Source: Acetobacter ghanensis (GTDB taxonomy: Bacteria > Pseudomonadota > Alphaproteobacteria > Acetobacterales > Acetobacteraceae). From it: 64,000 nucleotides of DNA. Position numbers and translations under genes: made by a program. The stretch is taken from NCBI RefSeq assembly GCF_001499675.1, contig NZ_LN609302.1:590896-654895 (forward strand), given 5' to 3'. Each line of letters begins with the position of its first letter. The stretch's first letter is position 1. A model generated the notes under the pieces. That model was not told the origin of the DNA. It ran no database searches and was given only the letters and a program-made list of their open reading frames with translations. Positions 1 to 64,000 of the stretch are shown here, piece by piece.

Positions 1-738
1 GTCCCCCTCCACATAGGCTTCAACCGTTACGCCTTTAGCTGGCTTCCCTTCAATCAGCATACTAAAGCGGCTGAGCTGGGCTGTAGGGCGGTATTCCGAG
101 GCATGTGCGTTGGGGTTGCCGGAATAAGGGAAGGACCCCCACGGAGTAGCAGGGCCGGCAGTCAGGTTCTTGTCCCGATAGATGTTGGACATATCCACAA
201 AGCCGCCCAGTTTGACCGAGACCGAACCGATTTTAAAAATGGGGGGCAGGCTGTCCACTTCCGTTTGGGTTAGTGCAGTGGGGCTGGAGGAGGACAGATT
301 GATGCTTTTGACGCTTTGCATGTCCTCCGCTACGTTCGCCGGAGCAGGATCGACAGAAAACGGCTCTACCGGCTGGTCGTTGATGCGGACTGGGCCTGCC
401 AGCTCTTCTTCCGGATGGCCGGTCAGATGGGGAAGGCTGGAGGTGGCGGCATGAGGCACGGTTTTGTCAGAGGCCTGTAAGCCGGGGCCATATTTGGCTG
501 CGGGGTTTTGTACATTACCGGTTGCATGATGCGGGATGGCATGGGCGACCTTCTGACTTTTTTGCAGGTCGCGAACCTGTGCCTGAAGTTGCAGAACCAT
601 GCTGCGGAGTTGTGCAATTTCGGCGCTGTTGTCCGCATGGGCGGGTTCAGGCAGGCACGCCATGCAGGTTATGGCGAACGACAGCCCAAAACACCAAAGC
701 TCCTGCCTATGGTTATGCGGAAAATACTGCTTTTTCAC
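1..738 (-). CDS. DcaP-like outer-membrane porin, 3' end outside window
   Basis: The minus strand is open from the GTG at 738 to the window edge (246 residues, incomplete C-terminus). The start has an AGGA-type ribosome site about 10 nt upstream; an in-frame ATG at 855 is possible but would put extra residues before the signal peptide. Residues 1-35 form a signal peptide (KK, hydrophobic core, PAHA before D36). Residues about 37-62 are a heptad-rich segment (AQLRSMVLQLQAQVRDLQ) like the N-terminal coiled coil of DcaP porins. A Pro/Ser-rich linker follows. From about residue 167 alternating barrel strands begin (KIGSVSVKLGGFVDMSNIYR). This layout fits DcaP/OprP-type trimeric porins, which take up small anionic organic compounds in the outer membrane. 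Substrate is unknown. It lies downstream of, and on the same strand as, a Crp/Fnr regulator, which may control it (inference). Confidence 0.72.
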   Translation of the reverse strand, partial: MKKQYFPHNHRQELWCFGLSFAITCMACLPEPAHADNSAEIAQLRSMVLQLQAQVRDLQKSQKVAHAIPHHATGNVQNPAAKYGPGLQASDKTVPHAATSSLPHLTGHPEEELAGPVRINDQPVEPFSVDPAPANVAEDMQSVKSINLSSSSPTALTQTEVDSLPPIFKIGSVSVKLGGFVDMSNIYRDKNLTAGPATPWGSFPYSGNPNAHASEYRPTAQLSRFSMLIEGKPAKGVTVEAYVEGD

Positions 739-940
739 CCTGACCGATCCTCGCGTGCCGGTGAGAGGCGAACATACTGTGAGCGCCTTACCAGTAACGG
801 AGGAGTGATTTAACGGGAAATGACCGGGTATAGATATGCCAATTTGGCGACCCATCCATACAGCGGCAGATATTGGGGGGCAGGCAACCCTTGGTTCTGC
901 TGTTTCCTGTTGGTCATCATTGTAACTGTAAATGGACGTG

Positions 941-1630
941 TTATGCGCTTTCCAGCTTTTTGATGTTGAGTTGTATCTGGCGGTGATTAATTTTTTTGAT
1001 GTAGTTCTCGGTTTCCAGATATCTGAATATTCTACTTGTTGTTTCAAACGTCATACCCAGATAGTCCGCAATATCCTTTCGGCTCATAATCAGTGTCAGC
1101 ACTTGGGCAATGGGGTCGAAGTAGTCCTGCTGTTTGCTGTATGCCAGCAGAAAACCAATCAGTTTGCTGGTGGCGGTTGGGTACGACATGAGGATGATAT
1201 GGTTTTTGGCCGCCATTAGAGAGGCTGTTTTCTGCTGGAGTAGCAGGGTTGATATGCTTGGGTAATCCTGAGCCAGAGCCAGCATGGCATTACGGCGGAA
1301 GCGTTTTAAATGGACGTCCACCAGCGTAACGGCCGACCACGCGTAAACTTCGGTCTCCATAATGCCGAAAAATCTGTCAGGCCATAAGAAGTCGAGCACA
1401 AGGTTACGACCATCTTCAATCTGATAATCCAGCCTGAGCGCGCCAGATTGAACGAAGTAAATGAAGTCTGCACTTTCTCCCTGTCGAAACACCACACTTT
1501 TTGCGGGTTTTTGCAGGTCCGTGCCGACCTGCTCCAGTGCGGAGGATGCTTCTGCCGTAAGACTGTGGGAATGATACGGGCGCAGGGCGCCAACGTAACT
1601 CTGGCTATGTATGGGGGGAACGTGCAGCAC
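941..1630 (-). CDS. Crp/Fnr-family transcriptional regulator
   Basis: A 229-residue cytoplasmic regulator. Residues about 35-125 form the cyclic-nucleotide-like sensor barrel (VVFRQGESADFIYFVQSGAL), followed by a long dimerisation helix. A winged helix-turn-helix occupies about 182-212 (SRKDIADYLGMTFETTSRIF). The recognition helix carries E-T-T-S-R, the E-x-x-S-R pattern that in Fnr and FixK contacts TTGAT half-sites. There is no cysteine anywhere in the protein, so it cannot hold the Fnr oxygen-sensing iron-sulfur cluster and is more like FixK/Dnr or Crp. The cNMP-binding arginine is not obvious. The effector is therefore unknown. It sits between a porin gene and a dedA-like gene on the same strand, with gaps of about 200 nt on both sides, so it is probably transcribed alone. 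Confidence 0.85.
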   Translation of the reverse strand: MLHVPPIHSQSYVGALRPYHSHSLTAEASSALEQVGTDLQKPAKSVVFRQGESADFIYFVQSGALRLDYQIEDGRNLVLDFLWPDRFFGIMETEVYAWSAVTLVDVHLKRFRRNAMLALAQDYPSISTLLLQQKTASLMAAKNHIILMSYPTATSKLIGFLLAYSKQQDYFDPIAQVLTLIMSRKDIADYLGMTFETTSRIFRYLETENYIKKINHRQIQLNIKKLESA

Positions 1631-1802
1631 GTTATGGACTACCGTACAGGGGGCATTTGGGGGTTTTGCAGTTGCTTTTGTTCATGTTGCGCTATCCTCA
1701 TGCCGGTAAACCCCTGCTGTCATGACGACCGTGTTAAATGCCGGGAACATAAGTAAACGAAACGGGTGCGTTTCGCAATATTATCAGTGCATTCTTTGGG
1801 CG

Positions 1803-1826
1803 GTGGCAGGTGTTCCAACCTGCCAC
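1803..1826 (-). terminator. GC-rich hairpin after dedA-like gene
   Basis: A perfect 9-bp stem (GTGGCAGGT paired with ACCTGCCAC) with a 6-nt loop lies 17 nt past the stop of the DedA gene. No clear T-run follows on the minus strand, so it could act as a weak or factor-assisted terminator or simply as an mRNA-protecting hairpin. Confidence 0.45.
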
Positions 1827-1842
1827 GTGTGTTGCCGTGGTT

Positions 1843-2562
1843 TTAATGTGGAGTGGAGAGGTTTCTCTGTTCCGCCAGAGCCAGTTGGGTCAGGTGTTTT
1901 TCGTTTTTACGCAGGAAGATGCCGGAGCCAACCAGTCCGATCACGGTCAGCACGCCAATGGCAATCCCGGTTGGGCCCGAAACTTCGGATATTTTGCGGC
2001 CAAGCAGGTAAGTGCCCATTGCGTAACCACCAGCCCAGCATGACCCCCCGAGCGCATTGAAAAGCATGAAACGCTTCCAGTGCATGTTACAGGCTCCAGC
2101 CAGCAGCGCCACAAAAACGCGCAGGACAGACACAAACCGCCCGAAGAAAACAATGGCGCTCCCATGATGGCGGAACAGATATTGCCCCAGAACCAGCCGA
2201 TCCGGGGTTAGGCCGACCTTGGCCCCGTGTTTTTGCAGGAGTGGCAGCCCAAAATGCCGTCCGATCAGATAACCAAAGTTATCTCCAATGATAGCGCCGG
2301 CAATAGCAGCAAGAGCAACCCCCTGAATGGCCAGATGGTGCGTCTTGAGGCAGTACAGGGACGCGGTGATGATGCAGGTCTCGGCGGGAACCGGCAGGCC
2401 CATGCTTTCCATCAGGACAAGCAGGGTTACGATGCCGTAACCGTAATGCTGCAGCAATGTATCCAGATGATGTAGCAGGGGGAGCGTCCTTTCTGGTGTT
2501 TTCCGTTCTCTGATGTAGTCAGAGTGTTCCGGGTGGAAAGCGTTTGTGTTGCATGGCTGCAC
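1843..2562 (-). CDS. DedA-family inner-membrane protein
   Basis: A 239-residue polytopic protein of the DedA/SNARE-associated family. It has the typical MESMGLPVPAET stretch near the first membrane segment, followed by GAIIGDNFGYLIGRHFG and FGRFVSVLRVFVALLAGACN, the conserved G-x-x-x-G-Y-x-x-G-R and F-x-R-F-x-P/S-x-x-R blocks. Members are undecaprenyl-phosphate or phospholipid translocases/flippases, or otherwise proton-motive-force-dependent membrane-homeostasis proteins. The C-terminus ends with one more membrane helix and a basic tail. The ATG at 2562 gives about 30 extra N-terminal residues compared with typical members; a TTG or CTG start near LPLLHHLDTLL would match the usual N-terminus better. 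It is transcribed alone on the minus strand, away from the autotransporter. Confidence 0.85.
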   Translation of the reverse strand: MQPCNTNAFHPEHSDYIRERKTPERTLPLLHHLDTLLQHYGYGIVTLLVLMESMGLPVPAETCIITASLYCLKTHHLAIQGVALAAIAGAIIGDNFGYLIGRHFGLPLLQKHGAKVGLTPDRLVLGQYLFRHHGSAIVFFGRFVSVLRVFVALLAGACNMHWKRFMLFNALGGSCWAGGYAMGTYLLGRKISEVSGPTGIAIGVLTVIGLVGSGIFLRKNEKHLTQLALAEQRNLSTPH

Positions 2563-2870
2563 TTCCAGATGGGTGTAGGTTGCGGTCTGATCAATGCAAG
2601 GTTTGCCAGAGAGAGCAAGGCACTGCTCTGTGGAGCGGTTGAGCGCGGATAGAGGTCGCGGATTTGTTTAAAAAACAACAACAAAATGACCTGTGTAAAT
2701 AAATAACAAACAATAAACACTAACAATAGTAAAAATAATTCCAAACAATGACGATTATTATCAATAATTTCCCACAATAATCGTTTTTTTAACGCTCGTT
2801 ATCGTTTTGGGTGTGGTTAAAATTATCGCAATTCATGACCACTTTACCTGATGCGATAAGGAACAGGCGT
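2563..2870. other. AT-rich divergent intergenic region
   Basis: About 300 nt between the divergent dedA-like and autotransporter genes. The stretch 2660-2800 is strongly AT-rich (many AACAA and AATAAT repeats) and probably holds both promoters. A 116-codon open frame on the minus strand here is low-complexity and overlaps the dedA start, so it is not called. Confidence 0.4.
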
Positions 2871-5800
2871 ATGGCCTTTGATGCTGCTGACCGTTTTGCA
2901 AATAAAAACAGGACAAAATTTGTACTATTTTTGTTTGTAAAGGCACGGTTGACGGCATTTCTGGCCTATTGTTGTGGGGTTATATTTATCGCCAATAGTG
3001 TAGTGGCTTATGGAGCTTATGCAGATGGCGCTTTGTACCTTGTCGGATCAGATGCCACATATTCTGTGAGTGGTTCGGAAAACTTTCTTGGTACAAGCGG
3101 AGGCTGCACCAATGGGTTTATCATTTCTCCATTATGTGTGGATGGTGGTGCAACGCTTAACGTAACCGGGCCTGATGCAGCGCTTGTATCGAAAAATCAG
3201 ATTTTTATTGGTTACAAATTACCCGGCACCAGCACTCTTTCTATTCAGGATGGTGGGCACATGGTGGCCAACGCGGCTGTTTTGCAAGCGGGGTGGAGTG
3301 GTGGCAATGGCGTTGTGAATGTTTCTGGCGCGGGGTCAACGCTTACAGCATTGGCCGGGGGGCTGCTGGTGGCCGGAACCGGCGATAACACGAACAGGAC
3401 CAGCCCCGACTACAACACGGACCAAAAAACGTATGGCGCCATTAATGTTACCAACGGCGGCACAATTATAGCGAATCTTGTGGGTGCTGGTCTTTATGGA
3501 ACGGGCGTGGGCACTGTTACCGTGGATGGCGCCAATTCCCTGCTGCGTGCGGAGGAACAGTATTACGTCAATGGCGGGTCTGGGGGCGCAGGTGGGAGCG
3601 GCACAACGCGCATCAGCAATGGTGGACAGTTGGTTGTGAACGGCCAGATTTTTTTTGGTGGTGACGTTACGGATGGGGTTGGCCAGCTTATTCTCCAGTC
3701 AGGCGGTACGCTGGAGTTGGGGGATACAGTCTCCAATGGCCAGACTGTCAGCGCCTTGCTTGATCAGGAGGGGGCCGGAGGGCAATCGGATTTTATTTTA
3801 TCCGGCGGTGTCATCAAGCTTATTAATTCTGGCCTGAACACAGGCATGGATATGCAGCTGGATGGTGGTGTGCAGTCCACGTTTGATACAAATGGCAGAA
3901 CAGCCCTTTTGTCAGGCACCCTGTCTGGCAATGGCGGATTGACCAAGGCAGGAGACGGCACTCTGACCCTTTCCGGGGCTGATACCTATACGGGCAATAC
4001 GGATATTCAGTCTGGTACGCTACAACTTTCCGGTTCCGGTTCTATCAGTCAGACGCCTGGCGTGCATAACAATGGTCAGTTCGATATAGCCGATGTAACG
4101 GGAGGTAACGCCGTTTCCATCAGAAGCATGGATGGGAATGGTGGGGTCATATTAGGCAATAATACGCTGAATATTACTGATGGGAACAGCACCTTTGGGA
4201 ATATATACGGAGGTGTCATTTCCGGTTCTGGGTCTTTGATACTCTCTGGCGGGGCAACCGTGTTAACGGGGCAGAGTACCTACACGGGAGGTACGGATGT
4301 GCAGGCCGGAATGTTGCAAGTGGATGGCGGTCTGGTCAGCCCGGTTGCTGTGGAAAGCGGAGCGACACTGGCCGGGCAGGGGAGTGTAGGCAGCACAACC
4401 GTGCATTCTGGCGCCAACCTCTTGCCCGGCGGGAACAACGCCAGTGCTCCCCTGACCATTACAGGGGACCTGAATATGGAGCGCGGCTCCACTTTGTTGG
4501 TCAATCGCCTGTCCACAACGCAGGACCAGGTTGAGGTCACCGGGGCGGCAACGTTGACAGGTGGGAATGTGCGGCTTTTGTCCGCGCAGGGATTGCAGTA
4601 CGGCAGCCAATACACGCTTGTCTCCGCAAACGGAGGGGTAAATGGCCGTTATGATGCGGTGAGCTTTGCGCAAACCGGTGTCTATCCCTTTTTAACCCCA
4701 ACCCTGTTTTACACGGCGGATACAGTGGACCTGCAACTGGTGAGAAATGCTGTTTCCTTTGCTTCGGTCGGCCAGACCCGTAACCAGCAGGCGGCAGGGT
4801 ATGGGTTGCAAGGGGTGGCGGCGTCCAGTGCCGTTTCTCAGGCTGTTGTGCAACTGCCGGATGTGCGTTCGGTCCATACCGCGCTGGATGCGTTATCGGG
4901 CGAAATTCATGCCTCTGCTCGGACGGTCCTTTTGCAGGATGCCTTTTACGTGCGGCAAGCTGTGTCTGACCGGCTGGCAGCTGCATTCTGCGATGATTGG
5001 GCGACGGATAATGGTTTACACACCGCGCAGGTCCAACACGGCCATGTAGTGGATGGGGGCGGCTGTGGCCATAACAACGTCGTGCTGTGGGGAGAGGCGT
5101 TTGGTGGCCTTGGCCACAATACTGGGGATGGCAATGCCGCAAGCCTGCACCATTCTACGGCAGGCTTTATTATGGGGGCGGATACGCCTTTGGGAGAGAC
5201 CGGGCGGTGGCGTGCTGGTGGTCTGGTCAGTTATGGCCGGTCCATGATGACCGATGGTGGGCGGAATTCCTCCGGCCAGAGTAACAATATAACCGTAGGT
5301 GGATATGTGGGTGCCCATTGGGGCGGGCTAAGCCTCAATCTGGGGGCCAGTTACACATGGAACATGCTGGCCTTGTCCCGCACTGTTGCGTTCCCCGGAT
5401 TTCGTAACACGTTATCGAGCCACTACAATGGTGGTACGGCACAGGGTTTTGGTGAACTGGGTTATCGGGTGCACCTGCGCAGGGCTGTGTTTGAGCCGTT
5501 TGGGAATGTGGCGTACGTCAACCAGCAGACAGATCATTTCAAGGAACACGGTGGCGCTGCGGCTTTGCGTGGACATGCGGTTGATACCGGGGTGACGTTT
5601 GCCACGTTTGGGGTGCGTGTCTCTGCTCCGTTCCATGTGTATGGCGTGCAGGTTACCCCGCACGGGATGCTGGGTTATCGCCATGCTTTCGGGCTGACAA
5701 CAGCCACTGCGCACGAGGCTTTTGCCTCAACGTCTGGTGCTTATGGCATGGATGTTGCGGGCATATCGCTTAGTCGGGACGCTGCTGTTCTGGAGGCGGG

Positions 5801-5912
5801 GTTCAGCGCGAAGCTGACGGACCGGGTGGATATTGGTCTGTCCTATTTGGGCCAGTACGGTTCTGCATCTGTAAGCAGCGGGGCGCATGGCCGAGTCACG
5901 TTCCGGTTTTAG
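2871..5912 (+). CDS. Autotransporter (type Va secretion) with beta-strand-repeat passenger
   Basis: A protein of about 1013 residues in three parts. An extended basic N-terminus and a hydrophobic signal (about residues 20-50, ending near ANSVVA) are typical of large autotransporters. The passenger is Gly/Ser/Thr-rich with repeated NGGT and SGGTL turns and at least one good autotransporter-associated repeat (NGGLTKAGDGTLTLSG, then ADTYTGNTDIQSGTLQLSG), plus a degenerate second copy ending in STYTGGTDVQAGMLQVDGG; these form a right-handed beta-helix. The C-terminal 280 residues or so form the barrel translocator, ending in the canonical Arg-Val-Thr-Phe-Arg-Phe. The chosen ATG at 2871 has AAGGA 9 nt upstream; earlier starts exist at 2811 (GTG) and 2835 (ATG). 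Few cysteines occur in the passenger. Function is likely adhesion or biofilm; no protease triad was recognised. Transcribed alone. Confidence 0.88.
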   Translation: MAFDAADRFANKNRTKFVLFLFVKARLTAFLAYCCGVIFIANSVVAYGAYADGALYLVGSDATYSVSGSENFLGTSGGCTNGFIISPLCVDGGATLNVTGPDAALVSKNQIFIGYKLPGTSTLSIQDGGHMVANAAVLQAGWSGGNGVVNVSGAGSTLTALAGGLLVAGTGDNTNRTSPDYNTDQKTYGAINVTNGGTIIANLVGAGLYGTGVGTVTVDGANSLLRAEEQYYVNGGSGGAGGSGTTRISNGGQLVVNGQIFFGGDVTDGVGQLILQSGGTLELGDTVSNGQTVSALLDQEGAGGQSDFILSGGVIKLINSGLNTGMDMQLDGGVQSTFDTNGRTALLSGTLSGNGGLTKAGDGTLTLSGADTYTGNTDIQSGTLQLSGSGSISQTPGVHNNGQFDIADVTGGNAVSIRSMDGNGGVILGNNTLNITDGNSTFGNIYGGVISGSGSLILSGGATVLTGQSTYTGGTDVQAGMLQVDGGLVSPVAVESGATLAGQGSVGSTTVHSGANLLPGGNNASAPLTITGDLNMERGSTLLVNRLSTTQDQVEVTGAATLTGGNVRLLSAQGLQYGSQYTLVSANGGVNGRYDAVSFAQTGVYPFLTPTLFYTADTVDLQLVRNAVSFASVGQTRNQQAAGYGLQGVAASSAVSQAVVQLPDVRSVHTALDALSGEIHASARTVLLQDAFYVRQAVSDRLAAAFCDDWATDNGLHTAQVQHGHVVDGGGCGHNNVVLWGEAFGGLGHNTGDGNAASLHHSTAGFIMGADTPLGETGRWRAGGLVSYGRSMMTDGGRNSSGQSNNITVGGYVGAHWGGLSLNLGASYTWNMLALSRTVAFPGFRNTLSSHYNGGTAQGFGELGYRVHLRRAVFEPFGNVAYVNQQTDHFKEHGGAAALRGHAVDTGVTFATFGVRVSAPFHVYGVQVTPHGMLGYRHAFGLTTATAHEAFASTSGAYGMDVAGISLSRDAAVLEAGFSAKLTDRVDIGLSYLGQYGSASVSSGAHGRVTFRF

Positions 5913-6361
5913 AGCGCGCTACACCACAGTGTTCGTGTGGGGGCATCTGTATTATCGGTGAAAATCCGCGCATTGTCGCGGCGGAAGAGAACCTGACTCT
6001 GTTATTCACAAAGAAAATTCCGGAATAACGGTCTATCCTTGCCTGTATGGGTAAAAATATCAACACACCAATGTCTGCAATTTGCCAGAGTATTTTAGCC
6101 CTAGAGGGCCATAATCAGGCAATGTCGGCTATTTTTTCAAGGTTCTGTTATGCTTTCAGGGGAGTTATTCCACTTTATCACCTCTCCGGGCTTTGACTTT
6201 GGTTTATGAAGGCAAGAAGCAGTCTGTTCGGTTGTCGCAATGATGTGTGGGATATTCTGTTCCCGGTTCGGGTTGTGACGATTTTGGAGTGAGTTTTTGT
6301 GACGCAAGAGAGACGTTGTTTGTTTGCTGGCTCGTGGCGTGCATCGCCCAATGCGATCAGG
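5913..6361. other. Intergenic region upstream of the dehydrogenase operon
   Basis: No convincing gene on either strand. A 12-bp palindrome (GCCCTAGAGGGC) near 6100 could be an operator. The dehydrogenase promoter must lie here. An alternative GTG start for the small subunit at 6299 falls inside it. Confidence 0.3.
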
Positions 6362-6931
6362 ATGAACCAGTCAATGCGGCTGTTGCGTCGCGATGTATTG
6401 CTCTCGGGCATTGGGGCGCTGGCGGCTTGGGGGGTAGCAGGAGCGGCTCCGGCACCGGTCCCCACCACAGCGGCCCCGGATGCTGTTGACCCGGATATTG
6501 CCCGGTTTATGGATATTTCCCACTGCCTTACGGACCGGACCGAACTGGATTCCGCCGTGGGTGCGGCCCTGTATGCTGGTATTGTGCAGGCTTCTGCCGA
6601 GCGTAAGGCCCAGATTGCCGCCCTTTATGACCTGAAGAACAAACATCGGCTGATTACCGCCTCCGAGTTGGCCAAAGCGGCGGAGAAGGCGGATAAGTCT
6701 TTAAAAGACGCTATTCATGACATCATGGTCGGTTGGTACCGGGGTGTGGCAGGTGGCAAGGTTGTTGTGTATCGCACCGCCTTGATGTTCGACATCACCA
6801 AGGATGCGATCTACCCCAAGACTTATGCTGCGGGCGGTCCGTTCTACTGGACATCCAAGCCTCCCGAAGTTGCGCGTCCGACCGGCCTGCCCGCTCTGTC
6901 GCCTTCGCCATTCGTTGTGGAACCCACCTGA
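6362..6931 (+). CDS. Small (TAT) subunit of FAD/cytochrome c membrane dehydrogenase
   Basis: A 189-residue protein of the gluconate 2-dehydrogenase subunit 3 family. A twin-arginine signal (RRDVLLSGIGALAAWGVAGA) is followed by a helical domain with the pattern DIARFMDISHCLTDRTELD and ends in a Tyr/Pro-rich segment (YPKTYAAGGPFYWTSKPPEV) typical of the family. In gluconate, 2-ketogluconate, sorbitol and fructose dehydrogenases this subunit carries the folded FAD subunit through the Tat pathway to the periplasm. It is first in a small-large-cytochrome operon; the large subunit starts 22 nt after its stop. The start is uncertain: GTG at 6299 has a GGAG 10 nt upstream and adds 21 residues, while ATG at 6362 gives a conventional signal length but has only AGG adjacent. 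Confidence 0.82.
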   Translation: MNQSMRLLRRDVLLSGIGALAAWGVAGAAPAPVPTTAAPDAVDPDIARFMDISHCLTDRTELDSAVGAALYAGIVQASAERKAQIAALYDLKNKHRLITASELAKAAEKADKSLKDAIHDIMVGWYRGVAGGKVVVYRTALMFDITKDAIYPKTYAAGGPFYWTSKPPEVARPTGLPALSPSPFVVEPT

Positions 6932-6953
6932 AGAACTGAAGCAGTCCAAACCT

Positions 6954-8591
6954 ATGTCTTCTGACCAGAATCTTTCCGCCGATGTTGTTATCGTCGGGTC
7001 CGGCGTAGCCGGGAGTTCCATTGCCAACGAACTGGTGCGCGCTGGAATATCCGTTATTGTTCTCGAAGCTGGCCCCCGTGTGGACCGCCAGCATTTTGTA
7101 GAGAATTTTCGTAATCTGGAGAATAAGCCCGCGTATCAGGGGCCGTTCCCCAGCACGCCTTGGGCACCGCATCCGCCTAACCAGATGTCACCCAACAAAT
7201 ACCTGCATACAACCGGCCCGGATGCAGAGGCATACCAGCAGGCCTATCTGCGGGTTCTGGGGGGCACAACATGGCACTGGGCCGGATGTGCGTGGCGTTA
7301 CCTGCCATCTGATTTTGAATTGAAAAGCCGGTACGGGCAAGGGCGCGACTGGGCTTTGACCTATGATGATCTGGAGCCGTTTTATTATCAGGCAGAGGTC
7401 ATGATGGGGGTCTGTGGCCCAGACCCGAGCGTGGAAGACCTTGGGTCTCCGCGTAAGCAGCCCTACCCAATGGAGGCCTTGCCTCTTTCTTACGCCGGGC
7501 AGGAGTTCCGCAAGCTTATTGCGGAAAAAACGCCGTGGCGCATCGTGCACGAACCGCAGGCCCGTAATACGCGGCCGTATGATGGGCGGCCAACGTGCGA
7601 AGGACATAATAACTGCATGCCCATCTGCCCGATTGGGGCGATGTATAACGGCAGCTATTCCGTGTACCACGCAGAGGCCGCCGGGGCGAAGTTTATTCCC
7701 AATGCTGTTGTTTACAAAATTGAGCGGGATGCCGCGAACAAAAAGGTCACGGCAGTACACTACTATGACCCGGATAAAGGGTCACACCGTGTAACCGGCA
7801 AATACTTTGTAATTGCCGCACATTGCATTGAAACCGCCAAACTTATGCTGCTCTCGGCTGATGAGCAGAGCCCCGATGGGGTTGCCAACAGCTCCGGCCA
7901 TGTCGGCCGGAACATGATGGACCATACAGGGGTGCAGGTTACATTTATTAGCGGGGACAAGGCGCTCTGGCCGGGGCGTGGGCCGCTGGAAACCAATGTA
8001 ATCGACAATTTCAGGGATGGTGACTGGCGTAACGAGCGCGGTGCCTACCTTGTGCACATGGTGGACGATAATCAGGTGGATTTTGCAACACAGCTTGCCA
8101 TTGCCAAGGGGTATGTTGGCCGGGAGCTGGAAGAGCAGATCCGTTATCTGGCGTCCCATACGGTGCGGCTGTTCAGCCACAATGAGGCTCTGCCCGACCC
8201 CGAAAACCGCTTGACTCTAAGCAAAACGGAAAAAGACGTACTGGGTATTCCGCACCCTGAAGTCTATTACAAACTGCCACAGTACACCGTGCGGAGCTGC
8301 GACCACACACGCAGCGTGTTCAAGCAGCTCATCCATCTGATGCATGGAACGGACGAGGAATGGACGCCGGGTTACTTCCCGCAGGACCATCCCGCAGGCA
8401 GCACTATTATGGGGGTGGATCCCAAGGATTCCGTGGTGGATGGCCATTGCCGCACGCATGACCATGAAAACCTGTTTATTGCCAGTTCATCTGTCTTTTC
8501 GACTGTGGGAACGGGGAATATCACCCTGACGGTGGCCGCCATTGCGTTGCGTGTTGCCGATACGTTGAAAAAAGAACTTCTTCATGGCTGA
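6954..8591 (+). CDS. Large FAD subunit of membrane dehydrogenase (GMC family)
   Basis: A 545-residue flavoprotein of the GMC family, gluconate/sorbitol/fructose dehydrogenase type. The N-terminal Rossmann motif is VVIVGSGVAGSSIANELVRAG, at about residues 11-31. The GGTTWHWAGCAWRY block follows. C215, C221 and C225 (C-x5-C-x3-C in CEGHNNCMPIC) fit the iron-sulfur site reported for the fructose dehydrogenase large subunit. The C-terminal catalytic block has H479 in HPAGSTIMG and the GTGNITLT asparagine. It has no signal peptide, consistent with export piggy-backed on the TAT small subunit. It oxidises a sugar, polyol or sugar acid in the periplasm and passes electrons to the cytochrome subunit. 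The S-L-C gene order is that of gluconate 2-dehydrogenase, 2-ketogluconate dehydrogenase and FAD sorbitol dehydrogenase rather than fructose dehydrogenase (S-C-L); the exact substrate cannot be read from the sequence. It overlaps the cytochrome gene by 8 nt. Confidence 0.88.
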   Translation: MSSDQNLSADVVIVGSGVAGSSIANELVRAGISVIVLEAGPRVDRQHFVENFRNLENKPAYQGPFPSTPWAPHPPNQMSPNKYLHTTGPDAEAYQQAYLRVLGGTTWHWAGCAWRYLPSDFELKSRYGQGRDWALTYDDLEPFYYQAEVMMGVCGPDPSVEDLGSPRKQPYPMEALPLSYAGQEFRKLIAEKTPWRIVHEPQARNTRPYDGRPTCEGHNNCMPICPIGAMYNGSYSVYHAEAAGAKFIPNAVVYKIERDAANKKVTAVHYYDPDKGSHRVTGKYFVIAAHCIETAKLMLLSADEQSPDGVANSSGHVGRNMMDHTGVQVTFISGDKALWPGRGPLETNVIDNFRDGDWRNERGAYLVHMVDDNQVDFATQLAIAKGYVGRELEEQIRYLASHTVRLFSHNEALPDPENRLTLSKTEKDVLGIPHPEVYYKLPQYTVRSCDHTRSVFKQLIHLMHGTDEEWTPGYFPQDHPAGSTIMGVDPKDSVVDGHCRTHDHENLFIASSSVFSTVGTGNITLTVAAIALRVADTLKKELLHG

Positions 8592-9948
8592 TATCAAAAA
8601 TATTTTCTGGTCTGTCCTCTTCGGGGGCGCGGTCATGGGTGGGCTGTATGGTGCTCCGGCCTACGCAGCAGCGGATGATGATCAGGCTCTTATGGAACGT
8701 GGTGCCTATCTGGCCACTGCGGGGGACTGCGTTGCCTGCCATACCCGTCCGGGCGGTAAGCCGTTTGCCGGAGGGCTGGAAATTGCCACCCCCAAGGGGG
8801 CTGTGGTGTCCACCAACATTACGCCAGATCCTCAAAGTGGTATTGGCGCGTACACGCTGGAAGATTTTGAAAAAGCTCTGCGCCGTGGCGTGCGCAAGGA
8901 TGGCGCCTATCTTTATCCTGTCATGCCGTATGTTTCCTACGCCGGGCTGACGGATCAGGATGTTAAGGCCCTGTACACGTGGTTCATGCACGGTGTGCAG
9001 CCTGTGGCCGAGAAACCGCCTGAAACGCAGATGGCTTTTCCGGGGAACATCCGCATGTCCATGATGGCGTGGAACATGCTGGCAGAGAGTGAAACGCCCG
9101 AAACTGGGGATTCCTCAGCATACGACAAGCTGCGCCGGGGCCATTATCTGGCAACGGCGCTGGAGCATTGCGGCACCTGCCATACGCCACGCAACTTCAT
9201 GCTTGTTGAGCAGCAGGACCAGTATCTGGCTGGTAGTCAGCTTAATGGCTGGTTTGCGCCCAATATCACCCCAAGCAACACAGCGGGGATAGGGGACTGG
9301 AGTGAAGATGATCTGGTCGCTTATCTCAAAACAGGTCATGCCAAAGGGCGCAGTCAGGCCGCTGGTCCTATGGGAGAGGCTGTAGAGCATAGCACCAGCC
9401 ATCTGACAGATGAGGACCTGCACGCTCTGGCGGCTTTCATCAAACAGGTGCCGGTGCATGATGATGCCGCTGAACCTCAGGCGCGGGATAGTTTTGGTAA
9501 GGCCGTGTCCGAGCCAGACCTGCGGTCCGGTATTGTACACCGGGTGGATGATCTGAATACGTTGAGCGGGGCAGAACTGTACGATGCAAACTGCGCGGCC
9601 TGCCATGGGCCGAATGGAGCAGGCACGGCAGACCAGTATGTTCCTTCGCTATATACCAACTCGGTCGTTGGGTCGGGGCGTCCGGATAACCTGATTATGA
9701 CCATTCTGGAGGGCGTGGACCGCAATACACCGTCCGGTCATGTAAATATGCCGTCCTTTGGGAGCCATTCAGATGTGCAGCGTCTGAGTGATGAGGAAAT
9801 TGCAAAACTGGTTAATTACCTGACTGCCCGGTTTGGGAGTGGTGATCACCATGTCACCGCTGAGCAGGTTGCGGATAAACGGCAGCCTCCCCCGGTGCCA
9901 GCGGTTGCGCAGGATGCAGCAAAGCCTGCTCCGTCCGACCATCCATAA
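8584..9948 (+). CDS. Triheme cytochrome c subunit of membrane dehydrogenase
   Basis: A 454-residue exported cytochrome. Signal peptide residues about 1-28 end in GAPAYA. Three CxxCH heme sites are present (CVACH, CGTCH and CAACH), each in its own class-I-like domain with downstream methionines (for example VMPYVSYAGLTDQDVKALY and NMPSFGSHSDVQRLSDEEIAKL). The family takes electrons from the FAD subunit and passes them to ubiquinone in the cytoplasmic membrane. Unlike some relatives it ends in a Pro/Ala-rich tail (QPPPVPAVAQDAAKPAP) rather than an obvious transmembrane helix, so it is probably held by amphipathic segments. The start codon overlaps the large-subunit stop by 8 nt, implying coupled translation. 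A strong hairpin follows. Confidence 0.9.
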   Translation: MADIKNIFWSVLFGGAVMGGLYGAPAYAAADDDQALMERGAYLATAGDCVACHTRPGGKPFAGGLEIATPKGAVVSTNITPDPQSGIGAYTLEDFEKALRRGVRKDGAYLYPVMPYVSYAGLTDQDVKALYTWFMHGVQPVAEKPPETQMAFPGNIRMSMMAWNMLAESETPETGDSSAYDKLRRGHYLATALEHCGTCHTPRNFMLVEQQDQYLAGSQLNGWFAPNITPSNTAGIGDWSEDDLVAYLKTGHAKGRSQAAGPMGEAVEHSTSHLTDEDLHALAAFIKQVPVHDDAAEPQARDSFGKAVSEPDLRSGIVHRVDDLNTLSGAELYDANCAACHGPNGAGTADQYVPSLYTNSVVGSGRPDNLIMTILEGVDRNTPSGHVNMPSFGSHSDVQRLSDEEIAKLVNYLTARFGSGDHHVTAEQVADKRQPPPVPAVAQDAAKPAPSDHP

Positions 9949-9952
9949 AGTA

Positions 9953-9987
9953 TTTCTCCCCGTGGCAGATTTGACCACGGGGAGAAA
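9953..9987. terminator. 13-bp-stem hairpin closing the dehydrogenase operon
   Basis: A perfect 13-bp inverted repeat (TTTCTCCCCGTGG and CCACGGGGAGAAA) with a 9-nt loop begins 5 nt after the cytochrome stop. The stem carries T/A bases at its base on both sides, so it could terminate transcription from either direction, but there is no long T-run. Confidence 0.7.
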
Positions 9988-10374
9988 TTGCATTTCATTC
10001 AGTATTTTAATAAAACCTATAAAATAGAGTCTTTTTGCCTCATCTTTTTGTGGGGGCAGGGTGATTGTATGTAGCCAGGCAGTGCACTGGAGCGGACGCT
10101 ATGCTTCTGGCGTAGTTGATGAATGCTCTATGCGTACAGGGCGTAAGAAGGTAATTGAGAACGCATGGAGCCAGTGGTGTTTGGTCTGGCGTTAGGTCAG
10201 TATCAAAGCCGATTGTGCATTCAGAAGGTTACTTGCATGTTTTCTCTTCTCTCGCTGATATTGTGTGCCGGTAATTTTGGTTCGTGAGTACGATTGTGTT
10301 TTGCTTGTCTAAGGCGACAGAATCATAACAAACTGAAGTTATTTACTTTTGGTTAGGTCTTTAGGAGATTTCCC
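9988..10374. other. Intergenic region
   Basis: About 390 nt between the dehydrogenase hairpin and the next gene. No gene or strong hairpin was seen. AGGAG at about 10362-10366 is the ribosome site of the next gene. Confidence 0.3.
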
Positions 10375-10935
10375 ATGTGGGAAAACCCAAAACATATTAT
10401 TGTTCCTGTGTTCTTCAATTACCGTGGAACAGCGCTTTTTCATGAAGATCCCATTAAGGTGAAAGCCAACCCTAATGGCCTGCAGAAGTTTATGGGACTG
10501 TTTAACCAGAAGTACCTGCCGACAGACGAAATCCGCTACCAGAAGCACTTTTACTATGGTTTTGAATTCAACCCCCGTGAGGTCAAGGCAACCCAATGCC
10601 TGATGGGGGGGATTTTTGACTTTTTTCATGCTCGCGGTCTGACGTTTAACTATCCGGATATCTCCAACCGCAAAGGGAATGAGATCTGGATAGGAGAATA
10701 TAAATGTCATCTGTTCGATATTATGGCCGACATCAGGAACCCGCATCTCTGTGATTTTGGGTATTTTGACCCCAAAACAGGCAACGTGGTGCTTGATGAC
10801 AACCAGCGCCGTTCGGATGGGCAGCATAAATCCACGGATGTGTCACGCCGACTGGTGCGGGACAGCTTTCTGAACGGAAAAATTTTGGCAAGCTGCATCA
10901 AGGTCATGGAACTGCCAAAGGAAAAAAGCCAGTAA
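10375..10935 (+). CDS. Hypothetical protein, unrecognised family
   Basis: A 186-residue protein I do not recognise. It starts MWENPKHIIVPVFFNYRGTA with a good AGGAG site about 9 nt upstream. There is no signal peptide, membrane helix or known nucleotide-binding motif. It is rich in aromatics and charged residues (KHFYYGFEFNPREVK, IFDFFHARGLTFNYPDIS) and has a central basic-acidic stretch (DDNQRRSDGQHKSTDVSRR), suggesting a soluble cytoplasmic protein. Coding character is good: normal codon use, no overlap, its own upstream gap. A short AGCCAGT/ACTGGCT dyad overlaps the stop and is followed by GTTTCCTTT, which may be a weak terminator. It stands alone between the dehydrogenase operon and the c-di-GMP gene, and the context gives no function. 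Confidence 0.7.
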   Translation: MWENPKHIIVPVFFNYRGTALFHEDPIKVKANPNGLQKFMGLFNQKYLPTDEIRYQKHFYYGFEFNPREVKATQCLMGGIFDFFHARGLTFNYPDISNRKGNEIWIGEYKCHLFDIMADIRNPHLCDFGYFDPKTGNVVLDDNQRRSDGQHKSTDVSRRLVRDSFLNGKILASCIKVMELPKEKSQ

Positions 10936-11284
10936 CTGGCTGTTTCCTTTGTTGCATGTGGTGAGCATCCGACTTTTCCCTGTTGTCAGACGGCGCCAAG
11001 GGGAAAGCAATTGTGGTCGTTGCAACCTATAGCGGCCACATTGATACACAATTTTCTGGTCGATAAAATTTAGGCAGACTTGTATTGGGGCGTTAAAGCG
11101 CCAACGCGGCGTGCTGTCTGATATATATTCTTTAATGGAATATATAATATTCATATAGTGGCGTCATTGTCATATAAAATTTGCTCATTTTAAGGATAAA
11201 AAGCAGCGCAAAGGCCCTTGCAGAACCATAGGGTAAGGTTTTTGCTGGCGAGCTACAGAGTTAGGGAAGGTTTTGGTCCGTTTT
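10936..11284. other. Intergenic region upstream of the c-di-GMP gene
   Basis: About 350 nt. The stretch 11110-11210 is AT-rich (ATATATTC and TATATAATATTCATATAG) and is the likely promoter zone. AGGGAAGG at 11263-11270 is the ribosome site of the downstream gene; it lies very close to a TTG at 11273 and 14 nt from the ATG at 11285. Confidence 0.35.
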
Positions 11285-14200
11285 ATGGGGAATGCAACAA
11301 ATCTGGAGTTGGTGCAGAGACTTTACCGTGCCCTGCTGAATACGGCGGATGCTGTGTTGCAGGCCGCTACAGAAAGCGAAATGTGCGATAAAACGTGCGC
11401 CGATCTGGTGTGCGATACGCTTTTTCAGGCTGTGTGGATTGGCCGCAAGGATGACTCCGACAGGTTGCAAGTCCTCTCCTGCATGGGGGTAGGGACGCAA
11501 GGTGTTACCAACCTCAAATTCAGTTTTTACGAAAGTATGCCCCAGTTCCCTGTGGCCGTAGAGGCATGGGACAGACAAACCCTTGTTTACAGTAATGACG
11601 AACTGAGAGAACAGCAGAATACCCCTTGGTATGATTTTCTCTCCCGCAACCAATGGCGGGCTGTACTGGCTGTTCCTATCTGGCGCGGGGGAGAGCGTTG
11701 GGCTGTTATTTCTTTTGTCTCCGCGCGGACAGATATGTTCGATGAGCAGTGTATTGGACTGTGCCAAAAGGTTGCGGAACTACTGGGCCATGCGCTGGAC
11801 AAGCTGGATGCGCAGAAAAGACTGGAAAAACTCCAGAATGAAGAAGCAAGGCGTGCGCGGCATGACGCACTGACAGGACTCCCCAACCGTCTGGCACTTG
11901 AGGAATACATGCCACAGGCCATGGCCCGTGCGGTGCGGCAAGGCAGTTCTGTGGCCGTTGGTATGATGGATCTGGATGACTTCAAGCAGGTGAATGATGG
12001 GTATGGGCATGAGGCGGGAGACCGCCTTTTGCAAACGCTTGCCCGCCGCTTGCAGGAGCACATTCGGCACACGGATTATGTCGCCAGACTGGGGGGTGAC
12101 GAGTTTGTTATTGTGTTGGAAAATCTGGACCCGCTTTTACGGGTGACGCAGGCCACAAAAATTCTGGATAATGTGCATAAAGCGGTGGAAACGCCCTTTC
12201 CCATTACAAATGGGGCGTTTGCCGTCGTGGGCATGACGCTGGGGCTGGCGCTTTACCCTGTTGATGGAGAAGACCCGGATACGTTGTTGCGGCGTGCGGA
12301 TGCGGCCATGTATCTGTCCAAGCAAAATAAGGCCAGTCGTGAGAACTGGTGGTGCCTTGCGAGCAACGCCCTGCAAATGCAGGCGGAAGAAAGTGTTCAG
12401 CAGGTTTCGTTCAATCCATACGGGCCAGAGGCAGCAGAGCTGCTGGTGCGTGCCAAGGCATTTTTGGGACGGATACGGCAGAATTTCATTGAGTGCTTTT
12501 ATGATAGCCTAGGAAAAATGAGTGAGGCGCAGGCAGTTCTGTCTGTTCTGACACCTGAGCAACTGGACAAATTGAAGCATCAGCAGGCGGCCCATCTGGA
12601 CTTTTTGCTGTCGGCAGAAACGCAGCAGCAGGATATTCTGAAGCTGGCAAACAAGCTGGGCGCCATTCACACGTTGTGTGGTATTTCCCCAGCCCTCTTG
12701 GGTGAAGCGTATAGTATTTACAGGCGGTTGTTGATTGATAGCCTGGATAAAGCCCTGCTTCGTGCTTATGACCGGTACCATATTCTTCTCACCACAGAAA
12801 TGCGCTTGCAGGACGATAAAGGCGCACAGCTTGAAGCCGGTCAGGCGGTTGAGGAAAAATACTTTTCCCTGCTGTCCTCCCGCCTGCCTGTTGCTGGCTG
12901 CGTGTGGCCAGATGTAAGCGGGCAGGGCGTGAAGGCGTTGGGCAGCCTTCCGGGTATAGAAGCCGTTTTGCTGTTCCGTATGAATCCGTCTGGGGAACTG
13001 GTCGTTGAGCATAGCGGGGGCCGTGTAGGGGCTAAGTTAACGGAAAGGCTGAAGGAGAAAATCAGCCAGCCAGTTGTTAACGCCCAGTCTGTTTTTGGTA
13101 ATTCTGTCACTGGCTTGGCGTGGCGCACACGGCAGCAGCAAACCTGCGCTTCATACTCCATTGATCCGAATGCCGCACCGTGGCGTGGGATAATGGCTGA
13201 CTTGGGTATCTGCTCGTCCATCAGCATTCCGGTTTCCATGGAGGAAGAGCAGGTTGCAGTGGTACTGGCCCTGTTTGGGGCGTATCCCAATCAGTTTGAA
13301 ACGCAGCGGATGCAGCAGTTCGCCCGGAGCCTGCAACATCGCTGGGAGCAGATGTGGATGCGCTGCTGCTTTCAGAGAGGTTCGGCCGTGACGGAAGAGC
13401 AGTCCTGTTATTTGAGAGACAGGCTGTTTAGTGATGGGTTGCGGATGTATGTGCAGCCTATTGTGAACCTGCGGACCGGAGAATTGCTCGAACTCGAAGC
13501 CCTTGTCCGCATTCAGGATACAAATGGCACAATTATAGAGCCGGGTAGTTTTTTGTCCCTGCTCGGGCAGAACGAACTGGATAGGCTGTTCCATATGGGG
13601 CTTGAGGAGTGTCTAACTCTTCTGGAACGTTGGCAGAACCAAGGGCATGTCCTTAACCTCGCCATCAATATGCCTCCGACTTACCTCTTGAATGAGGATG
13701 GCCCGGCATGGGTTGGCAGCGCTTTACAGCGGCATAACATCCGACCCGAACAGTTGACGGTTGAGCTTCTGGAAACCCAGATGATCGATCCAACAATACA
13801 GGATATAGCGATCCAGAAATTCAAGGCTGTAGGGGTCAAGATTGCTATTGATGATCTGGGTTCCGGCTATAGCAACCTGCTCCGTCTTTCTTCCTTGCCG
13901 TTTGACATTATCAAGGTTGATCAAGGGCTTTTGCGGAATATTCGTACAGCGCCGCTCCAGACGTTCAGTATGGTCAAGTCCGTGCTGGATATGGGGATCG
14001 ATTTTCATGAACTGGTGATTGTGGAAGGGCTGGAGGACGATGACGTTCTTGAGGCCATCTATCATCTTGGATGCCGTTATGGCCAAGGGTATGGCATTTC
14101 TCCCCCAATGCCGCCTGAGCATTTTTCCGAGTGGTATGCCGCGTATCGGGTAAAGGCGCATAGCGTCCGGTACACAGCCGAGTTGGTGAGCGATCTGGGA

Positions 14201-14455
14201 GTGCTGGCGTACCACTGGATGTCCACCCGAGGAGGGCAAAGTGTCAGCAGGCATCCTTTGCACGCCTGCCTCATCACACAATGGCTGGCGGCTCAGGGGT
14301 TGGCGGGGTCAGAAGCTGCCCACTGGCATGAGGAATGCCATCATGGGGATGATCCGGTGGAAGCGTCCCGTAAATTTGTCGAATGGTTGGTGCAGCGCAT
14401 AGCTATGGCTCATAAGGAACATCTGGACGCTGCAGACGTTGCTAAGGCTGGGTAA
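11285..14455 (+). CDS. Multidomain c-di-GMP enzyme: GAF-GGDEF-globin-GAF-EAL
   Basis: A 1056-residue cytoplasmic signalling protein. The N-terminal 160 residues are GAF-like. A complete diguanylate cyclase domain follows with GGDEF at 270-274 and an RxxD inhibitory site five residues before it (RHTDYVARL). Residues about 380-520 resemble a sensor globin: a Q-x-x-H helix, then KLGAIHTLCGISPALLGEAY, where H462 would be the proximal heme ligand. A second GAF-like region (about 540-700) follows. The EAL domain begins with E-A-L at 738-740 and keeps AINMPP, VELLET, IAIDDLGSGYSNL, IKVDQG, VIVEGLED and QGYGIS, so it looks catalytically complete. The last 100 residues are His/Cys-rich (HPLHACLITQWL, HWHEECHHGD) and unassigned. 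It probably couples heme-bound gas sensing to c-di-GMP turnover, which controls cellulose and biofilm in this family (inference). A TTG start at 11273 is possible. Confidence 0.85.
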   Translation: MGNATNLELVQRLYRALLNTADAVLQAATESEMCDKTCADLVCDTLFQAVWIGRKDDSDRLQVLSCMGVGTQGVTNLKFSFYESMPQFPVAVEAWDRQTLVYSNDELREQQNTPWYDFLSRNQWRAVLAVPIWRGGERWAVISFVSARTDMFDEQCIGLCQKVAELLGHALDKLDAQKRLEKLQNEEARRARHDALTGLPNRLALEEYMPQAMARAVRQGSSVAVGMMDLDDFKQVNDGYGHEAGDRLLQTLARRLQEHIRHTDYVARLGGDEFVIVLENLDPLLRVTQATKILDNVHKAVETPFPITNGAFAVVGMTLGLALYPVDGEDPDTLLRRADAAMYLSKQNKASRENWWCLASNALQMQAEESVQQVSFNPYGPEAAELLVRAKAFLGRIRQNFIECFYDSLGKMSEAQAVLSVLTPEQLDKLKHQQAAHLDFLLSAETQQQDILKLANKLGAIHTLCGISPALLGEAYSIYRRLLIDSLDKALLRAYDRYHILLTTEMRLQDDKGAQLEAGQAVEEKYFSLLSSRLPVAGCVWPDVSGQGVKALGSLPGIEAVLLFRMNPSGELVVEHSGGRVGAKLTERLKEKISQPVVNAQSVFGNSVTGLAWRTRQQQTCASYSIDPNAAPWRGIMADLGICSSISIPVSMEEEQVAVVLALFGAYPNQFETQRMQQFARSLQHRWEQMWMRCCFQRGSAVTEEQSCYLRDRLFSDGLRMYVQPIVNLRTGELLELEALVRIQDTNGTIIEPGSFLSLLGQNELDRLFHMGLEECLTLLERWQNQGHVLNLAINMPPTYLLNEDGPAWVGSALQRHNIRPEQLTVELLETQMIDPTIQDIAIQKFKAVGVKIAIDDLGSGYSNLLRLSSLPFDIIKVDQGLLRNIRTAPLQTFSMVKSVLDMGIDFHELVIVEGLEDDDVLEAIYHLGCRYGQGYGISPPMPPEHFSEWYAAYRVKAHSVRYTAELVSDLGVLAYHWMSTRGGQSVSRHPLHACLITQWLAAQGLAGSEAAHWHEECHHGDDPVEASRKFVEWLVQRIAMAHKEHLDAADVAKAG

Positions 14456-14795
14456 ATTATAAAATATTTCTTAATAAATACGCAGTAAAATAAAATAACG
14501 TCATAATCTTGTAGTATGGAGCAATGCCATTTTGGGTAAGATTTGCGTCATGCATGGCTGCGGTGCGCATATTAAAAGTGCTGGGGCAGGCTCGTTGGTG
14601 TTGCCATTGTTATGTTATTTTAAAGCAGCTTATGTGCTTATTACCAGCAAGAGACAGAGCTTCATCTGAAGCTGAGGCGATATTATAGTCAATGATATCA
14701 GAATTTAAAAAAAGCACCCTTGATTATTGCAAGGGATATGCTAGAGACACGCGCCCAGTATAAATAGAATTTTTCATGAAAAATTTGGATTTGTC
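14456..14795. other. AT-rich intergenic region before the polysaccharide block
   Basis: About 340 nt with no gene. It contains a 16-nt dyad (AGCTTCA-TC-TGAAGCT, 14658-14673) and a weaker CCCTTG/CAAGGG hairpin near 14718-14735. Either may be regulatory for the downstream cluster. The promoter of the block is expected here. Confidence 0.35.
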
Positions 14796-15218
14796 ATGAG
14801 TTCCAGCGCTTGCAGTGTAGAAAACGAAGTAGAAAAAGACACTAAAGAATTTTTGCGTTATTTTGTGTGCTCTGTTTTTTCTTTAGGACTGGATATTGGG
14901 GCATTTAGTATTTGTATTAGATTTCTGGGCATTTTCTGGGTTTATGCTGCCTGTATTGGATTTTTGATTGGCTCGACCGTTGCTTATTGTGGGAGCATCT
15001 TTTGGGTTTTTCAATCTCGCAGAATGGCACCGCATCAAGGTACGGAATTTTTCGTTTTTGTTGCTATAGGCGTTTGTGGTTTAGCCCTATGCGAATTTTT
15101 GCTCTGGCTTGGTATCACAGTCATGGGGTATTCACCTGAACTGACTCGGGCTTTTGCAAGTGTGGTGACGTTCCTTTTTAACTTTTTGGTTAGGAAAATA
15201 GCCCTCTTTCGTGGCTGA
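14796..15218 (+). CDS. GtrA-family membrane protein
   Basis: A 140-residue protein with four predicted membrane helices and the GtrA signature: FLRYFVCSVFSLGLDIGAF at the start, a glycine-rich second helix, FWVFQSRR, and FLFNFLVRKIALFRG at the end. GtrA proteins are small flippase-like partners that help move or use polyprenyl-linked sugars in glycosylation of surface polysaccharide. This is the first gene of the polysaccharide block and ends 25 nt before the next gene, so the two are probably co-transcribed. A second GtrA protein is encoded at 19463-19858. Confidence 0.85.
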   Translation: MSSSACSVENEVEKDTKEFLRYFVCSVFSLGLDIGAFSICIRFLGIFWVYAACIGFLIGSTVAYCGSIFWVFQSRRMAPHQGTEFFVFVAIGVCGLALCEFLLWLGITVMGYSPELTRAFASVVTFLFNFLVRKIALFRG

Positions 15219-15243
15219 AGATTTGGGAAAGACAGACGCTGTT

Positions 15244-16789
15244 ATGAATCTGGATGAGAAAATTGTTGTCATTGGGGCAGGTCCGGCAGGCCTTACGCTT
15301 GCTTATGAACTGCTCAAGGCGGGCAAAAAAAAATGTCACCATTTATGAGGCCGATACGCAGGTTGGTGGGATTTCCAAAACCGTAGAGCACAATGGTAAC
15401 CGGATTGATATTGGCGGGCACCGGTTTTTCTCCAAATCAGAATGGGTCATGTCATGGTGGGAAAATTTCCTTCCGATCAAAGTTGACAAAGACCAATCAC
15501 TTTCCCTGAAATATCAGGGCAAATCAGTCCAGCGTGACGTTGTGCCCAATGGCGCAGCAGCTTCATCTGACGATGTCATGCTGGTGCGTTCCCGTCTTTC
15601 CCGCATTTATTATAACAAACGTTTCTTTGATTATCCGCTCAAACTTACTCCAGAGAACTTGAGCAAGCTGGGTCTGAAAAAGACGTTTCTCTTTGGTCTG
15701 AGCTACGCATGGGCGCGCATCAAGAAAATAACGCCTGAGTTGACGCTGGAAGATTTTTTTATCAACCGGTTCGGTCGCAAACTTTATTTACAGTTCTTTA
15801 AGGAATACACCGAAAAAGTATGGGGTGTTCCTTGCTCGGAAATCAGTGCGGACTGGGGTGCGCAGCGGGTTAAGAGTTTGTCCATTCTGAGTGCGGTTGT
15901 GCATGCGTGCAAAAGTGCTCTGGGGCTGGATAAGAGTAAAAAAGTTCAGACGTCTCTGATCGAACAATTTATTTACCCAAAGTTCGGTCCGGGCCAGATG
16001 TGGGAAGTTGTTGCGCGTCAGATTGAGGCCATGGGTGGCCGCATTGTGATGGAAACAACCGTAAGCGGTATTACCATTGAGAATGACCGTGTTACTTCTG
16101 TGACGGTAACAGATAAAAACGGTCAGGAATCCACAGTTCCATGTGACGCGCTGGCTTCTACAATGCCAGTTAAGGACCTAGTGGCGGCGACTGGTGCATA
16201 CTGGCCCAAGGAAATGCGCCAGATTGCGCAGGAACTGCAGTACCGTGACTTTATTACGGTTGGGCTTCTATATAAGGAGAGCGATCTGGTCTCGCAGTTG
16301 GGGGATAACTGGATTTATATTCAGGAACCCGGCGTTAACGTTGGTCGTGTCCAGATTTTCAATAACTGGAGCCCATATATGGTTGCCAAACCGGGAACGG
16401 TCTGGCTGGGGCTGGAGTTCTTCTGTAAAGAAAGTGACAAGCTGTGGCAGCTTGATGATCAGGATATGATCAAGCTGGCTATTTCAGAAATGAAAAAAAT
16501 CAAGCTTGTTACAGCAGATCAGGCTCTGGATAGCATTGTTGTCCATGTACCAAAGGCTTATCCCGGCTACTTTGGTAAGTCTTACGAAGCTTTTGGAACC
16601 ATTCGTAAGGCGTTGGATTCCGTAGATAATCTTTTCCTGATTGGTCGTAACGGCATGCACCGTTATAACAATCAAGATCATTCAATGCTTACAGCCAAAG
16701 AAGCAGCAGAGCAGATTGTGTCTGGTCAGGTTGATAAAAGTAAAATCTGGCAAATCAATATTGGTGATGATTACCACGAGCAAAAATAA
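15244..16789 (+). CDS. FAD-dependent UDP-galactopyranose-mutase-like oxidoreductase, frameshifted at A9
   Basis: Read from the ATG at 15244, the protein begins with a textbook FAD motif ([20 protein letters not shown]), then stops early because of a run of nine A at 15325-15333. With eight A it continues as [19 protein letters not shown] into a 500-residue flavoprotein open to 16789. The downstream part carries GGHRFFSK, the long alpha-helical substrate domain ([20 protein letters not shown]) and the C-terminal FAD contact ([18 protein letters not shown]). The fold is that of amine-oxidase/UDP-galactopyranose-mutase relatives common in polysaccharide clusters; the substrate is unknown. As read, translation could only start inside the second frame at 15254, which loses the nucleotide-binding motif. 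Either the base call is wrong or the tract is phase-variable. Upstream gtrA ends 25 nt before; a terminator follows. Confidence 0.8.
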
Positions 16790-16827
16790 ATAAATAATTA
16801 GTATAATTTTTGTTTTGAACGCCCGTT

Positions 16828-16860
16828 AAATCTGCTTCTCTCGAGGAGCAGATTTTTCTT
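16828..16860 (+). terminator. Rho-independent terminator after the flavoprotein gene
   Basis: A 9-bp stem (AAATCTGCT with AGCAGATTT), extendable by three pairs around a CTCG loop, is followed by TTCTTT. It separates the gtrA-flavoprotein pair from the following membrane protein, and it sits so close to the ATG at 16865 that a later start is favoured for that gene. Confidence 0.75.
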
Positions 16861-16921
16861 TGGGATGGTGTTAAAAACGGGCGAAACAATAAGTTATTTT
16901 GTGTTCCAGAAGGCGGAAAAA

Positions 16922-18715
16922 GTGTTGGGGTGGAGTAAAAATAAAGCGCAATGGTGCCTGTTTTCACTGTGGAGCATCATTACTCTTACGCTCATTTATC
17001 ATCACGCTTTTTGGCTGGATGAAGTTATCAATCTGATTTTCGGAATTGGGGCCGATAATCAGTATGGGATCCATGGTAATGGGCATCCTGCCCTCTGGTT
17101 TCTTCTGCTGCGTGGTCTTTTTGCTATTTTCCATAAAGTATGGGTGCTGCCTCTCGCGTCTTTTCTAGTCGCGGCAACAGCAGTTTGGCTATTTCTGTTT
17201 AAAAGTCCATTTAGCCTACGGTTTAAAATTCTTTTTTTGTGCTCCAATTTTGCTTTGTATGAGTATGTTGTGATGGCCCGTAATTACGGCATCAGTATGC
17301 TTGTCATGTTCATTTTGGCGATTGTTGTAACCAGTAAGCGTTTTAAAAGTAACTTCACGGGTCCCTGTTTGTTCCTGTTGTGCAATACGAACATTCATTC
17401 CGCGATTATTGCAACGTCATATTCGTTGGGATTAATTGGGAGTGCTATAAAAAATAAAACGATATACATTAGAGAAACAAAAATTTTTCTGGCCAAGTCA
17501 GTGTTGTGCAATATTGCTGGCCTCTTGGTCTGTTTTTTCACCATTTTTCCAACTTTTGATAAAGTTGCGAGCAAAAAAATAGATCAAATAATAAATTTCC
17601 ATAATCTTGGTAATGCATTTATTGTTGCAAAAACATTTAACAAACTGACGTATTATTCATATTTTGGACCGGCTGATAAAAGTAAAATACAGCTGGTCAA
17701 GGCAGTTTATGATAATTCGGAAAACAAAAGAAATTATGGCCTTTTGATTGATGATGATAAGTGCCGAGAGGAATATTTATCAAAGAAATACACGGAATCA
17801 TGCCTTCTCAATGGAGATGGTCGGCATATAAATGCATATGTTTCTATTTTTAGAAATATTTTTATTATATTTTGCTCGGCATTGATATTTTTGAGTGTTT
17901 TTTCTTTGTATGGAGAAACAGTTTTATTCTTGTCTGCATCTATAAGCCTGATTGTTTTGGATGTATTTTTTGCATTTATTTATTGGGGGGGGTATCGTCA
18001 TCAAGCTCTCTGGTTGGTATTCATGGTTGCGCTTCTGTGGATATCCAAAAAAGAAAATATTTCATTGAATAATAAAATTATTAAACTACGTAAAATTGGA
18101 TACAATGCATTTATTATTTTGATGGTATTACAAATTTGGCCCGCAATTAGCAATGCGTATAATGAAATTTTTGCTACACCCAGTTCGAATTCAAAAAAAT
18201 TCTCTCAATTTATTCGTGATAATAAGAATATAAAAAATGGCGTTGTTATATCGAATAATGATCTTTTGCTTGAAGCAATGCATTATTATATAGACACACC
18301 TACTTTTATAACATCTGAGCGGAAGTTTGATCTGATTTTCCCATTTGCGAAGAGTGCCAATTCAGATTACAGTCTGGACAATATTTTGAGTTATTCTAAC
18401 TATATTTCAGCCTGTAACCAGGTTCCTGTCATCATTGTTCTAGCTAATTCGTTCGCTGCCGAGCATAGAGTTTCTCCTGAAGATATTAAAAAGCCTACAC
18501 TGTATAATTATGACTATCTCAATTTTTATATAGATCCCCAGCAATTCGCTCGTTTTCAGGCGCAAACACATAAAATTGCAACGTTTCAGGAATCGTTAAC
18601 TGAACCTAGATTTAATGTTTACGTTCTCTTCCCCCAAGACGCTCATATTGAGGGTAGTTGCGCGCCTCAATATATGTTTGATCGCAAAATGTTTGATCTG
18701 GAGCGTGCGCACTAG
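16922..18715 (+). CDS. Polytopic membrane protein, probable GT-C glycosyltransferase
   Basis: A protein of about 597 residues with 9-11 membrane helices in the first two thirds and a soluble C-terminal domain. The first periplasmic loop carries AFWLDEV followed by HGNGHPALWFLLLRG, the acidic-pair and PPLYY-like layout of ArnT/PMT-type GT-C transferases that use polyprenyl-phosphate sugars. It probably adds a sugar to a lipid-linked or surface glycan. The GTG at 16922 has AAGGCGG six nt upstream. An ATG at 16865 adds 19 residues but abuts the preceding terminator and lacks a ribosome site. The gene is clearly AT-rich (long stretches of AAAAATA and TTATT) compared with its neighbours, suggesting acquisition. 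Confidence 0.72.
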   Translation: MLGWSKNKAQWCLFSLWSIITLTLIYHHAFWLDEVINLIFGIGADNQYGIHGNGHPALWFLLLRGLFAIFHKVWVLPLASFLVAATAVWLFLFKSPFSLRFKILFLCSNFALYEYVVMARNYGISMLVMFILAIVVTSKRFKSNFTGPCLFLLCNTNIHSAIIATSYSLGLIGSAIKNKTIYIRETKIFLAKSVLCNIAGLLVCFFTIFPTFDKVASKKIDQIINFHNLGNAFIVAKTFNKLTYYSYFGPADKSKIQLVKAVYDNSENKRNYGLLIDDDKCREEYLSKKYTESCLLNGDGRHINAYVSIFRNIFIIFCSALIFLSVFSLYGETVLFLSASISLIVLDVFFAFIYWGGYRHQALWLVFMVALLWISKKENISLNNKIIKLRKIGYNAFIILMVLQIWPAISNAYNEIFATPSSNSKKFSQFIRDNKNIKNGVVISNNDLLLEAMHYYIDTPTFITSERKFDLIFPFAKSANSDYSLDNILSYSNYISACNQVPVIIVLANSFAAEHRVSPEDIKKPTLYNYDYLNFYIDPQQFARFQAQTHKIATFQESLTEPRFNVYVLFPQDAHIEGSCAPQYMFDRKMFDLERAH

Positions 18716-18799
18716 GGGCATGTGGGGTGCAGTCGGGTCTGGTTCTTCAGTTTTGGTGCATAATCTTCTTTTTGGTAGGTCCAATGATAAGGGGGAGGG

Positions 18800-19459
18800 A
18801 TGTCGGTCTGTAGTTATTCAAATATACAGTTGTCTGGTCTGCGAGGAGTCCTCATGGACTTGGACGATACCTTGTATAATTATGAGAAGAATCATGAATA
18901 TGCGCTAAGAAAAGTTCATGATGAGCTTTTCTTAGGTATGGAGTATTTGGAGTTCTCTCAATTATATAGAGCGGCACGTTCTGCTGTTACGCGGCGTTTA
19001 TCTCCGCAAGGAGCATGTAGATCTCGACTTTTTGCCTTCCAAAACATTTTTGAAACACTGGGAACGTCGCAACCCTTTGTAAAAGCTTATGTAGCAGATG
19101 AGCTTTACTGGGACAATTTTATAGAGAATATGGTGCTTGCGCCGGCGGCAGAGGCTTTTCTTATGCGATGTGAGCAGATGGAGCTGCCCATCTGTATCGT
19201 GAGTGATATGACTGCGCATGTGCAGATACGCAAGATTGAACGGCTAGGGCTGGCCGCGCGCATTGCCCATTTGGTTACATCGGAAGAAGTGGGGGCTGAA
19301 AAGCCAGATCCCCGTATGTTCCAAGCTGGGATGCATAAGCTCGGAATACATCGGCCTGAAGATGTGATTATGATCGGAGATAGTCTTGAAAAGGACGTAA
19401 TCGGGGCACAGAGTCTCGATATTAGGGCCTTCCAGATATCTCTTGCGCAGGAATGTTAA
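18800..19459 (+). CDS. HAD-superfamily phosphatase
   Basis: A 219-residue hydrolase of the haloacid dehalogenase fold. Motif I is MDLDDTLYNYEK (nucleophile Asp and general-acid Asp), motif II is IVSDMTA, motif III is the Lys of GAEKPDPRMF, and motif IV is MIGDSLEKDVIGA. A helical cap lies between I and II. Members of this subgroup remove phosphate from small sugar or polyol phosphates. The ATG at 18800 keeps the first beta-strand (LRGVLMDLDD); an internal ATG at 18854 has a better-spaced GAGGAG but would delete that strand. It is followed 3 nt later by a GtrA gene, and its nearest metabolic partners are the kinase, aldolase and nucleotidyltransferases downstream, so it likely acts on an intermediate of that pathway. 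Confidence 0.82.
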   Translation: MSVCSYSNIQLSGLRGVLMDLDDTLYNYEKNHEYALRKVHDELFLGMEYLEFSQLYRAARSAVTRRLSPQGACRSRLFAFQNIFETLGTSQPFVKAYVADELYWDNFIENMVLAPAAEAFLMRCEQMELPICIVSDMTAHVQIRKIERLGLAARIAHLVTSEEVGAEKPDPRMFQAGMHKLGIHRPEDVIMIGDSLEKDVIGAQSLDIRAFQISLAQEC

Positions 19460-19462
19460 TCT

Positions 19463-19858
19463 ATGCCTCCGTATCGGGACAGTTTAGTTCATTTTTTTAG
19501 ATTTATAATTGTTGGCGGTGTATCTACTATTGTCAATTACCTTGTATTTTTAGTTTTTTTAAAATATGTAGGCTTGCAGTACCAACTGTCTTCGTCATGT
19601 GGATTTTTGGCGGGGGTAATGGTGGGGTTTCCACTGAACAAAATGTGGACCTATCAGCATTCTTCAGGCGTTACCTGGGGGCTCTTGGGTCGATATGCCA
19701 GTGTTTATGCTGTTTCATTATTCGTTAATATTTGTGTATTAGGAGTGCTAGTTGGATTTTTTCGAACGGATGCACGCCTTGCAAACATTGTTGGAATAGG
19801 CATTACAACTGTAACTAACTTTATAGGTACAAAGTTCTGGGTTTTCGGGTCTGAATAG
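19463..19858 (+). CDS. GtrA-family membrane protein (second copy)
   Basis: A 131-residue, four-helix GtrA protein. It opens with FFRFIIVGGVSTIVNYLVFL, the family signature, and ends with NFIGTKFWVFGSE. It is a distant paralogue of the copy at 14796. It lies between the HAD phosphatase and the membrane-protein/kinase fusion, with gaps of 3 and 11 nt, so it is part of one operon. It likely assists translocation of the polyprenyl-linked sugar used by a neighbouring GT-C enzyme (inference). Confidence 0.85.
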   Translation: MPPYRDSLVHFFRFIIVGGVSTIVNYLVFLVFLKYVGLQYQLSSSCGFLAGVMVGFPLNKMWTYQHSSGVTWGLLGRYASVYAVSLFVNICVLGVLVGFFRTDARLANIVGIGITTVTNFIGTKFWVFGSE

Positions 19859-19869
19859 GTTGGAATGGG

Positions 19870-22008
19870 ATGTGGAAAAATTTCTGGCTTGATGCAAAAG
19901 GCCGCCTCAAGCTGAATGATCTACTGTGCAGCCCACTATTCTGGAGTATGGCGGCACTGAAAATATTGTCCGGGATGTTCCTCGGATCAGGCTATTTTAG
20001 TGCGCTTTTCTTCCCATTTTTTGAGAATTTCGCGGACACCCCTTTTCAAAGCCCGTATGTGACCTCTTGGCATGAGGGAGAGCCCGCAGCTTTTCCCTAC
20101 CCTGCTTTCATGCTCTATTTCATGGTGGCTCCTCGCCTTTTGATGGCCCCTTTTGGGGCTGCTGCGTGGCCTTTGCCGCTTAAGTTCCTATTGTATCATA
20201 TACCGCTATTTGCCGCAGACCTGACCATGCTTTTGGTGTTTATCCGTTGGTTTCATGGTCGCAGCCAACGGGTTATTTTGCTGCTGTGGTGTTCGCCAGT
20301 TCTGTTTTATATCAGTTACATACATGGTCAGTTAGATGTGGTGCCCATCGCTCTTCTGACAGTTTCCCTGTATCTGCTGTTCAGGGAGTATCTGGTGTGG
20401 TCAGCTATTATTCTTGGGTTGGGGTTGGCTACCAAAACGCATCTGGTCATGACCCTACCTTTTTTTCTGCTGTATATCTGGCGGCATAGGGAGCGGACAC
20501 AGGCGTTGCTGAGCTACGTTGGTTTGGTTTTGCTGACGTTTGGCCTCGTGAACATGCCGTTTCTCTTTGATCATGCTTTCCGGCATATGGTGTTTGAGAA
20601 TCTTGAACAGAAGAAAATCGGGCAGGTTGCTCTTCGTCTGACGCGGAGTGGGCCAGAATTTTATGCGATACCATCAGCTTATATACTGCTGGTATTTTAT
20701 GCTCTGCGTATCAAGATACAGAACCGTGATATTTTTATCATGTTTCTGGGCTTTGCCTTTGGGGTTATGCTTCTTTTTATCAACCCTATGCCAGGCTGGT
20801 ACTATTGGGTTGTACCTTTTCTGGTCTATTTTTTCTCTCGTGCCTCCATGCTTCAGTGTCTGCTTTTGGCGGCGCTTCAATTCTCATACCTTTTGTATTT
20901 TGGGTTAAGCCCGGCCTCAGATTACCGCGAAGTCTTTCAGTTCGTATTTCCACATTTCGCACAGGGGCCGAATGCTTTCGCGCTCTTGGCCTCTGCGGGG
21001 TTTAATGCCCGCATGTTGGCCGATAGTGCGTTTACGCTCATGCAAACGCTGCTGATAGCTAACTGCCTGTGGATTTATTGGCGTGGAATCAAGGCATTAC
21101 ATTATAATAAGTTTAGCTCTCATTCATTCCTGATCGGTATTGCCGGGGATTCGGGGAGTGGTAAATCCACTCTTACAGAAAATCTTCTGGACCTGTTTAC
21201 GCCCAGTCATATGACCGCCCTGTGTGGTGATGATATGCATAAGTGGCAGCGTGGACACGCCAAGTGGAAGGAATATACGCACCTCAACCCCAAAGGGAAT
21301 GAGTTGCATCAGGAGTTGCACTACATTGCCGCGCTACGGCAGAATATGACCATATTCCGCCGGCATTACGACCATACAACAGGTAAGTTTACCGAGGCTG
21401 TTGCTATTTCCCCCAAGCCGCTCATGGTCATGGAAGGGCTGCATACTTTCCTGCTTAAGCCAACCCGAAGCATGTTGGATCTCAAGATCTTTATGGCGCC
21501 AGATGAAACGCTTCTACTGCACTGGAAGATCCAGCGCGATATGTTGAAACGTGGCTATAGTATGGAGCAAATTATCGCATCGGTTGAGGCACGACGGGCT
21601 GACGCGGAGCGTTATGTTAAAGTACAGGCCCATGCGGCGGATATAGTTTTTACCTTTTTCCCGCTAGAGCCTATTGGTGATCGTTTGGGAGATCTTGAGT
21701 ATAAACCTGCAGTAGGGTTGCGGGTTATGTTGTCTAACAGGTTTTATCTTGACCCTCTGTTGGATGGAATTTCAGATCTATACCCGCAGAATGTTAAGCA
21801 TTATTACGAATGTGAAAACTGGCAGATAATCGAGTTCATGGATTTTCTTCCGTTTGCAGCGATTGAACATATTGGAGAAAAGTATGTCTCTGACATCCAG
21901 GACTTCGGGATCTATGCGCCAGCATGGAAAGGTGGATGGGAAGGAGTGCAACAAATTATCGTTGCCTACATTATCTTCCATGACGGAACCCGCTTCCCCG
22001 AATTCTGA
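19870..22008 (+). CDS. Fusion: GT-C-like membrane domain plus P-loop (uridine kinase/PRK-like) kinase
   Basis: A 712-residue two-domain protein. Residues about 1-410 are a polytopic membrane part with an aromatic Pro-rich loop (EGEPAAFPYPAFMLYFMVAPR) and HGQLDVVPIALLTVSLYLLF, resembling PIG-M/mannosyltransferase-type GT-C enzymes. Residues about 418-620 are a soluble kinase of the uridine kinase/phosphoribulokinase fold. Its Walker A motif is GDSGSGKS at 426-433 (K432), followed by LCGDDMHKWQRG and the HYDHTTGKF segment typical of the fold. VMEGLHTFL is the second acidic motif and FMAPDETLLLHWKIQRDMLKRGY a lid-like Arg-rich segment. The kinase domain probably phosphorylates a sugar or polyol feeding the aldolase and nucleotidyltransferase genes that follow. 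The fusion of a membrane glycosyltransferase-like part with a small-molecule kinase is unusual. It overlaps the aldolase gene by 29 nt. Confidence 0.78.
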   Translation: MWKNFWLDAKGRLKLNDLLCSPLFWSMAALKILSGMFLGSGYFSALFFPFFENFADTPFQSPYVTSWHEGEPAAFPYPAFMLYFMVAPRLLMAPFGAAAWPLPLKFLLYHIPLFAADLTMLLVFIRWFHGRSQRVILLLWCSPVLFYISYIHGQLDVVPIALLTVSLYLLFREYLVWSAIILGLGLATKTHLVMTLPFFLLYIWRHRERTQALLSYVGLVLLTFGLVNMPFLFDHAFRHMVFENLEQKKIGQVALRLTRSGPEFYAIPSAYILLVFYALRIKIQNRDIFIMFLGFAFGVMLLFINPMPGWYYWVVPFLVYFFSRASMLQCLLLAALQFSYLLYFGLSPASDYREVFQFVFPHFAQGPNAFALLASAGFNARMLADSAFTLMQTLLIANCLWIYWRGIKALHYNKFSSHSFLIGIAGDSGSGKSTLTENLLDLFTPSHMTALCGDDMHKWQRGHAKWKEYTHLNPKGNELHQELHYIAALRQNMTIFRRHYDHTTGKFTEAVAISPKPLMVMEGLHTFLLKPTRSMLDLKIFMAPDETLLLHWKIQRDMLKRGYSMEQIIASVEARRADAERYVKVQAHAADIVFTFFPLEPIGDRLGDLEYKPAVGLRVMLSNRFYLDPLLDGISDLYPQNVKHYYECENWQIIEFMDFLPFAAIEHIGEKYVSDIQDFGIYAPAWKGGWEGVQQIIVAYIIFHDGTRFPEF

Positions 22009-22873
22009 TGGGTTGCAGCAACTTGCACATGTTTCTCGCCAACTAGGCGGCAATAAAGCGTTTGTGCAGGGCGGGGGCGGGAATACCTCGTTTAAAAATG
22101 ATGCGCGCTGCATGTGGGTGAAGGCGTCAGGAAGCGAATTGGCGCATGTAAGTCCTGATCAGGGCTTTGTGGCAGTTGATTATACTGGGATACGGGATGG
22201 TTTGTCGGCTTGCGGGAGTGAAGCGGATTATACCGGCCTTGTACGTTCCGCCATTTTGCCAGCGCCAGAGACGTCAAAAGCTCGACCCTCTATAGAAGCG
22301 GGCTTTCACGCCTTGTTGGGGCCATGTGTGCTGCATAGCCATTCGGTGCTGACCAATCTTCTTGCTTGTGCCAAGGAAGGTGTCGCGTTAACCGAAGCTA
22401 TTCTACCTCAGGCTGTGTGGGTGCCATATGCGTCGCCGGGCCTGCCTGTGACGCAGTCAGTGATGGCGAAAATCATAGCCCAGCAAGCTCTTGCAAATGG
22501 GATAGCCATATTACTTTTGCAGAATCACGGTCTGGTCGTGGCCGCTCATACACCAGACGCAGCATGGCAACTGCATGAAACAGTTAATGAGACTGTTCGT
22601 TCTCATTTTCGTTTACCTCCTCCTGTTGTCGAAGAGGCGCCTTTCTGCGCGGCAGACGCCGAGCACCTGCTTTTCCCCGATCAGGCTGTGTATTTGGGTC
22701 ATGAAACCCTACGCCTTTCCAAAGCGGGGGAAGAGACGCAGCAAGCTTATAATTATTTACGACAGACCATGCATGAACTGGGTCTGACACCTAACTTTCT
22801 TCCAGTGGAAGAGGCAGATTTCCTTCTTAACATGGAAGCTGAGAAGTACCGCCAGAAGGTCGCAAAATCATGA
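21980..22873 (+). CDS. Class II aldolase/adducin-family protein
   Basis: A 297-residue enzyme with the class II aldolase fold. The phosphate loop is QGGGGNTSFK, the metal histidines are HSHSV (two) and the His of QNHGLVVAAHT, and KASGSELAHV is the usual substrate-side motif. Members catalyse zinc-dependent aldol cleavage or condensation of sugar phosphates (L-fuculose-1-P, L-rhamnulose-1-P and relatives) or related epimerisations. ATG 21980 is chosen because it gives the family-length N-terminus; it lies 29 nt inside the upstream fusion gene. Its stop overlaps the next start (ATGA), implying translational coupling to the nucleotidyltransferase. Context suggests a biosynthetic rather than catabolic role. 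Confidence 0.85.
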   Translation: MTEPASPNSDGLQQLAHVSRQLGGNKAFVQGGGGNTSFKNDARCMWVKASGSELAHVSPDQGFVAVDYTGIRDGLSACGSEADYTGLVRSAILPAPETSKARPSIEAGFHALLGPCVLHSHSVLTNLLACAKEGVALTEAILPQAVWVPYASPGLPVTQSVMAKIIAQQALANGIAILLLQNHGLVVAAHTPDAAWQLHETVNETVRSHFRLPPPVVEEAPFCAADAEHLLFPDQAVYLGHETLRLSKAGEETQQAYNYLRQTMHELGLTPNFLPVEEADFLLNMEAEKYRQKVAKS

Positions 22874-23649
22874 ATGAATGGCAACTGATCATCCCTATGT
22901 CAGGGTTGGGGTCGCGCTTTGTGCGTGCCGGTTATACGGATCCCAAACCTCTTATTACACTTGATGGTCGGCGTCTGATCGAGTGGGTTCTGCGTATGTT
23001 CCCCGGAGCGGAAGATCCAATTTTCATCTGCAGGCGCGAGCATATTGAAACCACCCCGATGCGGAGCATTCTGACTGATTTGCGCCCCAAAGGACGGATC
23101 GTGGTCATTGAAGGGGCAAAGCTTGGCCCGGTTGATGCACTGCTCAAGGCAGAACATGCCATTCCGGATGACCGGCCAGCACTGGTCAGCTATTGCGATT
23201 ACTACATGCATTGGAATTACGCAGCATTCCGTGGGGCCATGGAAGCAGTTGGCGCCGCCGGAGCAGTGCCATGCTATACGGGCTTCCACCCACATCTGAT
23301 GCCGGAAAAAAACCTGTATGCATGCTGCCGCGTAGATGGCGAAGACCGGATGCTGGAAATTCGGGAAAAATATAGCTTTGAAAAAGACAAAACACAGGCC
23401 CGTCATTCGCCTGGGGTATATTACTTTAATTCCGGCGCAACATTGAAAAAATATGGTCATCAGTTGATGGCACGCGAAGATTCCCTGAATGGTGAATATT
23501 ACGCAAGCATGATTTTCAACCATCTGATCGCAGATGGGCTGCCTGTGTATGCGCCAGCCAACGTAAACCATTTTTGCCAGTGGGGTACGCCACAGGATGT
23601 GGACGAATACCACTATTGGACCAAAATTGCTGTGAGAATTGCCAAATGA
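22870..23649 (+). CDS. Sugar-phosphate nucleotidyltransferase (1)
   Basis: A 259-residue Rossmann-like NTP transferase. It opens with IIPMSGLGSRFVRAGYTDPKPL, giving the G-x-G-x-R nucleotide loop and the following Lys-Pro. The metal-binding Asp is in SYCDYYMHW. The C-terminus has FCQWGTPQDVDEYHYW, like bacterial sugar-1-phosphate cytidylyl/uridylyl/guanylyltransferases. It would activate a sugar or polyol phosphate as NDP-sugar. It overlaps both neighbours by 4 nt (ATGA at each end). It is a paralogue of the next gene (shared WGTP-D-x-x-Y end), so the cluster may activate two different building blocks or require a heteromer. Confidence 0.85.
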   Translation: MNEWQLIIPMSGLGSRFVRAGYTDPKPLITLDGRRLIEWVLRMFPGAEDPIFICRREHIETTPMRSILTDLRPKGRIVVIEGAKLGPVDALLKAEHAIPDDRPALVSYCDYYMHWNYAAFRGAMEAVGAAGAVPCYTGFHPHLMPEKNLYACCRVDGEDRMLEIREKYSFEKDKTQARHSPGVYYFNSGATLKKYGHQLMAREDSLNGEYYASMIFNHLIADGLPVYAPANVNHFCQWGTPQDVDEYHYWTKIAVRIAK

Positions 23650-24446
23650 ACATTCTCATTCCTATGGCAGGAGCCGGTAGCCGTTTTGCCCAGCAGGGCT
23701 ACAGCCTGCACAAACCGGTCATTCCCACGACCCTGCGCCGGACAGGCACAAAAGTGCCCATGGTGGTTGCAGCCGTAGCCGATCTGCCGGTGAACCCTCA
23801 GGCAGCAGAGACAAACCTGACGTTTGTGGTCCGCGACTTCCATATTCGTGATGAGGTTACGGATACAATCCGCAGCTATTACCCCAAGGCAGACTTTATT
23901 CCTGTTGACCGCCTGACAGAAGGGCAGGCATCCACCTGCCTGCTCGCGCGTGAGCGTATTGATACGGACCAGCCCTTAATGATCGCAGCATGCGATAACG
24001 GCATGGACCTTTTACCATCCGCGTTTGAACAGGCCGCAGAACAGGCTGATGCGCTCATTTTCACCTTCAGGGAGAACGAGGCTGTCTGCGCCAACCCCCA
24101 TGCTTACGGCTGGGTGCGGACAGAGGGCAATAAAGCACTTGGGGTTTCCATAAAAACACCCATCAGTGACACACCGCAGGAAGATCACGCCGTAGTTGGC
24201 ACTTTCTGGTTCCGTCGGGGGAGCGACTTTGTTTCCGCCGCCGATGCGATGATTGCTGCTAACGACCGCATTAATGGCGAATTCTATGTGGATCAGGTGT
24301 TCCGTTACCTGATTGAAAAAGGGCTGAACGTACGCGTTATCGAAATTGATCGGTATTTGTGCTGGGGCACACCCGCTGATTACGAACTTTACGAAAATAC
24401 GATCCAGTATTGGGTCGATTTCCTGACGGAAGAAAAGGCACGATGA
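23646..24446 (+). CDS. Sugar-phosphate nucleotidyltransferase (2)
   Basis: A 266-residue NTP transferase related to the previous gene. It starts MNILIPMAGAGSRFAQQGY with the G-x-G-x-R loop and HKPVIP. The acidic site is AACDNGMDLL. NGEFYVDQVFRYLIEKG and CWGTPADYELYENTIQYW close the domain. An in-frame upstream extension to 23574 exists, but the ATG overlapping the preceding stop (ATGA) is clearly the start. Substrate unknown; its position in a run of overlapping genes with an aldolase and a GT2 supports formation of an activated donor for surface-glycan assembly. Confidence 0.85.
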   Translation: MNILIPMAGAGSRFAQQGYSLHKPVIPTTLRRTGTKVPMVVAAVADLPVNPQAAETNLTFVVRDFHIRDEVTDTIRSYYPKADFIPVDRLTEGQASTCLLARERIDTDQPLMIAACDNGMDLLPSAFEQAAEQADALIFTFRENEAVCANPHAYGWVRTEGNKALGVSIKTPISDTPQEDHAVVGTFWFRRGSDFVSAADAMIAANDRINGEFYVDQVFRYLIEKGLNVRVIEIDRYLCWGTPADYELYENTIQYWVDFLTEEKAR

Positions 24447-25186
24447 GCCTCCTTTCCATAGTTATTCCCTGCTACAACGAGGCCGGGAATATTCCCCTGA
24501 TTTTTCGCCGCCTGCGCGAGACCCTTGGAACACGGCAGGATGTGGAAATCATTCTGGTTGATAATGGGTCAGGCGATACATCTCCGGCTGTTTTTGAGCA
24601 GGAAATGGCAACACACGCGGATCCACGTTTCCGCGTTGTGCGGGTACCGGTCAATCAGGGCTATGGTTATGGGATCACACAGGGGCTTGCCGCGGCTCAG
24701 GGGGATGTTCTGGCATGGACCCACGCGGATATGCAGACCGACCCCAAGGACGTACTAACGGCGTTTGACCTGTACCAGTCCCTGCCTCCGGCGCTGCGGA
24801 TTATTAAAGGCAAACGGCGCAACCGCCGCCTGCTTGAGGCTCTTTTTACATTCGGCATGCAGTGCGTGGCCTCTGCGGCACTGAAGGTACGGCTGGATGA
24901 TGTAAACGCCCAGCCTAAACTCTTCTCCCGTGCATTTTATGAGCGTTATATCCGGCATGACGCCCCCAAAGACTTCTCGCTCGATCTTTATCTGCTCTAT
25001 CAGGCCCGCCGGAATGGCTATGAGATCGTCACTATCCCGGTAGATTTTTCCCAAAGGCTCCATGGCGAAGCCAAGGGAGGCGGCAGCTGGAAGACCCGCA
25101 TCAAGCTGATCCGCCGCACGTTTGCCTATATTTTTGAACTACGTAATGCCCTGATCACCAAGGAAAAACCTCATGCTGATCATTGA
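24443..25186 (+). CDS. Family 2 glycosyltransferase (DPM1/polyprenyl-P-sugar synthase-like)
   Basis: A 247-residue GT-A enzyme. It begins LSIVIPCYNEAGNIPLIFRRL, the GT2 signature, continues ILVDNGSGDTS (nucleotide contacts) and has HADMQTDPKDV where the DxD-type metal motif belongs. The C-terminal half (KTRIKLIRRTFAYIFELRNA) lacks strong membrane helices. The sequence resembles dolichol/undecaprenyl-phosphate sugar synthases. It probably transfers the activated residue made by the preceding genes to a lipid carrier on the cytoplasmic face; GtrA and GT-C partners in the block would use such a donor. It starts on the ATGA overlap with the nucleotidyltransferase and overlaps the next gene by 14 nt. 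Confidence 0.83.
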   Translation: MSLLSIVIPCYNEAGNIPLIFRRLRETLGTRQDVEIILVDNGSGDTSPAVFEQEMATHADPRFRVVRVPVNQGYGYGITQGLAAAQGDVLAWTHADMQTDPKDVLTAFDLYQSLPPALRIIKGKRRNRRLLEALFTFGMQCVASAALKVRLDDVNAQPKLFSRAFYERYIRHDAPKDFSLDLYLLYQARRNGYEIVTIPVDFSQRLHGEAKGGGSWKTRIKLIRRTFAYIFELRNALITKEKPHADH

Positions 25187-25808
25187 TCATCGTCGCAACG
25201 CGTTGGCGCAGATTGAAGCAACACCAGTAAGGTTTGGGGCAGAAATTGATCTAAGGAACCACGGGAACGATATTCTGGTTACGCATGATCCCTTCATCAC
25301 GGATGCACCGCGACTTGAGGACTGGTTAAAGCAGTATAAGCACCGCTTCCTGATTGCCAATGTCAAGGAAGAAGGCATGGAAGAGCGCCTTCTGCCTTTG
25401 CTTGAGCAGTTTGGAGTTAAGGATTTTTTTATCCTTGATGAGAGCTTTCCATTTATCCGCAAATATGCGCGGGCAGGCGTGCCGAACTTTGCCTTGCGTG
25501 TTTCCGAATTTGAGGACTATCGCACAGCTTTGAATCTTGCACGTGACCTGAAAGCTATAGGGCGGCATGTTGACTGGGTGTGGGCTGACAGTTTTACGGG
25601 TAATCCGTTGCATCCGGATGTAGTCAAAGCCTTGCGGGATGAAGGTATGAAAATCTGTGCTGTGTCGCCAGAACTACACCACGTCAATAAACCAGAAATC
25701 TGGAATAGTCTTGTGCTGGAAATGCAGAATAAATTGTCAGATATAGATATAGTGCCAGAAATGGTATGCACCAAGCGCCTTACCCTATGGGAAGATTTTA
25801 CGAAATAA
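25173..25808 (+). CDS. GDPD-like phosphodiesterase
   Basis: A 211-residue protein resembling the glycerophosphodiester phosphodiesterase TIM barrel. It starts MLIIDHRRNALAQ with the His-Arg pair. GAEIDLRNHGNDILVTHDP gives the E-x-D metal pair and the second His. NVKEEGMEERL supplies the Lys-containing motif. It has no signal peptide, so it should be cytoplasmic. Relatives of this short type occur in polysaccharide gene clusters, where the true reaction is usually untested. Here it ends a run of overlapping genes (aldolase, two nucleotidyltransferases, GT2), so it may remove or process a phosphodiester intermediate of the same pathway (inference). Confidence 0.72.
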   Translation: MLIIDHRRNALAQIEATPVRFGAEIDLRNHGNDILVTHDPFITDAPRLEDWLKQYKHRFLIANVKEEGMEERLLPLLEQFGVKDFFILDESFPFIRKYARAGVPNFALRVSEFEDYRTALNLARDLKAIGRHVDWVWADSFTGNPLHPDVVKALRDEGMKICAVSPELHHVNKPEIWNSLVLEMQNKLSDIDIVPEMVCTKRLTLWEDFTK

Positions 25809-25847
25809 TATCTATATGGGGATGTGCAAGGTTTTTGGGAAAATAAG

Positions 25848-28030
25848 ATGTTTTTAAATAATAAAATCTGCAAAAATATTGCATTGAGTTTTCTGATCGG
25901 AATAGTTCTGTCATCAGTTCCGATGCTAATTTATGGAAATGCATATTATCGTGATGATATGCAAACCCAATATATGCCAGTATTCTATTCCATTGGCAGT
26001 ATGCTTATCCACTATCACCAGATACCATTTTTGACCACGCATACATGGTTTGGCGGGAATATATCTGGTGAGTTCCAATATGGCATCTTCAATCCGGTCG
26101 AGTTAATTTTATATTCTTTTCTGCCAATCATTAAGTCTCTACCATGGGGGGCTGGGTTTCTGGCCGCCATCCATTACGGGATACTATCAGCCGGTATATT
26201 TTTCCTGTGTAAAACGTTAGGAATATCCAACAAGTATGCATATGTCGGGGCGGTAACTATTGTCCTGAATAATTTCATTTTTTATTGGTTTGCAGAAAGC
26301 TGGTTTCCTGAATTCTCTTCTATATCGTTTATGGTATGGGCCGTCGCATTTGTTCTACGTGCCAAAGATTCAAAATGGGATTTCCTGGCTGCTGTTATTG
26401 CCACATATTTGACTATTACAACCGGGTTTCCTCAGACTATCATTGCTCTTGCTTTATGTGGTCTTATTTACTCAGGAATAGAGATATATAGAAACAGGAC
26501 TTTAATATCTAGCTTGCCTTTGATTTCTCTCGGTTTGGGGGGGATGGCGGCTCTTATATCTATTTTGCCCACGCTGGCGATGCTGCTGATTTCAGATAGA
26601 ACAGCATCAGATATGACAACAGCAACCTCCATGATACCTAGCTTGGGGGATTTATTGGTTGTCTTTAACCCTATTCATCCATCGCACATTTTGTACCCTG
26701 ATAATCGTAACGTTAAAGCCTCGTTGTATTATGCGGGCTGGTTTATTCTGCCTGCATTGATGTTTATAAATTGGAAGTCGATACGTTATATTCCTCAAAA
26801 GAATTTGTGTATTTTTGTTTGTGTATTTGTTTTTTAATTTTGACTCAGGGACCTTCTAGTATTCATGTGCTCAAGCTTCCTGTACGGTTTACACCATTTT
26901 TCCAAATTTTTCTTATAATTTCTACACTTTACCTATGGGATAACTACAGAGATAAAAGTATATCGAAATCAAAAAAGAACATTTTTTATTTAATTGTTAT
27001 TATGACAAGCACTATTTCAATAATGCAGTACCCTCAAAAATGGGTCGGTATTCTGATTGCTGCAGGCATGTGCATTTATTTTGGTCTGAAATTTGTAAAA
27101 CAAGATATGAAATTGGCACAAATGGTTGCAATTACTATTTTATTTACAATTTTATCGCGTATATCAGGCGGAATATATAATCATATGTTCCCAAAATGGG
27201 ATTTTTACCCACAAATTTCTGAAAGTATCAATCTAAACTCCGTTGATCCTGAATATAATATGTGTCTCGTAGATGATGTCTATAATGATGCGTGGGAAAA
27301 GAATGGTAATGAATATATAAAACATATCTGGTTTGGTAATATCGGCCTTCTTTCTGGTCGTCCAAGCATCAACGGTTACTCGCCCATCAAACAGTATGCT
27401 TTGCAGAAAAGATTTTTCCGGATGGTTCAGGCACTTACACCTATGGAAGCAGGAATAGGTGGATTGGAAATAGAACCTACTACTGGAATGACCTTTTTTG
27501 ATTTGATGCGTGTAAAAAATGTCATTGCGACAAACGGTTTGTTGGCAGATTTGTTTGCACGTGAAAAACCAACACACTGGACAGAGCTGGAGGGAAACAA
27601 CCCGTATAGCAGAGTTTTTTCTCACACCCTGCCAAATGAAAAATTACCAGGAACACTGTCATGGCCAGTGGAAGGTTTGACAGTTGTAGAAAAAGGCACC
27701 CCTCAAGCTACGCAAGAGACATTTACCATTACATCGCGCGACAAAGGCACGAACAAACTTGTTTTTGCACGGACCTCCTGGCCTGGCTATGAGGCGACAT
27801 TTAATGGGGTAGCCGCGCCAGTTTCTACTGTTGCGGGTTTTTTGTTGGCGGTTGATCTTCCAGCCGATGGTTCAATAGGGGTAGTTAAACTCTCTTATCA
27901 CTTGCCCTATGTTCATATAACGCTGGCTTCCTTCGGATTGAGTATATTCCTGACAATATTATTCATGAATATGAATTTTCTATGGAATAGGCCGTATGAG
28001 ATTGCATTGAAGAACAAAGTGACGATCTAG
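25848..28030 (+). CDS. YfhO-family membrane protein, frameshifted at T6
   Basis: Two overlapping open frames encode one protein. The first (from ATG 25848, GGGA 7 nt upstream) has membrane helices and the YfhO start: YRDDMQTQYMPVFYSIGSML and THTWFGGNISGEFQYGIFNP. It stops at 26837. The second continues with LILTQGPSSIHVLKLPVRFT, more helices and the soluble YfhO C-terminus (KLVFARTSWPGYEATFNG, then VKLSYHLPY). One extra T in the T6 run at 26830-26835 joins the two into a protein of about 728 residues. YfhO proteins are large GT-C-type membrane enzymes that decorate lipoteichoic acid or surface polysaccharides. As read the gene is broken; a missed base in the homopolymer is the simplest reason. 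AT-rich like its downstream neighbours. Confidence 0.78.
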
Positions 28031-28040
28031 AGAGAGTGTT

Positions 28041-28465
28041 ATGAACCGTTTGCTTTTTTTAAAATAACATCACTAGTTTTAGCTATTGCGATGAGTTCTG
28101 GGTTATCAGAATGTTTTGCGGAAGAAGCTGTGGAGAAAATGTTTGTTTGCAAAAATGCTGATTTTGCAAATAGATATTGGGGGTATCTAAATAAAAAAAT
28201 ACCTCTCAACCAAAAGATGAATCGTGAATATATTGATAAGATATATGAATATTTAATAAATGATAAAGAAGAAGTACGTGATCCACAAAAAGATCAATGC
28301 ATATGGATAGAAGGGAAGGAGTTAAGCTTTTTTGCAAGTGATGGGTATGGTGCATTAGCTGTGACTGATGGCATGCATGATGTCTGGTTCAAAAACAAAG
28401 CCTCTTTTGGATGGATTAACTCTCAGTTTTATAGTTATTTGAAGCGTAATTATTCTATAAATTAA
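28041..28465 (+). CDS. Small exported protein, start hidden by T7 frameshift
   Basis: A small protein of unknown family. The uninterrupted frame with an ATG starts at 28091 (124 residues), but codons upstream in that frame encode FFKITSLVLAIAM, the hydrophobic core of a signal peptide. An ATG at 28041, preceded by AGAGAGAG, reads MNRLLFLK and stops. Adding one T to the T7 run at 28054-28060 gives MNRLLFFKITSLVLAIAM, then SSGLSECFA and a plausible cleavage site before EEAVEKMF. The mature protein is about 115 residues with two cysteines (FVCKN and DQCIW) that may form a disulfide. It starts 10 nt after the YfhO gene, suggesting the same operon. Function unknown. Confidence 0.6.
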
Positions 28466-28537
28466 TGTTTTTCGTATAATATAATTGATACGGATTATAG
28501 GTAATCTGATTCCTCTAAAATTTTTGTTTTGGGAGTT

Positions 28538-30133
28538 ATGAAAATTACGAACGACCATAAAAAACATCGTGGGATAATGCGTTTTAGGAGTCATTACCTA
28601 TCCCCATTATGCTGTTCTGTGTTGTATGTCGTAATGGCAATTATAACATGGTATGCATTATGTAAGTCTTTGCCTGTTATGGTTCATAGACTACTGTTGA
28701 ATGGTGTCCTTGAAACTGCTGAACCAACATCATTTTATTTGAGCGGAGTATTGCGAGAAAAATATCCACTTTATCAGTATTTAAAGTCATCTGCTGCAGT
28801 ATATCAGACTGGAACAATATATAATCCATTATATTATCTATATCTCAGGATGCTTCCTGAATCATGGATATCCAATCTTTCTGTATTACGTATTATGTCA
28901 TTTTTACCGTCGTTTTTGTTGTCTGGTTTGTTTATTGAAATTGCGATGCGGCGGGCATTGAATTTAAAATGGGTCGGTTTTATCTGGGGCATTATTTTTT
29001 TCGCATTATACCCAATGTATGGTTGGGTTGACCTTTCAAGACCAGATGCCTTTTTCATGTTCAGCATGATATTGGTATTTTTCTTCTTAAGTCTTAAAGA
29101 TAATGGATATGCAAAGTTTATTTTGGTTGGCTTGGCTGTGTGCGGTTGTTTTTTAGTTAAACAACCGGGTTTGATATTGGTTTGTATTCCTCTACTTTTG
29201 TCGGTATTTGAGCGTAAATATCTTATTTCATGTGCTGTTGCTTCGAGTTCTATTATTCTAGCCGTTATATTTTTACGTCTGCATTATGGAGCAGCATATT
29301 GGAAGTGGGCATTTACTGTTCCTGGGCATCATCCATTTTCTCTCTCCCATGGTATTCTCGTTTTTGCCCAATACACAGGGGATGTCGTTATTTCTTTGGC
29401 TGCGCCATTTATTTTTCTACTTCAGAAGCGGGGTATTGTCGGTAAGGGCTATCAGGAGGTTTTACCTCTTTTTTTCATGTATGGCGCGGCACTGGTTCTG
29501 GCGTTTATCTCTTCTGGAAAAGAAGGCGGCTGGGTAACAGATTTTGTTATTTTCATGGATATGGCCGCAATAATAATGGCTGTCGTATTGAGGAGAGCAT
29601 TACACGGGGAACAAAAAGGTGCCATTCTGTCAGGAGTGGCAGTTGGTATTGGTATTCTGATATCAATATCTATTATCGAAGCCCGGGATATGCGGCGGAC
29701 TCTTGAACCTATGGCAAGTGACATCGGGCAAATAAAAATACAGCAGATTGTGCAGCATATTAAAGGTGATGTTTGGACAACAACTTGGCCGATTGTCGAT
29801 TATAGAGCAGGCAAACCAGTAAAGTCACCTTTGCAGCAGTTGTGTCAGGCATGGCTTTCCGCATGTAGTGAAGTGCATGATCCCGGTCCAGGCTTGTTAA
29901 ACCCGGCTATGTGGAGTGCTGTTTCCGAAAAGAAGTTTGAAGCAATTCTTCTACCCAACAATCTTTTTGTCAGTGGCCTGAGTTCGATTGTTAAAAATAG
30001 ATATATTTATTGTTTTTCACTGCGGGATCATTATGAATTAAGAGACTATTATGGGCAGATGTATTGGCCATCAGAAGTGTGGGTGGCGTCGCAAGCTACA
30101 TGTGATGATTTGCGTGTGACATTTGGGTATTAG
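28538..30133 (+). CDS. Polytopic membrane protein, probable GT-C glycosyltransferase
   Basis: A protein of about 531 residues with around 11 hydrophobic helices spread over the first 400 residues and a short soluble tail. The N-terminal loop has EPTSFYLSGVLREKYPLYQY and IYNPLYYLYLRMLPESW, an arrangement like the first loop of polyprenyl-sugar-dependent GT-C enzymes. WVDLSRPDAFFMFSMILVFF is a membrane-edge acidic motif. No closer family was recognised. Starts possible are ATG 28538 (GGGAG 3 nt upstream) and ATG 28577 (MRFRSHYLS, with GTGGGA upstream). AT-rich, same strand and close to the YfhO gene, so it is likely part of the same acquired glycan-modification module. Confidence 0.7.
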   Translation: MKITNDHKKHRGIMRFRSHYLSPLCCSVLYVVMAIITWYALCKSLPVMVHRLLLNGVLETAEPTSFYLSGVLREKYPLYQYLKSSAAVYQTGTIYNPLYYLYLRMLPESWISNLSVLRIMSFLPSFLLSGLFIEIAMRRALNLKWVGFIWGIIFFALYPMYGWVDLSRPDAFFMFSMILVFFFLSLKDNGYAKFILVGLAVCGCFLVKQPGLILVCIPLLLSVFERKYLISCAVASSSIILAVIFLRLHYGAAYWKWAFTVPGHHPFSLSHGILVFAQYTGDVVISLAAPFIFLLQKRGIVGKGYQEVLPLFFMYGAALVLAFISSGKEGGWVTDFVIFMDMAAIIMAVVLRRALHGEQKGAILSGVAVGIGILISISIIEARDMRRTLEPMASDIGQIKIQQIVQHIKGDVWTTTWPIVDYRAGKPVKSPLQQLCQAWLSACSEVHDPGPGLLNPAMWSAVSEKKFEAILLPNNLFVSGLSSIVKNRYIYCFSLRDHYELRDYYGQMYWPSEVWVASQATCDDLRVTFGY

Positions 30134-30367
30134 AATGAGGAGATATCTAAAAAATCCTTACTTTGTAACCTACTTTAACGGTAGACCATATTTATAAAAT
30201 ACGGCTCTTATATATACATTATACACAAGTATTTGTTTTGGAAGATATCGGGGGGCATAGACTCTAGACGCCATGCGTGGTGTGGACTAAGTGCAGCATT
30301 CTGATTTAAGGGTGTATGAGCAGAGGTTGGGGCTGAACTTTAAGAGTTGAGCCTTGAGCATTCTCAT

Positions 30368-31279
30368 ATGTTCTGTTGCACTGTTTGTCGGGTGGGTGAA
30401 TTGTTAGTGTACATTATTTATAACCCGACAGCAGGGCGTCGAAACATCAAAAAACTTACGGCTGTTCTGGATGCTTTGACCCAATTCGGTATTTCCCCGC
30501 AGGTACTTAGGACGGAATACGCAGGGCACGCTACGGAGCTGGCGCGATCTGTTGCAAGGCTGGGCGGCATAACGATTGTGGCGGCAGGTGGTGATGGCAC
30601 AATTGCCGAGGTTGTGTCTGGAATAATCGGGACAAATGCTCGGTTGGGCCTCATCCCTTTGGGTACAGCAAACGTTATGGCGCGCGAGTTCGGGTTGCCC
30701 CGTAAACCTGCAGCCATTGCAAAAGTGTTAGCTAGCTCTGGTGGGCGTTTGCTTTGGCCTGGGTGCCTCCAATATCCATCTGGGACGAAACAAATTTTTG
30801 TGCAGATGGCAAGTGTTGGGTTTGATGCAAGCGTTGTACACCATGTTCATCCTGGGTTCAAAAAACGAGTTGGTCGATACGCTTATGTTATCCAGACGAT
30901 AAGAGATCTATTTTACTATCGTTTTTTGCCTGTGCAGATAGAGGTTGATGGAAAGATACGCTCTGTAGCAGGAGCTATTGTAAGCAAGGGGTGCTTTTAT
31001 GGCGGGCATTACCTGCTAACCCGGCATGCAAACCCGTCAGAGCGAGGGTTTACAATTATCTTGTTTGAGCAGGGTGGTGTCTTCTCTGTTCTAAATGTGG
31101 GCTGGGCTCTGTTAAGGAATAGGATAAGCGATTTGCCGGGGGTGCAGATTATAAAAGCGGATCAGATAAAAATACTGACTCCAGAAGGCATTCCGTTGCA
31201 AGCTGATGGAGATGCATCTGGTTCTACTCCCGTTGAAATAAGCGATGCGGAAGCACCGATCCTTGTTGCCGCACCATAG
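30368..31279 (+). CDS. Diacylglycerol kinase-family lipid kinase
   Basis: A protein of about 303 residues of the YegS/DagK/sphingosine-kinase fold. It has YIIYNPTAGRRNIKKL (the NP-x-x-G-R/K nucleotide motif), VAAGGDGTIAEVVSGI with GGDGT at 74-78, and IPLGTANVMAREFGLP (the G-T-x-N motif). A C-terminal beta-sandwich ends in PLQADGDASGSTPVEI. It phosphorylates a lipid alcohol, most likely diacylglycerol, at the cytoplasmic membrane. The start is uncertain: ATG 30368, GTG 30392 or TTG 30401 (GGGTGAA just before) all precede the first strand. The next gene is an EptA-like transferase, an enzyme type that releases diacylglycerol from phosphatidylethanolamine, so a lipid-recycling pair is plausible. 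Confidence 0.85.
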   Translation: MFCCTVCRVGELLVYIIYNPTAGRRNIKKLTAVLDALTQFGISPQVLRTEYAGHATELARSVARLGGITIVAAGGDGTIAEVVSGIIGTNARLGLIPLGTANVMAREFGLPRKPAAIAKVLASSGGRLLWPGCLQYPSGTKQIFVQMASVGFDASVVHHVHPGFKKRVGRYAYVIQTIRDLFYYRFLPVQIEVDGKIRSVAGAIVSKGCFYGGHYLLTRHANPSERGFTIILFEQGGVFSVLNVGWALLRNRISDLPGVQIIKADQIKILTPEGIPLQADGDASGSTPVEISDAEAPILVAAP

Positions 31280-31544
31280 GGCACTTGTCATAACCACTTG
31301 ATAAATTGGGAAATTTTCCTCTCAATATATAATACGAAAAAATTAAAACTTAATAAAATTTTCATTAATAGCTGAAGGCATGGGGACATGCTAGATCGAA
31401 ATCATCATTTCTGAATTTCCCAAAAATCTCTTTTAATGAGTGCAACAAAGTGAGATTTTTCTTCCTTTAAAATTGTGCTGCGTAGTTAACTTTTTAAGTA
31501 TCCTTCAGTCTTAGCACATATTACTTGAACGAAAGCAACGCGAT

Positions 31545-33125
31545 ATGGTGCATCCGAGATATAAATTTTCCTTATTGGTTATCTTGGTTGTTATATCCAT
31601 GTTTTTTGGGAAATATGACGGTGTCAAAGACCTGCTTCATACTTATTTCCCCATCATATATTTCGGAGTTTTGTTATCATCTATTAGAAATAATGTTGCT
31701 AGGAGTATGCTTCTAACAACGTTTTTCTTAATATCATCCCTGTCTATTATTGTAAGATGCATATATGGCAATGTGTCTAAAAATATGGTTTTGGCTGCAT
31801 TGGGTGTCAATATAAAAGTGTCTTTGGGTCTTTTGGACCAGATTCCTGTTTATTACTATTTATTGCTTTTTTTGTTTATAGCATTTGTGGGATATATTTC
31901 TTATTCCATGAAGTATATCAAACTGAATAGAATGTATTGTTTATTGATTTCTGCTTTGTTGGTCTGGTCTTTGTCATATCCAATAGTGCGTGGATTGCGC
32001 GTGTGGGGACCAAGATTTTTTATAAACAATGTTATTTATGATAAGTCTTTTATAGCACAAAACTATATAGACAGATACAAAGTGTTTTTTGGTGATGTAA
32101 TTGCAGCATTGTTAATTGAAATGGACGCAATATCAGATTCAAAAAAATATAAAGTCGTAGCTCATGCAGATCAGCCAAATTTTGTTTCCCACAAGGGTGT
32201 TGAAGAACAAAATATTATTTTCATTATTGGTGAGGCCTCGAACGTTTTAAGATATAGCGCCTATTCGTACAAACGCCCCACTACTCCAAATTTAAAACAT
32301 TGGCGTGATGATGGAAGTTGGTGCGCTCTTGAAAATGTGCACTCATCTGCCAGTCAGACAAGAGTCGCGGTGCCAATGTATGTATCTTTTGCTGATCCAG
32401 AGCACGAAGCTTATCTATTTAATTATAAAAATCTTATAGAAATGGCAAAAGATAATAATTACAAAACATATTGGCTGGATGCCCAAGATGGACAGGGTCT
32501 ATGGAATAAGCCTTTTGGCTTTGTTGAGAGGTATGCTGACATCCATGCATCGCCACATATAAATAATACGCCTTTCAAAATTATTGAGGGAAAAGACGAC
32601 AATTTGATTAACCCAGTCGAATTTTATTTTAAAAACGCTCAGGGGCAATCAATTTTCTTTATTCATCTTTTCGGAAACCATTTGCCGTACGATATGCATA
32701 TTGATGCGAATGATAATGGTGAGCATTTTGATGCCTATGATAAATCTATTCATCACGTCGATGGCATAATTTCGAAAATAAAAATATTGGCAGATAAGAA
32801 TTTAAAAAATTATAAAATGATATATGTGCCTGATCATGGGGAAGTTGTTGGTGAGGGGCATGGTTTTCCTAGCAACCGTGATGAAATGTATTTGATACCA
32901 TTCATGGCAAACAATGATGATTCTTGTCGATACATGGAAAAATTTCGGGGTGAGGATGGTTTTGTATCGTCCAATGATGTCAAATATCTCATTCTACATC
33001 TTCTGGGGTATGACATCAGTGATGAGAAAGTGAATTATGAAAAATCCAATGGATATAAAATTAAAGATTATCAGGAAAATGTAATAGATTTTCGAAATTT
33101 AGAACATATTAAACCTGCTCAATAG
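31545..33125 (+). CDS. EptA-like phosphoethanolamine transferase (sulfatase fold)
   Basis: A 526-residue membrane enzyme. About five N-terminal helices (residues 8-160) are followed by a periplasmic alkaline-phosphatase-like domain. IIFIIGEASNVLRYSAYSYK supplies the metal ligand E230. SASQTRVAVPMYVSF contains T272 as the probable nucleophile. HLFGNHLPYD and PDHGEVVGEGHG (D430, H431) give the remaining metal ligands. The pattern matches EptA/EptC enzymes that move phosphoethanolamine from phosphatidylethanolamine to lipid A or a glycan, although the nucleophile surroundings are atypical. It may decorate the glycan made by the upstream block. It is strongly AT-rich. An IS-interrupted helicase gene starts 180 nt downstream. 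Confidence 0.83.
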   Translation: MVHPRYKFSLLVILVVISMFFGKYDGVKDLLHTYFPIIYFGVLLSSIRNNVARSMLLTTFFLISSLSIIVRCIYGNVSKNMVLAALGVNIKVSLGLLDQIPVYYYLLLFLFIAFVGYISYSMKYIKLNRMYCLLISALLVWSLSYPIVRGLRVWGPRFFINNVIYDKSFIAQNYIDRYKVFFGDVIAALLIEMDAISDSKKYKVVAHADQPNFVSHKGVEEQNIIFIIGEASNVLRYSAYSYKRPTTPNLKHWRDDGSWCALENVHSSASQTRVAVPMYVSFADPEHEAYLFNYKNLIEMAKDNNYKTYWLDAQDGQGLWNKPFGFVERYADIHASPHINNTPFKIIEGKDDNLINPVEFYFKNAQGQSIFFIHLFGNHLPYDMHIDANDNGEHFDAYDKSIHHVDGIISKIKILADKNLKNYKMIYVPDHGEVVGEGHGFPSNRDEMYLIPFMANNDDSCRYMEKFRGEDGFVSSNDVKYLILHLLGYDISDEKVNYEKSNGYKIKDYQENVIDFRNLEHIKPAQ

Positions 33126-33373
33126 ATACAGAAAATATATGAAGAAGTAATGAACGCTCTTCTGCTTGTAGATGGGAGCAACCTTCTGGGTGTAGAGGCG
33201 TGTAAATGACCTACGGCAGGTAGCGAAGGATGCCATCAGTCATGGGTTTACACTTGTGGTAACAGATTGTAATTTTTCCTGAATTATTAGGGGATTACGT
33301 TGCCTATGTCATCAATGCGGAACCACCGGGCGCCAGCTCTCAAGGCTGTCCTGTCTTACTGGCGCTCTGCGCT

Positions 33374-33381
33374 GCTTGATG
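33374..33381. repeat. IS66 target-site duplication, left copy
   Basis: GCTTGATG immediately before the left inverted repeat is identical to 35884-35891. An 8-bp duplication is the IS66 family norm. Confidence 0.95.
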
Positions 33382-33406
33382 GTAACCGGCCGTTTGAGGC
33401 CGCCTT
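33382..33406. repeat. IS66 left terminal inverted repeat
   Basis: GTAACCGGCCG, then five divergent bases, then GGCCGCCTT. Matches the complement of 35859-35883 except in the centre. Confidence 0.9.
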
Positions 33407-33478
33407 ATGATTGAGGATTGTGACTGGTAACTTACCGTCGTTAACGACGTCGTTATTGACGTCATTTGAGAGGTAAGA

Positions 33479-33838
33479 ATGACCCAGGAAATCCTGATTG
33501 GCGTTGAACGCCGCCGCCGCTGGTCGGATGAACGGAAGCTGGCGATACTGGCTGAAGTTGGTGTGGATGGAGCAAGTGTATCGGATGTGGCACGTCGACA
33601 TGACCTGACCCGCCAACATCTTTACCAATGGCGGACGTCATTCCGTCAAAGACTATCTTCCCCAGATCAGTCTGTGGCGTTTGTTCCTGTTGCTTCAGTG
33701 ACGACACCTGCTGTGGCATCTGGCGGTGATCCTGACGAACTGGCCATAGTGCTGCGCAATGGCCGTAGTATCAGGGTGACGGGACATCCTGCCGAAGATC
33801 TTCTGGCCCGGGTCATCCGGATTGCGGAGACGGCATGA
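33479..33838 (+). CDS. tnpA: IS66 accessory protein TnpA
   Basis: A 119-residue protein with a helix-turn-helix (RRRWSDERKLAILAEVGVDG and DVARRHDLTRQHLYQWRTSF), the usual IS66 first reading frame, thought to bind the element ends. It ends on an ATGA overlap with tnpB. A GAGAGGT ribosome site lies upstream. Confidence 0.92.
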   Translation: MTQEILIGVERRRRWSDERKLAILAEVGVDGASVSDVARRHDLTRQHLYQWRTSFRQRLSSPDQSVAFVPVASVTTPAVASGGDPDELAIVLRNGRSIRVTGHPAEDLLARVIRIAETA

Positions 33839-34182
33839 TTGGCGTGGGCAACGGCGTGCGTGTCTATCTGGCCTGCGGGGTGACCGATATGCGCAAGGGC
33901 ATATCGGGTCTGGCAGCACTGGCACAGGACGTGCTGCGTCAGAACCCGACATCAGGGGCGCTCTTTGCCTTTCGTGGTCGCCGTGGGGACAGGATCAAGC
34001 TTCTGATGTGGGACGGTCAGGGGTTCTGTCTTTATTACAAGGTGCTTGAGAAGGGACGTTTTCCATGGCCGTCTCCGGCAGAGGGCGTTGCACGCCTGAC
34101 GACAGCACAGATGGCCATGCTGTGGGAAGGCATGGAGTGGAGACGCCCTTCCTGGTCTGCACCACCGTCTCGCGTGGCCTGA
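33835..34182 (+). CDS. tnpB: IS66 accessory protein TnpB
   Basis: A 115-residue protein of the IS66 Orf2 family. It has the typical VYLACGVTDMRKGISGLAAL start, LFAFRGRRGDRIKLLMWDG and YYKVLEKGRFPWP. It is needed for transposition but its mechanism is not established. Start overlaps tnpA by 4 nt; 63 nt separate it from tnpC. Confidence 0.93.
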   Translation: MIGVGNGVRVYLACGVTDMRKGISGLAALAQDVLRQNPTSGALFAFRGRRGDRIKLLMWDGQGFCLYYKVLEKGRFPWPSPAEGVARLTTAQMAMLWEGMEWRRPSWSAPPSRVA

Positions 34183-34245
34183 TTTTTATGGCGTGAGAGT
34201 GCAGAACATTTTGAATTTTCTTAGGTTTTCTGCTATTTTTTCATA

Positions 34246-35856
34246 ATGACGTCTGCACCTGCGGTCCTGCCTGATGATCCGGATACCCTGAGGGAAATGA
34301 TTGTTTCCCTGCAGACCGAAGTGGCTCGGCTTTCTGCGTCAGCCCGTGCGTATGAAGCTCTTGTCCAGTCTCTCAAAATCCGGATCGCACGTCTTCAGAA
34401 ACAGAAATTCGGGGCCAGTTCAGAAAAGATAGACCGTGAGATTGAACAACTCGAACTGCTCCTTGAAGATGTAAAAATCGCCATCGCGGCAGCCGATCCT
34501 TCTCCTGATATCAGGGAGCATGATGTCAGCGATGATGCACTCTCTCCCCCACGGCAGCGTGGCAAACCAAAGGTTTCTGACACGACACCACGGGAGCGTA
34601 TTGTTCTCGACCCAGGTGAGGCCTGTCCTGCCTGTGGCGGTCCCCTGCGTCTTGTAGGCGAAGATGTCACCGAAATACTGGACTTTATTGCGGCAAAACT
34701 GAAAGTTGTCGAAACGGCACGGCTGAAGAAATCCTGCCGTCACTGCGAAACACTGGTGCAGCCTGAAGCACCGTCGCGCCCTGTCCCACGGGGGATGGCT
34801 GGCACCGGGCTTTTAGCCCATATCCTGGTCTCGAAATTCGATGACCACATTCCGCTTTATCGTCAGAATGAGATCTTTGCCCGTCAGGGTGTGGACATTC
34901 CCCGTTCAACCCTGATCGACTGGTGTGGTCAGGCCGTTGCCGTTCTGCGTCCTCTGACAGATCTGATCCGTCAGGATGTCGTAAAGGCAGACCTGCTACA
35001 TGCTGATGATACACCCATCCAGGTTCTTGACCCCCGTCTGCGTCAGGCTGGCAAACCCCGGGGCGTGAAGGAAGGGCGGATCTGGAGCTATCTGCGCGAT
35101 CCCCGCCCATGGGGAGGGAGTGATCCGCCCGCCGTGGCCTACTGGTTCTCTCCCGATCGCAAGGGGATCAATCCCCAGACCCATCTGGCACAGTTCCGGG
35201 GCATTCTGCAGGCTGACGCCTACGCCGGGTTCAGGGATCTGTATAAACCAGACGCAACAGGAACCGTGCACGTGCGCGAAGCGGCCTGCTGGGCTCATCT
35301 CCGCCGGGCCTTCCATGATGTCTGGAAGGGCAGTGATTCGACAATCGCAAGGGAAGCACTTGAACAGATCGGAGAGCTCTACGATATCGAGCGCCAGATC
35401 ACCGGACACCCGGCCCCGTATCGTCTGGCTGTCCGACAGGAACAAAGCCGCCCCCGTGTCACAGCATTCCACGCATGGTGCGAAACACAGCTTGCCCGTA
35501 TCCCTGGAAAGGGGGAACTGGCAAAAGCGATCCGTTATGCGCTCAACCGGTGGAAGGCCTTTACCCTGTTCCTCGAAGATGGTCGTGTCGCCATCGACAA
35601 CAATCCTGCCGAACGCGCCATACGGCCCGTATGCGTGGGGCGAAAAAATTATCTCTTTGCCGGATCCGACACCGGGGGCGACAACATCGCTGATGCCATG
35701 ACGCTTATCGAAAGCGCAAAACTCTCCCGGCTTAATCCGCACGATTACCTCGCCGACGTCCTGGCCCGTATCAACGAGCACAAGATCAACCGGCTCCACG
35801 AACTGTTGCCATGGAACTGGAAACCCGTGAATACACTGCACAGACAGGCCGCATAA
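34246..35856 (+). CDS. tnpC: IS66 transposase TnpC
   Basis: A 536-residue DDE transposase of full family length. An N-terminal coiled coil (LRIARLQKQKFGASSEK) leads to a zinc finger (CPACGG and CRHCE), then the catalytic domain with LLHADDTPIQVL (first Asp), LQADAYAGFRDLY (second) and VAIDNNPAERAIRPVCVGR (Glu), and KNYLFAGSDTGG near the end. No interruption was seen, so the element may be active. Confidence 0.95.
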   Translation: MTSAPAVLPDDPDTLREMIVSLQTEVARLSASARAYEALVQSLKIRIARLQKQKFGASSEKIDREIEQLELLLEDVKIAIAAADPSPDIREHDVSDDALSPPRQRGKPKVSDTTPRERIVLDPGEACPACGGPLRLVGEDVTEILDFIAAKLKVVETARLKKSCRHCETLVQPEAPSRPVPRGMAGTGLLAHILVSKFDDHIPLYRQNEIFARQGVDIPRSTLIDWCGQAVAVLRPLTDLIRQDVVKADLLHADDTPIQVLDPRLRQAGKPRGVKEGRIWSYLRDPRPWGGSDPPAVAYWFSPDRKGINPQTHLAQFRGILQADAYAGFRDLYKPDATGTVHVREAACWAHLRRAFHDVWKGSDSTIAREALEQIGELYDIERQITGHPAPYRLAVRQEQSRPRVTAFHAWCETQLARIPGKGELAKAIRYALNRWKAFTLFLEDGRVAIDNNPAERAIRPVCVGRKNYLFAGSDTGGDNIADAMTLIESAKLSRLNPHDYLADVLARINEHKINRLHELLPWNWKPVNTLHRQAA

Positions 35857-35858
35857 TC

Positions 35859-35883
35859 AAGGCGGCCCAGAGCGGCCGGTTAC
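35859..35883. repeat. IS66 right terminal inverted repeat
   Basis: AAGGCGGCC, five divergent bases, then CGGCCGGTTAC; complement of the left repeat. Confidence 0.9.
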
Positions 35884-35891
35884 GCTTGATG
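35884..35891. repeat. IS66 target-site duplication, right copy
   Basis: GCTTGATG, identical to 33374-33381. Removing the element plus one copy gives an uninterrupted helicase reading frame. Confidence 0.95.
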
Positions 35892-37250
35892 ATGCACAGA
35901 TGAAAATTTCCTTCGATGATAAGAGGAATGGCGGCCAGTCCAGCTTTATCTCTGTGGAGGCAGGGGTTTTTAGGGGAGGCCAGCTTCCGGAAAATATTGT
36001 TCGCGCATTGCGTCAGAAGCACCCCAATTCCAGTAGTCTTCGTCCAGAAGACCCCATTATCGTCATGGCGGCTCTCCGAGTTCTTCTCGGGGAGGTCCAT
36101 CATGCGACCGGAGACACCCGGCAACCTACACTTTATTGTATGGCGGCTCTTGTTTCGGTTCAGTCAGATGGCCGTATTTTCCCTGCTGATAGTACGCATC
36201 CGTGGCTCAATAGGGAACTTCTGGCCCCCTCGGATGCTGAGACCCTGATTGGGAAGGTGTCGGTCATGGATGAATGGCTGCAACTGAACCCATTTTCTGG
36301 TGGAAGCCTTGCGGCAACGCTCGAATGGGCGGACAGGTTTTGGAATGCCGTCGTCGGAGAGAAAGGGCTTCCGAAGGGGTATAAGTTTTGGGGGGAAGTG
36401 GCTTTGCAGCCGACTGAGGCCAGTGTCGGCATGAAGGCTTCCCAGCAGCAACGCCGTTTCTACGATGCTCTCATGGATGATGATAGTCTCATCACGCCAC
36501 TGTTGGCCCGCTATGTGAATGGGGCGCCTGAACCGAAAATTGTTGATGCGTCGTTAGGCCTGAGTGCAGCCTCCATGCCGAGGGGAACAGTGACGGCAGC
36601 CTATGGCATGTCCTTGAGCCAGAGAGAAGCCATGGCGGCTTTTTGTGCTCTGAGGGAAGGGGAGCTTTTGGCCGTGAACGGGCCGCCCGGAACGGGGAAG
36701 ACGACCCTTCTGCAGGGGATAGTTGCGACAGAATTGGTCAGTCGGGCTCTGGCGGGTGGAGAACCCGCAGTTATTGTTGGCACATCGACGAATAATCAAG
36801 CCGTTACAAATATTATTGACGCCATGACAAAGGCGATGGCCGCAGAGGATGATAGGCTTTGGGCCAAGCGATGGGTGCCCGACGCCAATGCGTTAGGCCT
36901 TTATTTTCCGTCGATGTTCAAGGAAAAAGAGGCCCTGCAGGCTGGGTATCTAATTGCTTCTCCCGGCCGCAATCTTGGTACGGAGGAGTGGAAGGGGTTC
37001 CCTGAGCGAGAGCGGAACGGAGATGACGCCAGGGCATCCTTGGATTTCTGGGTGTCCAGATACTCTGAGAGCTTTCCGGCAGAGATGACATGTTCTGCTC
37101 AGGACAATAGCGATGATCCTCAAGCGCAGGCTCTCAATATTGTCGAGCATGGTATCGAGGGCATCCGTAAACGTATGTCCCGTATTGCTGATGTTGGCAA
37201 AATTATCGTCGAACAGGCGGCAGGATTATACCAGCTTTTTGAGCAGAGTG

Positions 37251-37280
37251 TGTTGATTTTCACTGAGAACTGACCCGGGT
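37251..37280. repeat. IS21 left terminal inverted repeat
   Basis: Thirty bases beginning TGTTGATTTTCACTGAGAAC and ending TGACCCGGGT, exact complement of 39713-39742. Confidence 0.9.
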
Positions 37281-37336
37281 TTTTCATCAGGAATTGACCC
37301 AGCCAGATGCTATTTCAGGCACAGTCGGGCGGGCGG

Positions 37337-38116
37337 TCAAGAAGAGGATCTGTCCTTTCTGTTTTTTGACGCGGCGGTGCTGGCGCGGAACCTGTAGCTG
37401 TCATTTCCTGTCTCGAGGATATGACAGTGATGGGTCAGCCGATCGAGGAGCGCCGTTGTCATCTTCGGGTCACCAAAGACGTCTCCCCATTCACTGAAGC
37501 TCAGATTGGTTGTGATGATGACACTGGTGCGCTCGTAGAGGCGGCTGAGCAGATGGAACAGCAGGGCGCCCCCAGACGCACTGAAGGGGAGATAACCGAG
37601 TTCATCAAGGATCACGAGATCCAGGCGGAGCAGCCTGTCGGCAATCTGCCCGGCCCGGTTGGCGGTCTTTTCCTGTTCGAGCGCATTGACCAGGTCGACC
37701 GTTGACCAGAAGCGCGCCTTCTTGCGGTGATGGGTGATCGCCTGGATGGCCAGCGCGGTCGCCAGGTGGGTTTTCCCGGTTCCCGGACCGCCGATCAGCA
37801 CGACATTTTCAGCACGCTCGATGAAGTCCCCGCTATGGAGCTGGCGGATCATGGGCTCGTTGACCTGCGTATCGGCAAAGGAGAACCCGGACAGGTCCTT
37901 GTAGGCGGGGAACCGGGCGGTCTTTGTCTGGTAGGCGATGGAGCGCACTTCGCGTTCGGCCAGTTCCGCCTTCAGGAGTTGTGAGAGGATGGGGATGGCC
38001 GCCTCGAAGGCAGGTGCCCCCTGCTCGATGAGGTCGGCCGTGGCCTGGGACATGCCATACATCCGCAATCCACGGAGCATGACCACAAGTGAAGCAGCCG
38101 CAGGATCATGACGCAT
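37337..38116 (-). CDS. istB: IS21 helper ATPase IstB
   Basis: A 259-residue AAA+ ATPase that loads the IstA transposase on target DNA. Walker A is [16 protein letters not shown] and Walker B is [12 protein letters not shown], followed by the sensor region [13 protein letters not shown]. The ATG at 38116 overlaps the end of istA, the usual IS21 arrangement; the frame is open further upstream but that part is istA sequence. Confidence 0.92.
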
Positions 38117-39629
38117 GGCGGCTGTCCCTTCGCAGGATGTCATACCGCCCTGTATCGGCGCACGGTTCGTGTTCGAGCACCAGGGCCTGTGGGGCATCGA
38201 GCCGGGGAACCACGGTTCTCTTGGCATCGATCAGGCGATGAAGCGTATTGAGAACATGGGTCTTGGTCGCCACGCCGTCTTCAAGTGCCAGTTCAACCGC
38301 GCAGAGGACAGCCTGCTCATCATGCTGCAGCACAAGGGCCAGGATTTCAGCCATTTCCCGGTCGCCTCCAGGGCGCCTGAGCAGTTGATCCTGCAGGGTC
38401 CGGAAGGCGGCTGGCAATTCGGTAAACGGCGCGCCATTGCGTAGGGCGCCCGGTTTGCGCTGGATGACCGCCAGATAATGCCGCCAGTCATACACCGTGC
38501 GGCCTGGCACACCATGCGAACGCGTGATGATCCGGTCATGCACGCACAGAACTTGCCCTTCGGCGATAATGCGCAGCTTGTCAGGATAAACCCGCAGGCT
38601 GACCGGACGATTGGCAAAGGAGGCCGGCACGCTGTAGCGGTTGCCTTCGAACTGGATCAGGCAGGTTGGTGAGACGCGCTTGGTCTGTTCGACAAACCCG
38701 TCAAAGGGACGCCCCGGCACCATGAGGTGGGGACGTTCGCTTGCATGGACCTCGGAGACGCTACACGGCAATCCAGCATGCCGCAGCCGTTCCCAACGGT
38801 CCAGGCAGCGGGCTTCCAGCCAGGCATTCAGCGCCCCCAGATCGGGAAAGACGGGCAAATCCTGCCAGATCTGGCGCCGGGCATCCTGCACGGTCTTCTC
38901 GATCTGCCCTTTCTCCCATCCGGCTGCCGGATTGCAGAAGGTCGGCTCGAACAGGTAATGGCTGGCCAGGGCCATGAAGCGCAGGTTGACCTGACGCGCC
39001 TTGCCCGACCCAATCCGGTCCACGGCCGTCTTCATGTTATCAAAAATACCCCGCCGCGGCACGCCACCGAGCACGCGGAAGGCCTCGGTAAGCGCATCAA
39101 AAAGCATCTCGTGGGTCTGTAGGGGATAGGCCCTGAGTATGAAGGCCCGGCTGAAGGACAGTTTGGTGTGGGCAACCTGCAGCTTGACGCGACGGTCGGC
39201 AATGACCGCCCAGTCCTCGCCCCAGTCGAACTGGAACGCTTCCCCGGGCTGGAAGCACAGGGGCACAAAAACACCCCGACCCGTTGTCTGGCGTGCCTGG
39301 TGCTGTTCGTGTTTCCACTGCCGGATGAAAGCGGCCACCCGTCCGTAGGATCCATCATAACCCAGTGCCACAAGGTCTTCATGCAGTCGTCGCGCCGTGC
39401 GCCGATTCTTGCGGGGGCGAGCGGCTTCCAGGACCAGCCATCCCCTCAGCCTGTCAGCAAACGGGTCCAGTCGGCTGGGACGTTCGGGGACCTGGAACCG
39501 CGGTTCAATACTCTGTGCCCGGAGATATTTCCGGATCGTATTGCGTGACAGTCCCGTCCGGCGTTCGATCTCGCGGATCGGAAGATGATCCCGGCAGTGC
39601 CACCGGCGGATCACACTCAGAAGCTCCAT
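38106..39629 (-). CDS. istA: IS21 transposase IstA
   Basis: A 507-residue DDE transposase from ATG 39629 ([12 protein letters not shown]); the open frame extends to 39689 but that part lies in the terminal region. The N-terminal helix-turn-helix is [20 protein letters not shown]. Catalytic residues lie in [22 protein letters not shown] and [10 protein letters not shown]. It is of normal length and uninterrupted. It overlaps istB. Confidence 0.92.
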
Positions 39630-39712
39630 GTCAATCACTCCAAAACCCCCCCAGCAGATGATGCCGGGGAGTGTGAAGGCATGGGTCAAATCTCGATGAA
39701 AATTTCCGCCCT

Positions 39713-39742
39713 ACCCGGGTCAGTTCTCAGTGAAAATCAACA
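39713..39742. repeat. IS21 right terminal inverted repeat
   Basis: Exact complement of 37251-37280. Confidence 0.9.
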
Positions 39743-41732
39743 TCCTTGGCGGCTTGAGAGCTGGAAGGGTTCTATTGGAGTGGTTGAGGACTTTCTTGAT
39801 CGCACCATTCGTTATGCATTGTTCCAGTTGGCCTTGCGCTATTGGGAAGGGCGCTGGGTTCTTGAGGTTCATGCGCTCCAGAAGGCCCTGAATGATAACG
39901 ATAATAGAGCCTATCCGTTCAGGGTAGGGGAGCGTGCTATCAAAGCCATGTATCGCCGTTGGGCCATGCTGACGCCGCTCTTCATCGTGACTACGGCAAG
40001 TCTTCCCAAGCTTTCGAAATGCCGCGTGAAAGAAGGTGATAAGTTCGTCGAACGTTATATGACGGATTTTTTCGATCTGCTTATTGTGGATGAAGCTGGG
40101 CAGATTGCACCGTATCAAATGGTGCCCGGTATGGCTTTTTCGCGCAAAGCTGTTGTTGTAGGCGATGTGTTTCAGATTGAACCGGTTATCATGACATCGC
40201 ATGTAACCGATACGGGCAATGCTCGTAAAGCTGGTGTGCAGGATTACTTCTGGGACAATGATGGTCCCATTAGTCCGCGGGTCGTTACAGCGGCTCCGGG
40301 GAACGGGCAGTTGATGGGGTCTGTGATGCGTGTTGCCCAGACCAGCACCAGCTATACGTCTTCTGACAGTCCAGTGCCTGGAATATTCCTGACCGAGCAT
40401 CGTCGTTGTCATCGAGACATTATCGAAATCTGCAACAGGTTGGTTTACAACGGCAAACTTCAACCTATGACGGTAGCACCATCTCGGAAGCCGCCTTTAC
40501 CACCCTTGGCATGGGCAAATGTTAATGGGCGCACGGATCGTTTAGGAAACAGTCAAAGGAATCTGAAGGAAGCGAGTGCCGTTGCGCGGTGGGTGTTCGA
40601 AAAATCTCAGGAATGGGAAACATTCTATCAGAAGCCAATCCATGAGATAGTCGCCGTTGTTACGCCATTTTCCCCTCAGAAGGACGCCATCCGCGCTGCG
40701 CTGCGTCAGCACTCCCGTGAACATCCCAACAGGAATTTTAGCAAAATAATGGTTGGCACGGTTAATGCCATGCAGGGTGCCGAGCGGGATATTGTGGTGT
40801 TCTCCCCGACATGCGATCGGGATGTCAGCACTGGTTTTCTGGACGGCAAGCGTAGCTTGCTCAACGTTGCCATTTCGAGGGCAGTGCATTCTTTTGTCGT
40901 TATTGGAACGATGGAAATTTTTGAAAGAAATCCAGTTTCAGCCCTTGGTATTTTAGGGAAAGCCTTGTTTTCCAAGGGCGTTGAGCTTGGAGACGTTACC
41001 GGAAACTGGGTGGCTGATGACAGTCTGATTCTGCGAGGCCGTCGGATTTCAAGTGTTACGGAACATCACAAGTTGTTGGATTATGCCTTCGAAAACTTAA
41101 AGACTGGACAAGAGATTATTATTGTTTCTCCTTATCTTTCCCAGCAGGCCGTTACGGCAGTGCAGACCCAGACAGGTATTCGGAAGGCTGCCGCACGGGG
41201 GGCATTGGTTAATGTGGTAACCCGTGATGATGAAAAGACCGCACCACTCAGGAAGATGCTTGAAGAAGCGGGTGCGCGGGTTTTGACTATTCGGAGGCTG
41301 CATTCCAAGACGCTTCTGACCTCAGCGTTTATTGATGAGGGATCTTTCAACTGGCTCAGTGTGTGGAGAGATAGCCCGGAAGGAGCAAATTTAGATACAT
41401 CTTGGGTTCTGACTGGAGAAGATGCAAAACGAGCGTCCCGCGAGGCGATTGACGAGTTGAATGAACGCCTGAAAGGGCAGGGCAACATGCCTATCGGGCA
41501 ATACATCTTCGATAGTCAGAAGAAAAGTGCCATGACTGAGAGCACATATCAGAAATAATCCACTCATTTTTGGCATGATACACACTATGATTTTTTATAT
41601 AAAATGAGCCATGATGCGCAAAATGCGCCTTGGCTTTTGTAATTTTCAAATTGTATCAGTTTGTGTCAGGATTATTTCCTGCCTCTCATTACAAGACTAA
41701 AGAGCGCATTATATTCAAAAGTTTTTTCGAGT

Positions 41733-41759
41733 CTTCCAGCTCCACGAAGGAGCTGGAAG
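41733..41759. terminator. 11-bp-stem hairpin between helicase and lipoprotein genes
   Basis: CTTCCAGCTCC and GGAGCTGGAAG pair perfectly around ACGAA. It lies 30 nt beyond the lipoprotein stop (minus strand) and 175 nt beyond the helicase stop (plus strand), so it can serve convergent transcripts. On the plus strand GTTTT follows shortly after. Confidence 0.55.
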
Positions 41760-41789
41760 CTGACGTTTTGAACTGTCGGAAGCAGGGCC

Positions 41790-41981
41790 TCAGCCGCGGG
41801 CGGGAGGTGCTGGCGGCGGGGGAGGAGGCGGCGGCGGGGCTTCGACTGGCGCGGGCGGTGGCGGCGGCGGTGGTTTGTCGTCCGCGCAAGCGGAAAGCAT
41901 CGATAGAGGAATGGCGAGGGCTACAAGCGCCGCATTACGGAGCAGTCTGTAACGGGACGATGTTTTGGAAGTCGCAGACAT
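41790..41981 (-). CDS. Small proline-rich lipoprotein
   Basis: A 63-residue protein starting at ATG 41981 with AAGGGG 8 nt upstream. The basic n-region and hydrophobic core lead to a clear lipobox (LSAC), cleaved before Cys32. The mature part is only about 32 residues: CADDK, then a seven-proline run, APVEA, a nine-proline run, and APPARG. Two polyproline runs should require EF-P for translation. Function unknown; it may be a flexible spacer-like lipoprotein in the envelope. It is divergent from the L,D-transpeptidase gene 183 nt away. Confidence 0.68.
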   Translation of the reverse strand: MSATSKTSSRYRLLRNAALVALAIPLSMLSACADDKPPPPPPPAPVEAPPPPPPPPPAPPARG

Positions 41982-42164
41982 CTGTTACCCCTTTGTTAAG
42001 GCCCTGATGGGCGTTCAGTATTTAAGAACATCACTCGACAGAAAGTCAAACTAATATTTACATTATACTGAAGCATTGAGGAGTCGTGTTTTATGTCTAC
42101 ATCATGGTGGCAAAACAAGGCATATTGTGACGGTTCCTCAACGATCAGAACAGTAGAACGCACC

Positions 42165-43496
42165 ATGGGCCAATGGGTTGCCACTGCTCGTTATTGTGCG
42201 TTGGTGGCGATGGCTGGTCTCTCTGCCTGCACCACCATCTCGGATCGTGCATCGACCGAGATAGGGCATGCACTCAACGCGCCGTCGGCGCTCACCGTGG
42301 AGGGGGACACGCTTAACATCGGCCTGCTGAGACGATTTTACGGCCGCCACGACTTTGAACCGGTATGGGACAACCATCCTGCTCAGGCACAGGCCATCCT
42401 AAAGGCCATTGCCCATGCGGGCGACCAAGGTTTGGACCCCGCTTTGTTTCATGCCGATCTGTTGCGGGATGACAGTAATCTGACACCGCTTGAGCGTGAA
42501 CTTCTGCTGTCGGACGCGGCGCTGTCTTATGCTGACGCTCTGGCGCACGGCGCTGTGCCACCGGAACGACGGGCGGACAATCAGGCCCTGACGCCCGCAG
42601 CTGTGGATGTGGCGGCTAAAGTGCGCCAGTCTCTGGACACGCCAGACCCGGCCGCCATGATCGAAGGTCTGGCCCCCACGACCCCGACTTATCACATCCT
42701 GCGGCAGGCGCTGCGAAGTTGCCGTTCCGTAGGACCGACTGAGCGGCGCAAGGTTCTGGATTGTCAGCGCCGGATCGAGGTTAATCTCGAGCGCCAGCGA
42801 TGGCTCCCGCGCGTGATGCCCGCCGATCGTATCGTGGTTAACGTGGCGGATGAGCGGCTGGTGGCCTATCGCGATGACCAGCCGGTACTGGCCACCCGGG
42901 TGATCGTCGGGCAGGACGCGACGCGCAACCAGAGTCCGGAATTTCAGGCGGTTATCGCAGCAAGCCTATTCAATCCACCATGGGTTGTTCCGAAAGACAT
43001 TGTGGCGCGTGAGATGCTGCCAAGGATCAGTCGCGATCCGACCTATCTTGCCCGTAACAGGATGATCATGCTTCCCAACGGAGAAATCGAGCAGATGGCG
43101 GGGCCGGAAGCGGGGCTCGGCCTGTTGATGTTCGACATGCCCAACCGCTTTGACGTTTATCTTCATGACACGCCTGACCGGTCTCTGTTCAACCGCGCCA
43201 ACCGTCGTATCAGCCACGGTTGTATCCGGGTGCAAAAATCGCGCGAGCTGGCTGCCCTTTTGCTGAAGGAACCCCTTACGGCCATCGATCAGGACATCGC
43301 GACTGGCCAGACGACGCGTCACGACCTGCCTATGGGTGTGTCGGTGTTCGTCGTTTACCAGACTGTGTTCGTGGACGAAAACGGCGTGCTGCGATATGCG
43401 CCGGATTTCTACAACCGGGACCCTGCACTCTGGGAGCAGTTGCATAGACCGCCGCGTCGTCCCCATGCCTCTCACAGCGCATCCAGACCGGTTTGA
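42165..43496 (+). CDS. L,D-transpeptidase (YcbB-like) lipoprotein
   Basis: A protein of about 443 residues. The ATG at 42165 gives a lipoprotein signal (MGQWVATARYCALVAMAG, lipobox LSAC, then TTI); the frame is open back to 42093. A peptidoglycan-binding/scaffold region follows (LLRRFYGRHDFEPVW, LDPALFHADLL). The catalytic YkuD domain runs from DRIVVNVADERLVAYRDDQP to the active site YLHDTPDRSLFNRANR then SHGCIRV, where C353 is the nucleophile. It forms 3-3 cross-links in peptidoglycan, or attaches proteins to it, in the periplasm. It precedes the A2M and PBP1C genes on the same strand by 208 nt, an envelope-maintenance neighbourhood. Confidence 0.9.
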   Translation: MGQWVATARYCALVAMAGLSACTTISDRASTEIGHALNAPSALTVEGDTLNIGLLRRFYGRHDFEPVWDNHPAQAQAILKAIAHAGDQGLDPALFHADLLRDDSNLTPLERELLLSDAALSYADALAHGAVPPERRADNQALTPAAVDVAAKVRQSLDTPDPAAMIEGLAPTTPTYHILRQALRSCRSVGPTERRKVLDCQRRIEVNLERQRWLPRVMPADRIVVNVADERLVAYRDDQPVLATRVIVGQDATRNQSPEFQAVIAASLFNPPWVVPKDIVAREMLPRISRDPTYLARNRMIMLPNGEIEQMAGPEAGLGLLMFDMPNRFDVYLHDTPDRSLFNRANRRISHGCIRVQKSRELAALLLKEPLTAIDQDIATGQTTRHDLPMGVSVFVVYQTVFVDENGVLRYAPDFYNRDPALWEQLHRPPRRPHASHSASRPV

Positions 43497-43704
43497 AGAT
43501 ACGGCAGCTGTTAACCTCCTATCGTGCCAACCGAAACGGCATCATCGCAAGTCATGATCTTTGCGCCCGTCGAGGTCGAGCAACATTTTTACGCTGCTAT
43601 GGACCAAATTCTCATGGCCGCGTAATTTGTAAAACCCGGTCCCCGTCAATATTGGGACTGTTTACATTGCGTAAGCCAGCATAAACTGTTCAGGGTTCAA
43701 GATA

Positions 43705-46700
43705 TTGTCTCTACGCCTTCTGCTTTCTTCCCTGAGCTTTATTGCCCTTCCGGCTCTGTGCCTCGTGCCATGCAGTCGGGCGGCCTCTGCTGAGCCCGCG
43801 TCTTTCGCGTTCCAGCGCACCTCTCTTGATGCAACAGGTGAACACCCTGAAATCTGCCTGCATTTCAATCAGAACCTGAACGCACAAGAAACATCAACAC
43901 TGGCCCATTCGGTCCATCTTTCACCAAAAAGCGCCTTCACGCCGCGTGTTGAGAATGACACGTTCTGCCTTGGCGAGCTTGCCTTCGGGCAGGCTTACAC
44001 AATGAAGGTCGACCCGGATTTTACTTCAGCCGATGGCCAGAACCTCCCCGCCCCCCTCACGCTCAGCGCCCGTTTTGGGCGTCGTGATGCGCATGTTGGG
44101 CTGATAGGAGACGGCTTTATCCTGCCCGGACGCACAACCGGGCATACGCCTGCCCTCGCTATCGAAACTGTGAACGTCTCCACGGTTCGTCTCCACGTCT
44201 TTCGGGTCGCAGCATATCAGCAATTTCCCGGCGCAGGTCATATCGACAGCACACTTCCTGATCTGAACCAGACCAGTTTTGATCCTTATACGTTCCAGAA
44301 CCTGCTGGACACGACCATGCGTGAAATCTGGCATGGCACCATGGCTATCGATCATGCTCCAGACCGATCTGTGACAACTGGATTCCCGCTGGCAGAGACA
44401 ATTGGCGCAGGACAGAACGGCCTTTATCTGGTGACGGTTGAAGACGCCGCAACGCCGCCCGAAAAAAGCCCCGTGGAAACTGCCATTAAACGTGCGAGCG
44501 CTAACGCCGAGCCGCTGGAAAGCAAGCCTATTTCTGCCCACTGGGTTAATTTGAGCGATCTTGGCCTGACCATGCTGCGGGGTGAAGACGGGCTGACAGT
44601 CAGTGCTCGCTCCCTGATGAGCGGACAGCCTACTCCTGATGTTACGCTGACACTGCGTGCCCGTGATGGCGGCACTCTGGCGACAGTCAAAACGGATGCG
44701 AGTGGTCTCGGGCATTTTGATGCCCCCTTGCTCCGTGGCACCATGGCAGACCGCTCCTCGGTCCTGCTGGCAAGCAAGGGAGACGATTTCGGCTTTCTGC
44801 ATCTTGACCGGCAATGGTTCGATTTTTCAGAACAGCATCTTGAAGGCGCAGTCAGCCCCTTTCAGGGGAGCAGTCGCGCACTCGTGCAGCCTGACCGCGG
44901 GATATATCGTCCCGGTGAGAGCGTGCATCTCCTCACTCTTCTGCGTGACCGGGCAGGGCTGGCTATTCCAGACGCGCACCCGGTTCTTGTTCTGTACCGT
45001 CCCGATATGATGGAAGAACGCCGCATTTCGCTTACAGGTGCGGCAGAGGGCGGCTACGCTACCACCCTGCCTCTGAGCGTCAGCGCCCCCACTGGCCTGT
45101 GGCGGGCCGATATTCTGCTCGACCCTTCTCTGCCCGCCATCGGTTCGGCTCATTTCAGCGTTCAGGATTTCGTACCACCCAGTATCGAAGTCAGTTTTAA
45201 GTCACCAGCCTCAGCAACCGCCGGACAGGCCGTTGTGATTGATGCCACGGCATGTTTTCTCTACGGCGCGCCCGGTGCGGACCTTAAAAGTGACAGTTCC
45301 TACAAACTTGTTCCTACGACCGATCCAATACCAGACCACACAGGCTGGGCTTTCGGGTTGGAGAACGAGGAGACACCATCAGTCAGCGACGACATCAACG
45401 CGGCTCCAACTGACCGTGAAGGTCATACGCAGCTGACCTTCACGCCGGATATTCCTCAGGGCCTTACCCGGCCGCTCGCCCTTGATATACGCGCTGGTTT
45501 TCTTGACCCCATGGGGCGGCGCGTGGGTGAGCACTTTACAATTCCCGTCCGCCGCACCGCACCACTGATCGGCCTCCATGTCGCGACAGATGCCTCCTCC
45601 AGCATGGGCAGTGCTGTTATCCCCATTGATCTTGCAAGCTTCGCGCCTGACAACCATCCAGTTGCCATCGGCAAAATTCACTGGACCCTGTCACGCGTCA
45701 ACCGGATCTATAACTGGTCCCACACACCAGACAATGGCTGGACCTTCAGCAGCCACACCGTGGACGTACCCATGCGCTCGGGCGATCTTGCAACAGATGC
45801 CAAAGGCACAGCGCGGATCACCCCAATGCTGGACTGGGGCGAATATCGCCTGAGTGCCATCCCGAGCGAAAGTGGCGGCGTAACAGGCAGTTCACTCCGC
45901 TTTCAGGTCGGCTGGGGAGGAAACGGTGATGCCAGCACACCGGACCATCTGCCGCTCAGCGTGCGCGATACACATATCGCTTCAGGCGGCAGCACGGTTA
46001 TCCACATTGGCGGTGGTTTTGCCGGGCAGGCCCAGATAACGCTTGCAACAGACCGTGTGCTTAACACACGTTTTGTGGACGTCCCGAAAGAAGGGCTGGA
46101 CGTGCCCGTAACCGCCACACCGGACTGGCATTCCGGCGCCTATGCACTGGTCACACTCTATCGCCCCCTCAACAGCCCCTCCGGCCTGCGCCCGCATGAC
46201 CCTGTGCGGGCGGTTGGTGTCACATGGATTGGTGTCAATCAGGACACGCATCGGCTGAATGTAACGCTTGATGCGCCCGGCATCGTCACCCCGCGCCATC
46301 GCATCACCATTCCCGTGACGGTTCAGGCCAGTCAGGGTCGCCCGGTGGGGCATGTGCAGGTCGCGGTGTCCGCAGTCGATCAGGGTATTCTCAACCTCAC
46401 CCATTTCACGCCGCTCAACCTGTTTGATGCCCTTTACGGTCGCCCCCGTCTTGGGCTGGACATGCTGGACAACTACGGGTCTCTGCTACTGAGTGATGCG
46501 AAAAACGGCCGGATCCGGTCTGGGGGGGATGTAACGTCAAACGACAGCAGTGCGGATGGCCCGCCCGTGCGAACAACGGAAAGCATCGCGCTGTTTGATG
46601 GCCCTGTCGCACTCGACAGCTCCGGGCACGGCACTCTCTCGTTCAATGTGCCGGATTTTGACGGTCAGCTTCACCTGATGGCCTCGGCATGGAGCAAAGA

Positions 46701-48777
46701 TGCCGTTGGTAACGCGCAGGCAGACATCACCGCACGAGACCCGGTTTTCCCCGATCTGGGATTGCCACGGTTCCTCGCTCCGGGGGATACGGCACAGGCA
46801 CAGGTCTCCATTATCAACGTTGATGCGCCATCAGCACCTTACGAGGTTCAGATCACCACGGATGGGCCGCTCCGTGTTCTTGGCTCCAGCACACTCAGCG
46901 CCCCTGTCAAACCCGGTGGGCGCGCTGACCTGCGTGTTGCGCTGGCCGCCACCCCCACCCTGCCGGGCCGTACCGCCATTGCGCATGTCCATCTCACATT
47001 GCGCCGACCCGGCACATCAAAAGCGCTGCTGACGAGAAGTTGGCCTATCGGCATCAGACTGGCGCATGTTCCGCTTACCGTCAGCCGGACTGCCCCGCTT
47101 CCACCCGGTAGCCATAAGACATGGGACCGCACGGAACTGGCGGGCTTCAACCCGGCAGATGCGCGGATAACCCTCAACATCTCCGTATCGGACGGCCTTG
47201 ATACAGTCGGATTGCAAGAATCCCTGCAATCCATCGTCTGGGGGGATTCTGACACACTGGCGGCTCAGGCCCGTGCGCTGCTGCAACAAGGCAATCCGCC
47301 TCTCTCCGAGACGCACGACCATAGCAACACTCCGGGTCAATCCATCCAGTCAGCCATCAATACGCTTTTTGATCGCCAGAACCCGTCAGGTGAGATTGGC
47401 CAGTGGGACCGTTCCGATGGCCTCAGTCTTCCCGACGATCTGGACTATCTTGCTGATTTCCTGATCCGGGCAAAAGCCGCTGGCTACACCGTGCCGGAGG
47501 ACCGGCTCGGCCTGCTGCTCGACAATATTGAAAGCGAGCAGCTCCAGTCTCAGAGCGTCGATGATGAAGAGGATGACAGTGAAAGGCAGGCAGAACGCCT
47601 GAATACACGCGCTTACGCGGCATACGTGCTGGCTCGCGCTGGTCGCCTCCACCCGGATGAAATCCATACTCTCGCGGACTCGCTCGTTGCGCGGCAGGAT
47701 GGGACCCACGTCAACTATGTCTGGGCTGACACGGCAGGCTCCAATGCACAGGCCAATCCTCTGGCTCTTGGGCATCTCGCTGTCGCACTCGCGATGGATG
47801 ATGCACCGGAGGACAACAGCGCGACATCACCAGAAGCACTGCTGGATGCAGCTATCTCGGCACTCGGGCCGTCCCGCACCGGAAAGCCGGATTTGTGGGA
47901 TTACAGATACTGGACCTACGTGCGCGATCTGGCCGGGCTTGCTGCCCTGACAGCCGAAGCGCATGACGACCGGCGCACCCACCTGCTCATTGGGCGGTTT
48001 GGCAAGCTGACTCTGTCACCTGATATGCTGACAACTGCAACCAGAACGGCGCTGCTCGAAGCTGCCAGCGCTCTGAACAAGGATACTGACGGGCGGAGTG
48101 TGCGCGTGCAGGGGCGCTCTAACGCCACACCGCTTCGCCTGCCGCTTGCCTATCCGTTTGATTCCGCCGCACTCGAAAAGGGCCTTCAGGTCGAAAATAC
48201 CGGTAGGAAGATGCTATTCAGCACCCTGACCGTGCAGGGCGAGCCAGCCGGGAATATCAAATCTCTCACCAACGGACTGACACTGGCCATGCAGGGCTTT
48301 ACCCTGACTGGTCAGCCATTTGACCTGACACACATGCAACAGAATGACCGGTTTATCATCAGTCTCAAAGGCACAGCCCTCCACCCCGGTAATTATCTGG
48401 TGGGCATCACAAGCCTGCTTCCTGCCGGGTGGGAAATCGAGAGCATTGTGTCTCCTGAGGATGCCGCAAAGGATGCTGCATCTGACGACCAAGACATGGA
48501 CAACACTGAAAACGACCGAGCAAAGCCCCCTTACGCTTTTCTGGGCACACTCAGTAACACTGAACATGCTGCCGCGCAGGATGATCGCTTTAGTGCTTTG
48601 GTGCGCTTCACGACGCAGTCTCCAGACGTTGCAACGCGGAGTTTCCATGTTGCCTACATCGTCCGCGCCATTACGCCGGGCCGCTTCACTCTGCCAGAAG
48701 CGATGGTCAGCGCACGGCATCTTCCGAGCCTGATGGCTCGCACGGCATCAGGGACAGTCGAGATCACTGCACATTGA
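43705..48777 (+). CDS. Alpha-2-macroglobulin family protein lacking the thioester
   Basis: A 1690-residue exported protein of the bacterial alpha-2-macroglobulin family. Signal peptide residues about 1-29 (MSLRLLLSSLSFIALPALCL, then VPCSRAASA) follow a TTG start. The many MG domains include VQPDRGIYRPGESVHLLTLLRD (the family MG3 hallmark), a bait-like region, and LNLFDALYGRPRLGLDMLDNYG. FNVPDFDGQLHLMASAWS is the MG7-like block. The TED helical toroid follows, but where G-C-L-E-Q is expected the sequence reads G-D-S-D-T at 1180-1184, so the covalent protease trap is absent. It belongs with the thioester-less (YfaS-like) type, yet it sits beside PBP1C, the usual partner of the thioester type. 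Stop and PBP1C start overlap (TTGA). Likely a periplasmic protease inhibitor or envelope guard. Confidence 0.87.
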   Translation: MSLRLLLSSLSFIALPALCLVPCSRAASAEPASFAFQRTSLDATGEHPEICLHFNQNLNAQETSTLAHSVHLSPKSAFTPRVENDTFCLGELAFGQAYTMKVDPDFTSADGQNLPAPLTLSARFGRRDAHVGLIGDGFILPGRTTGHTPALAIETVNVSTVRLHVFRVAAYQQFPGAGHIDSTLPDLNQTSFDPYTFQNLLDTTMREIWHGTMAIDHAPDRSVTTGFPLAETIGAGQNGLYLVTVEDAATPPEKSPVETAIKRASANAEPLESKPISAHWVNLSDLGLTMLRGEDGLTVSARSLMSGQPTPDVTLTLRARDGGTLATVKTDASGLGHFDAPLLRGTMADRSSVLLASKGDDFGFLHLDRQWFDFSEQHLEGAVSPFQGSSRALVQPDRGIYRPGESVHLLTLLRDRAGLAIPDAHPVLVLYRPDMMEERRISLTGAAEGGYATTLPLSVSAPTGLWRADILLDPSLPAIGSAHFSVQDFVPPSIEVSFKSPASATAGQAVVIDATACFLYGAPGADLKSDSSYKLVPTTDPIPDHTGWAFGLENEETPSVSDDINAAPTDREGHTQLTFTPDIPQGLTRPLALDIRAGFLDPMGRRVGEHFTIPVRRTAPLIGLHVATDASSSMGSAVIPIDLASFAPDNHPVAIGKIHWTLSRVNRIYNWSHTPDNGWTFSSHTVDVPMRSGDLATDAKGTARITPMLDWGEYRLSAIPSESGGVTGSSLRFQVGWGGNGDASTPDHLPLSVRDTHIASGGSTVIHIGGGFAGQAQITLATDRVLNTRFVDVPKEGLDVPVTATPDWHSGAYALVTLYRPLNSPSGLRPHDPVRAVGVTWIGVNQDTHRLNVTLDAPGIVTPRHRITIPVTVQASQGRPVGHVQVAVSAVDQGILNLTHFTPLNLFDALYGRPRLGLDMLDNYGSLLLSDAKNGRIRSGGDVTSNDSSADGPPVRTTESIALFDGPVALDSSGHGTLSFNVPDFDGQLHLMASAWSKDAVGNAQADITARDPVFPDLGLPRFLAPGDTAQAQVSIINVDAPSAPYEVQITTDGPLRVLGSSTLSAPVKPGGRADLRVALAATPTLPGRTAIAHVHLTLRRPGTSKALLTRSWPIGIRLAHVPLTVSRTAPLPPGSHKTWDRTELAGFNPADARITLNISVSDGLDTVGLQESLQSIVWGDSDTLAAQARALLQQGNPPLSETHDHSNTPGQSIQSAINTLFDRQNPSGEIGQWDRSDGLSLPDDLDYLADFLIRAKAAGYTVPEDRLGLLLDNIESEQLQSQSVDDEEDDSERQAERLNTRAYAAYVLARAGRLHPDEIHTLADSLVARQDGTHVNYVWADTAGSNAQANPLALGHLAVALAMDDAPEDNSATSPEALLDAAISALGPSRTGKPDLWDYRYWTYVRDLAGLAALTAEAHDDRRTHLLIGRFGKLTLSPDMLTTATRTALLEAASALNKDTDGRSVRVQGRSNATPLRLPLAYPFDSAALEKGLQVENTGRKMLFSTLTVQGEPAGNIKSLTNGLTLAMQGFTLTGQPFDLTHMQQNDRFIISLKGTALHPGNYLVGITSLLPAGWEIESIVSPEDAAKDAASDDQDMDNTENDRAKPPYAFLGTLSNTEHAAAQDDRFSALVRFTTQSPDVATRSFHVAYIVRAITPGRFTLPEAMVSARHLPSLMARTASGTVEITAH

Positions 48778-50792
48778 GGGCTTCTTCCCGCCTCGTCAGA
48801 AACTGTACACTCGGCCTGCTGCTCACCAGCCTCATTCCGGCTGGTCTGCTGGTGGCCGACCGTTTTAATCCGCCAGACCTACATCGGGCCGAGCAAGCCG
48901 CCCTTCTTGTTCAAGCCCGTGACCATACACTGCTTGACGGCCATACAAGCCGCGATGGCTTCTGGCGTCTGCCGGTTGAAAGCCAGGAAGTTGACCTGAC
49001 CTACATCACACTACTGATGATGACGGAAGACCACCGCTTTGAAAGCCATCCGGGGGTTGATCCGCAGGCCCTTGCGCGCGCTATCTGGCAACTGGCCCAG
49101 CGTGGTCATATCGTCTCGGGTGGTTCCACGCTGGCCATGCAGACAAGCCGCCTCCTTACCCCGCACCGTCATACATGGGGCGGCAAGCTGCGCGATATCC
49201 TGCGCGCCCTCCAGCTTGAATGGCGTTTCGGGCGTCGGGGTGTATTGAATCTTTACCTCACGCTGGCTCCTGAAGGCACGAATATCGAAGGCATCCGTGC
49301 GGCATCCTTGCTCTATTTCGGGCATGAGCCAAGCCATCTGACACCCACCGAGGCCGCGGTTCTTGTGACTTTACCCCGGCGGCCCGCTGCACTCCGCCCG
49401 GACCGCCATCCTGACGCCTTGCTGAGCGCTGCGCTCCGCACACTGCAACGCGCCACTTCCTTACGGCCTGTTGCATGGCCAACACCAGACACACGTGGCG
49501 TACCGCATGACGCCCCTGAACTCGCCGGTCATTTTCTCAGCGCAGGGCGCAACGGCGTGGTGGTGACAACGCTTGATGCAAGGCTCCAGCGCAACGCACG
49601 GCAGGTGCTTGCCAGCCACCCAGCCCCGCTACGTGGAACATTTGCAGCACTGATTGTCGACCATGAACGGCAGATCGTTGCATGGGTCGGAGGGGCCGAA
49701 CATAAGGCTCCGGGCAATGCGATTGATGCTGTTTTGGCACCCCGCTCCCCCGGTTCCACACTCAAGCCGTTTGTCTATGGCATGGCGTTCGAAAAAGGCT
49801 GGATGACGCCCCACACACGTGTGCTCGATAGCCGACTTGCCATTGGTGGTTATGCCCCCAAGGATTTTGACCATGCTTTCCGGGGGGAAGCCACGGTGAG
49901 TGAAGCCCTCCAGCTTTCACTCAATGTGCCTGCCATTCAGGCGCTGGAGCGGGTTGGTCCCTCCCGGTTCATGGAGCGCCTCTCCGCCTGCGGTGTGCGG
50001 TTGCGACTGCCAGAAAACCCGGATGGCACACAAAGCACGCCGAGCCTTGCGATCGTCCTCGGGGGTGCAGGCATCTCACTCTATGAGCTGACAATGCTAT
50101 ATGCGGCACTCGATCATGATGGTCACGTCGCCCCCCTGCATCGTGAACCAACAGGTCTGAAATCGGCAGACCCTGCCCCCGAGATAGCCCTGCTGTCCAG
50201 CAGAGCAAATGCCGACATTCGCACAATCCTGCGGGGCACCGCTCCACCGGCTGGCGTAGCATCATGGGAGGGAGTTGCCTTCAAGACAGGTACATCCTAC
50301 GGCAATCGAGATGGATGGGCGATGGCCTCCACCCCACAGGCAACTGTCGGTGTCTGGGCCGGGCGCCCGGACGGCACCGCCTCTCCCGGGCTGACAGGAC
50401 GGGATACGGCAGGACCAGTACTGGCAGTTCTTCTCTCCCTGCTTTCTTCATCCCCGCATACATCAGCCCCGCCAGCCAGTGCCCAACCTCATCGTGCTAT
50501 TGCAGTCCTGTCACCTGCTCTGCGCACCCTGCAACAACGGCAGGCACCGCAGATCATCTTTCCGCGCAATCATTCCGAAATTGAAAGCCGCTCTTCCGAG
50601 GGCACGATGCTGCCCGTCGGGCTGGAAGGCTCAGGCGGCCATCCGCCTTATCATTGGTATATCAATGGCATTCCGCTGGATGTACCGCCCGGTGCGCAAC
50701 CTTCATGGACGCCTGATGCACCCGGCTTTGCCCACATCACTCTTGCGGACGCACAAAACGCCCATGCGACTATTGATATTCGTATACGGTGA
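48774..50792 (+). CDS. pbpC: Penicillin-binding protein 1C
   Basis: A 672-residue bifunctional peptidoglycan synthase. A single N-terminal anchor (NCTLGLLLTSLIPAGLLVAD) is followed by a GT51 transglycosylase with MMTEDHRFESHPGVDPQALA, GGSTLAMQTSRLL and LNLYLTLAPEGTNIEGIR. The transpeptidase has SPGSTLKPFVYG (S328, K331), SLNVPAIQAL and FKTGTSYGNRDGW. The C-terminal BiPBP_C domain (PVGLEGSGGHPPYHWYINGIP) is complete, so length and layout match PbpC. The TTG start overlaps the A2M stop, giving translational coupling; A2M-PbpC pairs are thought to repair and defend a breached cell wall. Confidence 0.92.
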   Translation: MRASSRLVRNCTLGLLLTSLIPAGLLVADRFNPPDLHRAEQAALLVQARDHTLLDGHTSRDGFWRLPVESQEVDLTYITLLMMTEDHRFESHPGVDPQALARAIWQLAQRGHIVSGGSTLAMQTSRLLTPHRHTWGGKLRDILRALQLEWRFGRRGVLNLYLTLAPEGTNIEGIRAASLLYFGHEPSHLTPTEAAVLVTLPRRPAALRPDRHPDALLSAALRTLQRATSLRPVAWPTPDTRGVPHDAPELAGHFLSAGRNGVVVTTLDARLQRNARQVLASHPAPLRGTFAALIVDHERQIVAWVGGAEHKAPGNAIDAVLAPRSPGSTLKPFVYGMAFEKGWMTPHTRVLDSRLAIGGYAPKDFDHAFRGEATVSEALQLSLNVPAIQALERVGPSRFMERLSACGVRLRLPENPDGTQSTPSLAIVLGGAGISLYELTMLYAALDHDGHVAPLHREPTGLKSADPAPEIALLSSRANADIRTILRGTAPPAGVASWEGVAFKTGTSYGNRDGWAMASTPQATVGVWAGRPDGTASPGLTGRDTAGPVLAVLLSLLSSSPHTSAPPASAQPHRAIAVLSPALRTLQQRQAPQIIFPRNHSEIESRSSEGTMLPVGLEGSGGHPPYHWYINGIPLDVPPGAQPSWTPDAPGFAHITLADAQNAHATIDIRIR

Positions 50793-50817
50793 AATGAAAC
50801 CCTCTTGCACTGTCAGT

Positions 50818-51052
50818 TTATTTTATAACAAGTTTTCCATTTTCCAGCCGATCAGCCTTATGTGGGCTAACATCGCTCACTGCAATGTGGCTGGCATAAC
50901 GTCCAATACTGGTAAGCTTTTTAATCTGGTCTGTAATACCCTGCTGAACCGGACGACGTGACGCTCCTGCAAAGGTGACATCGTTCTGCTTTTTGTCATC
51001 GCGGAGATGACGCCAGAGATTATAACCTCCTTTGCCTCGTGTGGCTCCTCCT
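50818..51052 (-). pseudogene. 3' fragment of an unidentified gene
   Basis: The minus strand is open for about 78 codons with coding character but no start codon. It ends in VTFAGASRRPVQQG, ITDQIKKLTSIGRYASHIAV, then SDVSPHKADRLENGKLVIK and a stop. The open frame is bounded upstream by a stop at 51053-51055, next to a transposase remnant. I do not recognise the family. It looks like the C-terminal end of a gene whose 5' part was removed by rearrangement. Confidence 0.45.
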
Positions 51053-51081
51053 CATGACAGCCCCGGCGTCAGATATATCCG

Positions 51082-51240
51082 CCGGGGGCCTATCGCCCAC
51101 GCTGGTAGACCGAACTCGCCTTCAAGTTGTTCAAGAGCTCCCAGATCATGCGACACTCCGGAGACCTAGCCTGGGGATCCGAGTGAGCTGGCGGCTTAGC
51201 GCGCAGGAAGCAACGGGGCTGGAAATATGTGCTTGCGGGG
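51082..51240 (+). pseudogene. Transposase remnant (IS4-like), interrupted
   Basis: One frame reads AYRPRW, a TAG stop, then TELAFKLFKSSQIMRHSGDL. This resembles the conserved YRxRWQ-E-L-x-F-K-x-x-K-S block of IS4-type transposases. A second stop follows after about 15 residues, and the frame then runs without a stop into the TPR-sulfotransferase frame. Only this short part remains. Confidence 0.5.
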
Positions 51241-51282
51241 CAAATTGACAAGCCAATCAGCGTCCTCCACACATACTCGCGC

Positions 51283-53283
51283 ATGCAGAACGTCAACAAA
51301 GATACCGCTTCCATCCAGAACGGTGGTGCGAATGCAATCAACCTCTCCAGTGAGACAGGCATGGATCAGGCGGTTAATGATGCGCTGCGTTACGCGACCA
51401 CCCTTCTCACCCAAGCGCCTGATCATCCTGAAGCTTTGCTGCTTATAGGAACGATTCATACTTGGCAGCGGCATTTCGTGCAGGCTATCCCATTCCTTCA
51501 ACGTGCCACAGTCTTACTGCCGCAGAATGCTGAAGCTTTTAATACTCTGGGCTTTGCACTGTACAATACTGGAAGACTAGAGGATGCAATTGTCGCTTTC
51601 CGCGAGGCGATCAAATTAAAACCTGACTTCCCCAGCGCACAAACGCGACTGGAAAAGGCCCTGACGGCGCTCGACCATCATAAGAACAGGGTCAAACGCT
51701 ATCATGAACTTCTGGAAATTGACGCTAACATCGAAGAGATTGCCCGCTACCGTGCAGTTCTGGCCGTAGATAGTAAGGATATATCTGCTCTTAATGGTCT
51801 GGGCAAAGCATTGCATGCCTCCGGACGAAGCGAGGAGGCCATTGAGCCTTTTCGTTTGGCTCTGTCCTACAATCCAGTCTGCACGGAGAGTGCGCGCAAT
51901 CTAGTCCAGATTCTGGTCGAGCTTGACCGCGTGGAAGAGGGGATAGCCTGCTGCCGTGCCATTTTGGACCACGATCCAAACCTGCCTGCCTTTCATGCTG
52001 GCGCAGGTTCGTTATTACGCAAAGTTGGGCGCCATGTTGAGGCACTGCACTACCTTGAACAAGCCTGCGCTTTACAGCCTGACAATGCATGGTTTCATGC
52101 CGTACTAGCTTTGATCGCGCGCGAACTCGGCCACATTGATCTGGCAATTACGCATTTGCGTCAGGCAATTACCTTGGATCCGAACGAAACCAACTATTAT
52201 CTAAGCCTTACTCTCCTGACGAAGCTCATGGCCGATGACCCTGCATTGGCCGCCATGCAAATGCTTGTCAAACGAGAAGATACGTTAGGTGATCAGGAGA
52301 AAATGCGCCTTCATTTTGCGCTCGGCAAGGCGCTAGCTGATAGCGGTCAACATTGTACTGCGTTCAATCATCAACTGAAGGCTAATGCGCTCCGTCGTGC
52401 CGCAATCCCCTATGATGAAACACGGATAGTTAAAGGCGCCAGACTTGTACGCAAACACTTTACTGCTGCGGCAATCGCAGCGACTGCCGAGACAGGCCAC
52501 ATTTCGGCATGCCCGGTTTTTATCGTTGGCATGCCGCGATCCGGATCAACGCTTGTTGAACAGATATTGGCCAGCCATCCGCAAGTTTACGGCGCTGGCG
52601 AGGTCAGTACCCTATCCGATACCCTCAAAGATGCTGCCAAACGGTTTCCAGACTGGAAGTTGGGGACTTCGCTGGCGGGTCTGAGTGTACGTGACCGGCA
52701 TTTCATCGCCGAAGATTATCTCAGTCGGTTGAACAAACTGGTAGTCAACTGGGCCGGGGAGCACGCACCAACACGTATTTCCAATAAAATGCTGGATAAT
52801 TTTAACTATATTGGGCTTATTAGGCAGCTATGGCCTAATGCACGTATCATCCATACCGTCCGTGACCCAATAGACACTTGCCTTTCCTGCTTCTCAATCC
52901 CATTTGACCATCTGGATTTTGCATTCGATCTGGGCGAACTTGGCCGCTATTACCATCACTATCAGGAACAGATGGCGCACTGGTCTCGGGTTCTGCCGAA
53001 AGGTGCGATCCTCAATGTTCACTACGAGCATATCGTTGAGAATCTGGAAGCTAGTGCTCGGCGTATCATCGCTTATTGTGACCTGCCATGGGACGAAACC
53101 TGCCTGCGTTTTTATGAATGCCGTCGCAAGGTCATGACTTCCAGTCTGGCGCAGGTCCGTCAACCAATCTATCGCAGTGCTGTCGGGCGCTGGCGTCCAG
53201 ATGCTGCAACTTTGCAGCCATTGCTGGATGGACTTAAAGGGCGGCCGACCAAGCTTAGAACTCCTTTTGAAAGTAGAATATGA
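51283..53283 (+). CDS. TPR-repeat sulfotransferase
   Basis: A protein of about 666 residues. Residues 25-370 hold tandem tetratricopeptide repeats (for example AEAFNTLGFALYNTGRLEDA and ISALNGLGKALHASGRSEEA). The C-terminal third is a sulfotransferase: the PAPS 5'-phosphosulfate loop is VGMPRSGSTLVEQILASHPQ (G416-T423), the 3'-phosphate region is IIHTVRDPIDTCLSCFS, and ILNVHYEHIVENLE follows. Bacterial members of this type usually sulfate surface or secreted molecules. The frame is open back to GTG 51229 and merges with transposase-like sequence, so the natural 5' end may be lost; starts at 51283 or 51361 are possible. The downstream end abuts an IS5-family remnant at its stop codon. No signal peptide or membrane helix. 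Confidence 0.8.
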   Translation: MQNVNKDTASIQNGGANAINLSSETGMDQAVNDALRYATTLLTQAPDHPEALLLIGTIHTWQRHFVQAIPFLQRATVLLPQNAEAFNTLGFALYNTGRLEDAIVAFREAIKLKPDFPSAQTRLEKALTALDHHKNRVKRYHELLEIDANIEEIARYRAVLAVDSKDISALNGLGKALHASGRSEEAIEPFRLALSYNPVCTESARNLVQILVELDRVEEGIACCRAILDHDPNLPAFHAGAGSLLRKVGRHVEALHYLEQACALQPDNAWFHAVLALIARELGHIDLAITHLRQAITLDPNETNYYLSLTLLTKLMADDPALAAMQMLVKREDTLGDQEKMRLHFALGKALADSGQHCTAFNHQLKANALRRAAIPYDETRIVKGARLVRKHFTAAAIAATAETGHISACPVFIVGMPRSGSTLVEQILASHPQVYGAGEVSTLSDTLKDAAKRFPDWKLGTSLAGLSVRDRHFIAEDYLSRLNKLVVNWAGEHAPTRISNKMLDNFNYIGLIRQLWPNARIIHTVRDPIDTCLSCFSIPFDHLDFAFDLGELGRYYHHYQEQMAHWSRVLPKGAILNVHYEHIVENLEASARRIIAYCDLPWDETCLRFYECRRKVMTSSLAQVRQPIYRSAVGRWRPDAATLQPLLDGLKGRPTKLRTPFESRI

Positions 53284-53752
53284 AGCGCACTACGATGTTG
53301 TGTACAGCCTCAGCGATGTCGGTTTTTGAGAAGGTGTCACAACCGCTCGGATGTTCGAGAAAAGACGTCCCGAAAGCGTATGGTCCGCACAAGACTTTGT
53401 ATAATTGCTTCATCCGGTGGAGTCGCCTGGGTGTCTTTGACAGGATCTTTGTCACCCCGACAGAACAAGCTGGCCGTTCAAAGCGCCTGATGATTGATGC
53501 AACACATCTCAAGGCGCACTGGACATCGGCATCCGTGCTCAAGAAGGGGCTTTTCTCCGTCATATCGGACGAACAAAAGGCAGACTGAATTCAAAACGTC
53601 ACGCCGTGTGCAATGGTCAGGGACGGCCTGTTCGCAAAGCTGAAAGACTGGAGGCGTGTTGCTACCAGATACGACCGCTGCGCTCATACTTTCATGTCAG
53701 CAATCCATATCGCGGCCACCTTTATCTTTTATCTCAAAGAATGAGTCCTGAG
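53284..53752 (+). pseudogene. IS5-family transposase remnant, left copy
   Basis: The sequence keeps the N-terminal part (DVPKAYGPHKTLYNCFIRWS and RLMIDATHLKAHWTSASVLKK, with one catalytic-type Asp). A frameshift falls near 53550, then RTKGRLNSKRHAVCNGQGRP follows. A deletion of the middle (about 100 residues, including the second catalytic Asp) brings in the C-terminal end LKDWRRVATRYDRCAHTFMS to FIFYLKE and the stop at 53750-53752. It is dead. It begins at the TPR-sulfotransferase stop. Confidence 0.8.
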
Positions 53753-53842
53753 CCCAGTTGCTTCATGCAGCCATTCCCCCACTCTCCATATGAGGAATGG
53801 CCCCACACAGAAAGGCCCAAAACCAGAGAGTTTTGCGAACCC
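53631..53842 (+). repeat. Left arm of about 210-bp inverted repeat (IS5 3' end)
   Basis: Starts TTCGCAAAGCTGAAAGACT and ends TTTTGCGAACCC. It matches the complement of 59387-59591 along nearly its whole length, covering the transposase C-terminus and about 90 bp beyond its stop (CACTCTCCATATGAGGAAT is identical in both). The arms flank the receptor-oxidase-cytochrome-RidA genes. Confidence 0.85.
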
Positions 53843-53922
53843 TCCACATTATACTCGGAGTAGATTAGGTATTGTTGCCATTTCGCAACGTCGTGCAAAA
53901 TATGCAATTCAGCCATGTTTTT

Positions 53923-53950
53923 TATTCCATTCCGAAATCGGAATGGAATA
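53923..53950. promoter_or_regulatory. 28-bp perfect dyad upstream of TonB receptor
   Basis: TATTCCATTCCGA and TCGGAATGGAATA are perfect complements separated by AA. The dyad lies 43 nt before the receptor start, ideal for an operator. A GGAATGG half-site repeats at 53955-53961. No T-run follows, so a terminator is less likely. Confidence 0.6.
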
Positions 53951-53992
53951 CGAGGAATGGAGCAATAATGCTTTACAAGTGGGACACAGAAC

Positions 53993-56632
53993 ATGCGATT
54001 AGCACGCCGCTTTTCTCTTCTTGCCACCACACTTTGCACTGTCTTCCCTTCCATCTCTGTAGCGGAAACGACAGGAACCACATCAGCACATCGGAAGGTT
54101 TCGCATGAACACTCCGGTGTCGGAGCAAGCACTCAAAATCCTCAGAGTTCCTCCGTATCTTCGGTGGCAGCCACCCATAAAAAAGATAATACCAAAGCCC
54201 TGTATGCCGGGGATGTTGAAACCATAAACGTTTCAACCGGCACCCATTCAACCAACCGTAAGGCTCGACAGAGCACGACTCCGGTTACAGTAGTATCCGC
54301 TGCAACGTTGCGTCGTTCAGGGCAGGTCAATCTCGCAGATTCACTCGTCCGTACCTATGCTTCCATTAACGTGCAGGCCATGGCGGCAGATAGTGCCGCA
54401 CTGACCTCGTCTATCCAGATGCGAGGCCTCAACCCGAACGAAGTTCTGGTTCTGGTTGATGGGAAGCGTCGTCATTCTACCGCAAACATTGTCGCGGATG
54501 CCGGTCCTCAGTTTGGTTCAACTGGTGTTGATTTGAACATGATTCCGGCAAATGCCATTGATCATATTGAAGTGTTGGAAGATGGTGCAGCCGCCATGTA
54601 CGGTTCGGACGCCATTGCCGGTGTTGTAAACATTATTACCAAAAAAGAAGATCATGGCCTGCATATGTCAGCCCAGACAGGAGCTAATGCCTATAACGGC
54701 GATGGCTGGCAATATCAGTTGAATGCCGATGGTGGTTTGAAGTTGGGGGAGGATGGTTATATCCACCTCTCAGGCCAGATCACACATTCTGATCATTACG
54801 TTGTCAAAACAAAAGACCATCGTTTGCTAGGATACTGGCCAGAAGGGGCAACGACGACAGGCTATTACAACGGCCTTGTTGCCAACGCCATGAACTTACC
54901 GCTTGATTCCAACAAGATCATGAGCACGCCAGAAGAAACGCGAGAAAACCTCGCTATTGATTTTGGAAAAAAAATTACAGACGGCATCGATTTTTATGGG
55001 TTGATTACTTATGCTCATCGCTACGGTGAGGCTTACGAAAACTATCGTATTCCGACTATTGCACCAACCTATTACCCGTCCGGTTTTTCTCCACTTGAAA
55101 CCATTCGGGAGAACGATTACGCAGCAACTATTGGCATTAAAGGCGATGATTTTTATGGTTTTGACTGGGATTTAAGTACGACCTACGGTGCGGATGAAAC
55201 CAAAATCGGCAACAAAAATACCGCCAATACCGGTATGCTATCTTCTGATTGCTCGCTTGATCCAACATCCGCCAACTATTCATCCCTTGGATGTGGCTGG
55301 ACGCCCACAAATGTGCGGGCCGAAACCTATAGACTGGCACAATGGACCAATAATCTTGATTTCCGGCGTCACTTTAATATCGCCAAAAAAGTACCAGTAC
55401 TTCTCGCGTTTGGCGCTGAGCACCGGCTGGAAACCTATGACCTGACAGCCGGGGACCCAGCTTCTTATATTCTGGGTGGTACGCAGGGGTATGCCGGTAT
55501 TGGCCCGCAAAGTGCAGGCAGCTGGAGCCGCGATATTTGGGCCGGTTATGTGGATGGAGACTTTCACCCGTTTAAGAATTGGGATTTGGATTTTGCTGGG
55601 CGATTTGAACATTATACCGATGTTGGAAATACGGAAAACGGCAAGGTTTCCACACGTTATGACGTAACCCGCCGTATTGCCTTCCGTGGTACCATCAGCA
55701 CTGGCTTTCGTGCACCAACGCTCCCAGAACAACATTATTCTGCAATGAACGTCGACCCTAATGGAGCATCTGGCCTGTTGCCGGTTGATTCTGAAGCAGC
55801 GCGCACGTTGGGGGCTAGTAAGCTCAAACCGGAACGCTCGGTCAGTACAAGTGGCGGGATTGTTCTTGAGCCGATCAACGGATTTCATATTGAAGCGGAT
55901 GTTTACCAGATCAACCTACGTGATCGGATTGTGGGGGGCGGCACGGTTAATGGTTCAGCTGCGATCTCAGCCATTGAGCAACTGGGGTACCTGCTTCCTT
56001 CTAATGGTCTCATCGCAGACAATGTTTCTGCATACTTCATGACCAACGGTGCCAGCACGCGTACACAGGGGCTGGACATTAAAGCAGATTATACGTTCCG
56101 TTTCCGCACCGCAGGCAGTCTGACAATGACGATGGCGCTCGATCTTAACCGAACTCGTCTGCACCATAATGCGCTAGATACGAATGGTAATCCTCTGCTG
56201 AATGCGCAGAATATTGCCTACATTACTACGGCTTATCCCCGAAGCAAAATTATTCTGAATGCCTTCTACCATTATCAACACTGGGATTTTAACGTACGCG
56301 AAACTCGGTATGGGGAAACCACCTCCATGCTCAGCTACTACGACTGGCAGAACCAGAATACACCCTGCTCTGGGGGCGGAAAGCTGGCTTACTCCAATGT
56401 GTGCTTCAATCAGTTCAAAAACACACCGCGCTGGATGACCGATATTGAAATTGGTTACCGCTTTAACAAAAACTGGCACATGGCTGTTGGCGTCAACAAT
56501 ATTGCAGATGTCAAACCACGCATGGTTGCACAGATCAACAACTCACGTGGCGCGCAGCCGTATGACCAGTTCTCGCTACAGGTGCCTATCACTGGTGCGT
56601 ACTACTATGGGCGTTTGAACGCAGATTTCTAA
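53993..56632 (+). CDS. TonB-dependent outer-membrane receptor
   Basis: An 879-residue receptor. Signal peptide residues 1-24 (MRLARRFSLLATTLCTVFPS, then ISVA). A Ser/Thr-rich linker precedes a TonB-box-like ETINVSTG near residue 80. The plug (about 95-205) includes TPVTVVSAATLRRSGQVNLA, SIQMRGLNPNEVLVLVDGKR, IDHIEVLEDGAAAMYGSDA and IAGVVNIITKK. The 22-strand barrel follows, ending RLNADF with terminal Phe. Such receptors import siderophores, vitamins, oligosaccharides or peptides. It is the first gene inside the inverted-repeat segment; a palindromic operator candidate lies upstream and a terminator downstream. The adjacent oxidase genes suggest that the ligand is their substrate (inference). 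Confidence 0.92.
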   Translation: MRLARRFSLLATTLCTVFPSISVAETTGTTSAHRKVSHEHSGVGASTQNPQSSSVSSVAATHKKDNTKALYAGDVETINVSTGTHSTNRKARQSTTPVTVVSAATLRRSGQVNLADSLVRTYASINVQAMAADSAALTSSIQMRGLNPNEVLVLVDGKRRHSTANIVADAGPQFGSTGVDLNMIPANAIDHIEVLEDGAAAMYGSDAIAGVVNIITKKEDHGLHMSAQTGANAYNGDGWQYQLNADGGLKLGEDGYIHLSGQITHSDHYVVKTKDHRLLGYWPEGATTTGYYNGLVANAMNLPLDSNKIMSTPEETRENLAIDFGKKITDGIDFYGLITYAHRYGEAYENYRIPTIAPTYYPSGFSPLETIRENDYAATIGIKGDDFYGFDWDLSTTYGADETKIGNKNTANTGMLSSDCSLDPTSANYSSLGCGWTPTNVRAETYRLAQWTNNLDFRRHFNIAKKVPVLLAFGAEHRLETYDLTAGDPASYILGGTQGYAGIGPQSAGSWSRDIWAGYVDGDFHPFKNWDLDFAGRFEHYTDVGNTENGKVSTRYDVTRRIAFRGTISTGFRAPTLPEQHYSAMNVDPNGASGLLPVDSEAARTLGASKLKPERSVSTSGGIVLEPINGFHIEADVYQINLRDRIVGGGTVNGSAAISAIEQLGYLLPSNGLIADNVSAYFMTNGASTRTQGLDIKADYTFRFRTAGSLTMTMALDLNRTRLHHNALDTNGNPLLNAQNIAYITTAYPRSKIILNAFYHYQHWDFNVRETRYGETTSMLSYYDWQNQNTPCSGGGKLAYSNVCFNQFKNTPRWMTDIEIGYRFNKNWHMAVGVNNIADVKPRMVAQINNSRGAQPYDQFSLQVPITGAYYYGRLNADF

Positions 56633-56642
56633 GATGGATGAT

Positions 56643-56676
56643 GCGGAGTGGCGATTTTTAAACACTCCGCGTTTTT
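56643..56676 (+). terminator. Terminator after TonB receptor
   Basis: GCGGAGTG pairs with CACTCCGC (8 bp, 12-nt loop) and GTTTTT follows directly. It lies 10 nt after the receptor stop, so the oxidase genes need read-through or their own promoter. Confidence 0.78.
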
Positions 56677-56722
56677 ACCGGTTCTTTTTTAAGAGGCCAT
56701 AAGTAAAAAACAGGAATACTCA

Positions 56723-58325
56723 ATGGCAAGTCCATCACATAGTCAGCCACAATCTCGTAGGCAACTTCTCACGCGTATCGGTGCACTGGCAGGGAGTGCT
56801 GCACTTTATCAGGCCATGACCAGTATGGGGCACGCCATGGGCACGGATTTTTTCTGGCCCGCCCAATCTGTCCGGAGCAAAGCGGGGTACATCCGTGCTG
56901 GTTCTGGGCGCAGGCCTCGCGGGAATGCTCAGTGCTTACGAACTGCGCAAAGCAGGTTATAATGTTAAGGTTCTTGAATTCCAAAGCCGTAGTGGCGGGC
57001 GTAACATCAGCCTGCGTGGAGGGGATACGGTAACAGAGTTGGGGGGAGCAACGCAAAAAGTCAGCTTTGCATCAGGGAATTATATTAACCCCGGCCCTTG
57101 GCGCATTCCTTACCACCATCAAGGACTGTTGCATTACTGCCGTGAGTTTGGTGTACAACTCGAACCCTTTATTGAACTCAACCATAATAGTTGGCTCCAC
57201 TCAACCGGATCGTTCGGTGGTAAGGCGGTAAGATATAGGGAACTCGCTGCAGATTTTAACGGCTTTACGGCGGAGCTGCTGGCAAAGGCGGTGGACCAGC
57301 ATAAACTGGATGATCTGGTGAGTGCGGATGAAGCTGCGCATATTGCTGACGCCATGCGGGGATGGGGCGCGCTGACCTCAGATCTCAGTTATACTAAAGG
57401 TACTATCAGTTCGCTGCGACGTGGGTTTGAAAAACCACAGGGCGGTGGTCTGGATGGCGCTCCTATCCCGTCTGATTTGATGAAGAGGAGCGAAATCTGG
57501 AAGTCTGGTCTGTGGAACTGGATGGCCTTTCACGAGCGACTGGATATGCAGACAACCATGTTCCAGCCTGTTGGGGGGATGGACAATATTGGCAAGGCTT
57601 TCACCAAGCAGGTAAAGGACCTGTTGCAACTGAACTGCAAGGTTACGGCTATTCATCAGGATGCAAGTGGTGTGAGCGTAACATATAATGATATGCAGCA
57701 TGGTGGCGTGGTCAGGCAGGCTAAGGCTGATTACTGTGTTTGCACCATACCACTTTCCATTCTGTCGCAATTGGATGTGCAGGTCAGTGATGGAATGAAG
57801 GCGGCCATAAGTGCCGTGCCATATGCGTCTTCCGTCAAACTTGGTCTTGAGTTCAAGCGGCGTTTCTGGGAGGAGGAAGACCAGATCTACGGTGGTATCA
57901 GTTTTACTGACCAGCCTATCAGTCAGATTTCCTACCCAAGCCACGGTATTTTTTCCAAGGGGCCGGCGGTCTTGCTGGGAGGGTATATGTTTGGTCCTGC
58001 CGCGTATGACTTTGCGGGCATGACCCCACAGGAACGGCTGGAACAGGGTATAAAACAGGGGCTAGCTCTTCACCCTCAATACCGTAAGGAGTTCCTGAAT
58101 GGCGTCAGCTTTGCATGGAGCCGGGTACCCTGGACGTTGGGATGCTGCTCGATGTGGAGTGAGGAAGCGCGTAAAACCCACTACAAAACGCTGTGTTCGA
58201 TTGACCAGCGGCTTGTTCTGGCGGGCGAACATGCGTCGTATGTAGGTTGCTGGCAGGAGGGCGCCATTCTTTCCGCGTTGGATGCGGTTACGCGTTTGCA
58301 CAAACGAGCACTGGGAGCCGCCTGA
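56723..58325 (+). CDS. TAT-exported FAD amine/L-amino-acid oxidase, frameshifted at G4
   Basis: The true start is ATG 56723. Residues 1-55 or so carry a TAT signal (SRRQLLTRIGALAGSAALYQ), then the frame breaks at GGGG (56884-56887). With one G fewer it reads KAGTSVLVLGAGLAGMLSAY and continues to 58325 (about 533 residues). The FAD site is VLGAGLAGMLSAYELRKAGY with LEFQSRSGGR. VPWTLGCCSMWSEEAR and LVLAGEHASYVGCWQEGAIL are the C-terminal flavin and aromatic-cage region of the amine oxidase family (MAO/L-amino-acid oxidase). It oxidises an amine or amino acid to an imine in the periplasm. As read, only a 476-residue form from 56895 without the signal would be made. The stop overlaps the cytochrome start (TGATG), and cytochrome c and RidA follow, so electrons probably go to the respiratory chain rather than only to oxygen. 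Confidence 0.85.
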
Positions 58326-58741
58326 TGCGTAGATTTCTCTTTTTGGGGATGTTGATGTCTGTTGTTGTGCCTATTGGTTTTGCACGGGCGGACAGTGCAA
58401 GTGCCATATCGGGTAAAATGGCCGATTTGCCATCGGGTGAGGCTATTTATCGTCATATCTGCCAAAGTTGTCATATGGCGGACGGACAAGGGGCTGTCGG
58501 GGCTGGGGCACAAATTCCTGCTCTGGCGCATAACCCGCGGTTACAGGTTACAAGTTACCCTGCTACGGTTATCCTTAACGGTTACGGAGCCATGCCATGG
58601 TTTTCTGGTTTGTTAAGCGATAAACAGGTTGCGGATGTAGTGGATTATATTCGCACCCATTTTGGCAATAATTATAAAGATAAAATCAACCCGTCAGAAG
58701 TCGCGTTCATGCGGCCCCATCTGACAGCCGAGGAGCAGTAA
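58325..58741 (+). CDS. Periplasmic monoheme cytochrome c
   Basis: A 138-residue class I cytochrome. Signal peptide MRRFLFLGMLMSVVVPIGFA ends near ARA. The heme site is ICQSCHMADGQG, and the axial Met is in GYGAMPWFSGLLSDKQVADV, followed by a C-terminal helix (VVDYIRTHFGNNY). It starts on the TGATG overlap with the amine oxidase gene and ends 4 nt before the RidA gene. It is the likely electron acceptor of the oxidase (inference from coupling). Confidence 0.9.
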   Translation: MRRFLFLGMLMSVVVPIGFARADSASAISGKMADLPSGEAIYRHICQSCHMADGQGAVGAGAQIPALAHNPRLQVTSYPATVILNGYGAMPWFSGLLSDKQVADVVDYIRTHFGNNYKDKINPSEVAFMRPHLTAEEQ

Positions 58742-58745
58742 ATTC

Positions 58746-59267
58746 ATGCGTGTCTTCAAAATTCTTGGAAATTCGACCCTTTTTGCGGCAACTGCTCTTG
58801 TGGGTATGGGGGTGTCTGCAACAGCACATGCGCAGAGTGATATTGTACGCCATAACGAAGCAACTTTTCCCATTGCCTCGGCGATAGAGGTGCCTGCGGG
58901 TTATTCCACTATTTTCCTGAGCGGCATGGGCGCTCCTGTTATCAACCCGAAGGCCCCTGCAAAAAGTCTGGACGCCTATGGCAACACAGCTACGCAAACC
59001 GAAGGAGCGCTTAAACGGATAGAAGACACGCTAAAAGGCATGGGGCTGACAATGGGCGATGTTGTGCAGATGCATATTTTTATGGTGGCGGATCCACAGA
59101 CCAAAAAGCTTGATTTTGATGGAATGATGCAGAGTTACACAAAGTTTTTTGGCACAAAGGTACAGCCAAACCTGCCGGTTCGTTCTGCTTTTGGCGTAGC
59201 ACAATTGGCTAATCCCGGCTGGCTAGTAGAAATAGAGGTAGTGGCGGTACGCCCCTCCCACCATTAA
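58746..59267 (+). CDS. Exported RidA-family imine/enamine deaminase
   Basis: A 173-residue RidA/YjgF protein with an added signal peptide (MRVFKILGNSTLFAATALVG to ATAHA before QSD). The core has the family pattern TATQTEGALKRIEDTLKGMG, then VVQMHIFMVADP and PNLPVRSAFGVAQLANPGWL, then VEIEVVAV. The Arg of PVRSAFGV corresponds to the Arg that binds the carboxylate in active RidA enzymes, so it should be catalytic. RidA hydrolyses imines released by amino-acid oxidases to keto acids and ammonia. A periplasmic copy directly after an exported oxidase and a cytochrome implies dedicated clean-up of the oxidase product. Confidence 0.9.
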   Translation: MRVFKILGNSTLFAATALVGMGVSATAHAQSDIVRHNEATFPIASAIEVPAGYSTIFLSGMGAPVINPKAPAKSLDAYGNTATQTEGALKRIEDTLKGMGLTMGDVVQMHIFMVADPQTKKLDFDGMMQSYTKFFGTKVQPNLPVRSAFGVAQLANPGWLVEIEVVAVRPSHH

Positions 59268-59386
59268 ATGAATCAATAACAGGGGGAGGGAAATTACAAG
59301 CCTGTGTCTCTGTTGTTCAGGGGCAGTTCAGTTTGGTCGATAGTCTATATCGTTTGGCTGGACTGTTCCTGCTTTGAGCGCGTGAC

Positions 59387-59591
59387 GGGTTCGAAAAACC
59401 CTCTGGTTTTCGGCCCTTCTGTGTGATTCTATTCCTCATATGGAGAGTGGGGAAATGGCTGTATGAAGCGGCTAGGCACAGGACTCATTCTTTGAGATAA
59501 AAGTGACCGGGAGATGGATTGCTAACATGAAAGTATGAGCGCAGCGGTCATATCTGGTCGCAACATGTCTCTAGTCTTTCAGATTTGCGAA
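59387..59591 (-). repeat. Right arm of about 210-bp inverted repeat (IS5 3' end)
   Basis: Complement of 53631-53842 with scattered mismatches and a short gap. Read on the minus strand it contains ATRYDRCAHTF-like transposase codons (ACCAGATATGACCGCTGCGC), then stops and the shared CACTCTCCATATGAGGAAT. It is more decayed than the left copy: an in-frame TAG replaces the Trp codon of the DWRR motif. Confidence 0.85.
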
Positions 59592-59806
59592 CATGTTTTC
59601 GATCAGATGACGCTTTTTATACACCAGATAGACAATATGTGCATGTGCAATGATAATAGGTGGATGTCAGATTTCAAGCAGAGTAACTTATATCCTGGAC
59701 GAGCATATCGCGATGGGAAACCAAGTTATAAAATTTCTCGGTATCTATAATGGATATAAAATATTAACCATCTGTATTTTTACTATTTTCCGTTCTGGGT
59801 ATATGC

Positions 59807-59926
59807 TCAAAGAGCCAAGGGTTTCTTGATTGTCCGTTTCTTTTTCGTGACTTCCACGACAACAGAGGCTTTCCTGTGTGGAGCCTTGGGGAGCGTCAAA
59901 GTCTTGCGTTCCGGCTTCTGTGACAC
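59807..59926 (-). CDS. Possible 39-residue basic protein (low confidence)
   Basis: GTG start at 59926 and stop at 59807. The product is strongly basic: SQKPERKTLTLPKAPHRKAS then VVVEVTKKKRTIKKPLAL. The repeat of KTLTL and VVVEV followed by lysines is reminiscent of translation factor IF-2 N-termini. It may be a small nucleic-acid-binding protein or the remnant of a larger gene; the frame stays open only a few codons upstream. The ribosome site AGGA is too close for comfort. Confidence 0.25.
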   Translation of the reverse strand: MSQKPERKTLTLPKAPHRKASVVVEVTKKKRTIKKPLAL

Positions 59927-60082
59927 ATCCTGCCGTGTTTTCTGCTATTGAACCCTAGCTTTTTTGTATCCGGGTTTCCTATCAAACTGGCTGTTGAGCC
60001 ATTCCATTTAATGCTCAGTCTTTCTTGCCTGATTCCTCTGTCATGCTGGTTGGACAGGTCCGTTCAACAGAGAAGGAAACAT

Positions 60083-60403
60083 ATGGAAGACATTACAAAA
60101 ACATGGGGTATCAGGGGGATTTCTGCTGATGTCCGGCAAGCTGTGATTACACAGAGCCAGAAGCAGGGCATAAAAGCCGGAGAATGGCTGACACTGGCTA
60201 TTCTGGAAAAAATCAAACAGGACAGAAACGCAGGGAAAGCCCTGCTGGCTACCAATGGGCAACCAGCTGTTAGTGCAGAGGATTCCTCTGCTGTTCTGGC
60301 TTTGCTGGAACGTTTTCAGGAAATGGGAATTGAACTTCCTGACAGAATGAAGAAGAAAGCGATCACTTTTGCCAGAAGGTGTATGATGCTAACGAAGGCG
60401 TGA
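60083..60403 (+). CDS. Small hypothetical protein, accessory-region type
   Basis: A 106-residue protein with a strong AGAAGGA ribosome site, from ATG 60083 (the open frame extends upstream but without a ribosome site). The N-terminal half MEDITKTWGIRGISADVRQA resembles ribbon-helix-helix or mobilisation-type regulators (ISADVRQAVITQSQKQGIKA). The C-terminal half has a helix pair (VLALLERFQEMGIELPDRMK). Cytoplasmic, possibly DNA-binding. It lies in the island that also carries a restriction system and integrase. No closer family recognised. Confidence 0.6.
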   Translation: MEDITKTWGIRGISADVRQAVITQSQKQGIKAGEWLTLAILEKIKQDRNAGKALLATNGQPAVSAEDSSAVLALLERFQEMGIELPDRMKKKAITFARRCMMLTKA

Positions 60404-60493
60404 GGTAATGGCGCATATCAGAAACATGGGGTTTTGATACGTGATGTCAAGTTGTATGTAATCTCATAGTTATAATCTTATCGAGATCTTTTC

Positions 60494-60967
60494 ATGAGTT
60501 ATCTACCTTTAATAATTAGGTTTATTAGTTTACTTACAGCATTGTCTGTTGCTTTTTTCGGATACAAATTTTCTCGGAATATTGAGAAAGAAAAAGCAAA
60601 AACTGCATATATCAATTATGCAATTCAAACTATCATGGATGAATATAAAAATTATGATCCCAACATATTTTTGGAATCGCAAAATAACTCCGATTATATC
60701 AAATCTGTAGAGAAGAAATTTCAGGAGTGTAGAAGGGCTATTATGCGTGTTTCCCCGGTTCTTTTACAAAATGATTTGGAGAAATTGAATATTTTAAACG
60801 AAAATTATATAAAAGTTATTAGGTGGCAATATAATGAAAGTCTTTCTGGAAAAGAGCCTTCTGGCGTTAATGCACATGAATATATTATTGGTTTGATAGA
60901 TTATATTAATACTGGGCACGAAATTCTATACAATAATATTTTGATATTAAGGAAGGGATTGGAATAA
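60494..60967 (+). CDS. Hypothetical protein with one N-terminal membrane helix
   Basis: A 157-residue protein. Residues 5-24 form one membrane helix (LIIRFISLLTALSVAFFGYK). The rest is charged and helical (SRNIEKEKAKTAYINYAIQT, then long amphipathic helices with VEKKFQECRRAIMRV). It is probably anchored in the inner membrane with a cytoplasmic helical domain. Clearly AT-rich. It lies 135 nt upstream of the restriction-enzyme gene in the same orientation, but nothing shows a functional link. Family not recognised. Confidence 0.55.
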   Translation: MSYLPLIIRFISLLTALSVAFFGYKFSRNIEKEKAKTAYINYAIQTIMDEYKNYDPNIFLESQNNSDYIKSVEKKFQECRRAIMRVSPVLLQNDLEKLNILNENYIKVIRWQYNESLSGKEPSGVNAHEYIIGLIDYINTGHEILYNNILILRKGLE

Positions 60968-61102
60968 TTCTCCTTAAATTGGCATATGTGTGGGCTTTCA
61001 AGACATTATAGCTATTTATGAAGAGTTGGGCCTGCTAAAATTTTATACTCCTTCCGATTCGGAAGATGCAAAAAAAAATTGGTAGATTTAAGGTGGTTTG
61101 TA

Positions 61103-61924
61103 ATGAGTGTTTCAACGGATGATATTCCGAAGATTATAACTATTAATTCCCGTGATATAGAAGACCGTTCTCTTTTTCCTGATGGATTTTTTGATTTCTA
61201 TGAAGTCCTGAGTTATCGCAATGCGGCTCAGATACTTTCTGCATCCTGTAAGGAGGAGTTTCGCGAATTAACTAATGCCTTGATGTCTTTTAGTATTCTT
61301 CCTGATGATATCATTGTCGGGGGTGGTAATAAATCACGCATAGCCAAAGGTGTTGAAGCACTCTTCCATCCTCTGGGCTGGAGAGAAACGCGTGTCACGG
61401 CAGACCTTTTGATTAATCGCATTACTTATATCGACCCCAGTAAGCGGGGGAATAAAGCTCCGCATGAAATACAGCAATATAAAATTGATTCTTTTGTGGA
61501 TGGTCACAAAATAGATTTTGTAAAAAAGCGTGTGGCATTTGACATGGAATGGAACTCAAAAGACCAAACTTTTGACAGGGATTTGTATGCTTTAAGAAGC
61601 TTTTATGATTGTAACATTATCTCAGCAGGTGTTTTGCTAACTAGAAGTGCAGAGTTAATTCCTGCTTTTAACGAGTTGCAACGTCGATCCGTGAAGGAAA
61701 TGAGTAAAGGTAAGTTTGGTGCATCCACGACATGGATGGGAAAGCTAACTTATCGAATAGAAGCCGGTAGGGGAGGTGGGTGTCCTATTTTGGCTCTTGG
61801 TATTCGACCTTCTCTGATTAAAAATTTTGAGAAGTGGAAAGACGAAAATCCTGTAATACGTGCTGGAGATAGCATTTCTGCTTCTGAAATTTCTTCGGAA
61901 GCAGAAGATGATTCTGAAGATTAA
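61103..61924 (+). CDS. Type II restriction endonuclease, BglII/BstYI-like
   Basis: A 273-residue protein from ATG 61103, which has AAGGTGG 6 nt upstream; a TTG at 61079 would add 8 residues. The catalytic core is KIDFVKKRVAFDMEWNSKDQ then TFDRDLYALRSFYDC, with D138, E149 and K153 as the probable metal and catalytic residues. This matches BglII and BstYI, which cut at GATC-centred sites (AGATCT and RGATCY). The C-terminal tail is acidic. It is convergent with a DNA methyltransferase: the two stop codons share TTAA, forming a restriction-modification pair. The recognition sequence is inferred from the family only. AT-rich relative to the chromosome, as usual for acquired systems. Confidence 0.82.
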   Translation: MSVSTDDIPKIITINSRDIEDRSLFPDGFFDFYEVLSYRNAAQILSASCKEEFRELTNALMSFSILPDDIIVGGGNKSRIAKGVEALFHPLGWRETRVTADLLINRITYIDPSKRGNKAPHEIQQYKIDSFVDGHKIDFVKKRVAFDMEWNSKDQTFDRDLYALRSFYDCNIISAGVLLTRSAELIPAFNELQRRSVKEMSKGKFGASTTWMGKLTYRIEAGRGGGCPILALGIRPSLIKNFEKWKDENPVIRAGDSISASEISSEAEDDSED

Positions 61925-62607
61925 TCTACTGCAATTAATCTAGTATTGCCACGGAGCGTCTTCTTTTGACGTTCTGTGTGGCTGTTATGTTTGTAAGTAT
62001 TCCAGGAAGGTTCATAATCCTCAGCCTGGTTGCCCCATACTGTCCATCCTTCTCGTGGTCCACGAGCAAACATTTCCAGATAAGGACCGGGAGAGCACGC
62101 TTCTATTAAATCATACTGCTCATCAGGCTTTCGGCTATGTTCTCTCTTCCGGGTCGCTAGATAATTAACCTGCGTTCTACCTGGTTGAAGTGTCCTGGCA
62201 TTTTTACCTCGGACACCGAACAGCAGGATTTCGGTCACATTGCGAAAATAAAACCCAACCCCACGCCCATCAGAACCGCCATCCTTGCGGATTTTATGCC
62301 AGATAATATTGGATTTATAGGTGAATCCCCATTCCTGCATTACCCGTAAACCATCAGGTAGCAAAGCATTTGGTACCCACAGATATAGGTGAGCTGTTGG
62401 AGCGACAACATCCTTTACTGGCAAGGCGCATATATCATCCAGTGTCATCGTCAAATAACGTGATAGTCTATGATGTTCTGGAGCGATTTTTCCTGTACGG
62501 TTTGTAAACTGCCAAGGAGGGTCCGCCAGAACAGTTCTAGCCTGACAGTTCTCCGCTACCTCCAGAAAATCTTTTATCGCATTTGGTGGAGAATTACGGT
62601 CTGGCAT
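61921..62607 (-). CDS. MT-A70-family DNA adenine methyltransferase
   Basis: A 228-residue methyltransferase. DPPW at 29-32 (VLADPPWQFTNRTGK) is the catalytic motif of MT-A70/beta-class N6-adenine methyltransferases. LYLWVPNALLPDGLRVMQEW and NIIWHKIRKDGG are the SAM-side blocks. ENT-like segments (REHSRKPDEQYDLIEACSPG) and EMFARGPREGWTVWGNQ close the fold. It would protect the host from the neighbouring BglII-like enzyme. The 3' ends of the two genes overlap by 4 nt. Confidence 0.88.
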   Translation of the reverse strand: MPDRNSPPNAIKDFLEVAENCQARTVLADPPWQFTNRTGKIAPEHHRLSRYLTMTLDDICALPVKDVVAPTAHLYLWVPNALLPDGLRVMQEWGFTYKSNIIWHKIRKDGGSDGRGVGFYFRNVTEILLFGVRGKNARTLQPGRTQVNYLATRKREHSRKPDEQYDLIEACSPGPYLEMFARGPREGWTVWGNQAEDYEPSWNTYKHNSHTERQKKTLRGNTRLIAVD

Positions 62608-62751
62608 TGCATGTCACAATCAAGGTTGGCGAACAAAAAAGAGATACTCTTGCGTTGATAGCGTTCGGATGCTTTAGGTGCAAACGATTTGCTCTTTGGC
62701 AACTTTGGGTTCGACTAAAACATTAAGTTGCATCATGTTCTTGCATTGTTC

Positions 62752-64000
62752 TCACAATGGCAAGTTTTTTCTAGAGGCAAACAAACTTCCCGCATCCCAA
62801 AACTCAGGATATTTCACGCTTTCTGCAACCCTTTTGAGGTTCACAATATCCACATCATCGAAATAGACAGTGCTTCCCACTGACTTGTCGTGGCTTTCAT
62901 GCCTCAAAAAGTCATCAATCCAGGATTCACGTAACCCACCTTCACCATGCTCATGAATGTTTCTGAGTTTGGTCGAGACGTTATGCCGGAATGAATGGAA
63001 CACCACGCTCTTGCCAATGCCCAGACGTGATTTGAACTTGCTGAAGTCTCTCTGGAAGTGAGCAGAACGCTTGTTGTCTTGCCCCTTAAAATCAAGGTCA
63101 TGGAACAGGTAATGACGTTTCTGGTTCGTGGCTCTCTGGGCAAGGTCCAGCAATCCGGCTTCCTGCAAGGCCGTGCAAATGGGAACAACACGTTTCCCGG
63201 CCTCTGTCTTCGCACTCCATTCTGTCCAGGGTTTGCCTTTAACGGCAGGGTGGTCCTGCACCAGAATGCAGGGAATACCTTGTATCTCCTGAATGTCCTG
63301 TGGTCTTAAACGACAGATTTCTTCCAGTCGCATCCCTGTATAAGACGCAATCCCCACAATCATGGAAGCTGCCTTGTGGCTGATGGTGCCAAACTGCCAA
63401 GGCTGGCCTGCAATAGCCTTTAAGTCGCTGTCACTCCAACGCATACGATTGGTTTTGGACTGGGTGTCGAACTGCCAGCCACCTGTGAACACGTTACGGT
63501 CCACAAGGTCACGCAGGAGGAAATGTTTCCAAAGCCCGGAAAGCTTGGTGAAATGGTTTTTGACGGATTTCCCGGAGATACGTGGCAGTTTGCGTTTCTT
63601 CGCATCTGCCACAAATTCCTGAACTGTTCGGGTGTGATTGCGCTGTTTGCCATAACTCTCCGGTAGCTGTTCCATCAGGGCTTTGAAATGCCCAACATCT
63701 GCCCCGGTATAATCCCGCATGGGTTTATCCCCACAGACCTCCAGAAAGCGTTTGAAGGTGCGTTCGTAGGATTTGACCACAGTGGATTTGACTGTGGTGT
63801 CCTTGCTTTCCAGAAAAATTTTAATCGCTTCTGAAAACAGGGGAGAAGGCTTCTCCTTGGGAGCCAGAAAGGCTTTCATGTCCTTAATCTGGCTCTGGAT
63901 ATCCGTCAGAGCCGGAAGGGTGGCCTTGGTCTTTTTCAGGTCTGTGACAGTGCGTTCCAGCAGATGCACACTTTTACCAGTCAGTGTTCTGGCTTTCTCC
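62752..64000 (-). CDS. Tyrosine recombinase/integrase, 5' end outside window
   Basis: The minus strand is open from the window edge to 62752; an internal GTG at 63969 would give 405 residues, but the frame continues upstream (EKARTLTGKSVHLLERT). A SAM-like core-binding domain (FSEAIKIFLESKDTTVKSTV to SYGKQRNHTRTVQEFV) leads to the catalytic domain. TGMRLEEICRLRPQDI has the first Arg, FHSFRHNVSTKLRN the His-x-x-Arg, and GSTVYFDDVD the Tyr. HESHDKSVG matches the last His/Trp box. It integrates mobile DNA such as a genomic island or prophage. It lies beside the restriction system; no attachment repeat was found inside the window. Confidence 0.9.
   Translation of the reverse strand, partial: EKARTLTGKSVHLLERTVTDLKKTKATLPALTDIQSQIKDMKAFLAPKEKPSPLFSEAIKIFLESKDTTVKSTVVKSYERTFKRFLEVCGDKPMRDYTGADVGHFKALMEQLPESYGKQRNHTRTVQEFVADAKKRKLPRISGKSVKNHFTKLSGLWKHFLLRDLVDRNVFTGGWQFDTQSKTNRMRWSDSDLKAIAGQPWQFGTISHKAASMIVGIASYTGMRLEEICRLRPQDIQEIQGIPCILVQDHPAVKGKPWTEWSAKTEAGKRVVPICTALQEAGLLDLAQRATNQKRHYLFHDLDFKGQDNKRSAHFQRDFSKFKSRLGIGKSVVFHSFRHNVSTKLRNIHEHGEGGLRESWIDDFLRHESHDKSVGSTVYFDDVDIVNLKRVAESVKYPEFWDAGSLFASRKNLPL

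Follow-up and report, generated by a model that had tools for sequence, protein, structure and literature searches.

The question raised by this locus is whether an exported flavin oxidase, an exported cytochrome c and an exported Rid protein, encoded one behind the other in Acetobacter ghanensis, act together as a periplasmic deamination chain, and where such a chain would send its electrons. The window, by which we mean the whole stretch of DNA analysed, comprised 64,000 nt of assembly GCF_001499675.1 (contig NZ_LN609302.1, 590,896–654,895), and all coordinates given here are window positions. The features concerned are the following:

53993..56632, + strand: TonB-dependent receptor, upstream neighbour of the oxidase (Pfam TonB_dep_Rec_b-barrel and Plug)
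56723..56868 (right border approximate), + strand: twin-arginine leader of the oxidase (translation; alignment with five relatives)
56820..58325, + strand: FAD part of the oxidase (Amino_oxidase), first listed start GTG at 56895
58325..58741, + strand: exported mono-heme cytochrome c, CXXCH at 58460–58474 (Pfam Cytochrome_CBB3/Cytochrom_C)
58746..59267, + strand: predicted exported Rid3-type imine deaminase, catalytic Arg at 59181–59183 (Pfam Ribonuc_L-PSP)

The FAD part, the cytochrome and the Rid protein were recognised by Amino_oxidase (187 bits), Cytochrome_CBB3 (49.5 bits) and Ribonuc_L-PSP (59.5 bits), and together with the leader they bore out the preliminary description of the locus in part, the exception being an intact oxidase frame. 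Its statement that the three genes overlap or nearly touch agreed with a cytochrome start at 58325 that overlaps the oxidase TGA (58323–58325) and with the Rid gene next to it at 58746–59267, but the interval 56723–58325 is no single open frame. Similarly, export signals had been assigned to all three products, and leaders of the cytochrome and Rid proteins as well as the twin-arginine (TAT) leader at 56723 were found, although the latter is out of frame with the FAD domain here.

Translation placed the leader, which begins at 56723, and the FAD domain in different reading frames, and in a DNA alignment with five relatives the break fell within a homopolymer tract lying between the two. As the flavoprotein frame is broken in the present assembly, this copy of the oxidase may be inactive. 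One reading holds that the break is real and the operon dead or leaderless in this strain, where the product would be at most a FAD domain lacking its leader, and the genes behind it would be expressed in the absence of a functional partner. This reading does not conflict with the others, since those are about the species. It is favoured by the frame conflict itself and by an open frame of 501 aa, compared with at least 532 aa in each of the 38 other full-length matches listed in our genus search. It is opposed by an intact 533-aa protein in the protein database, identical at 472 of 476 residues of the FAD part (99%) and over the first 43 residues, which carries the TAT leader and is the representative of an 80-sequence cluster. 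The FAD part showed no decay, with dN/dS values of 0.017–0.022 against three relatives that are rough ratios only, as dS exceeded 1.6, and homopolymers are places where sequencing errors are frequent. TAT leader and oxidase were in frame in all 79 related loci.

Comparison of ORFs from 1.2 Mb of congener G026 with 400 kb of the window's own genome flagged 9 of 63 orthologs as out of frame (8 of 54 in the reverse direction), the first shift falling within the first 80 bases, where starts are over-called, in five of the nine; a run of at least five identical bases lay at the shift in the own sequence for three of these nine congener ORFs, the oxidase among them. When the loci of five relatives were set against the window, 14 ORFs had an ortholog and five were flagged, all five being the oxidase. 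Because a 99%-identical intact protein exists in the database, the break is, as judged from these alignments, either private to the Acetobacter ghanensis strain or an assembly error, and an operon that is truly dead in this strain is conceivable but somewhat doubtful.

The preliminary description had regarded an exported Rid protein tied to an oxidase as not being a characterised system, and this view had to be abandoned, as the available portion of PMC5053998 describes a lao-cccA-ridA operon with an in vivo phenotype. This operon of Gluconacetobacter diazotrophicus PAL5 (GDI2456–GDI2454), for which joint action and a role of the cytochrome were proposed in 2016, is orthologous to the window genes, which follow one another in the same way, lao first, then cccA and ridA, all encoded on one strand and either overlapping or narrowly spaced. 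According to the same portion of that report, two Tn5 insertions in lao remove indole-acetic acid (IAA) and approximately 95% of indolic compounds, with tryptophan turnover being lost, and for ccm mutants a residual IAA level of 5% is cited (PMC5053998). Transcripts of cccA and ridA were also lowered in the lao mutant (PMC5053998, available portion), and therefore this mutant does not separate the roles of the three genes.

The published lao and cccA primers matched a G. tumulisoli locus (L018) exactly at the published positions (1209–1360 and 121–340) with 1–4 mismatches, and the ridA primers also matched it, with 2–3 mismatches, although their sites, counted from the start used here, were displaced by 9 bases from the published ones. 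None of these primers fitted the window itself (5–9 mismatches, mostly elsewhere), as is expected at such a distance. The Rid protein of G. diazotrophicus PA1 5 (P0161) was 59% identical to the window Rid protein and possessed a leader, while Rid export is not stated in the available portion of PMC5053998. The two operons thus have in common the order of three genes, a TAT flavoprotein and orthologous proteins, whereas the window differs in having a TonB receptor directly upstream on the same strand, an Acetobacter host and an interrupted flavoprotein frame.

We consider it fairly likely that the operon encodes an L-amino acid:cytochrome c oxidoreductase of the periplasm, accompanied by an imine hydrolase of its own. 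In such a chain the TAT-exported flavoprotein would take a hydride from an L-alpha-amino acid to give a 2-imino acid, with tryptophan implied as a substrate by the ortholog and others being likely. The reduced flavin would then be re-oxidised by the operon cytochrome c rather than mainly by oxygen, a step suggested by the association of TAT leaders and operonic cytochromes with dehydrogenases and by the ccm mutants of the ortholog's host. The exported Rid3 protein would hydrolyse the imino acid to a 2-oxo acid and ammonia before any side reaction, this step and the first one being drawn from families with tested members. Finally, the cytochrome would be re-oxidised without a cytochrome c oxidase in this host; the most likely acceptor, a guess by exclusion, is either the cytochrome c peroxidase, which is conserved, or a quinone-reducing subunit with several hemes. 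The earlier suggestion that the reactions of the oxidase, cytochrome and Rid families connect is supported at the family level, and the periplasmic chain as a whole was retained with regard to leaders, gene order and connecting reactions but not with regard to novelty, the intact frame and the onward path to a cytochrome c oxidase.

The best PDB sequence match of the oxidase was Rhodococcus opacus LAAO (2jae, 285 bits), which was also the best fold match of a model of the A. fabarum ortholog (TM 0.76/0.84, 34–35% identity in the fold alignment), and fold ranks 1–42 of this model were all L-amino acid, glutamate or lysine oxidases. Arg 57102–57104 and Tyr 57984–57986, which align with a pair in 2jae that we take to bind the substrate carboxylate, were invariant in the 26 relatives aligned. 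Sequence and modelled fold together point to an L-alpha-amino acid type of enzyme and not a generic amine oxidase, so that the original designation as an amine/amino-acid oxidase survived in its second half. No fusion of an oxidase with a cytochrome or Rid domain occurred among the best 120 of 6202 and the best 120 of 4837 matches, with 7999 candidates scored each time.

R. opacus LAAO, the closest solved relative, is an oxygen-using oxidase and in this respect differs from the enzyme that we propose. It lends support to a rival explanation in which the flavoprotein is a true oxygen-using periplasmic L-amino acid oxidase and the cytochrome c feeds a cytochrome c peroxidase that removes the hydrogen peroxide formed. 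The flavin-side Lys (57837–57839), a residue helping oxidases to react with oxygen, was likewise invariant in the 26 relatives aligned. However, flavin amine oxidoreductases that combine a TAT leader with a cytochrome c from the same operon are established as dehydrogenases, reacting poorly with oxygen and rapidly with the cytochrome, and this Lys is kept in nearly all dehydrogenases too (PMC12224317). Both attributes are present in our set, as the leader occurred in the near-identical intact protein and in 79 of 79 relatives, albeit out of frame in the window, and the cytochrome in 77 of 79. NicA2 and Pnao with CycN from Pseudomonas putida S16 (PMC9396064, available portion; other dehydrogenases in PMC12224317) resemble the window system in that a flavin amine oxidoreductase with a TAT leader is paired with a cytochrome c acceptor from its own operon, but this group was found through similarity to NicA2, whereas the window oxidase falls in the L-amino acid oxidase branch and is accompanied by a Rid protein. 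Since PMC12224317 sampled NicA2 relatives and its main text contains 'amino acid oxidase' and 'RidA' 0 times, the dehydrogenase rule is extrapolated here to the L-amino acid oxidase branch.

The same rival draws on the absence of an obvious terminal oxidase for the cytochrome. Searches of the host genome found no cytochrome c oxidase, as PF00115 retrieved only CyoB and a degenerate COX1-like protein and PF00116 only CyoA; the only heme-copper oxidase found was a quinol oxidase, beside the degenerate COX1-like protein. The exported Rid copy had been described as tied to a respiratory oxidase; for an onward path to a cytochrome c oxidase, this genome offers no obvious route. A CtaD-type subunit was absent in 28 of the 29 Acetobacter genomes that carry the flavin oxidase, A. 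ghanensis included, with TIGR02891 scores just under the cut-off (649–666 bits) not counted as over it and named likely CtaD. Weak TIGR02891 matches (36–90 bits) in frames of at least 500 aa were also observed in part of the genus, G003, G019, G020 and G032 being examples, and could represent heme-copper oxidases of another kind or NO reductases.

With no cytochrome c oxidase found and 28 of 29 genomes devoid of the CtaD-type subunit, electrons probably leave by another route, either a cytochrome c peroxidase or the quinone pool. CCP_MauG was detected in 49 of 49 genus genomes, which favours the oxygen-using explanation but means that its presence cannot be correlated with the oxidase. Against that explanation, it also occurs in the 20 of the 49 without an oxidase match at E 1e-60, and the peroxidase gene lies approximately 0.6 Mb from the operon. 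In view of the poor oxygen use of the TAT dehydrogenases, we regard a true oxygen-using enzyme as unlikely.

The periplasmic L-amino acid:cytochrome c oxidoreductase that we favour includes two small partner proteins. The cytochrome possesses a single CXXCH, and its nearest solved structure was the heme domain of the cytochrome subunit of a quinone alcohol dehydrogenase (38 bits). Our export rule was passed by 62 of 77 neighbouring cytochromes; an early K/R alone was missing in 10 of the 15 failures, probably because the start was chosen too late. The best PDB matches of the Rid protein were the Rid3 proteins PFL1385 and PSPTO3006. Rid3 members keep the catalytic Arg and a Glu and have the RidA Tyr replaced by Ile (PMC4433059), and the window protein carries what appear, by alignment, to be these hallmarks of an imine deaminase. 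Residues I43, R146 and E162/E164 were invariant in the 17 sequences aligned, the Tyr/Ile position being assigned by eye, and R146, the catalytic Arg, confirms the carboxylate-binding Arg noted previously. The two tested Rid3 members (PFL_1385 and PSPTO_3006; 9bkc, 9bka), which have the Arg, the Glu and the Rid3-specific Ile in common with the window protein, hydrolyse imines made by L-amino acid oxidase (PMC5619798, available portion). They differ in that no cytochrome partner is mentioned in that portion, and 'signal' and 'periplasm' are absent from its main text.

Export of the Rid protein was called by an ad hoc rule for Sec leaders, not by SignalP: in 54 of 56 oxidase-adjoining Rid proteins, 23–36 residues with a hydrophobic core, an A-x-A-like site and an early K/R precede the Rid domain, and the two that failed (L017 and L069) both have doubtful starts. 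The hydrophobicity rule was also satisfied by a leaderless Rid paralog (L002), and therefore the N-terminal extension is the telling feature of an exported Rid protein.

Conserved linkage in other genomes, the test on which the proposal had been staked in advance, was found. Counts were made with tblastn because the cytochrome profile caught shadow ORFs of the oxidase. The cytochrome gene lay directly behind the oxidase in 77 of 79 loci, including ones of Alpha-, Beta- and Gammaproteobacteria, and the Rid gene directly behind in 56 of 79; its absence there in the other 23 indicates that Rid is not indispensable. The gene order is conserved beyond chance: oxidase and cytochrome kept their order down to an oxidase identity of 54%, and the trailing Rid gene was retained down to 67%. 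Linkage clustered on the oxidase tree (6 changes versus a shuffled mean of 20.3). The 23 loci without an adjoining Rid gene could also be taken to mean that regulation alone keeps the three genes together, with Rid handling imines of other periplasmic enzymes and the cytochrome serving other dehydrogenases. This is improbable given the breadth of the cytochrome linkage and a Sphingomonas locus (L078), in which the Rid gene precedes the oxidase, so that the association of oxidase and Rid survives rearrangement.

The TonB receptor had been proposed to supply the substrate, and a receptor of the same family adjoined the oxidase in 22 of 79 loci (13 on the same strand, 9 divergent), which lends the idea some support; the PDB matches of the window receptor cover the plug region and say nothing on the substrate. 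An amine such as tyramine or a polyamine, suggested by the names 'flavin monoamine oxidase' and 'monoamine oxidase' that many relatives bear in databases, is a very improbable substrate, as L-amino acid oxidases were top by sequence and fold, monoamine oxidases ranked lower with NicA2 absent (best 60 of 81 sequence matches; best 50 fold matches), the presumed carboxylate-binding Arg and Tyr are invariant, and tryptophan turnover is lost in the lao mutants.

A related pairing occurs in Chlamydomonas, where periplasmic L-amino acid oxidase LAO1 and LAO2/RidA resemble our system in joining an oxidase to a Rid partner and in yielding ammonium, oxo acids and IAA from tryptophan, but the host is a eukaryote, hydrogen peroxide is formed and no cytochrome c partner is named in the available portion of the report (PMC10805672). 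The operon brings together three ideas that have been studied apart, on flavin amine dehydrogenases that use cytochrome c, on imine hydrolysis by Rid proteins and on the production of auxin from tryptophan in bacteria associated with plants, and would carry the first of them over to the branch of L-amino acid oxidases. It also sharpens a question for acetic acid bacteria, which is the purpose of a periplasmic cytochrome c when the oxidase expected to empty it is gone. As these bacteria keep the putative dehydrogenase and its exported imine hydrolase, and most of the Acetobacter genomes examined are without a CtaD-type oxidase, we tentatively suggest that the operon may define a cytochrome c pool that receives electrons from amino acids and loses them to cytochrome c peroxidase or, via multi-heme dehydrogenase subunits, back to the quinone pool. 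If true, a pool emptied by the peroxidase would couple amino acid oxidation to the removal of periplasmic peroxide.

The oxidase, cytochrome c and Rid genes belong, with good support, to an operon type that is already known. These genes lie in a host genome of 2.84 Mb and were arranged as follows:

53993–56632, same strand as the three downstream genes, TonB-dependent receptor gene
between the receptor and cytochrome c genes, same strand, flavoprotein gene (Pfam Amino_oxidase)
58325–58741, same strand, cytochrome c gene (Pfam Cytochrome_CBB3)
58746–59267, same strand, Rid-family gene (Pfam Ribonuc_L-PSP)

The cytochrome start overlaps the flavoprotein stop and 4 bases separate the cytochrome and Rid genes, which bears out the preliminary description of genes that overlap or nearly touch. 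Immediately upstream of the receptor gene lies a gene (51229–53283) for a TPR protein whose C-terminus is a sulfotransferase domain, and distantly similar genes occur near a TonB receptor in three other loci (L076, L077, L079). Just downstream of the Rid gene, at 61079–63969, the gene for a restriction endonuclease similar to BglII (Pfam Endonuc-BglII, 140 bits) is convergent to one for an MT-A70-type methyltransferase, with an adjoining phage-type integrase, perhaps forming a small restriction-modification island. No tRNA was found within the 64-kb window.

The same gene order is found in lao-cccA-ridA (GDI2456-2454) of Gluconacetobacter diazotrophicus PAL5 (PMC5053998), so the proposal that the set was not a characterised system can no longer be held. 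In that study, two Tn5 insertions in lao abolished indole-acetic acid (IAA), removed about 95% of indolic compounds and reduced transcripts of all three genes; TAT export of the lao product was predicted, joint action of cytochrome c and RidA with the oxidase was proposed, and ccm mutants making 5% of IAA were cited (from Lee 2004). The published lao and cccA primers map to their published positions (1209–1360 and 121–340) in G. tumulisoli (L018, counted from 7830 and 9431), the ridA primers also fit this locus, though displaced by 9 bases from where they were published, and the G. diazotrophicus Rid protein possesses a leader and is 59% identical to that of the window. A Fur site was also predicted upstream of the nuo-lao gene set in G. 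diazotrophicus (PMC9368920). Many of the flavin amine oxidoreductases that combine a TAT leader with a cytochrome c from the same operon were shown to be dehydrogenases (PMC12224317), in an enzyme set drawn by NicA2 similarity, and the terms 'RidA' and 'amino acid oxidase' are absent from the main text of that paper. No later biochemical test of the trio was found in a search of mostly open-access literature.

A genome-collection scan confirmed 135 stretches, of which the best 80 were kept, giving 79 distinct loci. Conservation of the gene order in other genomes was confirmed, as the cytochrome gene lies within 400 bases downstream of the oxidase in 77/79 loci (exceptions L068 and L076) and 56/79 have a Rid gene no more than 1.2 kb downstream, with oxidase identity as low as 54% and 67%, respectively. 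Among the 23 loci lacking a downstream Rid gene, L078 has one upstream of the oxidase and L067 has one close by with a TonB receptor on the opposite strand; available downstream sequence was 935 bases in L066 (too little for a Rid call), 1456 in L077 and 2026 in L073. On the tree of 80 oxidases, Rid linkage required 6 changes versus a shuffled mean of 20.3, a contrast inflated by near-copies. The oxidase has a neighbouring receptor of the window's family in the same orientation in 13/79 loci and a divergent one in 9/79, and receptor linkage required 6 changes versus 20 (76 of 80 rows scored). Six loci (L053, L056, L058–L061) combine receptor, oxidase and cytochrome without a Rid gene; these form a paralogous group, and some of the host species also have a Rid-bearing operon. 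No cytochrome gene was detected near the same-family TAT oxidase of Acetobacter musti (L068), which may have reverted naturally to using oxygen.

Among solved structures, the FAD part matched the L-amino acid oxidase (LAAO) of Rhodococcus opacus best (285 bits) and an ancestral tetrapod LAAO next (143 bits). When the intact A. fabarum ortholog was modelled with AlphaFold (mean pLDDT 79.9, pTM 0.79), its best fold match was again R. opacus LAAO (TM 0.76 by query and 0.84 by target), and ranks 1–42 of the best 50 fold matches all went to oxidases of L-amino acids, L-glutamate or L-lysine. The Arg of a WRIP motif, the Tyr of GGYMF and a flavin-side Lys are invariant in 26 relatives, and the Arg and Tyr align with R. 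opacus LAAO residues that we take to be carboxylate binders. Together, the best matches by sequence and fold and the invariant Arg and Tyr point to L-alpha-amino acids as the substrate class, which retains the amino acid half of the initial 'amine/amino-acid oxidase' assignment and argues against amines. The TAT leader is unusually conserved beyond its RR motif (e.g. LYQAMTSLGHA), distant relatives included, a hint that it may stay on as an uncleaved anchor or serve some other purpose.

This leader does start at 56723 as first described, but it is in a different reading frame from the FAD domain (end 58325), and alignment with A. fabarum, A. lovaniensis, A. pomorum, A. okinawensis and A. lambici placed the difference at a homopolymer tract between the two. 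The first four of these species are the nearest relatives by oxidase identity (92–94%) and point to an Acetobacter host. A search of 49 genus genomes returned 44 oxidase match rows (5 partial, 39 full-length), where the open frame is 501 aa in the window and at least 532 aa in the other 38 full-length rows. Leader and oxidase are in frame in 79/79 related loci, among which A. okinawensis L039 has an oxidase disrupted further downstream. Near-identical relatives carry an unbroken gene, as a 533-aa database protein shares its first 43 residues with the window's leader and 472/476 residues over the FAD part. Comparison with three relatives (dN/dS 0.020, 0.022 and 0.017, rough ratios at dS 1.6–2.5) indicates strong constraint on the FAD part. 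In the window's strain the gene is thus either recently broken or mis-assembled. Sampling of congener and own-genome sequence flagged 9/63 orthologs as out of frame, 8/54 in the reverse comparison, and five of the nine have their first shift no further than 80 bases into the gene, a region in which starts are over-called.

The best solved relatives of the Rid protein were PFL1385 and PSPTO3006, Rid3 subfamily members that hydrolyse imines from L-amino acid oxidase (PMC5619798). The Rid3 hallmark, replacement of Tyr by Ile with Arg and Glu kept (PMC4433059), is present in the window's protein and invariant in 17 sequences, with the Ile position assigned by eye. The Rid domain is preceded by an extension of about 30 residues that contains a hydrophobic core and an A-x-A motif, a predicted leader consistent with the export originally suggested. 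A simple export rule was passed by 54/56 Rid proteins adjacent to the oxidase, and the two failing proteins (L017, L069) had a doubtful script-chosen start. This rule is weak, as the leaderless paralog L002 also passes, and the N-terminal extension is therefore the real evidence for export; the host genome has three more Rid matches, of which L001 and L002 have no extension of this kind and L003 is ambiguous.

CyoABCD is the sole heme-copper oxidase found in the genome (CyoA and CyoB above curated cut-offs). A 422-aa degenerate COX1-like protein (L085, G000:C1 about 2.102 Mb), adjoining a CtaB-like protein by eye, scored 52 bits versus the CtaD cut-off of 671, and a 'deranged' COX1 of this sort has been described for Acetobacter (PMC10715153). 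The genome also gave two matches to cytochrome c1 and one to CCP_MauG. Among 49 genus genomes, the flavoprotein oxidase occurs in 29 (E 1e-60) and CCP_MauG in all 49, while CtaD exceeds the cut-off only in G010 and falls just below it in G012; G010 is the only one of the 29 oxidase-bearing genomes, own included, with such a CtaD. In a few genus genomes, long frames with weak CtaD-profile matches could encode other heme-copper enzymes. In 15 further, hand-chosen oxidase-bearing genomes, CtaD exceeded the cut-off in six (L062, L063, L075, L078, L080, L083), scored 649–666 in four (L018, L024, L025, L036) and had nothing above 600 bits in five (L021, L034, L040, L048, L057). The operon therefore accompanies a CtaD-type oxidase in some genomes and occurs in others that lack one. 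The window's cytochrome is weakly nearest to the heme domain of a quinone alcohol dehydrogenase cytochrome subunit (38 bits), and its nearest own-genome heme proteins (13 loci compared) carry two and three hemes. Return of electrons to the quinone pool would fit these affinities, and we offer it as a conjecture from sequence.

In summary, a sharper statement of the mechanism is possible than the cited papers give, the broken frame of the flavoprotein gene corrects the earlier finding, and the electron sink is the point worth testing.
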